Notes under the pieces: model-generated
Told to the model about the DNA's origin: nothing
Databases searched by the model: none
Seen by the model: the letters and a program-made list of their open reading frames with translations, nothing else
IMG/VR virus record: IMGVR_UViG_3300042293_000422
Span: 1 to 24,054 of that record
DNA length: 24,054 bases
DNA from: a virus
Direction: 5' to 3' (one strand)
Program-made: the position numbers and the translations under genes
Part shown: in pieces, positions 1 through 24,054 of the stretch
Position numbering within the stretch: the stretch's first letter is position 1
Layout: each line of letters starts with the position of its first letter

Positions 1-590
1 AATCCGTACTTGAAGGCGTTCAGTGTGATAAATGCGGAGAACGTCGGATCAGACTCGCCGAGCGTTGCAGCCTCAGAATTCACAGTCCCGGTGGAATATG
101 TTGCCAGCCGTGGAATTTGTAAATTTTCTCCCCCGGCAGTATTAAGAGTAGTTCCAACGCTGAGCATCGGGCCGACAGCGCGAGCAAGCATGATTACCTG
201 ATCGTAAAAACTAGTCGGCACCGGGGCGCCCGTCGAAGAACGACTGATATCGCGGCGCTCGGGTGCGAACTCTGCCGAACGAATCTCGCCACGCGCAAGG
301 CTGCGGATGGTTTCAACATCGTTGACTGACCGAGACTCAGGAGCGTTAACCGGACGAATCTCATTCTCATGACCGGCCTGCGCTGCGCGCACCTCAGACT
401 CATGAGCAGCCATTGACTTAATCTCATCAATCATCTTCGTACGTCGTGAGAACTCCTCATTCGCACGATCAAACGAAATCCGCTCATCAACGGTCATCGC
501 GCGATCCTCGCTGGCGCAAGTGTCCACGATTGCCTTCGCTACTTCAAGATCCTTTGCGCGCGCTTCGTACTGCGCCTTCAAAACGTCCAT
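1..590 (-). CDS. HK97-family major capsid protein (partial, C-terminus outside window)
   Basis: The reading frame starts at the ATG at 590 and runs off the left edge, giving 196 visible residues. The first ~110 residues are charged and helical (MDVLKAQYEARAKDLEVAKA...), as expected for the coiled-coil delta/scaffolding domain that the prohead protease removes in HK97-type capsids. After residue ~115 the sequence becomes capsid-like: a polar segment with SSTGAPVPTSFYDQVI, then GGENLQIPRL and EAATLGESDPTFSAF, which match the N-arm and E-loop region of phage_capsid family proteins. An RBS-like GAAAGG precedes the ATG by about 10 nt. It is the first gene after the protease in transcription order, the usual HK97 arrangement. 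It would build the icosahedral shell. Identity is confident; only the N-terminal third to half is visible. Confidence 0.9.
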   Translation of the reverse strand, partial: MDVLKAQYEARAKDLEVAKAIVDTCASEDRAMTVDERISFDRANEEFSRRTKMIDEIKSMAAHESEVRAAQAGHENEIRPVNAPESRSVNDVETIRSLARGEIRSAEFAPERRDISRSSTGAPVPTSFYDQVIMLARAVGPMLSVGTTLNTAGGENLQIPRLATYSTGTVNSEAATLGESDPTFSAFITLNAFKYG

Positions 591-654
591 TACGTTATGC
601 CTTTCGATAGATGTTCGCCGCAGGTATTAGAAAGGAAGCGGCTCCGCATCCATC

Positions 655-672
655 GTTGACGGCACCGTCAAC
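655..672. repeat. Short perfect inverted repeat between protease and capsid genes
   Basis: GTTGACG and CGTCAAC flank a 4-nt GCAC centre in the 105-bp gap between the protease stop and the capsid start. The pair can form a 7-bp hairpin in the mRNA. No T-run follows on the minus strand, so it is not a standard terminator. It could adjust capsid-gene expression relative to the protease by RNA processing or stabilisation, but that is inference. Confidence 0.45.
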
Positions 673-695
673 GGATTTATAGGGATGATGCTACA

Positions 696-2672
696 TCAAA
701 CTTGCATCTCCATGAGTGCAAGCAACTGCTTAGCAACGATCAGAGAATTATCAGGCTTTGATTCCTTCGGCGCTAGCTGATCGACTATCCCTCTAATGAG
801 ATCAGCCTGCGCTGAATCTAGTTCAGCGCCGCTCTCTAATTGGGTTAGCGCATCCGCTAGAACCTGCTCATCTATCGCAGTACGCGCAGCAAGTTTCCTA
901 ATGGTTGCTGAAGTAGCAGCGTAGGCAGGCTGCCCGGTGACTACGGAGACTTCATGGAGACGAACCTCTGTCAGGGTGCGGCGCATTCCATCTTCGCTCC
1001 ACATATCTCCACCGCGAGGAACAGAGAAACCGAACGACATTGAATCCACGATGCGCTGCTCCAGAAGGATGCTCATATTCCTTCCATCAGTCGTCATCGG
1101 TAGATCAGCCTCGGCTAGTAGTCCCTTTGAATCTTCCTGAAGTCGCAAGGTTCCCGAGCGCGTCGAAGCAAGGAGCGCGCTGTCATTGTGATTGACGTAC
1201 ATACGAATATTGTTCCGGCTCTTCAGCGTGCGAGCGAAAGCACCAGCCCGAATCTGCTCAATGAACGGGAGCGGCTCAGAGTCACTATCGAAGACAGCTG
1301 CATAACCTTTAAAAGTCATCTTGTCGCCTACTGCCCGAATCTCCATGTCTTCCACAAAATGCGCGCGAGTCTCCACTATCGTTTTCGCCTTTCTCGTAAC
1401 CGGTGGAAGATCAGAAACAGTGACAGCCTTAATACCTAGCGCCCGATACATGCGGCGCATGGAAGGATTATTGTCTATTGCAAGTACGACGTCGTACTCC
1501 TCTAAGAGTCTCTGAGCCATCGCACGCTTGAAATTTAGCGTGTCAGCAGTAGAGCCGGGATTCATTAGCAAGTCTTCGTAATCGACTCCAGCAGCCGCTA
1601 GCGCTTGCTCAGTTGCTGCACGCTCTGAATCGTTCCGACCAGTAATGATGTAGATATCTTCCTCTGACTCTTGCAGGAATTGCACCGTGGAAGCGATGGG
1701 CCGAGATCCATTAAGAATCGTTCCATCAATATCAGCGATGATGACAGGCTCTCCACCGGCTATGCGCGTCATCTTTCTATCTCCCTGAATGATTGCAGCC
1801 TGCCGAGCGAACCAAGCGCGCGCTGGAGAAGGGTCCAGAGGATTAATGCCCCAAAGATAATGCGCCACTGCACCCGGTCCCGGAAATCCCTCATCATTCG
1901 CATCATTATTCCGCGAGGCTTCCAGATCGACAGCATGACGCGCAGCCCAAGCATTCGCTCTAATCACTTTGTCATCAGTGATTGAACCTGAAGCCATCAG
2001 CCGCGCTTCTCTAATTGTCCCATCGGTTATGCCATCGCCTGCCTTGCCCTCAGCGAAGTATTCCAAACCCTTACCGGCTGCATCCTTCACATAGCCGGGG
2101 ATCTCTCCCTGAATGCGCTTGCCGGAATCGTTGCGAGTAGAGCGCGGGTGATCCTCTGGCAGCAAATCATTATCTGTGACGTAGTTCGGATTCTCCGGCG
2201 CTCCAGTGCGCAGCAGATACAGATAGGCATTGACTCGCGCCATGGACCATTGCGCCCTACCGATACCGGGCCGGTGAGAAGTGGAGTACGCGCCAGAGCC
2301 GCGCCGATATACCGCCGCTAGTTGTCCGTAGGTTGCCCGGGTCCAAGATGGCCGGTCACGCTCACTCATCGAATCGTTATGCTCTGTAACTTTGTTCCTC
2401 AGCGCTGTCTCTGTTGCTGCACTTATGGCAATGTCTCCACCTGCACCGGCAGCGCTTCCCGGCTGATTTTCAGCGCTTCCGGTGATCTGATCCTTTGGAG
2501 GTGCAGGAGCACGAAGCTCGCCTCCTGGCTCCATATCCTCATTGATGGATAGCGCCACCATCTGCGCTACTGCATCATCCTTCGATTCGTGGCAGGCCAT
2601 GACTTCGCCATCAGCCTTAACCGTTGCCCATGATGGGCAGTCGGGAGATTCGTCCGTAATGAAGTAGGGCAT
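696..2672 (-). CDS. Prohead protease with N-terminal phage domains and an internal HAD-like domain
   Basis: The 658-aa protein has four parts. Residues 1-45 are a small domain (CPSWATVKADGEVMACHES) seen at the front of actinophage capsid proteases. Residues ~80-300 are a helical region with GAYSTSHRPG and WSMARVNAYLYLLRTG. Residues ~305-425 look like a HAD-type phosphohydrolase: DIDGT at 314-318, a Thr in YIITGR near 344, Lys382 in NFKRAM and an acidic VVLAIDNNP motif near 400. Residues ~430-595 are an HK97-type (U35) prohead protease with candidate His495 in MYVNHN and Ser544/546 in DSMSFGF. The protease processes the prohead by removing the capsid delta domain. The start is TAATG-coupled to the upstream gene. 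A typical protease of this family is about 200 aa, so the length and the internal HAD-like domain are unusual. Whether HAD catalysis occurs is unknown. Confidence 0.87.
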   Translation of the reverse strand: MPYFITDESPDCPSWATVKADGEVMACHESKDDAVAQMVALSINEDMEPGGELRAPAPPKDQITGSAENQPGSAAGAGGDIAISAATETALRNKVTEHNDSMSERDRPSWTRATYGQLAAVYRRGSGAYSTSHRPGIGRAQWSMARVNAYLYLLRTGAPENPNYVTDNDLLPEDHPRSTRNDSGKRIQGEIPGYVKDAAGKGLEYFAEGKAGDGITDGTIREARLMASGSITDDKVIRANAWAARHAVDLEASRNNDANDEGFPGPGAVAHYLWGINPLDPSPARAWFARQAAIIQGDRKMTRIAGGEPVIIADIDGTILNGSRPIASTVQFLQESEEDIYIITGRNDSERAATEQALAAAGVDYEDLLMNPGSTADTLNFKRAMAQRLLEEYDVVLAIDNNPSMRRMYRALGIKAVTVSDLPPVTRKAKTIVETRAHFVEDMEIRAVGDKMTFKGYAAVFDSDSEPLPFIEQIRAGAFARTLKSRNNIRMYVNHNDSALLASTRSGTLRLQEDSKGLLAEADLPMTTDGRNMSILLEQRIVDSMSFGFSVPRGGDMWSEDGMRRTLTEVRLHEVSVVTGQPAYAATSATIRKLAARTAIDEQVLADALTQLESGAELDSAQADLIRGIVDQLAPKESKPDNSLIVAKQLLALMEMQV

Positions 2673-2947
2673 TACTCATCTGCCTTCTGCCGAAGGATGC
2701 CGAGCTTTAAGCCTGAAGGATCGCTGAATGCGTAGAGCTCTTCTCCACGATTAAGGTTTAGCTGAATGGTTTCGCCTACGTCAATGTGAACGCCATTCGC
2801 TAGCGTTACATCCTTATTGCCGAAATAGATCAGCTTCGTTTGTCCAGTAGCCTGATTGTGAAGAAAGACGCGCTGAGGATTGCGATCAGCCGGGCAGACT
2901 AATTCGGCCACGGTTCCTAGCGTGAATTGATTCTGAGAAATCGTCAT
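2672..2947 (-). CDS. Small beta-rich structural protein of unknown function
   Basis: The 91-aa protein lies between portal and protease, with an ATGA overlap to the portal stop and a TAATG overlap to the protease start. The sequence alternates short hydrophobic strands and turns (TKLIYFGNKDVTLANGVHI, then GETIQLNLNRGEELYAFSD), which suggests a compact beta-sandwich. Small proteins of this look with LYAFSDPSG-type endings occur in siphophage head modules, where they may be decoration or fibre components. No catalytic motif is visible. A virion-component role is inferred from location only. Confidence 0.7.
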   Translation of the reverse strand: MTISQNQFTLGTVAELVCPADRNPQRVFLHNQATGQTKLIYFGNKDVTLANGVHIDVGETIQLNLNRGEELYAFSDPSGLKLGILRQKADE

Positions 2948-4293
2948 GGGTACACGCTCGCAGGATCTGCGGGATTAATGGATGCGACGCTCTGAACAGA
3001 TGTCGGCGGGATGCCGGTATGCATGATCGCTGGCATATCTAGAGCCTTAAGAGACTCCGCAGGATCGAATCCCGCCATGATCAACCTAGTAAGCATTTGA
3101 GTCTTCCTGTCAGTCTCAACAATATTTGCGGCTGCCAGGTTGACGTTAGCGAGCGGCACGCGGTATTCGTCCCCGCCATCGGCAGGCGGCATATCTTCCA
3201 AACGATGAATGTCGTTCACGCTCAAGAAGCCTGCGAGCTGACCAGTGGAGTAAGCAGCAAAGCGAGTCTGAATGTCGCCTCGCAGGATCGCATCCAGATT
3301 GAACTTCACGAAGGCAGGCCCGGGAAGCAGTGAAGAAAAGGCGGTTTCAAACTTGCTAATGATCGGTCTCAGTGTGTACTGCGCAAATTGAATTGCGTTC
3401 TGTTCGACGCTCGCATAGGACATTGCGCCCGGTGTCGATACCTGCAAGAGATGCAAGGGACAGCGAAAGATCCGCGCTATCTCCTCCACCGCGAATTGTC
3501 GGCTCTCCAGCATCTGCGCTTCGTTGGGATCTACTCCAGTCTTAACGAACCTAGCGCCGCCGAATAGCACGCCCGGGCGATGGGATCTCTTTAATCCCTT
3601 ATGCCCCTCCTCAAAGCCTGAAGCAAGATCCTTAGCCTGCTCGCGCGTAAGGTTCCCGGGCCATTCAATGATTCCTTGGGTAACGCTTCCCTGCCCGAAG
3701 AAGCGTGCTGAGAATTCCTCAAGAGCACTGGCAAGGCCTAGCGATTGCTTAACTTCATCAATGCGAGAGATCCCGCGCAGAGCGGCAGGCTTCCTCAGTT
3801 CTGTAATGTGCAGAACCTCATCAGCTCGCAGAGTCGTTCCCGTGCCAGCATCTAGCACATACTCAATTTCGCGCGTGGCAGGATTCCTGCGCACTTCTAC
3901 GCGCGTTGGATCTAGCACGACAAGACTAATGATCTCGCCTGTACGGCTGCGGAAGATGCGAATAAATACATTGCCATCTAGGAGCAGAGAAACCATCGCT
4001 TGCTGGAGATGATCCTCTCTAGCGGTACCGATGTCGGGATTCTCCACCCAAAGCGGCTTAGGCCTGTATGGCTTACGCGCTCCACCTTCACGATAAAAGG
4101 TATCTACAGGAAGCGTGCTGATCGTATCGGCAAGGAGTCGAACGCAGGCATAGACAGCGCCAATCTTCAGGCTTGTGTCTTGCGTGATGATCGTTCCCGC
4201 GTACGTCTGCTGCGCAACATTGCCACCGCTAGCAAAGATCGTTTGGAAGGAGACTGCTCGCTCTTCGCGGCCCCGAAGAAGATTACCCAACAT
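2944..4293 (-). CDS. Portal protein, HK97 family
   Basis: The 449-aa protein has typical portal-family features: IGAVYACVRLLADTISTLPV near residue 45, a HLQQAMVSLLLDGNVFIR segment, and ARIFRCPLHLL followed by YASVEQNAIQFAQYTLRP near 270-310. The length fits the family (about 400-500 aa). It forms the dodecameric ring at the capsid vertex through which DNA is packaged and to which the neck attaches. The ATG at 4293 has a GGAG motif 8 nt upstream and overlaps the preceding 46-aa membrane-protein gene by 11 nt. It sits directly downstream of terminase and upstream of the protease, the standard order. Confidence 0.93.
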   Translation of the reverse strand: MLGNLLRGREERAVSFQTIFASGGNVAQQTYAGTIITQDTSLKIGAVYACVRLLADTISTLPVDTFYREGGARKPYRPKPLWVENPDIGTAREDHLQQAMVSLLLDGNVFIRIFRSRTGEIISLVVLDPTRVEVRRNPATREIEYVLDAGTGTTLRADEVLHITELRKPAALRGISRIDEVKQSLGLASALEEFSARFFGQGSVTQGIIEWPGNLTREQAKDLASGFEEGHKGLKRSHRPGVLFGGARFVKTGVDPNEAQMLESRQFAVEEIARIFRCPLHLLQVSTPGAMSYASVEQNAIQFAQYTLRPIISKFETAFSSLLPGPAFVKFNLDAILRGDIQTRFAAYSTGQLAGFLSVNDIHRLEDMPPADGGDEYRVPLANVNLAAANIVETDRKTQMLTRLIMAGFDPAESLKALDMPAIMHTGIPPTSVQSVASINPADPASVYP

Positions 4294-4423
4294 CTATTCG
4301 CTCCAGCGTTATTCCGATGAGCACGCCCGTAAGCCCGAGCGCGATGAAACCCGCAGGAATGTTGAGCAAGAATACGCCGAGATTGATAGAGGCGAGTCCG
4401 GCTAGCTGAGAAATAACGATCAT
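4283..4423 (-). CDS. 46-aa hydrophobic membrane protein between terminase and portal
   Basis: A short frame starts at the ATG at 4423 with AGAGG 7-8 nt upstream and ends at a TAA that overlaps the portal start by 11 nt. The product (MIVISQLAGLASINLGVFLL...) is almost entirely hydrophobic to residue 39, with a Pro-Gly break (NIPAGF) near residue 22. This suggests two short membrane segments or one long one, with a charged tail ERIDVG. It fills the only gap between terminase and portal. No function is recognisable; tiny membrane proteins in head modules are usually uncharacterised. Confidence 0.6.
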   Translation of the reverse strand: MIVISQLAGLASINLGVFLLNIPAGFIALGLTGVLIGITLERIDVG

Positions 4424-4434
4424 GCGTAATCCTC

Positions 4435-5949
4435 TCATGTAGCCCAAAAGCCCGGCGAGCACAATTCTTGCACATTTTCCCGCGCTGCTGTTGCTCTATC
4501 AAAGGCGATCACTGCGGCTACGGCAGCATCAATCCTGCGACTAGATGATCGATGTTCCTTAACGATGCGCGGCCCTAACCGGTCAGTCTTAACAGCGCAG
4601 TTGCCTATATGCCTGCGTAACGTGGGATCTCCATCGTGCGAGAGAGTCGCTGAAGTAACAGCGTCATAGAACTTCGCAGTAGCCGGGACCATTCGCGCCG
4701 GACTACTAGAGGCGTATTCAGAGATAGGCACTCCAGCATCTGCCAGAGACTCCATGCTTCTTTGCCAGCGGTAAGGATCGCACGCCACCTCTAGAACGTT
4801 GTAATCACCGCAGGCCTGCATAATCCTTGACTCAACTTCAGAGATAGGGACGCGCCAAGACTCATGATCTCCCGGCCTTTTCTCCCATACTTCCTCTACC
4901 CAAATGAACGGCTCAGGCTCCACCGTGCAGCCAATCAGCGCCGTTGCATCGCCATTGAATGAACCATCGAACCCGAGCACTACCGGCACTGAGGAATCAA
5001 CGACGCGATCAGCTCGCAGGTTCTCCCACGATGCAGCCGGTAGCCAAGCGTGCTGAGAGCTAACCCATGAATTCATGCGCTTAATCCTGAACTCATTTTC
5101 AGGAGTGCGCTTAACCGCAGACTCGAAATCTTCTGCATCGCAGAGATCCCCGAAGCCCGGGTTCGCATCCAGCCAGGATGCAGGATCTAGATGATTCGCT
5201 GAATCCTGCCCCTTCCACCAAGCCATGAAAAAAGAAGGATCGACAATCTCGCCGCTCGCTACTTGCTGACCGTAAAGGAATTGCCGGTAGGCGGTTGAGT
5301 CTCCCCCTGTCGTATCGCTTCGAACTCCAGCAGTAGTTACCGCAATCGTTAACGCATCTCGCCTAGCAGCCTGAGCGAGCGTCATCACGTTCCAAAGATC
5401 ATCGTTCGGCGCTGAATGGAGTTCGTCATAGATCACGCAGGTAGGCGAGAGCCCTTCCTTAGTGAAGGCTTCAGAGGAGAGCACGCGATAAACAGAGCCG
5501 GTGGAGACTACTTCGATGACGTCCCGGTAGATCGTGCACACTGAACTAAGTTCCGGCGAAAGTTCAATCATCTTCTTAGCAGAACCAAACACGATACGCG
5601 CCTGATCCCTGTCCGCTGCGCAGGAGTAAACCTCGCCACCAGTAGGACCAAGCATTAACGCATGAAGCGCAATCCCCGAACCCAAAGCGCTCTTGCCATT
5701 CTTCCGAGCCATACCAATAATCGCTGTCCGATGCTTGCGCCGACCATCCGCACGCCTAGCGAAGACATCAGCAAGCAGCATCCTTTGCCAATCGCGCAGC
5801 ACCATAGGAGAGCCAGCCATACCGCCGACAGAATCCTTCACCTGAAGACACAAGCCTTCAATGAATGAGACAACCTCGGCACCATCGCCGGACTCGCGCT
5901 CAACCTCGCTGACAGGAGTCAAGATCGCAGGCGGCCAGCTACTTAGCAC
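4435..5949 (-). CDS. Terminase large subunit
   Basis: The 504-aa protein is the ATPase/nuclease motor that packages and cuts concatemeric DNA. The N-terminal ATPase domain has a Walker-A-like ARKNGKS at 81-87 and Walker B CVIYDE at 171-176, with the catalytic Glu at 176. A TTAG-type coupling segment (AVTTAG) lies near 193-198. The C-terminal RNase-H-like nuclease has acidic residues in LGFDGSFNGD (328/334), EVACDPYR (391) and the late RIDAAVAA (Asp near 475). It belongs to the Terminase_1 group by layout. The start is a GTG with GAAGG upstream and overlaps the small-subunit stop by 11 nt. Confidence 0.93.
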   Translation of the reverse strand: MLSSWPPAILTPVSEVERESGDGAEVVSFIEGLCLQVKDSVGGMAGSPMVLRDWQRMLLADVFARRADGRRKHRTAIIGMARKNGKSALGSGIALHALMLGPTGGEVYSCAADRDQARIVFGSAKKMIELSPELSSVCTIYRDVIEVVSTGSVYRVLSSEAFTKEGLSPTCVIYDELHSAPNDDLWNVMTLAQAARRDALTIAVTTAGVRSDTTGGDSTAYRQFLYGQQVASGEIVDPSFFMAWWKGQDSANHLDPASWLDANPGFGDLCDAEDFESAVKRTPENEFRIKRMNSWVSSQHAWLPAASWENLRADRVVDSSVPVVLGFDGSFNGDATALIGCTVEPEPFIWVEEVWEKRPGDHESWRVPISEVESRIMQACGDYNVLEVACDPYRWQRSMESLADAGVPISEYASSSPARMVPATAKFYDAVTSATLSHDGDPTLRRHIGNCAVKTDRLGPRIVKEHRSSSRRIDAAVAAVIAFDRATAARENVQELCSPGFWAT

Positions 5950-6370
5950 GCCGCGCCTTCAATTCATCCAACACTGAAGCAGCGCGAACCTCGCCAACGC
6001 CCATCTTCCCGCGATCAACCGGAGAGAAGCCAAGCATGGAATACATCGACAGAATCAAGCCCTCCAGATTACGCAGGCCCACCCGGTCATGCCAATCATG
6101 CGCAGACATCACTCGATCACGCAGCGCTGAACGTTCATCCTCGCACTCGCAAAGCATCTGCACGATCTGCACATCAGTAGAACCAGAAACCCAATACGCG
6201 CCAGCAGTCCAAATCCTCACCCAAGCCGCCTGCCCCTCAGAACCAAGCACGCGCAGCGGCTCAGGCACTCCTTCGACCTGCTCAGCAACGATGATCTGCT
6301 TAGGCAAAGCCTGCTTGCCAGGATTACCAAGCTTCCGCTTCCGCTCAACCGGGATCGCTGTCCTAGGCAT
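5939..6370 (-). CDS. Terminase small subunit, P27-like
   Basis: The 143-aa protein starts at the ATG at 6370, chosen because AGGAGG lies 8 nt upstream; longer upstream starts lack an RBS. The N-terminus MPRTAIPVERKRKLGNPGKQ carries the basic (K/R)xxGNPGK signature of P27-type small terminases. The middle is helical (GSEGQAAWVRIWTAGAYWVS, STDVQIVQMLCECEDERSAL) and the C-terminus has GFSPVDRGKMGVGEV, a typical late motif of the family. It recognises the packaging site and recruits the large subunit, which is encoded immediately downstream with an 11-nt overlap. Confidence 0.85.
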   Translation of the reverse strand: MPRTAIPVERKRKLGNPGKQALPKQIIVAEQVEGVPEPLRVLGSEGQAAWVRIWTAGAYWVSGSTDVQIVQMLCECEDERSALRDRVMSAHDWHDRVGLRNLEGLILSMYSMLGFSPVDRGKMGVGEVRAASVLDELKARRAK

Positions 6371-6515
6371 CTTTAACGCCTCCTGAAGGGCCAACCGAAA
6401 TTAGGCAGAATGTCGGCGAGGTGCACTCCCCTAATGGGGTACGCGCTGCGTCAAATGTCGGCGTGTTTGCCCCCGCTCCCCCATTTTTTCGCGCGCGTGC
6501 GAGGTTTTTCGTCAT
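6363..6515 (-). CDS. Possible 50-aa protein between HNH and TerS
   Basis: A frame with an ATG at 6515 overlaps the HNH stop as ATGA, has AAAGGA 6-7 nt upstream and ends 8 nt inside TerS. The product (MTKNLARARKNGGAGANTPT...) has a basic N-terminus and no recognised domain. Coupling and RBS favour real translation. The alternative is a non-coding packaging or regulatory segment, because the DNA holds a direct repeat and a C-run/G-run hairpin. Confidence 0.4.
   Translation of the reverse strand: MTKNLARARKNGGAGANTPTFDAARTPLGECTSPTFCLISVGPSGGVKDA
6409..6463. repeat. 10-bp direct repeat flanking a CCCC/GGGG inverted repeat upstream of terS
   Basis: AATGTCGGCG occurs at 6409-6418 and 6454-6463, 45 bp apart. 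Between them is CTCCCCTAATGGGG near 6426-6439, which can form a GC hairpin. The segment lies just ahead of the terminase genes and after an HNH gene, a common place for a packaging initiation site. A cos/pac role is only a positional inference. Confidence 0.3.
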
Positions 6516-6805
6516 CGTGATCCTTTCCTGCTGTTGCATGACCTGTGTGCAGCCTTTAGTTCGCTTGCTCTGTCTCCTGCTATGACGTGATCTGCTGTCC
6601 ATGGGTCCATGGGATCTGGACCATTGCCGCATATGTGGCAGATCGTCGCCGTTGCCCTGATGATCTTCGATGCTTGCGCATAGTTTTGATCGTAGAGTTT
6701 CGGGCGTTCGTGGAGTATGCAGTGAGTAGCGTTCCTTGTGAGGGTTCCGCACACTAGGCAAGGTATCGGGAAGCGCCTTGGCTTAGTGGAGTCTCTGCTG
6801 CTCAC
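6512..6805 (-). CDS. HNH endonuclease next to the terminase genes
   Basis: The 97-aa protein has two CxxC knuckles (CLVCG near 16 and CHICG near 56), then TADHV and HRSCNSRKG. This is the ββα-metal HNH pattern with D-H and H...N...K residues. HNH proteins beside terminase often stimulate terminase cleavage in cos-type siphophages (known for HK97-like systems). The start is a GTG at 6805, just after an in-frame TGA and inside the preceding small gene by 23 nt. No strong RBS is visible, so translation is probably coupled. Confidence 0.82.
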   Translation of the reverse strand: MSSRDSTKPRRFPIPCLVCGTLTRNATHCILHERPKLYDQNYAQASKIIRATATICHICGNGPDPMDPWTADHVIAGDRASELKAAHRSCNSRKGSR

Positions 6806-6947
6806 GCTGCTCTGTCACTGGGATGCTGTCGGCTGTCTCAGATTCCAGCGCTTCCATTAATTCATTGATGAAGGATCGAATGGTTCCGTTGTCTGGATTC
6901 CCTGAGATCTTCTCCGCTGTCTGCCTGATTTCATTAAGGCTTGGCAT
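6783..6947 (-). CDS. 54-aa acidic helical protein of unknown function
   Basis: An ATG at 6947 has AAGGAG 8 nt upstream and overlaps the upstream HTH gene by 14 nt. The frame encodes MPSLNEIRQTAEKISGNPDN..., a helical acidic protein ending QREQQRLH. It fits exactly between the HTH gene and the HNH gene, overlapping both. No domain is recognised. Confidence 0.6.
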   Translation of the reverse strand: MPSLNEIRQTAEKISGNPDNGTIRSFINELMEALESETADSIPVTEQREQQRLH

Positions 6948-7290
6948 TCTGCTTCTCCTTGTATTCGTTAATGGCAGTGAGTGAGTAGAGGCTTCGTCTT
7001 CCTTCTCGCCTGGCTACATGAAGTTTCTTTTGGAAGGTCAGCTGTCGAAGATGGTTCAGGTTCATCCCAAGCAGGCTTGCGGCTTCCTGAGATGTCACAT
7101 AGTCGATTGCTGATACCTCTACCGGCTCGCTCTGTTCCTCTGTCTCAGGCTCTGCTAGCGGTTCTGATGGCTGCTCTGCTTCCTCCGATGGTTCTGCGTG
7201 GAGTTTGCTTGGCGCATCTGTGTAGATGTTGTGCCCCGCTGGCTCATCGAATGGATCTATGATCTTGGGGATCTCGAATGGATCTACCAC
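6934..7290 (-). CDS. HTH (MerR/excisionase-like) DNA-binding protein with acidic N-terminal tail
   Basis: The 118-aa protein has a long Glu/Pro/Ser-rich N-terminal half (about residues 25-62), probably disordered. A winged-helix-type module follows at ~63-112: DYVTSQEAASLLGMNLNHLR, a basic wing KKLHVARREGRRSLYSL, then a closing helix. This resembles excisionase/MerR-like helix-turn-helix domains. The start is a GTG that overlaps the SSB stop by 7 nt. A role as a transcription or replication factor is likely; the target is unknown. Confidence 0.75.
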   Translation of the reverse strand: MVDPFEIPKIIDPFDEPAGHNIYTDAPSKLHAEPSEEAEQPSEPLAEPETEEQSEPVEVSAIDYVTSQEAASLLGMNLNHLRQLTFQKKLHVARREGRRSLYSLTAINEYKEKQNAKP

Positions 7291-7652
7291 GGCGCGCTCG
7301 CTTCCTGCTTGGCTGCTGGCTTTGCTGGCTTGGGGATCACTCCGATTACCTCTGAAGTGATCTCATTAACGTGCATCGTTGTTCCATCTTTGTCATAGGT
7401 TGAAGTGGAGAAGCGGCCTTGAACGATGACGCGATCTCCCTTGCGCAAGGTTTCTACTGCTGCTTCCCCGTCGCGATGCCAGGCTGAGATCCTGAACCAA
7501 GTAGTTTCCCCATCGGTCCAGCCGTCGCCTTCCTTCTTGCGAGGAGTGACAGCGACCGAGAAGGAAGCTACAGAGATTCCTGTCTTCGTGATCTTCATCT
7601 CTGGATCTTTCCCAACGTGCCCGACGATTGTTATCTGCGGTTCCCCGGCCAT
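7284..7652 (-). CDS. ssb: Single-stranded DNA-binding protein
   Basis: The 122-aa OB-fold protein matches bacterial/phage SSB. The first strands QITIVGHVGKDPEMKITKTG are followed by VASFSVAVTPRKK, WFRISAWHRDGEAA, LRKGDRVIVQGRFS and a final strand ending at TSEVIGVIP. It binds and protects ssDNA during replication and recombination, and its neighbours include ERF and nucleases. GAGGGAG lies about 7 nt before the ATG. The C-terminus is short, Ala/Pro-rich and ends in SAPW. It lacks the usual acidic DDxPF-type tip that docks partner proteins. Confidence 0.92.
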   Translation of the reverse strand: MAGEPQITIVGHVGKDPEMKITKTGISVASFSVAVTPRKKEGDGWTDGETTWFRISAWHRDGEAAVETLRKGDRVIVQGRFSTSTYDKDGTTMHVNEITSEVIGVIPKPAKPAAKQEASAPW

Positions 7653-7683
7653 TGCTTCTCCCTCTAGTTGTGTTGATCGTTAG

Positions 7684-7746
7684 GTAATGCCAGAGCCTTA
7701 GGCTTCCCAACCGCTGCCCCGCTTATGGGCGCGGCTCTGGCATTAC
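7684..7746. repeat. 14-bp perfect inverted repeat between the HNH gene and ssb
   Basis: Positions 7684-7697 (GTAATGCCAGAGCC) and 7733-7746 are exact reverse complements separated by 35 nt. The arm at 7733-7746 lies inside the last codons of the HNH gene; the other lies in the ssb leader. The loop contains a smaller GCCC/GGGC pair. No T-run follows on the minus strand, so a regulatory or processing hairpin, or a protein-binding site, is more likely than an intrinsic terminator. Confidence 0.65.
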
Positions 7747-8064
7747 AACAATAACCATACCCTCATTCGTTAACGTCGATATCGCGCCACGGTAGTTCAC
7801 TGGAGTTAGCGCAGGATCATCGCTCTGACTCACTAGCCATCCGTTGCGCAGCGCGTGCGCTCGAAGGCTCTCAATCCAAGCGTGGCATTCCTGGCAGAGG
7901 TAGAGCGCATTAACGGGAGATCCTGTCTCGCTGCGTTTCGTTCCTCCCATTCCTCGCGGCCTGCGATGGTGGTACTGACCGGCAGGGGCAGAGGTTCCAC
8001 AGATCTCGCAGTCTCCTTGCGAGCGCTCATCAATGATTGCTTTCACTGATCTGCTGAACTTCAT
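7723..8064 (-). CDS. HNH endonuclease / HNH-like Zn protein
   Basis: The 113-aa protein has CEICG near residue 19, then HHRRPRGMGG (~32-41), SPVNALYLCQECHAWIE (~49-65) and a C-terminal beta region. This is a typical small phage HNH fold: the CxxC pairs bind zinc, and the HH, N and H residues form the ββα-metal site. The start overlaps the upstream nuclease gene as ATGA. The last codons form one arm of the 14-bp inverted repeat that precedes ssb. It may be a DNA-processing enzyme or a homing-type nuclease. Confidence 0.82.
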   Translation of the reverse strand: MKFSRSVKAIIDERSQGDCEICGTSAPAGQYHHRRPRGMGGTKRSETGSPVNALYLCQECHAWIESLRAHALRNGWLVSQSDDPALTPVNYRGAISTLTNEGMVIVVMPEPRP

Positions 8065-8411
8065 GCGTAACCGGCTTGCTTCAGGAGATGAGTCAGCATC
8101 CAGAGTGGCATCGTTGCGTATTGCCCACCGGCATCAGTCACTCCATGCTTCTTGTGAATCACTGCCCCAAGAAGTCCCTCAGCGTTTGTAATCTCTCGGC
8201 ACAGTTCATCGATCCATCCGGGGAGGTTGTCGCGTCGATGGTTTTTGCACTCGAAAGTGAACGGAGAATCAAGCCTCCTAATTCCGTGAATGTCTCCCCG
8301 GTCATCAGTCCAGCCAGCGCGAGTGCGGTCAGCTCTGAAGCCGCATCCTCTGAGATAGTCAACAATGGTTCGCTCATATGCATCTCCTTTATCCTTGCTT
8401 GGATTCGGCAT
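8061..8411 (-). CDS. PD-(D/E)XK nuclease, Holliday-junction-resolvase-like
   Basis: The 116-aa protein starts at the ATG at 8411 with AAGGAG 5 nt upstream; an upstream TTG/ATG extension would run into the previous gene. The motif order fits small resolvase-like PD-(D/E)XK enzymes: an N-terminal Glu in KGDAYER, Asp in TDDRGDIHG and FECKN (ExK). A helical tail follows and ends HLLKQAGYA. It would cleave branched DNA or serve as a general nuclease in replication and packaging. Exact substrate specificity cannot be read from the sequence. Confidence 0.7.
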   Translation of the reverse strand: MPNPSKDKGDAYERTIVDYLRGCGFRADRTRAGWTDDRGDIHGIRRLDSPFTFECKNHRRDNLPGWIDELCREITNAEGLLGAVIHKKHGVTDAGGQYATMPLWMLTHLLKQAGYA

Positions 8412-8673
8412 ACCGCTCCTTCTTAGCCAAGTGGCCTTTTGTTTGGTAATACTTCTGGTATCTATCACGGTCGCATGTTTTGCATTCGCGAACGTGTTTC
8501 CCCTTGTGGAGTTTTAGTCGTGTGTTTTCCTCTGTCCACGGGTGGCCGTGCTTGCATTTGGTCCGGGGTTCCATGCCGCTTCTTTGCGCGTTGTGTTTGG
8601 CGAGTAGGCATTCGTAGCATTCGTCCGTTAGTTCGATGACCGCTTCACAGGCAGGGCATCTTTGCTCAGTCAT
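8389..8673 (-). CDS. Zn-binding HNH-like small protein
   Basis: The 94-aa protein starts at the ATG at 8673 with AAAGGAG upstream, preferred to longer frames that have no RBS. The N-terminus has CPACEAVIELTDECYECLLA, a CxxC plus CxxC pair. The second half has CKHGHPWTEENT and a CKTCDRDRYQKYY knuckle with basic residues. The GHPWTxENT...CxxC layout is common in actinophage HNH-like or DNA-binding Zn proteins. The C-terminus overlaps the next gene by 23 nt. Catalytic activity is uncertain. Confidence 0.62.
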   Translation of the reverse strand: MTEQRCPACEAVIELTDECYECLLAKHNAQRSGMEPRTKCKHGHPWTEENTRLKLHKGKHVRECKTCDRDRYQKYYQTKGHLAKKERYAESKQG

Positions 8674-9008
8674 GGCTGATCTCCTTTGATTGCGGCGATA
8701 GCGGCATTTAAGGCGTTGTTCCAGTTCGTGCCATCCCATGACGGATCTATTGACCAAAGCTCCTCCACCCGCTGCATGGCGGCAGCGAGGGCGTCCCGTT
8801 GGCCCTGCTCGTACCAGTAGTTGGCTTGCATTACGGTTTCTGGGGTTGCTAGAGCGGTGACCCGAGCCTCGCAGGTCTGAAGTCGATCACAGATGCATTC
8901 GCGCTCACAATGGATGCACCATGTCTGTTGCCGGGAGCAGAAGCCATGCTTAGGAGTATCCGCTCCACATGGCTGCATCAGATGACACTCTGGTAGATGC
9001 TCAGTCAT
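8670..9008 (-). CDS. Cys/His-rich protein of unknown function
   Basis: The 112-aa protein starts at the ATG at 9008, close behind the upstream stop, and overlaps the next gene as ATGA. The first ~50 residues hold eight Cys and several His (PECHLMQPC, HGFCS, CIHCERECICDRLQTC), a likely two-zinc module. The remainder is helical (NYWYEQGQRDALAAAMQRVE). The family is recurrent in actinophage early regions but uncharacterised. Nothing visible indicates an enzyme. Confidence 0.6.
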   Translation of the reverse strand: MTEHLPECHLMQPCGADTPKHGFCSRQQTWCIHCERECICDRLQTCEARVTALATPETVMQANYWYEQGQRDALAAAMQRVEELWSIDPSWDGTNWNNALNAAIAAIKGDQP

Positions 9009-9009
9009 G

Positions 9010-9222
9010 TCAGTGCCTATCGTCAGGGTCAGGACCAAAGCGGTCCATCGGGTCTTCGTGGTGCTCGTGCTCGCAGCCTGGGCATTCCCATGTCAGGTTG
9101 TTGCCCGAGATGTAGCACCGAGCGTCGCCTTCCCAATCGCACTTGCTGCAAGTGATGTCGGTTAGGTCTTCCTCATCAGCCTCAGGCGGGCCGGACAATT
9201 TCCAATCATCGTAGGCAGTCAT
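9010..9222 (-). CDS. Acidic Zn-ribbon protein of unknown function
   Basis: The 70-aa protein starts at the ATG at 9222, overlapping the upstream stop as ATGA; GGAG lies 11 nt upstream. It contains CSKCDWEGDARC and WECPGCEHEHHED, two CxxC knuckles forming a single zinc ribbon, with acidic flanks at both ends. It may be a protein-interaction module of the replication region; no specific role is visible. Confidence 0.6.
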   Translation of the reverse strand: MTAYDDWKLSGPPEADEEDLTDITCSKCDWEGDARCYISGNNLTWECPGCEHEHHEDPMDRFGPDPDDRH

Positions 9223-9860
9223 CGAATCCCGCTCCATCCAAGTAGTTCGCGCCGATGCTCAATCGACTCTAGTAATTGCTGATCATGAGGGTTACGAGAT
9301 CCAAGCGGCGCTATCTCATCCAACACAAGAGCCAAGCCTGGCTTGCATTGCCTGCAAGGAGAGGTTTCGGTTTCGCTGTCCAACCAACCTCTGTAGCAAG
9401 ACTCATGCGAGCAAGAGCAGCTACTGCCGAAGCAATGCCTATCCAAAGGATCTGCGGCTGTCTCTGTCTTTGCGAAGTGTGCAGCGCTAGCGAAGATCTG
9501 ACCGATGCTCATCGGCTCGCCATCGTTGCCAGCCTGCGGGCGCTGCATGTCGTATACGGCTGCTTTGAACCATTCAGGCATAGGAACTCGCGCCGGTTGT
9601 GATGCTGTCTCTGACCGGCTCAGACTCTCCTTAACCTTCCGCTGCTTGCGATGAGCAGCAATGAGGATATCCAGCGTTAATACGTTTGAACTCTCCGCGT
9701 AATGATCCCTAGAAATCTGCCGAGCGTCTGCAAGTGTCAAGCCGCTTGCCTTCTCAGTAAGCATCTCGGCCCATTCCGTCACCCGGTCTGAAGTCACCGG
9801 AATTCGCGCGTCTAGTCCATTGATCGAAGCTAGCAATTGTCTCGCCTCTGGAAGCTGCAT
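9219..9860 (-). CDS. Helicase-loader-like replication protein with Cys cluster
   Basis: The 213-aa protein has an N-terminal helical domain (residues 1-75: ITSDRVTEWAEMLTEKAS-like helices, DARQISRDHYAESSNVLT) that resembles the putative DnaB-loader/primosomal proteins of actinophages. Near 140-170 there is a Cys-rich cluster (CFGSSCSCSHESC, then CRQC) likely to bind zinc. AAGGAG precedes the ATG at 9860 by 7-8 nt. The gene overlaps the initiator's 3' end by 107 nt in another frame. Its position directly after the initiator supports a loader role, but no AAA+ Walker motif is present, so it is not a DnaC-type ATPase. Confidence 0.55.
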   Translation of the reverse strand: MQLPEARQLLASINGLDARIPVTSDRVTEWAEMLTEKASGLTLADARQISRDHYAESSNVLTLDILIAAHRKQRKVKESLSRSETASQPARVPMPEWFKAAVYDMQRPQAGNDGEPMSIGQIFASAAHFAKTETAADPLDRHCFGSSCSCSHESCYRGWLDSETETSPCRQCKPGLALVLDEIAPLGSRNPHDQQLLESIEHRRELLGWSGIR

Positions 9861-10746
9861 CTATTCGCTCCTTCTCGTATTGCTCAATCTGTCGATCAAG
9901 CTTGGCTAAGTATTTGTCGTTCACTTCTGACTTGCTTAGTTGTCCAGTTCCTCGCTCGGGGAGCGGGTCATCTTCCCAACGTCCCTGATTTAGCCACGTT
10001 GCGGGATGCGGCGTAAATTCTTCCTGCCGGTTTGGATCATCAGCGAAGGCCTGCGCTCCGGAGATGATCGATTCAGCATCAGCGATCAGGAGAGCTTTCT
10101 TCCAAGCAGCGTAGGAAGCGAGTTTTCCTACTCTGCGCGGATAGGTCTTCCAGAAGTGTTCGTAATCGTCTTCGTAACGTTTCCCAACTTCCTTGTTCCT
10201 AGTTCCTAGTTCCTTAGTCCTTTGTCCTTGTTCCTTGTTCCTTGTTCCTATTCCTTGTTCCTTTGTCCTTGTTCCGGGACTCTCGCGGGACTCCCCTAGA
10301 GACTCCCCTAGGGAGTCCCCCATAGTGTCCCCTAGGGACATTTCATCAATTCCCTCTATAGAGTCAACAGAATTAACAGATAAAGGCGCATCTAGGGAAG
10401 AACCATCATTCTTCTTCGCCGATGTTCTGTAACCTCGCTGCTTCTCTTTCTTTGATCTCCAGGCCTCTCTAGATTCGATTACTTGCGCCTTCGTTTGGTT
10501 GTGCGCGTCCCAATCATGGAAGATGAAACCGCCTTCTCTTACTTCCCAAAGCCCGGCATCTACTAGCGCTTGCGTAGTCTCCTGAGATCCACCAAGCCTC
10601 GCTATGAGCCTTGCAGGGATGAATCCATCAGTGAGCTGTTCGCCTGACCATGACCCGGCGAGCGTCCAAAGTCCTATGGCATCTAGCCCGAGATCTAGGA
10701 TCTTTGGATGCGAATGAAAGTGATCATCTACCTTGAAGTAGGTCAT
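9754..10746 (-). CDS. Replication initiator-like protein with origin repeats in its linker
   Basis: The 330-aa protein has an N-terminal winged-helix-like domain (MTYFKVDDHFHSHPKILDLG, AIGLWTLAGSW, LIARLGGSQETTQALVDAGL, GGFIFHDW) typical of phage replication-initiator/DnaD-like proteins. A low-complexity linker (~110-195) follows, with SLGESLGES and TKEQG-type repeats. A C-terminal helicase-interaction-like domain comes next (YEHFWKTYPRRVGKLASYAA, then FTPHPATWLNQGRWEDD, the usual end motif of this class). The linker DNA forms an origin-like repeat array. The start ATG lacks its own RBS and overlaps a 13-codon ORF as ATGA. The C-terminal 35 residues overlap the next gene. Organisation resembles lambda O, with ori inside the initiator gene. 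Confidence 0.75.
   Translation of the reverse strand: MTYFKVDDHFHSHPKILDLGLDAIGLWTLAGSWSGEQLTDGFIPARLIARLGGSQETTQALVDAGLWEVREGGFIFHDWDAHNQTKAQVIESREAWRSKKEKQRGYRTSAKKNDGSSLDAPLSVNSVDSIEGIDEMSLGDTMGDSLGESLGESRESPGTRTKEQGIGTRNKEQGQRTKELGTRNKEVGKRYEDDYEHFWKTYPRRVGKLASYAAWKKALLIADAESIISGAQAFADDPNRQEEFTPHPATWLNQGRWEDDPLPERGTGQLSKSEVNDKYLAKLDRQIEQYEKERIDAASRGETIASFDQWTRRANSGDFRPGDGMGRDAY
10193..10384. other. Putative replication origin inside the initiator gene
   Basis: From 10193 to 10275 there are 12 tandem units of about 7 nt, consensus TTGTTCC, one being 6 nt. They are followed by GGGACTC at 10276 and 10287, two tandem GACTCCCCTAG units (10289, 10301), and two palindromes: GACTCCC-CTA-GGGAGTC (10301-10317) and GTCCC-CTA-GGGAC (10327-10339). 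A markedly AT-rich stretch (10340-10384) with palindrome CTCTATAGAG (10354-10363) comes next. Iterons beside an AT-rich unwinding region within an initiator gene match the lambda ori layout. Function is inferred. Confidence 0.55.
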
Positions 10747-10784
10747 GGCTTAATGCGCCATCGTTCAACGTTATAATTCTTCAT
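10743..10784 (-). CDS. 13-aa mini-ORF coupled to the initiator start
   Basis: The ATG at 10784 has AAGGG about 6 nt upstream. The frame MKNYNVERWRIKP ends at a TGA that overlaps the initiator ATG (ATGA). The initiator itself has no visible Shine-Dalgarno, so this mini-ORF could feed ribosomes to it. It starts inside the preceding 38-aa ORF. It is likely a translational-coupling leader rather than a functional peptide. Confidence 0.4.
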   Translation of the reverse strand: MKNYNVERWRIKP

Positions 10785-10887
10785 AGCGACCCTTCGAGTC
10801 GTTAGATCCCGTTTGCGCGTTCTTCCAGTCCGCGCTTGCGGGATCGCTTTTCTGTTGTGCTGTCATTCTATAGCAGATATTCTGCAT
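10771..10887 (-). CDS. Possible 38-aa protein upstream of the initiator
   Basis: The ATG at 10887 has GGGAGGA about 7-8 nt upstream. The product (MQNICYRMTAQQKSDPASAD...) is hydrophilic, with WKNAQTGSNDSKGRYEEL at its end, and shows no domain. It lies between the methyltransferase hairpin and the replication initiator, in the same direction. The good RBS is the main evidence; length makes it uncertain. Confidence 0.45.
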   Translation of the reverse strand: MQNICYRMTAQQKSDPASADWKNAQTGSNDSKGRYEEL

Positions 10888-10909
10888 CTTGCGATCCTCC
10901 CCGGTTGCT

Positions 10910-10947
10910 AGTGGCCCTCGCCGATCCTCCGATAAGCGAGGGCCACT
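10910..10947 (-). promoter_or_regulatory. 12-bp perfect hairpin downstream of the methyltransferase
   Basis: AGTGGCCCTCGC (10910-10921) and its exact reverse complement (10936-10947) enclose a 14-nt loop. It sits immediately after the methyltransferase C-terminal ORF (stop at 10953) and before the 38-aa ORF. On the transcribed strand no U-run follows. It could be a factor-assisted terminator, an mRNA-stabilising hairpin or a regulatory structure; the loop holds a GGAGGAT that resembles an RBS. Confidence 0.5.
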
Positions 10948-10952
10948 CTCGC

Positions 10953-11276
10953 TTAATCAAGCAGCATATGAAGCGCCAAGAGCGCCTGCTGAGGGCAGAC
11001 ACCATTGCCAAGCGCTTTCAATTCCTGCGCCGGTCGCAAGCCGTGGCCGGTAACGTGACCCGGCTCTAATCCCATCATCCATTCCACAAATAACGGACTC
11101 AAGCGCGGCCGGCCGTTCACTCCGGGGATGGTGGGATTAGGGGCTGATCGTCCGAGCACTCGCTCCCATCGAACAATGGCGCCTGAATACTTGCCCCAAT
11201 CGATAGCGCTTCCTGCGTCAGGCTCGCCCCATGGCCGTTCCCGTTGCTGTGTGTCTCCTTCTGTTTCAACTTCCAT
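10953..11276 (-). CDS. Cytosine methyltransferase C-terminal part (motifs IX/X region)
   Basis: The 107-aa frame carries WGKYSGAIVRWERVLGR, then RPRLSPLFVEWMMGLEPGHV and ALGNGVCPQQALLAL, the C-terminal block of phage C5-methylases (ALGNGV...PQQ is motif X-like). ATG 11276 is preferred over 11285, because GGAGG abuts the latter but is 10 nt from the former. It overlaps the LPTP-repeat frame by about 160 nt and is in the same frame as the N-terminal methylase ORF, 456 nt away. It may act as a separately translated subunit or be joined to its neighbours by recoding. A sequencing-error split is the alternative. Confidence 0.7.
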   Translation of the reverse strand: MEVETEGDTQQRERPWGEPDAGSAIDWGKYSGAIVRWERVLGRSAPNPTIPGVNGRPRLSPLFVEWMMGLEPGHVTGHGLRPAQELKALGNGVCPQQALLALHMLLD

Positions 11277-11989
11277 GCTTCCCATTCCTCCGGTGTGTAG
11301 TTGCTGCCCATATCCATGACGGTAGGAGTAGGCAGCAGTGCTAGCGCGTTCTCTAGGTTCTGCGGCTGATCTAACGGCCTTGCATAGATGTTCTGATTCC
11401 TTGTCTCGCCATTCTGCGCGCGAGGAGTAGGCAGGAGATGATGCAGCGCCCTCGCTAGCGTGTCTTCATCATGAGGCCGATGGTTCGCAGGTCCAATAAT
11501 GTTCTCCGTTGCGTCATGCGCCACCGGAGTAGGGAGCAAATATCCCGGTGGGAGCATCTCTGTCTGAACAATGTCAGTCAGACTCGCCTGATTTCCTTTC
11601 TCCATCCTCCGCGCTGATGTTTCCGGGTTGCTGCTCATCTTCGTTCCATCAGCAGCGGTAGGCGTAGGGAGCATCTGATTTGCTAACGCTCGACTGAGAG
11701 TATCCGAAGCATTCGGGCCGAATTCATCCGTTCTATAGAGCGGCATCTCTCGCGAGTCTCTCGCCAGCGGGGTAGGCAACGATGAAGATCCTTGCGCGAC
11801 CGTGGGGCGCTCCGGCGTCTGAAGCTCGAACAACTCCCCATCTAGCGTCGTACCCCATTCGGGAAAGCTCGGCGATGACATCTCCAAATCCCAAAGTGAG
11901 GTGGCCTCGCACGTTCTCCAAGACAACGACTCTAGGTCGAAGCGCATCGATGGCAGTGGCAACGAATGGCCATAGGTGTCTTTCATCAT
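11117..11989 (-). CDS. LPTP-repeat methyltransferase-associated protein
   Basis: The 290-aa protein has five LPTPxxxD/N-type repeats (SSLPTPLARD, MLPTPTAADG, LLPTPVAHDA, LLPTPRAQNG, LLPTPTVMDM), each at the head of a polar segment. This is a known companion region of phage cytosine methylases. The region before the first repeat (SFPEWGTTLDGELFELQTPE) resembles the family's usual lead-in, although here it overlaps methylase motifs in another frame for 257 nt. AAGGGAAG lies a few nt before the ATG at 11989, supporting independent initiation. Function is unclear; target recognition or regulation of the methylase is plausible. Confidence 0.62.
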   Translation of the reverse strand: MMKDTYGHSLPLPSMRFDLESLSWRTCEATSLWDLEMSSPSFPEWGTTLDGELFELQTPERPTVAQGSSSLPTPLARDSREMPLYRTDEFGPNASDTLSRALANQMLPTPTAADGTKMSSNPETSARRMEKGNQASLTDIVQTEMLPPGYLLPTPVAHDATENIIGPANHRPHDEDTLARALHHLLPTPRAQNGETRNQNIYARPLDQPQNLENALALLPTPTVMDMGSNYTPEEWEAWKLKQKETHSNGNGHGASLTQEALSIGASIQAPLFDGSECSDDQPLIPPSPE

Positions 11990-12257
11990 TCTTCCCTTCC
12001 CTTTTACCCGCGTGCGAGAATGGCTGACAGGGATAACCCCCAGTCAGGATGTCTACCGGCTCAACATCAGCCCAATTGACTTTCGTAATATCGCCCAGAT
12101 TCGGAACGCCGGGATTATGCGCCGCAAGGATCTTGCAGGCCGCCGGTTCGATCTCCGAATACCAGGCGAGTTCTCCTCCGAAGTATTGCTGACAAGCCAT
12201 ATCCAGCCCGCCGTAACCGCTGAAAAGGCTTCCTATCCTCACGACATCCCCCGGCAT
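11733..12257 (-). CDS. DNA (cytosine-5) methyltransferase N-terminal catalytic part
   Basis: The 174-aa frame holds C5-methylase motif I (SLFSGYGGLD, 10-19), motif IV with the nucleophile (GGYPCQPFSHAGKR, Cys77), motif VI (ENVRG, 114-118) and motif VIII (GRARIF, 153-158). It stops at DAAL soon after motif VIII, so it lacks the target-recognition and C-terminal motifs. These are supplied in other frames by the two ORFs downstream. Modification probably protects phage DNA from host restriction. The start is near the end of the Cas4-like gene, with a 19-nt overlap. The exact start is uncertain: the purine-rich AAGG is too close to the first ATG. Confidence 0.85.
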   Translation of the reverse strand: MPGDVVRIGSLFSGYGGLDMACQQYFGGELAWYSEIEPAACKILAAHNPGVPNLGDITKVNWADVEPVDILTGGYPCQPFSHAGKREGKNDERHLWPFVATAIDALRPRVVVLENVRGHLTLGFGDVIAELSRMGYDARWGVVRASDAGAPHGRARIFIVAYPAGERLARDAAL

Positions 12258-12880
12258 CCTTCATCAGACTTCAGATTGAAGAATTCGCAGTAGTCGCGGC
12301 AGAACATCCGGTGCTTCTCAGGCTCTGGAGGGGTCTGTGAGGCTTCGACGGCAGCAAGCCAAGCAATCCCACCTAGTGCTAATTCCTCATCGTAGGGCTC
12401 GCTATGTTGCTTTACGTCAGTTTCGTTCCCATCGCGCACAATGGCGATCAGCTGGACAGTCTCCACCGGATAGCCGTTCTGCGAGAGCAGATAGCCGTAA
12501 AGGTGCAGTTGCGTTCTCTGCTGCTGAGAAGGGAAGTAGCGGAGATTCTTCTTCGTTGTTGTCTTCCAATCAGTAACCGTTCGCGCCTCCATGTCGTACA
12601 GATCGACGTGGCCCATTAACCCGGCTGATGTAACCTCCACCTCTCGCAGGTAGCGCTCTGAGAACGGATCTGCCACATCGAAGGCCCGTTCAATTGCCTT
12701 ATGGATCGCTGTTCCCATCCAGGCCGCTAGCCCGAAGGTTTCATTAAGATCCGGAGTTTGCTGGAGCCGGTGCCAAACCTTGCGCCGACAGCCGCCAATC
12801 TCGCTCGGGCCGACCTCTACCTGATGATCCCGAGCAGTCTTAGCGCCGGTGATGATCGTTAAAGCCTCTGATATCTCCAT
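12239..12880 (-). CDS. Cas4-like PD-(D/E)XK exonuclease
   Basis: The 213-aa protein has the RecB/Cas4 nuclease core: His60 in MGTAIHKAIE, Asp93 in GHVDLYD, D104-x-K106 in VTDWKTT and QLHLYGYLL near 124-132. It also has four cysteines placed as in Fe-S Cas4/AddB-type nucleases: Cys31 in GGCRRKVWHR, and Cys194, Cys198 and Cys209 in CRDYCEF...GC. It likely resects duplex ends to feed the ERF annealing protein encoded upstream in the same run. The start overlaps the upstream stop as TGATG. No Cas genes are nearby, so a recombination role fits better than CRISPR adaptation. Confidence 0.82.
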   Translation of the reverse strand: MEISEALTIITGAKTARDHQVEVGPSEIGGCRRKVWHRLQQTPDLNETFGLAAWMGTAIHKAIERAFDVADPFSERYLREVEVTSAGLMGHVDLYDMEARTVTDWKTTTKKNLRYFPSQQQRTQLHLYGYLLSQNGYPVETVQLIAIVRDGNETDVKQHSEPYDEELALGGIAWLAAVEASQTPPEPEKHRMFCRDYCEFFNLKSDEGCRGMS

Positions 12881-13248
12881 CAGCCGATATCCATCGCAGC
12901 GCGAACAGAAGCGCCAACACTCCGCGCAATATCTATCTGAACCCTGAGCCGAGCGCTGTTTGCTCTCGCAGCCTTCACGATTCCCTCACAAGCGTTCAGC
13001 TCTGTAAGTTCCTCGCGAGTAGCAATCAGCGCTCTGTCTTCTACTTCTTGCACCGTCGGCTTCTCTCCGTTCTCAATCATGCGCTGCTTGATCCTCATTC
13101 GGTTAGTTGCGGCTGCCAGATCGTGCGCAGTCTTCGCGGCCATATATCCCTCCTCAGCATCGCAGAGCCAAGTAGTAGCAGAATCAAGTTCCTTGCTCAG
13201 TTGGATGAGTCGCCGGTCAACATGCATCGGCAAGATGGTGTCTGTCAT
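12880..13248 (-). CDS. Coiled-coil protein of the recombination operon, unknown function
   Basis: The 122-aa protein starts at the ATG at 13248 with GGGGAGGG 3-4 nt upstream, overlapping the preceding stop as ATGA. It is almost wholly alpha-helical and rich in Ala, Glu and Arg (RLIQLSKELDSATTWL, ATREELTELNACEGIVKAA), suggesting a coiled coil. It sits between a Zn-ribbon protein and the Cas4-like nuclease and close to ERF. Proteins of this type accompany ERF modules and may be accessory factors; no catalytic motif is visible. Confidence 0.62.
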   Translation of the reverse strand: MTDTILPMHVDRRLIQLSKELDSATTWLCDAEEGYMAAKTAHDLAAATNRMRIKQRMIENGEKPTVQEVEDRALIATREELTELNACEGIVKAARANSARLRVQIDIARSVGASVRAAMDIG

Positions 13249-13532
13249 TTTCCCTCCCCTAAAAGCGTGCAGGTAGTGCATGGCTTCTGTTGGACGTTGT
13301 AACGCGGGTCAGGCTCAGGCCAATAGATCCATCCCCCGCATCCCCCGCAGCGCTTAATTCTCGCTAGGCGCAGGAGATCAGCGCGTGCATCTAGGATCGC
13401 CCGAGTAGCCGAGTAAAGATCCCCGGTTTTCCTGAGAGACTTGAAGGCCTGATGCCGACGCTCCCTCAGTCGCTGCTCATGCTTGCGCCTGGCAGGCCAA
13501 GACATGCGCGATAGATCAGCCTCCCTGATCAC
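13245..13532 (-). CDS. Basic Zn-ribbon protein
   Basis: The 95-aa protein has a very basic helical N-terminus (RRKHEQRLRERRHQAFKSLR) and a C-terminal zinc ribbon: CGGCGGWIYWPEPDP and CTTC. It is probably a nucleic-acid-binding accessory factor. The GTG at 13532 overlaps the ERF stop as GTGA and is taken as the start. An ATG at 13505, with AGGGAGG about 14 nt upstream, is an alternative that would shorten it by nine residues. Confidence 0.6.
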   Translation of the reverse strand: MIREADLSRMSWPARRKHEQRLRERRHQAFKSLRKTGDLYSATRAILDARADLLRLARIKRCGGCGGWIYWPEPDPRYNVQQKPCTTCTLLGEGK

Positions 13533-14161
13533 TTCGCAGCGGCTTTCATCTCTGCTACTCGCTCGCCGATGAGAGCGGCGAAGGTAGGCGCATCATCCTT
13601 CCATGTCATCTCCAGCGAATCGTTATCCTTCAGCGCGTCCCATATGAGCTTGAGTGCTGGCTGATCCTCTGCGCTAAGGATGTCCTGATAGATCTTCGCC
13701 CTTAATGCGCGATCCTGCATGATGTTTCCCTTAGCCGGTGATCGCTCATATGACGATGCATCAGGGTCAGGCTCTGACGTAGGAAGCGCCAGCGCCTGCA
13801 AGAGAGCGATCCTAAAGGCTACAGACATCGCCTTAGCCGTTGCTTTGTCTCCACCATCCATAGCCTCTCCTGCTGTCGTGCAGGAGATCGTAGATCCATC
13901 CTGAGCAATGAAGATGTATTCGACAATGACGCGAACGTGCGCGGTAGCCTTGCGCTTCTCGCCTATCTCAATCGTTGCGTAGTCGCAGGATTGAACGCGA
14001 GGAACAACGATCACTCCATGCTTCCGCAGAGCCGGGCCTACCGCATTAACGACAGCATCAATGCCACGGAAGTTGAAGCCCTGGCCGGTGTTCCTCTCAT
14101 CCTTGCTGACGCTTGACACTTCACTCATGACAGCAGACAGCGCTGCAAATATCTCGCTCAT
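13529..14161 (-). CDS. ERF-family single-strand annealing protein
   Basis: The 210-aa protein matches the ERF superfamily: helical start EIFAALSAVMSEVSSVSKDE, FNFRGIDAVVNAVGPALRKH, GVIVVPRV, a strand HVRVIVEYIF and AGEAMDGGDKATAKAMSVAF, which is the family's conserved GDKA...A..F block. It anneals complementary ssDNA during phage recombination and genome circularisation, probably with the nearby SSB and Cas4-like nuclease. The ATG at 14161 has GGAGGA 5-6 nt upstream and overlaps the preceding stop as ATGA; a TTG at 14173 lacks an RBS. Confidence 0.88.
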   Translation of the reverse strand: MSEIFAALSAVMSEVSSVSKDERNTGQGFNFRGIDAVVNAVGPALRKHGVIVVPRVQSCDYATIEIGEKRKATAHVRVIVEYIFIAQDGSTISCTTAGEAMDGGDKATAKAMSVAFRIALLQALALPTSEPDPDASSYERSPAKGNIMQDRALRAKIYQDILSAEDQPALKLIWDALKDNDSLEMTWKDDAPTFAALIGERVAEMKAAAK

Positions 14162-14331
14162 TTGTTCCTCCAAGCATCAATAGTCGAACGCTTCCAAAGC
14201 GGCTTCTGATCGTAGATAACGTCAGGCTCGGGCATGACTCCATCGCGCCGATAGGTCTTAATCGTTTCGATGGTCAAACCTGTATATTCAGCGACTCCAC
14301 TGCGCGTCATCAAAACCTCTACGTTGCTCAC
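14158..14331 (-). CDS. Small HTH DNA-binding protein
   Basis: The 57-aa frame starts at GTG 14331 (AAGGA 5-6 nt upstream, GTGA overlap with the upstream 31-aa gene). An internal ATG at 14310 also has AGAGG upstream. The core TRSGVAEYTGLTIETIKTYR and PDVIYDQKPLWKRSTIDAW is a MerR/excisionase-like winged HTH with recognition helix near TIETIKTYRRDG. It may autoregulate the leftward early operon or act as a directionality-type factor. Confident as a DNA binder, not for target. Confidence 0.72.
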   Translation of the reverse strand: MSNVEVLMTRSGVAEYTGLTIETIKTYRRDGVMPEPDVIYDQKPLWKRSTIDAWRNK

Positions 14332-14423
14332 TGCATTCCTTCCACATATCCACAGAACCCGAGCAGCGCCAAGAAGCCAAGAAGCACGCTCACGATGACG
14401 ATTGCTCTCGCTAACCGCTCCAT
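14328..14423 (-). CDS. 31-aa single-span membrane peptide
   Basis: The frame encodes MERLARAIVIVSVLLGFLAL followed by LGFCGYVEGMQ: a basic N-terminus, one strong ~17-residue hydrophobic segment and a short tail. Its ATG shares a nucleotide with the upstream stop (TGATG) and its TGA overlaps the next GTG (GTGA), so it is locked into the operon by coupling. It could be a small holin-like, toxin-like or superinfection-exclusion peptide; there is no direct evidence. Confidence 0.55.
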   Translation of the reverse strand: MERLARAIVIVSVLLGFLALLGFCGYVEGMQ

Positions 14424-14821
14424 CACTCAGCCGCAAAATCTATAGAGACAGCCGCGAGGATTGGATTCGATCCTTCGTAAGCGATCTTTGAATCAACCTC
14501 CGGCGGCCCATCAAATGCATTGCTGATGAAGATCTTTTCGACGATGTAAGAGAGATCAGACTTTAGATGCACTTCGTACCAGATATCGGCACCGTTGATT
14601 TCCAAGAAATGCCGGGTAGGCCCGTCCAGAATGATTGAATCTGTCCCCCAATTCCAAACAATGCCGCATCCATCGAGCTTGCGCATGACTGGCGCAAGCG
14701 CTGTCCATGCTGGCAAAGCGCGCGGATCATCTGCGCATACCGGGCAGATGCACCCTTCCGGGTAGCACTGATCTTCCTGTCCGCATGAGGGGCAGGGATC
14801 TAGCGCGAGCGGATTACTCAT
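14423..14821 (-). CDS. Zn-ribbon protein, first gene of the leftward early operon
   Basis: The 132-aa protein starts at the ATG at 14821 with AGGGAGGA about 5-6 nt upstream. The N-terminal 30 residues hold CPSCGQEDQCYPEGCICPVC, six Cys that probably bind zinc. The rest is a beta-rich domain (GIVWNWGTDSIILDG, YEVHLKSDLSYIVEKIF). It has no recognised family. As the promoter-proximal gene it is probably expressed first. The regulatory gap 14822-15004 lies directly upstream. Confidence 0.68.
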   Translation of the reverse strand: MSNPLALDPCPSCGQEDQCYPEGCICPVCADDPRALPAWTALAPVMRKLDGCGIVWNWGTDSIILDGPTRHFLEINGADIWYEVHLKSDLSYIVEKIFISNAFDGPPEVDSKIAYEGSNPILAAVSIDFAAE

Positions 14822-14839
14822 GATTTCCTCCCTAGGTTA

Positions 14840-14874
14840 TGTCCCTAATCTGGGGACAGGATGGACACTAGTCC
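14840..14874. promoter_or_regulatory. Candidate operator cluster in the divergent intergenic region
   Basis: TGTCCC-TAATCTG-GGGACA (14840-14858) and GGAC-ACTA-GTCC (14863-14874) are adjacent inverted repeats between the leftward and rightward operons. More GAC/GTC half-sites follow up to 14898, including AGTCAA (a minus-strand TTGACT, possible -35). The half-sites match the GTCCC/GGGAC palindromes of the putative origin. A repressor or initiator-binding site is plausible but untested. Confidence 0.45.
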
Positions 14875-14936
14875 CCTGACTGAGAGTCTGTCTAGTCAAC
14901 GCTCAGAAAAGAATTACGACAATGTGTGTAAATGGC

Positions 14937-14965
14937 TTGACATCCTCACTCTGAGGACTCATAAT
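14937..14965 (+). promoter_or_regulatory. Promoter P1 for the small-gene operon
   Basis: TTGACA (14937-14942), a 17-nt spacer and CATAAT (14960-14965) make a near-consensus sigma70-type promoter. The flanks GTGTAAA upstream and TAATTAAGACA downstream recur at a second promoter at 16948. The first gene starts 40 nt beyond, with an AAAGGAG RBS. Confidence 0.78.
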
Positions 14966-15004
14966 TAAGACATAAGAGAGAGCAACCAACCAAAGGAGCC
15001 CAAA

Positions 15005-15178
15005 ATGAACACTCAGGCCAAGATCCGCACCGCATACACCGCCAACCTGGCAACTGGCATGGATGCCAAGACCGCAGCGATCACCGTGGCCGCGGACATG
15101 GTGGTCGCAGCGATGGCAGCCGGTTGGGACCGCGACATCATCGCCAACATCCCCCGGACAGTCTTCGAGACTATCTAA
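15005..15178 (+). CDS. 57-aa protein of unknown function, first gene of the P1 operon
   Basis: The frame MNTQAKIRTAYTANLATGMD... begins 7 nt after an AAAGGAG motif and about 40 nt from promoter P1. It is an Ala/Thr-rich helical protein with a hydrophobic middle (AAITVAADMVVAAMAAGW), probably amphipathic rather than membrane-spanning because it is regularly interrupted by polar residues. It ends FETI at TAA 15176. A 46-nt tRNA-like element starts 10 nt after the stop. No domain recognised. Confidence 0.62.
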   Translation: MNTQAKIRTAYTANLATGMDAKTAAITVAADMVVAAMAAGWDRDIIANIPRTVFETI

Positions 15179-15188
15179 CCGCTCGACC

Positions 15189-15234
15189 CGCGCTGACGGT
15201 CCCCGTCAAGGTTCGACTCCTCGGAGCGCACGCA
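15189..15234 (+). repeat. tRNA-minihelix-like intercistronic element, copy 1
   Basis: The copy can form an outer stem GCGCT (15190-15194)/AGCGC (15225-15229), an 11-nt linker GACGGTCCCCG and an inner stem CAAGG/CCTCG (one A-C mismatch, one extra T-G wobble) closing the loop TTCGACT. It ends ACGCA. Same length and layout as copies 2-4; this is the least perfect stem. Confidence 0.7.
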
Positions 15235-15265
15235 AGGCAAACCAACTACACAGAGGAGACACACA

Positions 15266-15451
15266 ATGATTCAGAATCTCATCACAGAGCTTGTCTGCAT
15301 CGATTGCGGCGCAAACTTGATGGCAGATCTCGCCGAAGATGGCGCGCTGTTCGACACCGCGAAGGGCAACGGCGGGACCACAGCTTCAGGCCTTACCGGC
15401 TTCGACTGCCCCGCCCGAATGGATTTTGGGCCGCACATCATTAACGACTAG
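15266..15451 (+). CDS. 61-aa Cys-containing protein of unknown function
   Basis: The ATG follows GAGGAG by about 8 nt. The product has VCIDCGANLMADLAED at residues 10-25 and FDCPARMDFGPH near the end. The CxxC and a later Cys could bind metal or form a small treble-clef-like site, but the pattern is incomplete (three Cys, one His). It is flanked on both sides by tRNA-like elements. No family is recognised. Confidence 0.6.
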   Translation: MIQNLITELVCIDCGANLMADLAEDGALFDTAKGNGGTTASGLTGFDCPARMDFGPHIIND

Positions 15452-15458
15452 AAAGGCT

Positions 15459-15504
15459 CGCGCTGACGGTCTTCGCGCAGGTTCGACTCCTGCGAGCGCA
15501 CGCA
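15459..15504 (+). repeat. tRNA-minihelix-like intercistronic element, copy 2
   Basis: The outer stem is GCGCT (15460-15464)/AGCGC (15495-15499), the linker GACGGTCTTCG, and the inner stem a perfect 6-bp CGCAGG/CCTGCG closing TTCGACT. It starts 7 nt after the upstream stop and is followed by the RBS of the next gene. The inner and outer 3' strands are contiguous, as in a tRNA acceptor/T-arm stack. Confidence 0.78.
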
Positions 15505-15531
15505 AGGTAAACCAACAGAGAGGATCACGCA

Positions 15532-15840
15532 ATGAACGTTCTGATCTACATGAACGAAAGAGACTTTGAGCGGCTCACCGAAACCTCCATGCCCTGGGCA
15601 GATTATGCCGATTGGGCCAAGAAGCGCGACCGCTTCGAGACCGAAGCCGGTGAAGATCTTTCCTTTGAATGGAAAAACGCTTATTGGGTCGGATGCTCCG
15701 GGACCGCCGTCATCCTCGCAAAGTCCTACCTGGCAACGATGGGCCACGACTATCAGATCCTTTGGGATCTCGCCTCGCACGACAATGGCGAATCTTTCGG
15801 ATGGGTAGTCCTAACAAATTACGAAACCGGTATCAGATAG
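15532..15840 (+). CDS. 102-aa protein of unknown function
   Basis: The ATG lies 6-7 nt after AGAGGA. The product (MNVLIYMNERDFERLTETSM...) is soluble and mixed alpha/beta with several aromatics: PWADYADWAKKRDRF, then EWKNAYWVGCSGTAVILAKS and a final strand SFGWVVLTNYET. The pattern suggests a compact globular protein. It shows no recognised motif. Elements 2 and 3 flank it. It is the largest of the promoter-P1 genes. Confidence 0.68.
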   Translation: MNVLIYMNERDFERLTETSMPWADYADWAKKRDRFETEAGEDLSFEWKNAYWVGCSGTAVILAKSYLATMGHDYQILWDLASHDNGESFGWVVLTNYETGIR

Positions 15841-15847
15841 GAACGCT

Positions 15848-15893
15848 CGCGCTGATGGTCTTTGTCAGGGTTCGACTCCCTGAAGCGCACGCA
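15848..15893 (+). repeat. tRNA-minihelix-like intercistronic element, copy 3
   Basis: The outer stem is GCGCT (15849-15853)/AGCGC (15884-15888), the linker GATGGTCTTTG, and the inner stem a perfect 6-bp TCAGGG/CCCTGA closing TTCGACT. Relative to copy 2, several inner-stem pairs are changed on both strands, so base pairing is kept while sequence differs. Confidence 0.78.
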
Positions 15894-15919
15894 ACATCCC
15901 AACCAAAAAGGAGAATGCA

Positions 15920-16081
15920 ATGAGCAAGAAGCAGAGCAAGAAGGTCATCTTCACGCTGACGATGCCTAAGACGGAGGTCCCGTTCGCGCAGTTGAGCACC
16001 TCGCTGAAGCGATTTGGCAAGCTGCGCGCAGACTTTGAGAGCCTCTCGCTTCGCGTGGAAGTGATCGACTTCAAGAAGTAG
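15920..16081 (+). CDS. 53-aa basic protein of unknown function, last gene of the P1 operon
   Basis: The ATG follows AAAGGAG by 7 nt. The product MSKKQSKKVIFTLTMPKTEV... is lysine-rich at both ends with two short strands and a helix (FAQLSTSLKRFGKLRADFES, then SLRVEVIDF). The strand-helix-strand look and high charge suggest nucleic-acid binding, but this is weak. The stop lies 5 nt before a strong terminator. Confidence 0.62.
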   Translation: MSKKQSKKVIFTLTMPKTEVPFAQLSTSLKRFGKLRADFESLSLRVEVIDFKK

Positions 16082-16085
16082 AAGG

Positions 16086-16117
16086 AAAGCCCCGGCTAGA
16101 AATTAGCCGGGGCTTTT
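16086..16117. terminator. Bidirectional intrinsic terminator
   Basis: A 13-bp perfect stem, AAAGCCCCGGCTA (16086-16098) with its complement (16104-16116), has a 5-nt loop. T-runs lie on both sides, TTTT on the plus strand and TTTCC on the minus. It ends the P1 operon and also lies over the 3' end of the convergent WhiB gene. Confidence 0.88.
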
Positions 16118-16347
16118 CTGCGTCTTCGATCAAGGGTAGTGAAATCAATCCCGCCCCAGATCCCGTAATGCTCGCGCCGATCTATGGCACTTTGATAGCA
16201 AGGCCTGCGAACCTCGCAGCGCTTGCATATTGACACGGCTACACAGTATTCAAAGGATGCAGGATCTGCCGTGAACCAAATTTCAGGGTCAGTACCTACG
16301 CAGGCGGCTTGCTCTATCCAAAGATCTTTTAACTTAGCCATTGCCAC
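16096..16347 (-). CDS. WhiB-like Fe-S transcription factor
   Basis: The 83-aa protein has the four-cysteine Fe-S pattern of WhiB/Wbl proteins: Cys16 in EQAACVGTDPEIWF, Cys41-x2-Cys44 in ICKRC and Cys50, with the family's GIWGG turn at 62-66 and a basic tail LDRRRRKAP. Cys35 is extra. Wbl proteins are an actinobacterial family and phage copies are known to interfere with host gene regulation or superinfection. The start is GTG 16347 or ATG 16341; neither has a clear RBS. It is the only minus-strand gene in this accessory block, and its 3' codons lie inside the terminator hairpin. Confidence 0.88.
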   Translation of the reverse strand: MAMAKLKDLWIEQAACVGTDPEIWFTADPASFEYCVAVSICKRCEVRRPCYQSAIDRREHYGIWGGIDFTTLDRRRRKAPANF

Positions 16348-16370
16348 GCGCCGCGAGCGTCAGCAGAACC

Positions 16371-16465
16371 GCGCAAGCGATTAATTCAATGAGCATGAAC
16401 CATTGCACAACATCATGCTAGGGTCTTTTTCAGTTGACCCGGTGCGATTCCGGCTCTTGCGCCCA
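16371..16465 (+). ncRNA. tRNA-like structure, not a canonical tRNA
   Basis: GCGCAAG (16371-16377) pairs perfectly with CTTGCGC (16456-16462), followed by CCA. A T-arm-like hairpin precedes it: CCGG-TGCGATT-CCGG (16439-16453), where the usual TTC is TGC. The insert of about 59 nt includes TTC/GAA and GGGTC/GACCC pairs but no acceptable D arm or 5-bp anticodon arm. It could be a degenerate tRNA, an attachment-site remnant or a structured leader for the lysozyme gene. Confidence 0.4.
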
Positions 16466-16503
16466 TTGTGCGCCGTCCCTATCCCCGAGTGATCGGACAT
16501 CTA

Positions 16504-16932
16504 ATGATAGAAAATCTTGTATTCGCAGCAGCAATGATGATTTCTAGAGAAGCACCCGCAAGCCTCCCCGCCAGAGCAATCAGCCAGGCGGCAGAGATCC
16601 CCGTTCGGTGGCGTCCGTTCGCTGAATGCGTGGCGAATCGTGAAAGCCACGGGAACCCGAGAGCGCAGAATCCAATATCTAGCGCGCAAGGTAAATGGCA
16701 GTTCCTCGATAACCATTGGAGGCACGGCGCAGGCTGGAACGTCTACGCACGTCTGAGGGATGCAGGGATGCCCCGTAGCGAGGCGAGAGCGATCCTTAGG
16801 CAGCTTCACTCGAAGCCCATTAAGCGATGGGCAGAGGCCTATCAGGATGCCGCATTCGTCTTCGTGATCCTCATTCCTCGCGGCTGGCGGCATTGGAGCG
16901 GCGGTCACGGCTGCAATAACTTAGTTCCCTGA
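16504..16932 (+). CDS. Lysozyme/transglycosylase-like protein
   Basis: The 142-aa product has a c-type/SLT-like pattern: FAECVANRESHGNPRAQNPI with a candidate catalytic Glu47, SSAQGKWQFLDNHWR (62-73 region), GAGWNVYARLRDAGMP and a C-terminal WSGGHGCNN. It resembles the Rpf/transglycosylase-like fold that cleaves peptidoglycan glycan strands. The first ~25 residues include a hydrophobic run (LVFAAAMMIS) that is too short for a clear signal peptide. The start at ATG 16504 has only a weak GGA; GTG 16468 is an alternative. It is separate from the lysis cassette at 18192-19214, so it may be a virion or early muralytic enzyme. Confidence 0.7.
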   Translation: MIENLVFAAAMMISREAPASLPARAISQAAEIPVRWRPFAECVANRESHGNPRAQNPISSAQGKWQFLDNHWRHGAGWNVYARLRDAGMPRSEARAILRQLHSKPIKRWAEAYQDAAFVFVILIPRGWRHWSGGHGCNNLVP

Positions 16933-16947
16933 TTCTGTGTAAAGCGC

Positions 16948-16977
16948 TTGACATCCTCAGACTAGGGATGCTTTAAT
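16948..16977 (+). promoter_or_regulatory. Promoter P2, near copy of P1
   Basis: TTGACA (16948-16953), an 18-nt spacer and TTTAAT (16972-16977). GTGTAAA upstream, the first spacer bases TCCTCA and TAATTAAGACA downstream are all shared with P1 at 14937. The gene at 17013 follows 35 nt later. Confidence 0.75.
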
Positions 16978-17012
16978 TAAGACACAGAGCAAGCCACTAG
17001 GGAGGAACCAAA

Positions 17013-17249
17013 ATGAACACCACCGCCGCAATCGTCATCCTTGACCAAGACAAGACAGCCAAGACAGCCGGAATCGTTTACGTTGACGTTTGCGAAATCG
17101 GAGGCCGCAAGTTGATTGAGCAGATCATTGTTAAGGATGGTGCTGATGTCGTCAAGCTCGCAGATAAGGCTCTGAACGCTAAGGGCTACTTCCGCTTCAG
17201 CGGTTACTCAATGGTTCAGGGAGAGATGACAGCCGCAATCAAGTTCTAG
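17013..17249 (+). CDS. 78-aa protein of unknown function, first gene of the P2 operon
   Basis: The ATG follows GGGAGGA by about 6 nt. The product (MNTTAAIVILDQDKTAKTAG...) alternates beta strands and a helix: IVYVDVCEIGGRKLIEQIIV, DVVKLADKALNAKGYFRFSG. This looks like a small alpha/beta fold. It starts with the same MNT as the first gene after P1, but the rest is unrelated by eye. No known domain. Confidence 0.65.
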   Translation: MNTTAAIVILDQDKTAKTAGIVYVDVCEIGGRKLIEQIIVKDGADVVKLADKALNAKGYFRFSGYSMVQGEMTAAIKF

Positions 17250-17254
17250 TAATA

Positions 17255-17300
17255 CGCGCTGACGGTCTTCGCTGAGGTTCGATTCCTCAGAGCGCACGCA
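17255..17300 (+). repeat. tRNA-minihelix-like intercistronic element, copy 4
   Basis: The outer stem is GCGCT (17256-17260)/AGCGC (17291-17295), the linker GACGGTCTTCG, and the inner stem a perfect 6-bp CTGAGG/CCTCAG closing TTCGATT. It starts 5 nt after the upstream stop. The inner stem again differs from copies 2 and 3 by compensatory changes, and the loop varies only at C/T. Confidence 0.78.
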
Positions 17301-17325
17301 AGGCAACTACTAGGGAGGAAACGCA

Positions 17326-17475
17326 ATGACACTAGAACAGTTCAAGCAGATTGTTATCGTAATGAATGATGCTCGCATTGATGGACGCATGACGCGCGAA
17401 CTTCACGCTATTGAGATGCGCCGCATTGATTCAGCACTAACCGCCGCTGGCTTCTCATGGTGGGATCTCGCATGA
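17326..17475 (+). CDS. 49-aa protein of unknown function
   Basis: The ATG has GGGAGGA 6-7 nt upstream. The product MTLEQFKQIVIVMNDARIDG... is amphipathic helical, with RMTRELHAIEMRRIDSALTA and a hydrophobic, Trp-rich tail GFSWWDLA. It overlaps the Prim-Pol start as ATGA, so the two are translationally coupled. A helper of the primase-like protein is possible, but this rests only on position. Confidence 0.6.
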   Translation: MTLEQFKQIVIVMNDARIDGRMTRELHAIEMRRIDSALTAAGFSWWDLA

Positions 17476-17933
17476 ACGCTCACGATTACGCAGAGCGCGG
17501 ATGGCTTGTCTTCCCGCTCGCTCCACACTCAAAGCAGCCGAACCCGCGTTACGCGCCGAGCGGTTACAAGAGTGCGACGACAGATCACAACATCATTGAT
17601 TCTTGGCCTGATGGTGGGAACATCGGCATAGCCTGCGCTCCATCTGGACTCATCATCATTGACGTTGACCATAGGAACGGGCCAGATCTCGCGCTAGTGA
17701 ATTCGCTTCCAGCGACGCACGCAGTAGGAACCGCTGACGGATTCCACCTCTACTACCGCACCGAGCAACTAGGCCCCGTGCGCGGGAAGCTCGGCGATGG
17801 AATCGACATCAAATATAACGGCTACGTCGTCGCTCCCCCGAGCATTCATCCTGACGGGATCGCCTATCACGAGATCGACGGCATGGAACCAATCGCGCTA
17901 CCTGCCAGCCTCGCGAGTTTGGTGCTGAAGTGA
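17472..17933 (+). CDS. Stand-alone Prim-Pol domain protein (bifunctional primase/polymerase-like)
   Basis: The 153-aa protein matches the N-terminal Prim-Pol domain: MNAHDYAERGWLVFPLAPHS, GNIGIACAPSGLIIIDVDHR with the metal-binding DVD, GTADGFHLYYR, and GDGIDIKYNGYVVAPPSIHP, the typical late block of the family. It contains only this domain; family members usually continue with a helicase domain. It may synthesise primers or do translesion/terminal synthesis for phage replication. It is coupled to both neighbours (ATGA upstream, GTGA downstream). Confidence 0.85.
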   Translation: MNAHDYAERGWLVFPLAPHSKQPNPRYAPSGYKSATTDHNIIDSWPDGGNIGIACAPSGLIIIDVDHRNGPDLALVNSLPATHAVGTADGFHLYYRTEQLGPVRGKLGDGIDIKYNGYVVAPPSIHPDGIAYHEIDGMEPIALPASLASLVLK

Positions 17934-18145
17934 GCAGCCTAGAAGCAGCAGCGAGCAGGCATCAGGCAGCACTAGCCGAGCAGCGAGCGGCTTTCTCAGA
18001 TCTCATCGAAGAATGCGTCCAAGCGCATAATGCAGGAATCAACATCAAGCAGCTTTCCTATATCGCCGGGATTAGCCGCATGACGCTTCACAAGTACATC
18101 GCAGCGGCTATCTCAGCGAATCTGAGAGCCTCTGACAACGATTAG
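17930..18145 (+). CDS. HTH protein, last gene of the P2 operon
   Basis: The 71-aa protein starts at GTG 17930, overlapping the Prim-Pol stop as GTGA. The N-terminal half is a helix rich in Ala/Gln/Arg (LEAAASRHQAALAEQRAAFS). The second half has a classical HTH: NIKQLSYIAGISRMTLHKYI. It is likely a small DNA-binding regulator or replication accessory. A strong terminator follows 10 nt after the stop. Confidence 0.7.
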   Translation: MSSLEAAASRHQAALAEQRAAFSDLIEECVQAHNAGINIKQLSYIAGISRMTLHKYIAAAISANLRASDND

Positions 18146-18155
18146 GCATAAGGAG

Positions 18156-18191
18156 ATGCCCCGCAGAGATTGACTCTCTGCGGGGCATTTT
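18156..18191 (+). terminator. Intrinsic terminator of the P2 operon
   Basis: A 14-bp perfect stem, ATGCCCCGCAGAGA (18156-18169) with its complement (18175-18188), closes a 5-nt loop, followed by TTTTCTATTT. The T-rich side is on the plus strand, so it ends the P2 operon. It separates it from the convergent endolysin gene. Confidence 0.88.
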
Positions 18192-18614
18192 CTATTTGGG
18201 ATCTAGTCGAAGGCTTCCGCTCGGGGTCCATGCCGAATACCCAAGATATTTCAGCCCCCATCTCGGGAACTCTCTCGAGCATGAATCGATCATGCCCGGG
18301 CGAACATAATCATTTGATAGGCAATTCGTCGAAGTCTTCTTACCTACCGCAATAGCGACGTGACCGAACTTCCCGCCGGAGTAATAGAGGAGTGCGCCGC
18401 GAGGAGCATCCTTCGGCTTCCCTCCAACGTGCTTCTGCGCTTCGGGGATCTTCTGCCAAGCAGCAATGGCTGACGGAGCCCAAGCAGGAACGCCGTAGGC
18501 CTGCCTGCAATGACTCTGGCAAAGCCCGGTCCAATCTTGCGTTGGATTCTTTACCTGATTGCGGCTCCAAGTAATGACTTCATTAATGTTCCTAGAAAGG
18601 TACTTCTTCGCCAT
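18192..18614 (-). CDS. Endolysin-type Cys/His peptidase (CHAP/NlpC-like)
   Basis: The 140-aa protein starts at the ATG at 18614 with GGAGG 8 nt upstream. LCQSHCRQAYG (Cys32/Cys36), GALLYYSGGKFGHVAIAVG (His85) and TSTNCLSNDYV (Asn/Asp 101-102) fit a CHAP or NlpC/P60-like papain-fold amidase/endopeptidase that cuts the peptide part of peptidoglycan. It has no separate wall-binding domain. The gene ends the lysis cassette after two small membrane proteins. It shares a 23-nt overlap with the preceding acidic gene. Confidence 0.82.
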   Translation of the reverse strand: MAKKYLSRNINEVITWSRNQVKNPTQDWTGLCQSHCRQAYGVPAWAPSAIAAWQKIPEAQKHVGGKPKDAPRGALLYYSGGKFGHVAIAVGKKTSTNCLSNDYVRPGMIDSCSREFPRWGLKYLGYSAWTPSGSLRLDPK

Positions 18615-18696
18615 CTTCGCCCGCCTCCTCAATGTCAACGAATGCGCCGCCCTCGACAGGCTCAACCGGGATCTGATCCTCAAACATCGTGCTCAT
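18592..18696 (-). CDS. 34-aa acidic protein in the lysis cassette
   Basis: The ATG at 18696 overlaps the holin stop as ATGA and has GGAGAAGG upstream. The product MSTMFEDQIPVEPVEGGAFV... is highly acidic (FVDIEEAGEDGEEVPF at the end) and has no hydrophobic segment. It overlaps the endolysin start by 23 nt in another frame. The RBS and tight packing support translation. A role in timing lysis is possible but unsupported. Confidence 0.55.
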   Translation of the reverse strand: MSTMFEDQIPVEPVEGGAFVDIEEAGEDGEEVPF

Positions 18697-18920
18697 GATT
18701 CCTTCTCCAAAAATTCAGCCGTACCCTTATCGCCTACTCCAGTCGCAACGATGGAAGTGAGAAGCGACATAAGTCCCGCGCCAAGAGCAACGCTGAACAT
18801 CTGCATCCAGTCCAGCCCAACGATCCCTAAGGCATCCGTGCCCATCAGCGCAAGAAGGGACTGAGCAACTGTCCTGATAGTTCGCTCTCCCGCATCGATC
18901 CAAAACGCTTTCGTTCTCAT
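18693..18920 (-). CDS. Holin, r1t-like
   Basis: The 75-aa protein has a charged N-terminus (MRTKAFWIDAGERTIRTVAQ) and two hydrophobic segments, SLLALMGTDALGIVGLDWM and SVALGAGLMSLLTSIVATGV, with a charged tail KGTAEFLEKES. The ERTIRTVAQS...SLLTSI pattern fits r1t-type holins, which open the inner membrane to release endolysin. GAAGGAGAAG precedes the ATG. Confidence 0.8.
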   Translation of the reverse strand: MRTKAFWIDAGERTIRTVAQSLLALMGTDALGIVGLDWMQMFSVALGAGLMSLLTSIVATGVGDKGTAEFLEKES

Positions 18921-19214
18921 TCACTTCTCCTTCGCTGTCAGATGATCTCGTACATGCTCATCTAGCCGAGCGTGAACCTTGCCGACGGAGTTAATGATGC
19001 GCTCTTGTGATTCGTCGGCACGGTTGCGAAGTTCCTTCACGTCGGCCCGCATCTCCTGGGCGTCTTTCTCAAGCCGGTTCACGGCGTCCCTGAGCGATGA
19101 TCCACCATTCGGGGTGAACTGCTTCGACATGCTGATCTGAGCGCGGATGATCCACGAGAGGCCCGCGAGGAGTGCCACCGCGAGACCGACGAATGCGAGC
19201 GGGTCAGTCGTCAT
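18921..19214 (-). CDS. Membrane-anchored coiled-coil protein of the lysis cassette
   Basis: The 97-aa protein has one N-terminal membrane helix (FVGLAVALLAGLSWII), a FTPNGGSSLRDAVNRLE motif and then a long charged coiled coil (KDAQEMRADVKELRNRADES). GAGGA lies 9 nt before the ATG. A partner of the holin or a second membrane protein is suggested by context; such proteins are common near actinophage lysis genes. No enzyme motif is visible. Confidence 0.68.
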   Translation of the reverse strand: MTTDPLAFVGLAVALLAGLSWIIRAQISMSKQFTPNGGSSLRDAVNRLEKDAQEMRADVKELRNRADESQERIINSVGKVHARLDEHVRDHLTAKEK

Positions 19215-19272
19215 ATTCGGTGTCCTCAGCCCAGTCCGCTTGCACGTCGTCCGGCAGCCGAAGGAGCATCAT
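19204..19272 (-). CDS. Possible 22-aa coupled peptide
   Basis: A frame MMLLRLPDDVQADWAEDTEY-DD begins at an ATGATG overlapping the upstream stop and ends inside the next start. It fills an otherwise empty 54-bp gap but has no visible RBS. It may only pass ribosomes from one gene to the next. Confidence 0.28.
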   Translation of the reverse strand: MMLLRLPDDVQADWAEDTEYDD

Positions 19273-19544
19273 GGCGCTGGCTCTGGTGCAGCCGGAGGAA
19301 CGAAGACATCGAGGACGGGATCGTAGGAGAAACCCAAACCCGCGAAGCATCCCCTGAACGAACCGGAATAGCTTGTCTGCTTCCACACCCCTGCGAGGGC
19401 GAGGTTGTCGGGATGCGGCCCGTTAATGAACGCCTGCCCGATCGGTTCCGACGCCGGGAAGTCACCGCCGCCGCAATCACTGTTGCTGATCACGATGACC
19501 TCGCGGACGATGTTCGCTGAGTCGATTAATGCGAAATGAGCCAT
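19269..19544 (-). CDS. Tail/fibre-associated conserved phage protein
   Basis: The 91-aa protein has the pattern MAHFALIDSANIVREVIVIS, then LAGVWKQTSYSGSFRGCFAG and FSYDPVLDVFVPPAAP. This resembles a widespread small phage protein (MAxFAxID...QTSYN...GxxYD...DVFVPP) found beside tail fibres. The start overlaps the fibre stop as TGATG, so both are coupled. A chaperone or fibre component is likely; the exact role is unknown. Confidence 0.68.
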   Translation of the reverse strand: MAHFALIDSANIVREVIVISNSDCGGGDFPASEPIGQAFINGPHPDNLALAGVWKQTSYSGSFRGCFAGLGFSYDPVLDVFVPPAAPEPAP

Positions 19545-20710
19545 CAGACTGCCACCCTTACTATTACTAGACCAGAACCGCCATTGCCGCCAGCGCTTGA
19601 GCCGCCACCACCGCCGCCGCCACCACCGCCGCCAGTATTGGCGGTTCCGTTATTGCCAGCCCCGGTTATGACACCAGCGCCACCGCCTCCGCTGCCACCG
19701 GCCCCCAACGTCGCGGCAGCGCCAGCGCCCCCGCCGCCTCCGTAGGAGTATGAACCAGCAACGTAAGCGCCGGTAGGTGTCGTGCCTGCAATAGTTGTGG
19801 TAGTTCCTGCGCCGCCAGCGCCACCGATCTGTGTGATGCCAGTGCCGCCAACCGCTGACGCGCCGCCACCACCGCCACCCGCGAAACCTGTAGATCCATT
19901 GCCGCCATTTGAACCAAGCCCGCTAATGCCGCCTCCGCCTGCCGGACCCGATGCCCCCCACTGTCCACCACCGCCCGATGCGCCACGGTCGGCAGGCTCA
20001 TTGTTTACCGACTGCGTACCGCCTCCGTTACCTCCGCCGGGGGAAAAATATGACCCGATGCGGCTAGCCTCGCCTGATGTTCCTTCAGCCGCTGCCCCAG
20101 CGCCTGCACCGCCAGCACCAACGGTCACGGTCAGGGTTCCTGCGGGTAGGTAGGCGTTAGTAATTTGCAGTGAACCGCCTGCGCCCCCGCCACCTCCGTA
20201 GTTCGCACCAGCTCCCGCACCTCCGCCCAGAATTACTACGTCAGCGAAGCCCGCACGATCAATCGTGATGGTGCCGCTCGCCGAGAAGGTTAGGTATTTG
20301 AATCCGGTGTAGGTGCCGGTCGCCGTATCCGAGAAGTTGGCAGCGCCGACACCGCTAGAAAAAGGGAGGAACGACCAAGTGTTCGTCGCTGTCTTGATAC
20401 AGGTCCCGCCCGCGTTCTGCGCGAGGGTGAGGGTCGCGCCGTTGATCGTGACTCCTGCGCCTGCCGTGACCGTGACGACACCGGCCCCGAGATTCACTAG
20501 AACGATCTTCGTTCCCGTTGCATAAGCAATCGATGAGAACGGCGGGATTGTTGAAGTAGTAGCGGATGCATTCGAGTACGTTACGCAGCCCCCGGCATCG
20601 GCCAGAACCAACGTATCGGAGGTTCCCGTGACTGTCCGAATCGTTAGCGCATTAAAGGCCGAATTCAAGTTAGCAGCGGTCAGAACCGCCCCGCTAAGAA
20701 ACGCCACCAT
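19544..20710 (-). CDS. Glycine-rich tail fibre / adhesin-like protein
   Basis: The 388-aa protein begins with a fold that may bind the tail (MVAFLSGAVLTAANLNSAFN, then strands to ~150) including TATGTYTGFKYLTFSASGTI. From ~155 to the end it is dominated by Gly-rich repeats (LGGGAGAGANYGGGGGAGG, GGGNGGGTQSVNN) with closing GGSGLVIVRVAV. Such polyglycine domains form glycine-sandwich receptor-binding regions in some phage fibres. The region's codons produce GCC/CCG-rich repeats on the plus strand. GAGGAAG lies about 6-7 nt before the ATG. Receptor binding is inferred. Confidence 0.75.
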   Translation of the reverse strand: MVAFLSGAVLTAANLNSAFNALTIRTVTGTSDTLVLADAGGCVTYSNASATTSTIPPFSSIAYATGTKIVLVNLGAGVVTVTAGAGVTINGATLTLAQNAGGTCIKTATNTWSFLPFSSGVGAANFSDTATGTYTGFKYLTFSASGTITIDRAGFADVVILGGGAGAGANYGGGGGAGGSLQITNAYLPAGTLTVTVGAGGAGAGAAAEGTSGEASRIGSYFSPGGGNGGGTQSVNNEPADRGASGGGGQWGASGPAGGGGISGLGSNGGNGSTGFAGGGGGGASAVGGTGITQIGGAGGAGTTTTIAGTTPTGAYVAGSYSYGGGGGAGAAATLGAGGSGGGGAGVITGAGNNGTANTGGGGGGGGGGGSSAGGNGGSGLVIVRVAV

Positions 20711-20725
20711 AATTATCTTCCTCTC

Positions 20726-21943
20726 TCAGAAACCTAGGATATCTTCATCTAGAACGCCGAACAAAGCATCATCCAAGATGAAGGCTGCGAGTGCTTCCGA
20801 CAGAGTGAATGTCACATCATGGCTGTCTATGGAGATCTCATGCGAGATCTGATCAATGCTCACGATCTGCGAGACGACAGCGCCAATACCTGAAGGCGTA
20901 AACTCCACCTTCACCACATCGCCTAATTCAAGATCTAAGACGCTTGCCTTATTGCCTGCGCTGATCGCCTCCAGCCTGACGGTAAGCGAGTCCACGCGGT
21001 ATTGCGGCTGAGCGTAAAGCCCGACTAGCCAGGATGCGAGCGCTGAGGCTTCAACCGGGCTGCTCAGGATCGTTGCGTAGGAAGCATCCATGATCCCGTA
21101 GGCAGCCTGCGCCGTAGTGTCATCAGCGATTGCGGTTCCTGCGACAGAGCCGCCAGAAGTGAAGGTAATCGCGACGCTATTTTTCATTTCCTCAGTGCCC
21201 CACACAATCGCAATATCCCTGTAAGGGATGCCGCTAGAGGAGAACGTCACTCCAGTAGTGAAGGCCTGAAGTTCTGCACGATCACGGAACGCAACAGCGC
21301 CCGCGCGATCCATGAACAGCGCGCCGAACTCTGAAGTCTCAACCTTCTGCAAATACTGAAGCACGTTCGTATTCGCCGGGATCACGTCAGCATCCAACGT
21401 TGATTGCCCTACGCCTATATCTCGCTTCACTGCTGACCATCCGACAGCGTCCAGTTCAGCAGCGACACGCGCGCCTGAGAGCTGAGCGGTAGCAGTACCG
21501 GCAGAGAGAGTTTGCTGAGCGAGGATGGAGAAGCCATCGCTAGCGGAGACTTCAGCGATGGCATTAAATCCTGATTGCGGATAGTTAAAGTTCCAGTCTT
21601 CAACGAAGCCGGTAAAGATCTCCTCCCCGTCTTCGTCGATCACTAGTTGCTTGCGCGGGAGGATCTGCCCGAAGTACGGGCCAGCAGCATAGGCAGGGTC
21701 GAAGATGCGCGTTCGATTATCTAGCGAGACATTCGCCTGGCCTGAAGTGAACTTTTCAAGGATGCGACTCCTGCCACGCTTAACCGAGATCCCGCGAACA
21801 TACTGCGTAACATCAGTCAGCACATCCCCGCCAAGCACATAGGCCGTGTTATCCAATACGCCCTTATCCACATCATCCAGCGTGAAGAAATTAACCCCGG
21901 TAGTCAGGGAGAGATCAAAAGCGATCTGCGCGCGAATCGTCAT
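20726..21943 (-). CDS. Minor tail protein (baseplate/tail-tip type)
   Basis: The 405-aa protein has features of siphovirus tail-tip proteins: DVTQYVRGISVKRGRSRILE, GQANVSLDNRTRIFDP, PYFGQILPRKQLVI and IFTGFVEDWNFNYP in its first ~130 residues. Beta-rich domains follow, with a long strand-rich C-terminus ending VLDEDILGF. It directly follows the tape measure gene (ATGA overlap), where distal tail and hub-like proteins usually lie. It likely forms part of the tail tip connecting tape measure and fibres. Confidence 0.8.
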   Translation of the reverse strand: MTIRAQIAFDLSLTTGVNFFTLDDVDKGVLDNTAYVLGGDVLTDVTQYVRGISVKRGRSRILEKFTSGQANVSLDNRTRIFDPAYAAGPYFGQILPRKQLVIDEDGEEIFTGFVEDWNFNYPQSGFNAIAEVSASDGFSILAQQTLSAGTATAQLSGARVAAELDAVGWSAVKRDIGVGQSTLDADVIPANTNVLQYLQKVETSEFGALFMDRAGAVAFRDRAELQAFTTGVTFSSSGIPYRDIAIVWGTEEMKNSVAITFTSGGSVAGTAIADDTTAQAAYGIMDASYATILSSPVEASALASWLVGLYAQPQYRVDSLTVRLEAISAGNKASVLDLELGDVVKVEFTPSGIGAVVSQIVSIDQISHEISIDSHDVTFTLSEALAAFILDDALFGVLDEDILGF

Positions 21944-24054
21944 GCTGCCACGAACGCCGGGCCGGAAGCCTGCTCAAAGCGTTTGATGTACTCCACGATC
22001 TGCTGGCCGATAGCGCGAGGATCTCCAACACCTGCGCTTACGTTGATCGTGTAGGCATTACCTCCTGCACCATTCGGGATAATGCTCCCGTTGCTGCCGG
22101 GTACGAAAAGTTCTGGCCCCTTCTCGCCGACGACGATAGGCCTACCGCCCATCACCGGACCGCCGTTAGCGAAGCCTGAGAGGCTGAAGCCAGGGAATGT
22201 GTAATCAGAACCGACGACTCCACCGGCCAAGAAATCATTGATCGCAGAAGGCCCGGGAGCAGGAGCCTCGCTAGTAGCAGTAGCGCCGCCCGGCCCCGTA
22301 ACAGTCATGGAGATATTCGCATTCCTGCTCATCGCTGAAGCGAGTTCATCCATCATCGCCTCCAGCGCGCGCCTGCCCTTGCCCTTCGCACCGAGAGCCG
22401 CCAGAAGACCCTTCACAAGGGCTACGGCCATGTCTATTCCAGCCTGCATGAATGCGGTAGCAGACTGAGCGCCAACCCCGTCAGCGACCGCTATAGCCCC
22501 GCTAGCAGCATCATTGACGCGCTTAATATTCTCGCTGATGTTTCCCTTAATAAACGCATCAGCGACATCTACTCCACGATCTGCGCCTAAGGCAATGACT
22601 TGCTCATAACTAGTCCGATTCAAACCGGCTGCGAGAAGCTGACTCATCTTGCGCCCGAACTCTGACGCGCGCTCAGCCTGCGCTACCAGAACATCAATGA
22701 GATTCGTTCCCTTCTCCTTCACCACATCTAGCGCGGCAGAAAAGTCGAATCCGGCGAACACTCCTTCAGCGATCTTCGTCTTATATTTGTTGAAATCTTC
22801 AATAGCAGTATTCACGACAGTCTGCGCCGAACTAATTGCGTCGGCAATAAGTTTCTGAGCAGCAGCGAGCTTCTTAGATTCCTCTGTAGCCTTGCTCGTC
22901 GATCCGGCGAAATTATCTATAGGAGCCTGAGCCTTAGAGAATGCTGCAACTACGCCATTGACTTCAGTAGTGGAACCCCCTACTGATTCGCCGAATTTGC
23001 TGAATGCTCCCTGAATGCCAGTGACTGCCTTCCCAAGGCCAACCATCGGACCTATCCCAGCCTCAACCCCGGTGACAGTCGCGCCGATGGCAAGCCGCCA
23101 GGCAGTGAACGCTCCAGCGAGATTGCTTGCGTTGTCCTGCAAGGTTTTTAGAGCGCCTGAAACATCCCCGCCGTAAATCTGCGACAGCGCGTAAAGGCTT
23201 TTAATAACTAGATTCGTCGCGTTCCAGATCACAGACATAGTGTCGTAAATGACTTTCAGCCCGGAGACGAAGCGCGGAACGTATTGGACTGCCCCGCCGA
23301 TACTCTCGCCGAGCGTCTCAAAGCCTCCCTGAAGACTCAGGATGGCTTCCTGCAATTTGTCAGCGCCGCCGGTAGTGCTGCCCATAGATCTTTCAACACC
23401 GGTAAAGAATCCCTTGCCTAGGGATTCCTGCAAATCACCGAATGCTAGTGAGATCTTCTCTATAGAACCCTGATAAGAATCTGCCGCTGTTGCTGCCCCG
23501 CCTTTGAAGTCTGCGGTAAGAGTCGCAATCGTTCCCCTGAATCCCATCGCCTTAAGTTCAGCGCCTGAGTATCCGTCAGAGAGTTTCGCCAGAGAGGTAT
23601 AACTGCCGTTCGTGGCTTTCGTCAAAGCCGCCGTTACGGCTTCTACGCTGACAGAACGGGTTGCGGCAATGTCCAAGGCCAACGTGAGCAGTGATTGCGC
23701 CTGAGTAACGTTATTCGTTGCCCTCAGGAGTCGATCCATTGACGGCCTGAGAACGTCATCAGCGACAGCAGAAGAATTCTGGAGCTGCTGCACGAATCTT
23801 TCTACCCCGGCCTGCTCATGCGCGAGCCCGAGATTCTCCAGCGTGCGCGAGAGTTTCTGCGCCGCTAGATCATCATCTATGAACGCTTGCAAGGAATCCT
23901 TGCCGAACTGAATAGCCATCCTTGCGCCAGCCTGAACAGCCATCAACGCAGCGCCGCCGACAGCAGCACCCATAGCGACACCAGCAACGCCAAGCTGACC
24001 CATAGCGCCTGAGGTAGTCCCGCTCTGCCGATGCAGTAGCTGAAGATCGTTTAT
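21940..24054 (-). CDS. Tape measure protein (5' end outside window)
   Basis: The open frame runs to the right edge without a stop, so the ATG at 24003 is internal or only a possible start; 704 residues are visible. The N-terminal part is hydrophobic and Ala/Gly-rich (VAGVAMGAAVGGAALMAVQA), followed by long helical stretches (DDDLAAQKLSRTLENLGLAH, ALTKATNGSYTSLAKLSDGY) and further membrane-like segments near 255-330. The C-terminus has ANGGPVMGGRPIVVGEKGPE, the common GEKGPELF motif of tape measures. It sets tail length and may form the DNA channel. The reading frame overlaps the minor tail gene as ATGA. Confidence 0.9.
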   Translation of the reverse strand: MNDLQLLHRQSGTTSGAMGQLGVAGVAMGAAVGGAALMAVQAGARMAIQFGKDSLQAFIDDDLAAQKLSRTLENLGLAHEQAGVERFVQQLQNSSAVADDVLRPSMDRLLRATNNVTQAQSLLTLALDIAATRSVSVEAVTAALTKATNGSYTSLAKLSDGYSGAELKAMGFRGTIATLTADFKGGAATAADSYQGSIEKISLAFGDLQESLGKGFFTGVERSMGSTTGGADKLQEAILSLQGGFETLGESIGGAVQYVPRFVSGLKVIYDTMSVIWNATNLVIKSLYALSQIYGGDVSGALKTLQDNASNLAGAFTAWRLAIGATVTGVEAGIGPMVGLGKAVTGIQGAFSKFGESVGGSTTEVNGVVAAFSKAQAPIDNFAGSTSKATEESKKLAAAQKLIADAISSAQTVVNTAIEDFNKYKTKIAEGVFAGFDFSAALDVVKEKGTNLIDVLVAQAERASEFGRKMSQLLAAGLNRTSYEQVIALGADRGVDVADAFIKGNISENIKRVNDAASGAIAVADGVGAQSATAFMQAGIDMAVALVKGLLAALGAKGKGRRALEAMMDELASAMSRNANISMTVTGPGGATATSEAPAPGPSAINDFLAGGVVGSDYTFPGFSLSGFANGGPVMGGRPIVVGEKGPELFVPGSNGSIIPNGAGGNAYTINVSAGVGDPRAIGQQIVEYIKRFEQASGPAFVAA

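Follow-up and report, generated by a model that had tools for sequence, protein, structure and literature searches.

A likely phage replication origin within the linker-coding part of its initiator gene, with half-sites that track residues of the initiator's N-terminal domain

Dense arrays of repeats lie in the middle of a phage replication initiator gene, P0001, and the question this raises is whether they are the origin on which the initiator acts. The virus record that we examined is 24,054 bases long, is listed as linear, and is probably a fragment; this whole stretch is referred to below as the window. In addition to P0001, it holds phage structural genes, recombination genes (Erf and an exonuclease), and SSB and WhiB genes. 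An earlier note on this DNA had proposed an origin inside the initiator gene on the plan of lambda O. We consider it likely that the linker-coding part of P0001 is the phage replication origin and that the N-terminal domain (N-domain) of the protein reads the half-sites within it. The features on which the argument draws are as follows.

9754 to 10746, minus strand: replication initiator gene P0001, 330 amino acids, with an N-terminal winged-helix domain, a linker, and a C-terminal FWxxYP...WLNQGRW domain
9952 to 10173, minus strand: C-terminal domain (C-domain), helical, common to relatives with unrelated N-domains and other linker repeats
10189 to 10275, minus strand: 7-nt tandem array, 12.6 copies, GGAACAA on the coding strand, Tandem Repeats Finder score of 104
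10276 to 10339, no strand assigned: GTCCC/GGGAC half-site array, with GGGAC at 10276, 10287, and 10335 and GTCCC at 10315 and 10327
10333 to 10382, no strand assigned: putative AT-rich DNA unwinding element, from nearest-neighbour stability, holding the palindrome CTCTATAGAG at 10354 to 10363
10420 to 10491, minus strand: long helix after the winged helix, codons 86 to 109, from the AF2 model and covariation

P0001 matched PHROG families 2447 and 9474, both replication initiation proteins, with E-values of 7.3e-43 over residues 1 to 291 and 2.3e-31 over residues 1 to 276, respectively. Pfam gave no family for P0001 at an E-value of 0.1, neither RepA_N (PF06970) nor phage replication protein O, and NCBIfam gave no match. 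The RepA_N domain was also absent from the Pfam listings of 13 relatives. Using tblastn, we found 647 relatives of P0001 in phage records, mainly in phages of Mycobacterium, Gordonia, and Arthrobacter. Relatives of the initiator come mostly from actinophages and actinobacterial genomes; the layout described below is kept among them, while the unit sequence and the C-terminal domains vary. Downstream of the initiator, named relatives carry genes annotated as a helicase loader and a DnaB-like helicase. We considered the next gene in the window, P0002, as a helicase loader, and this identity was unsupported. Within the 24-kb fragment, GC skew showed no clear turn at the linker site.

The start of the P0002 ORF (9860 to 9219) overlaps the last 35 initiator codons (9754 to 9860) in another frame, and this overlap shows zero differences from the close relative L001, which suits two proteins read from one stretch. 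A C5 cytosine methylase gene (10953 to 12257, minus strand) is seemingly split over three overlapping ORFs in different frames: the Pfam model is matched in its first half by the ORF at 12257 to 11733, and those at 11989 to 11117 and 11285 to 10953 look by eye like the remainder. This could be a broken gene, a programmed frameshift, or a sequencing error. Farther along, a Prim-Pol N-terminal domain stands alone as a 158-amino-acid gene (17457 to 17933, plus strand), followed by a small HTH-like ORF.

All of the repeat elements lie within codons ~124 to 189 of the 330-codon ORF (10746 to 9754, minus strand). Reading the sequence and running Tandem Repeats Finder, we found every element that the earlier note had placed in the linker: a 7-nt array, GGGACTC repeats, palindromes, and an AT-rich stretch. 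The 7-nt array is the top-scoring tandem repeat in the window. It had been described as twelve units of ~7 nt; the array is real, but it starts at 10189 rather than 10193, and its units are imperfect (GGAACAA, GGACAAA, GGAATA, GGACTAA, and GGAACTA). As had been claimed, the 7-nt unit gives a seven-residue protein repeat (21 nt), and translation passes through all three frames of the array, giving TKEQG-type heptapeptides. Matched against itself at lag 7, the linker scored 48. Neither 200 codon-order shuffles nor 200 synonymous shuffles produced a score this high, and among 2480 background ORF windows the 99.9th percentile was 29.

Next to this array are the half-sites. GGGACTC is present, as the earlier note had said, but in just two copies (10276 and 10287) plus one inverted copy (GAGTCCC at 10313). 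The two palindromes of 13 to 17 bp centered on CTA were found as described, the 17-bp one being GACTCCC-CTA-GGGAGTC (10301 to 10317) and the 13-bp one GTCCC-CTA-GGGAC (10327 to 10339). Tandem Repeats Finder also reported a 12-nt array of 4.2 copies at 10289 to 10339. The density of GTCCC/GGGAC peaks in the linker, with 5 occurrences in 70 bp versus 34 in all 24 kb, and this motif clusters nowhere else in the window. The AT-rich stretch was likewise where it had been placed. By nearest-neighbour energies, no other 50-bp stretch in the 24-kb record is as unstable as positions 10333 to 10382, and the stretch ranks 2 to 4 at other sizes from 30 to 80 bp. It adjoins the half-sites on their N-domain side.

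We compared this region with that of L001, which is ~92% identical to the window over the shared region. The longest part of the gene without any difference spans 170 bp (10178 to 10347), that is, both arrays. Only 1 of the 66 third positions in codons 124 to 189 differs, where the remainder of the gene would predict 9.5 (p = 4e-4). The length of a tandem array is usually variable; in L001, the length and the synonymous sites of the 7-nt array are unchanged. Comparably kept stretches occur in only four places in 7.9 kb of aligned windows, namely, the linker block and three others. The linker DNA looks constrained at synonymous positions, in a test that rests on two genomes and to which recent recombination could contribute.

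The earlier note had named relatives with a conserved initiator lacking repeats as one finding that would speak against its proposal. We collected 58 nonredundant genes encoding the FWxxYP...WLNQGRW domain and scored the 210 nt before that domain. The proposal survived this check: in 55 of these 58 genes, linker repetitiveness exceeded the 90th percentile set by 2480 background windows, and in 36 of the 58 it exceeded the 99th (Mann-Whitney p = 1e-37). As a control, we scored the C-domain DNA of the same 58 genes, and this exceeded the 90th percentile in 1. The linker periods were 5, 6, 7, 11, 12, and 21 to 24 nt. Of the 36 strongest periods, 20 are not divisible by three, which points to repeats at the DNA level rather than the protein level. 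The N-domains of these relatives fall into several groups without detectable similarity to one another, each with its own repeats. One relative is chimeric: L002 (L002:5401-6411) is ~70% identical in the C-terminal part, its N-domain is unrelated, and the repeat in its linker is 24 nt long, GGATGGGGACCCCCC. Since L002 keeps the C-domain and differs in both N-domain and repeat, N-domain and linker repeats seem to be exchanged together.

We also looked at relatives that share the N-domain, often with other C-domains. In these, inverted half-sites come directly after the N-domain codons and are followed by a short tandem array. The half-sites fall into the classes GTTCG/CGAAC, GTTAC/GTAAC, GTCAC/GTGAC, GTCCC/GGGAC, and GATCG/CGATC, and their spacing is most often 11, 8, 12, or 7 bp. 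A short array scored well in 116 of the 168 genes with a clear half-site class; in 110 of these 116 it is found on the 3' side of the half-sites, and it is mostly of 5 nt and CCCGA-like. A 20-bp stretch of low stability usually follows it (mean z = 1.66, n = 111). The window departs from the family in having a 7-nt purine-rich array and in having its unstable stretch on the opposite side of the half-sites. We also saw that a hairpin, e.g., CTTCTNNAGAAG, often stands after the short array and AT-rich segment and before the C-domain codons (many relatives, e.g., L112, L116, and L176).

We measured covariation between N-domain residues and half-sites using predefined half-site classes and only the DNA after codon 105; the E-values of the locus searches refer to candidates only. 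The predicted half-site was ~7- to 30-fold enriched in the linker relative to the flanks and the N-domain DNA. A broader approach, in which every 5-mer that recurred on either strand was counted and compared with codon-order shuffles, proved too blunt: it reached p ≤ 0.01 in 23 of 88 cases, with short-array words caught as well. In the first sample, the N-domain column with the strongest association to half-site class was residue 100: M100 accompanied GTTCG in 25 of 25 genes, and K100 was present in 7 of 9 GTCCC genes. Among pairs with <45% core identity, the class was common to 52 of the 68 that had the same residue 100 and to 24 of the 329 others.

The half-site classes had been chosen after the first 80 loci were inspected, and we therefore place the main weight on a rule that was fixed beforehand and then tried on freshly scanned viral contigs and contigs of bacterial genomes. 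The rule does not cover genes with fewer than three half-sites or those, among them many relatives, that have another type of helix. It was right in 57 of 74 new nonredundant scorable genes (45 of 58 viral and 12 of 16 from bacterial genomes) and missed about a quarter of these out-of-sample predictions; chance was 27% (p = 9e-19). We found that residues 96, 100, and 103 together gave the correct class in 128 of 144 genes by leave-one-out nearest neighbour, compared with 94 of 144 for the whole core (residues 1 to 88). On the core tree, residues 100 and 96 co-change most with half-site class (p = 2e-9 and 3e-8, respectively).

The single-residue rule fails for K100 with A or N at residue 96, where eight genes have GTCAC. 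A two-residue rule fits better, although this refinement is post hoc. E96 with K100 goes with GTCCC (19 of 19), A or S96 with M100 goes with GTTCG (38 of 38), T96 with V100 goes with GTTAC (9 of 9), and A96 with Q100 goes with GTCAC (15 of 16). Among named phages, Arthrobacter phage Bauer and Jinkies are of the M100 type, and Gordonia phage EMoore is of the Q100 type. P0001 itself has W96 (codon 10459 to 10461) and K100 (codon 10447 to 10449), and this pair occurs in the window and two other genes, all with GTCCC/GGGAC. Other relatives, including L052, L067, L137, L151, and L158, have an AGRxGG-like helix instead of ERxxxR, together with different repeated words, e.g., CTAGC in L052. Given those words, further specificity classes probably exist.

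We then considered where these residues lie in the protein. In the N-domain model (pLDDT, 94.7), a single long helix, residues 86 to 109, comes after the winged helix and carries residues 96, 100, and 103. The covariation suggests that this helix contacts the half-sites. The PDB matches of the N-domain were generic winged helices, and the structure search gave no significant match beyond these; the RepA_N structures 4pql, 5kbj, 4pt7, and 4pta scored Z = 6.6 to 7.1, level with winged helices of unrelated proteins. For the C-domain, the model (pLDDT, 90.8) shows a small domain of helices, to which the structure search gave no PDB match, and a sequence search against solved structures found nothing.

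The proposal of an embedded origin on the lambda O plan is thus strongly supported by the layout in relatives, the synonymous-site constraint, the adjoining unstable DNA, and the tie between residues and half-sites. The earlier note had put its emphasis on the 7-nt array, and here the evidence favors a different assignment: the putative binding sites of the initiator are the half-sites GTCCC/GGGAC together with the palindromes, and the 7-nt array is an element separate from them. We computed the repeats, their layout in relatives, the tie of half-site to residues 96, 100, and 103, the low duplex stability, and the near-unchanged DNA in L001. In the mechanism that we propose, the N-terminal domain would bind the half-sites, about one helical turn apart, via residues of the long helix. 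The resulting nucleoprotein complex would open the adjoining AT-rich DNA at 10333 to 10382, and the C-terminal domain, on a linker encoded by the origin, would recruit a helicase or its loader. The 5- to 7-nt array would be a third element of the origin, serving perhaps as a spacer or as a single-stranded contact beside the opened DNA. With somewhat less than even confidence, we extend this to the relatives as a two-part proposal: that two or three residues on one helix of the initiator set origin specificity and have their counterpart in a five-base half-site within that gene, initiator and origin thereby changing specificity together, and that the 5- to 7-nt array is a distinct third element, possibly contacted as single-stranded DNA beside the opening site.

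Covariation shows that protein and site fit each other, not what follows from binding, and palindromes about one turn apart also suit repressors. The half-sites might then be an autoregulatory operator or a partition (centromere-like) site instead of an origin, the protein controlling its own expression or segregation. We consider this unlikely. The sites are ~400 bp inside the gene, away from a promoter; a destabilized element stands beside them both in the family and in the window; and the families to which the protein belongs carry the annotation of replication initiator, with a helicase loader and a DnaB-like helicase as the next genes in relatives. For partition in particular, no ParA or ParB gene was seen in the 24-kb window.

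It is also improbable, in our judgment, that the 7-nt array represents iterons bound by the initiator, with the GTCCC/GGGAC palindromes as accessory sites. No repeat in the window is more regular than this array, and L001 has it unchanged, but residues 96 and 100 track the half-sites and not the short unit, and by inspection the short unit is CCCGA-like in most relatives, including some whose half-sites and helix residues are quite different. Finally, low complexity is common in disordered linkers, and slippage lengthens short tandem arrays, so the repeats could be by-products of a disordered, hydrophilic linker that is prone to replication slippage and whose DNA has no role. This account predicts neither the tie between half-site and N-domain, the fixed order of elements, and the destabilized stretch nor the inverted half-sites and the unchanged array length and synonymous sites in L001, and we regard it as very improbable.

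An origin within the linker-coding DNA, our preferred reading, would place the likely start of replication in a large set of phages whose initiator is mostly annotated as hypothetical or as a "replication initiation protein." The relationship between residues 96, 100, and 103 and the half-site is a checkable rule for the fit of initiator and origin. If binding follows this rule, these genes would be a natural system for the joint change of specificity in replication proteins and origins within protein-coding DNA.

The bacterial basal origin unwinding system consists of DnaA boxes, a GC-rich cluster, and DnaA-trios. The order of elements in the P0001 family, with double-strand sites, a short GC-rich repeat, and unstable DNA, resembles it, although that system uses a different protein, DnaA. 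Origins inside initiator genes are already established for lambda O, SPP1 gene 38, pSK41 rep, and P1 repL. In lambda, the origin ori-lambda has iterons and an AT-rich element inside the O gene (PMC6022878). P0001 is like lambda O in having repeated sites and an AT-rich element within the initiator gene and unlike it in having half-sites that form short palindromes, an unwinding element on the N-domain side, a 7-nt array, and no Pfam match to phage O. The P1 lytic origin, oriL, likewise lies within its initiator gene, repL, where synonymous changes in the AT-rich part impair replication (PMC9948254). The candidate origin in P0001 shares this location; RepL is a different type of protein, and the abstract of that study describes no comparable half-site array.

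In SPP1, oriL has direct repeats and an AT-rich unwinding element within gene 38, with a helicase loader and helicase downstream (PMC6316719). P0001 resembles gene 38 in its internal repeats and AT-rich element and, in its relatives, in the helicase loader and helicase downstream. SPP1 also has a second origin, oriR, whereas in the window GTCCC/GGGAC clusters at the linker only. For other mycobacteriophage RepA proteins, an origin has been suggested near or in repA, and repeats were not found (PMC7157519). Among open-licence papers, our literature search turned up neither a description of this layout nor a residue-to-site rule for these phages.

The comparison with RepA_N initiators is close in plan. 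In pSK41 rep, the N-domain reads boxes central in its own gene, the origin encodes the linker, and the C-domain is separable; in the pPR9 chimera, N-domain and origin were swapped together (PMC5703833). In PLE satellites, RepA_N domains covary with their own origins (PMC8263062). P0001 differs in having no RepA_N Pfam match and an N-domain that is alike only at the common winged-helix level, in specificity that appears to lie on a long helix past the winged helix, and in a second array of 5 to 7 nt. Like pSK41 rep, P0001 has putative boxes inside its own gene, a linker encoded by the candidate origin, a separable C-domain, and an apparent co-exchange of N-domain and repeats.

Follow-up and report, generated by a model that had tools for sequence, protein, structure and literature searches.

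A tRNA-like element repeated at gene junctions of actinobacteriophage operons, a candidate site for mRNA processing by host pre-tRNA enzymes

Why should two operons of small phage genes carry, at their gene junctions, a short sequence that resembles part of a tRNA? The question is raised by a viral stretch of 24,054 nucleotides (IMG/VR record IMGVR_UViG_3300042293_000422, hereafter the window), in which an earlier note had recognized four such copies. Here we report that the element is real and far more widespread than the window, occurring in many unrelated actinophages. The best explanation, to which we assign a probability of about 0.55, is that it imitates a pre-tRNA, as a target of RNase P and RNase Z at which polycistronic phage mRNA would be cut; we infer this cleavage from the observed structure and position of the element.

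The four 46-nt copies lie on the plus strand at 15189-15234, 15459-15504, 15848-15893 and 17255-17300, exactly as claimed, with the proposed layout of CGCGCT, GAYGGTCYYYG, a 6-nt stem strand, the loop TTCGAYT, the second 6-nt strand, AGCGC and ACGCA. Their cores and 3' flanks are as follows.

15190 to 15229, plus strand: element 1, GCGCT-GACGGTCCCCG-TCAAGG-TTCGACT-CCTCGG-AGCGC, T-stem with one G-U and one A.C, 59.7 bits
15230 to 15234, plus strand: 3' flank of element 1, ACGCA, reading A73-C74-G, that is, N73-C74-notC; the same at 15500, 15889 and 17296
15460 to 15499, plus strand: element 2, GCGCT-GACGGTCTTCG-CGCAGG-TTCGACT-CCTGCG-AGCGC, 66.2 bits
15849 to 15888, plus strand: element 3, GCGCT-GATGGTCTTTG-TCAGGG-TTCGACT-CCCTGA-AGCGC, 64.3 bits
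17256 to 17295, plus strand: element 4, GCGCT-GACGGTCTTCG-CTGAGG-TTCGATT-CCTCAG-AGCGC, 64.7 bits

The compensatory stem changes described earlier are present in copies 2-4, whose perfect 6-bp T-stems are altered on both sides, and copy 1 is imperfect as stated, with five of the six T-stem pairs kept. No further copy was found in the window at up to 3 mismatches. The folding energy of the single copies is ordinary (z 0.1 to -1.0), and copy 1 has a rival fold of lower energy; such z-scores were discarded as evidence, being uninformative for single sequences, and support for the element comes from covariation and the elbow motif, not from fold stability.

The genes and signals around the copies are the following.

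14937 to 14965, plus strand: promoter-like TTGACA-17-CATAAT upstream of operon 1, a consensus match only
15005 to 15178, plus strand: operon 1 gene a, 57 aa, no PHROG
15266 to 15451, plus strand: operon 1 gene b, 61 aa, no PHROG
15532 to 15840, plus strand: operon 1 gene c, 102 aa, no PHROG
15920 to 16081, plus strand: operon 1 gene d, 53 aa, no PHROG, with an ordinary terminator hairpin directly behind it and no element
16086 to 16122, plus strand: hairpin of the intrinsic-terminator type with a T tail, end of operon 1
17013 to 17249, plus strand: operon 2 gene a, 78 aa, no PHROG
17326 to 17475, plus strand: operon 2 gene b, 49 aa, with an ATGA overlap with gene c and no element there
17472 to 17933, plus strand: operon 2 gene c, DNA primase/polymerase of N-terminal type (PHROG 1156; the query began at the in-frame start 17457), with a GTGA overlap with gene d
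17930 to 18145, plus strand: operon 2 gene d, 71 aa, with a terminator-type hairpin behind it

The copies begin 10, 7, 7 and 5 nt past the upstream stop codons. All four non-overlapping junctions of both plus-strand operons hold an element, and none is found at the ATGA and GTGA overlaps or ahead of either operon's first gene, in agreement with the placement first described. The elements were rejected as intrinsic terminators: no T run follows them, and the operons close with ordinary terminator hairpins.

Searches combined a covariance model with a structure descriptor and with unbiased pattern scans in which neither stem was fixed. The whole window region has no DNA similarity in INPHARED, and the distant phages were therefore reached via the element itself. 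The same element was found by these searches in Streptomyces phages of the Arquatrovirinae (Endor2, phiCAM, Caliburn and Sujidade), Mycobacterium phages (Send513, Papyrus, Cuke, Predator and Konstantine), Gordonia and Microbacterium phages and aquatic contigs, at up to about 12 copies per genome. A single BLAST query matched 160 phage records at 785 places, which include a few tRNA genes, and the structure descriptor gave 62 matches in 24 related loci versus none in Markov or reversed controls, with none in 5.2 Mb of Markov sequence. No element was found in the searched parts of TM4, phiC31, SweetiePie, Rey and phiPsal1, and the many phages of the same hosts without the element count against the processing reading. 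Host chromosomes were rejected as its main home, since under strict filters two of 247 genomes of the class hold one copy each. Separately, AT-rich contigs (L036, L038, L047, L099 and others) gave single matches, which may form a related set or be due to chance.

Repetition of this kind could also reflect a DNA-level recombination boundary for swapping small gene cassettes, like integron attC or boundary sequences. Send513 holds identical copies within one genome, and L011 and L005 hold an extra gene-plus-element unit of exactly 199 bp between flanks otherwise collinear with the window, both in favour of such a boundary; homologous recombination between copies could itself, however, be a side effect. 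The stem pairs change on both sides, with G-U pairs among them, the invariant loop bases are of RNA type, and the placement is strand-specific and phased to stop codons, all of which points instead to RNA; on inspection the attC core GTTRRRY is absent from the elements, which led us to reject attC itself and to consider a DNA-level boundary the least probable of the readings weighed here.

Both the acceptor-like and the T-arm helices covary (76 acceptor strands). The covariation score was 0.62 versus 0.14 in shuffled controls; among 113 distinct rows it was 0.94 versus 0.18 for shuffled and at most 0.15 for slid controls, with two-sided changes in all 11 pairs. In the unbiased scans, the T-stem outer pairs were formed in 104 of 104 cases (26 matches) and 145 of 156 (39 matches), and the acceptor pairs in 121 of 130 and 180 of 195. 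The earlier note had made its claim depend on covariation and on placement relative to gene junctions, and it withstood both tests. Despite varied splits (5+6, 6+6, 6+5, 7+5, 8+4 and 7+4), the stacked helix stays at 11-12 bp in 163 of 171 elements (11 bp in 126, 12 bp in 37; 13 bp in 7), and G1-C72 is present in 128 of the 171. That the stack is more often 11 bp than the canonical 12 counts against the processing reading.

The unpaired parts correspond to a tRNA elbow, AYGGY resembling a D-loop and TTCGANT forming the T-loop. The unpaired GG and the T-loop bases T54, T55, C56, A58 and T60 are invariant in 41 of 41 elements, a set for which the GG was a selection criterion and its fixed position was not. 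The canonical T-arm and elbow features, a TTCRANY loop closed by G-C and a D-loop GG, are all found. The 3' flank reads R73-C74-notC, as in CCA-less pre-tRNAs: C74 is present in 180 of 198 elements and is followed by C75 in only 7 of these 180, versus a 28% background (p=2e-17). All genuine tRNAs examined have C74 (51 of 51 in two actinobacterial genomes), and C75 is mostly absent from phage tRNAs (present in 5 of 27); the encoded CCA is missing in many genuine actinophage tRNAs too. The resemblance to a tRNA acceptor/T-arm stack proposed from the window is thus supported, and the linker GG, the covariation across phages and the CCA-less-like flank carry it further.

The acceptor/T stack is what RNase P measures, and the elbow is clamped by RNase Z, for which CCA is an antideterminant (PMC4919913); bacterial RNase P prefers G1-C72 to U1-A72 and favours U at N-1 (PMC12630138). 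The elements have the marks of a pre-tRNA-type substrate, namely a stack of about 12 bp, G1-C72 and R73-C74, and mostly lack the encoded CCA and U-1 that bacterial RNase P favours. The full RCCA, the partner of bacterial RNase P RNA, is absent, and N-1 is A rather than U in 135 of 198 elements, a skew partly made by the descriptor, in which a U-1:A73 pair is counted as acceptor; both observations count against the processing reading. Other factors that read the elbow and T-arm, such as EF-Tu, tRNA T-loop modification enzymes or a phage protein, could use the same features, or the many copies per genome could act as decoys that occupy host tRNA enzymes in infection. We regard this as very unlikely, and a decoy would need neither sense orientation, nor gene junctions, nor a constant spacing from the stop codon.

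Across the phages, elements lie on the coding strand, mostly starting 7-9 nt past a stop codon (54 of 71 begin 4-16 nt past one) and 31-52 nt ahead of the next start. Among gaps of 70-130 nt, 59 of 85 hold an element, as against none of 138 shorter than 30 nt. These sharp distances, and the absence of the element where genes overlap and coupling is wanted, would also suit an uncleaved intercistronic insulator that blocks ribosome sliding or re-initiation behind the stop and separates the translation of neighbouring genes. Any stable hairpin would serve that end, and the elbow bases, the 11-12 bp rule, C74 and the avoidance of C75 would be left unexplained; we consider an insulator unlikely.

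A second hairpin follows the element, ahead of the ribosome-binding site, in most lineages (87 of 166 versus 8 shuffled, mostly 2-5 nt past the acceptor). Its position, the avoidance of C75 and the A rather than U at -1 would equally fit a 3' cut by RNase Z alone, with the element as a cap, possibly CCA-tailed, on the upstream mRNA and C74, followed by the hairpin, as the start of the downstream mRNA. In L024 the acceptor and the stop codon share bases, and cutting by RNase P at that site would take the stop codon away; this likewise favours RNase Z alone and counts against RNase P cutting. However, G1-C72, the GG/T-loop and C74 belong just as much to RNase P substrates, and the window's own clade lacks the second hairpin, which weighs against both the RNase Z-only and the processing readings; we judge action of RNase Z alone to be rather improbable.

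The reading that we prefer, processing by both enzymes, draws on the covarying helices, the invariant elbow bases, the 11-12 bp stack, G1-C72, C74 with C75 avoidance, the stop-phased placement, the second hairpin and the known cutting of polycistronic and phage RNAs by RNase P (PMC11143913). The element would be a minimal tRNA mimic built into polycistronic phage mRNA, in which an acceptor-like helix of 5-8 bp on a T-arm of 4-6 bp, both seen by covariation, would form an 11-12 bp arm, and the T-loop, with its invariant bases, would dock on the D-loop-like linker GG to give an elbow. Host pre-tRNA enzymes would take it for a CCA-less pre-tRNA: RNase P may cut at its 5' side, close to the stop codon just passed, with RNase Z cutting after position 73. 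Each cistron would thereby be released with a set 3' end and the next would receive a fresh 5' end, which in most lineages would lie 1-4 nt ahead of the second hairpin, a putative 5'-end stabiliser. At a spacing of 7-9 nt, the element would stand at the leading edge of a stop-paused ribosome and could stay folded during translation.

Such working would resemble both animal-mitochondrial tRNA punctuation and the t-elements of plant mitochondria. In the tRNA punctuation model of animal mitochondria, tRNAs lie between the genes of polycistronic RNA, as the tRNA folds do here, but those are real tRNAs and the phage element cannot act as one. Plant-mitochondrial t-elements are tRNA-like structures at mRNA ends, which are set by RNase P and RNase Z (PMC11658184); in the phages the likeness is known from gene positions. 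They are homologous to tRNA genes, unlike the phage elements (no D or anticodon arm, no tRNA match), which are about 40-42 nt long, repeated and found in DNA phages of bacteria, with cleavage only predicted. The elements were rejected as canonical tRNAs, which have four arms, whereas the elements lack the D-stem and anticodon arm; ARAGORN calls no element in the phage loci scanned, there is no RF00005 match above threshold, and the Endor2 tRNA-Arg annotation lying over an element is probably wrong. The truncated tRNA-like fold recalls mascRNA/MEN-beta RNA, which belongs, unlike the phage elements, to animal nuclear lncRNA 3' ends; element 3 scores 19.6 bits against Rfam mascRNA-menRNA (RF01684), below the cutoff of 42.5, with no homology implied. 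RNase P also cleaves phage or operon transcripts such as P1/P7 C4 RNA, M3 RNA and polycistronic operon mRNAs (PMC11143913), but none of these is known to be a dedicated tRNA-like module that recurs at gene junctions. The ESAS of cluster K mycobacteriophages also recur between cistrons, as inverted repeats ahead of right-arm genes (PMC3203893); they are 17-bp repeats tied to a 13-bp start motif, unlike the tRNA-like elements, and we rejected SAS/ESAS as their identity, as these are defined in the TM4 right arm, where no tRNA-like element was found. The other actinophage intergenic repeats found in the literature (PMC3203893, PMC7302621) are not tRNA-like. No Rfam 15 family scored above its gathering threshold on the elements and no paper describing such an element was found, consistent with the earlier impression that no equivalent had been described.

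We see an even chance that these elements form a new, widespread actinophage RNA class, a tRNA mimic of 40-42 nt that punctuates mRNAs for host pre-tRNA enzymes, evolved independently as a counterpart of mitochondrial punctuation and accompanied in many lineages by a 5'-protecting hairpin. The element is unannotated in well-studied phages, and recognizing it would allow wrongly placed gene starts and spurious tRNA calls to be put right in actinophage genomes. If the processing reading is true, the element would be a compact natural substrate of RNase P and RNase Z, and the splitting of long right-arm operons of tiny genes into separate messages would be explained. Phages of actinobacteria would then share a trick of mitochondria, and theirs would be, as far as we know, the first dedicated tRNA-punctuation system outside them.

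All four 46-nt copies of the element agree exactly in sequence and position with the earlier note and, as it claimed, occupy all four non-overlapping junctions of the two plus-strand operons, with no copy before the first gene of either operon or at the ATGA/GTGA overlaps. The last gene of each operon has no element 3' of it, and an ordinary terminator-type hairpin is found there.

5' of operon 1: promoter, consensus match (TTGACA-17-CATAAT)
15005-15178, 15266-15451, 15532-15840, 15920-16081, plus strand: operon 1 genes
17013-17249, 17326-17475, 17472-17933, 17930-18145, plus strand: operon 2 genes
15189-15234, 15459-15504, 15848-15893, 17255-17300, plus strand: elements

ARAGORN and Rfam at curated thresholds gave no match in the window. 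Its terminase has its best match in Pontimonas phage phiPsal1 (51% identity), followed by phiC31-type phages, which makes an aquatic actinobacterium the probable host. The window also contains tandem repeats of the TCCTTGTTCC type and, after them, 12-bp repeats of the GGGACTCCCCTA type (10190-10334), and it encodes a 658-aa protein (696-2672, minus strand) that matches the head maturation protease (PHROG 80) and, in its residues 307-447, polynucleotide-kinase families, an unusual combination.

The folding energy of the elements is unremarkable (z 0.1 to -1.0); thermodynamics alone gives no sign of RNA structure, whereas comparative evidence does. When viral contigs were scanned with a pattern fixing the acceptor (outer helix) and the loop and leaving the T-stem (inner helix) free, 20 contigs matched, and the outer T-stem pairs were formed in 85 of 88 cases despite differing sequences. 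With two more patterns that fixed neither stem, pairs were formed in 104/104 and 145/156 cases for the T-stem and in 121/130 and 180/195 for the acceptor. These free-stem scans are the fair test, since members of a 41-sequence alignment were picked by pairing, which inflates its paired-cell percentage; 9 of its 11 pairs show two-sided changes, and its covariation scores 0.62 (0.14 shuffled, <=0.12 slid). Among 113 distinct covariance-model matches, the covariation that the earlier note had proposed as a check is present in all 11 pairs (0.94 vs 0.18 shuffled and <=0.15 slid). A structure descriptor found 62 matches in 24 loci, none in Markov or reversed controls, and none across 5.2 Mb of Markov sequence.

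The proposed likeness to a tRNA acceptor/T-arm is borne out by the stacked arm and the TTCGANT loop closed by a G-C pair, to which a GG resembling the tRNA D-loop is added; it lies in the mostly 11-nt linker between the acceptor 5' strand and the T-stem, in an AYGGY context (e.g., AACGGTT, AATGGCA, ACTGGCA, GACGGTC). The 171 distinct elements have 76 different acceptor strands and a stacked length of 11 bp (126 elements), 12 bp (37) or 13 bp (7), independent of the split (5+6, 6+6, 6+5, 7+5, 8+4, 7+4). Unpaired yet invariant in the 41-sequence alignment are the GG, at a fixed place, and T54, T55, C56, A58 and T60 (tRNA numbering). Of 198 elements, 161 have A73 and 180 have C74, and C75 follows C74 in just 7/180 (28% background, p = 2e-17). 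C74 is found in 51/51 tRNA genes of two actinobacterial genomes, whether or not CCA is encoded, and C75 in just 5/27 phage tRNAs. With A73 and C74 usual and C75 rare, as in phage tRNAs, the 3' flank matches a CCA-less pre-tRNA in sequence. The covariance model gives genuine tRNAs of phage Rey <=18.7 bits, and nearly all elements 20 to 69.

A single 44-nt query matched 785 places in 160 INPHARED records, mainly of phages of Streptomyces (113), Mycobacterium (26) and Gordonia (6); a few of these places are tRNA genes of other phages. A second query also reached Microbacterium phages.

Elements per annotated phage
Send513: 12
Cuke: 12
Caliburn: 9
Predator: 8, the last two by position doubtful
Konstantine: 7
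Endor2: 7
Sujidade: 7
Aleemily: 6
Hubbs: 1

The matches are nearly always without annotation. In Endor2 (L111:44378-44460), an annotated tRNA-Arg coincides with an element and overlaps a gene end, and is probably a false call; in Sitrop, too, a tRNA-Arg is annotated in a comparable region. No element was found in the parts searched of TM4, phiC31, SweetiePie, Rey and phiPsal1, and just 2/247 bacterial genomes of the class contain a copy. Four elements occur in a phage of unknown host without evident Shine-Dalgarno sites (L024:172-2737), two of them overlapping the stop codon itself; judged from this locus, the family may extend beyond actinophages. Near-identical single elements directly 5' of ATG in AT-richer contigs (L036:2952-2993, L038:5292-5333, L047:1285-1324), with arms of 7+5 (or 6+5) bp, may represent a related class from other phyla.

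The element strand is that of the operon. Among 71 elements having an upstream gene, 54 start 4-16 nt past its stop codon, peaking sharply at 7-9 nt, and from most elements it is 31-52 nt to the following start codon. Random placement, which would have spoken against a function at junctions, was not seen: elements fill 59/85 same-strand gaps of 70-130 nt vs 0/138 gaps of <30 nt. Two elements sit within annotated genes. Predator gp49 (L110:9169) overlies one, and its annotated start is probably wrong because the Konstantine counterpart is intergenic; annotated starts likewise put Cuke gp44 (L109:12662) and Send513 gp56 and gp79 (L026:10633, 29297) over elements, and all four starts are probably too far upstream. 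The large gp68-gp69 gap of Send513 holds a full-length GOLLD RNA (L026:19206-19666; RF02032, 180 bits). Outside the window's clade, 87/166 elements have a second, 6-10 bp hairpin on their 3' side (8 expected from shuffles), mostly beginning 2-5 nt past the acceptor. Compared with window 15440-15530, two relatives (L011:527-790 and L005) carry an extra gene-and-element unit of exactly 199 bp in otherwise collinear flanks, bordered by two identical or nearly identical elements, as if gene cassettes recombined there.

Other repeated intercistronic motifs described in actinophages (PMC3203893, PMC7302621) differ from this element, for which no earlier description was found in the open-licence literature; one may exist elsewhere. 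RNase P cuts phage RNAs and polycistronic mRNAs (PMC11143913), and plant mitochondria set mRNA ends by means of RNase P and Z acting on t-elements of tRNA origin (PMC11658184). The function proposed for the phage element is of the same kind; however, we do not count it among t-elements because it is not detectably tRNA-derived and its cleavage is a prediction.

Both enzymes contact the tRNA elbow: RNase P docks there and gauges the acceptor/T stack, and RNase Z, for which CCA is an antideterminant, clamps it (PMC4919913). Of the pairs G1-C72 and U1-A72, bacterial RNase P favours the former (PMC12630138). A pure RNase P role is argued against by A rather than U at position -1 (in part a consequence of the descriptor counting a U-1:A73 pair as acceptor), by the missing RCCA, and by the stop codon falling inside the acceptor in L024. 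RNase Z may possibly act alone, or the element may be an uncut insulator. Most likely, the elements work by a three-step route of folding, recognition and cleavage. The mRNA would fold an elbow-containing arm of 11-12 bp, its helices supported by covariation and its elbow docking suggested by the invariant bases. Host pre-tRNA enzymes would then recognise the features that such enzymes read, and cutting would free the upstream cistron a few nucleotides past its stop codon and leave the downstream cistron with a new 5' end that the second hairpin would often cap.
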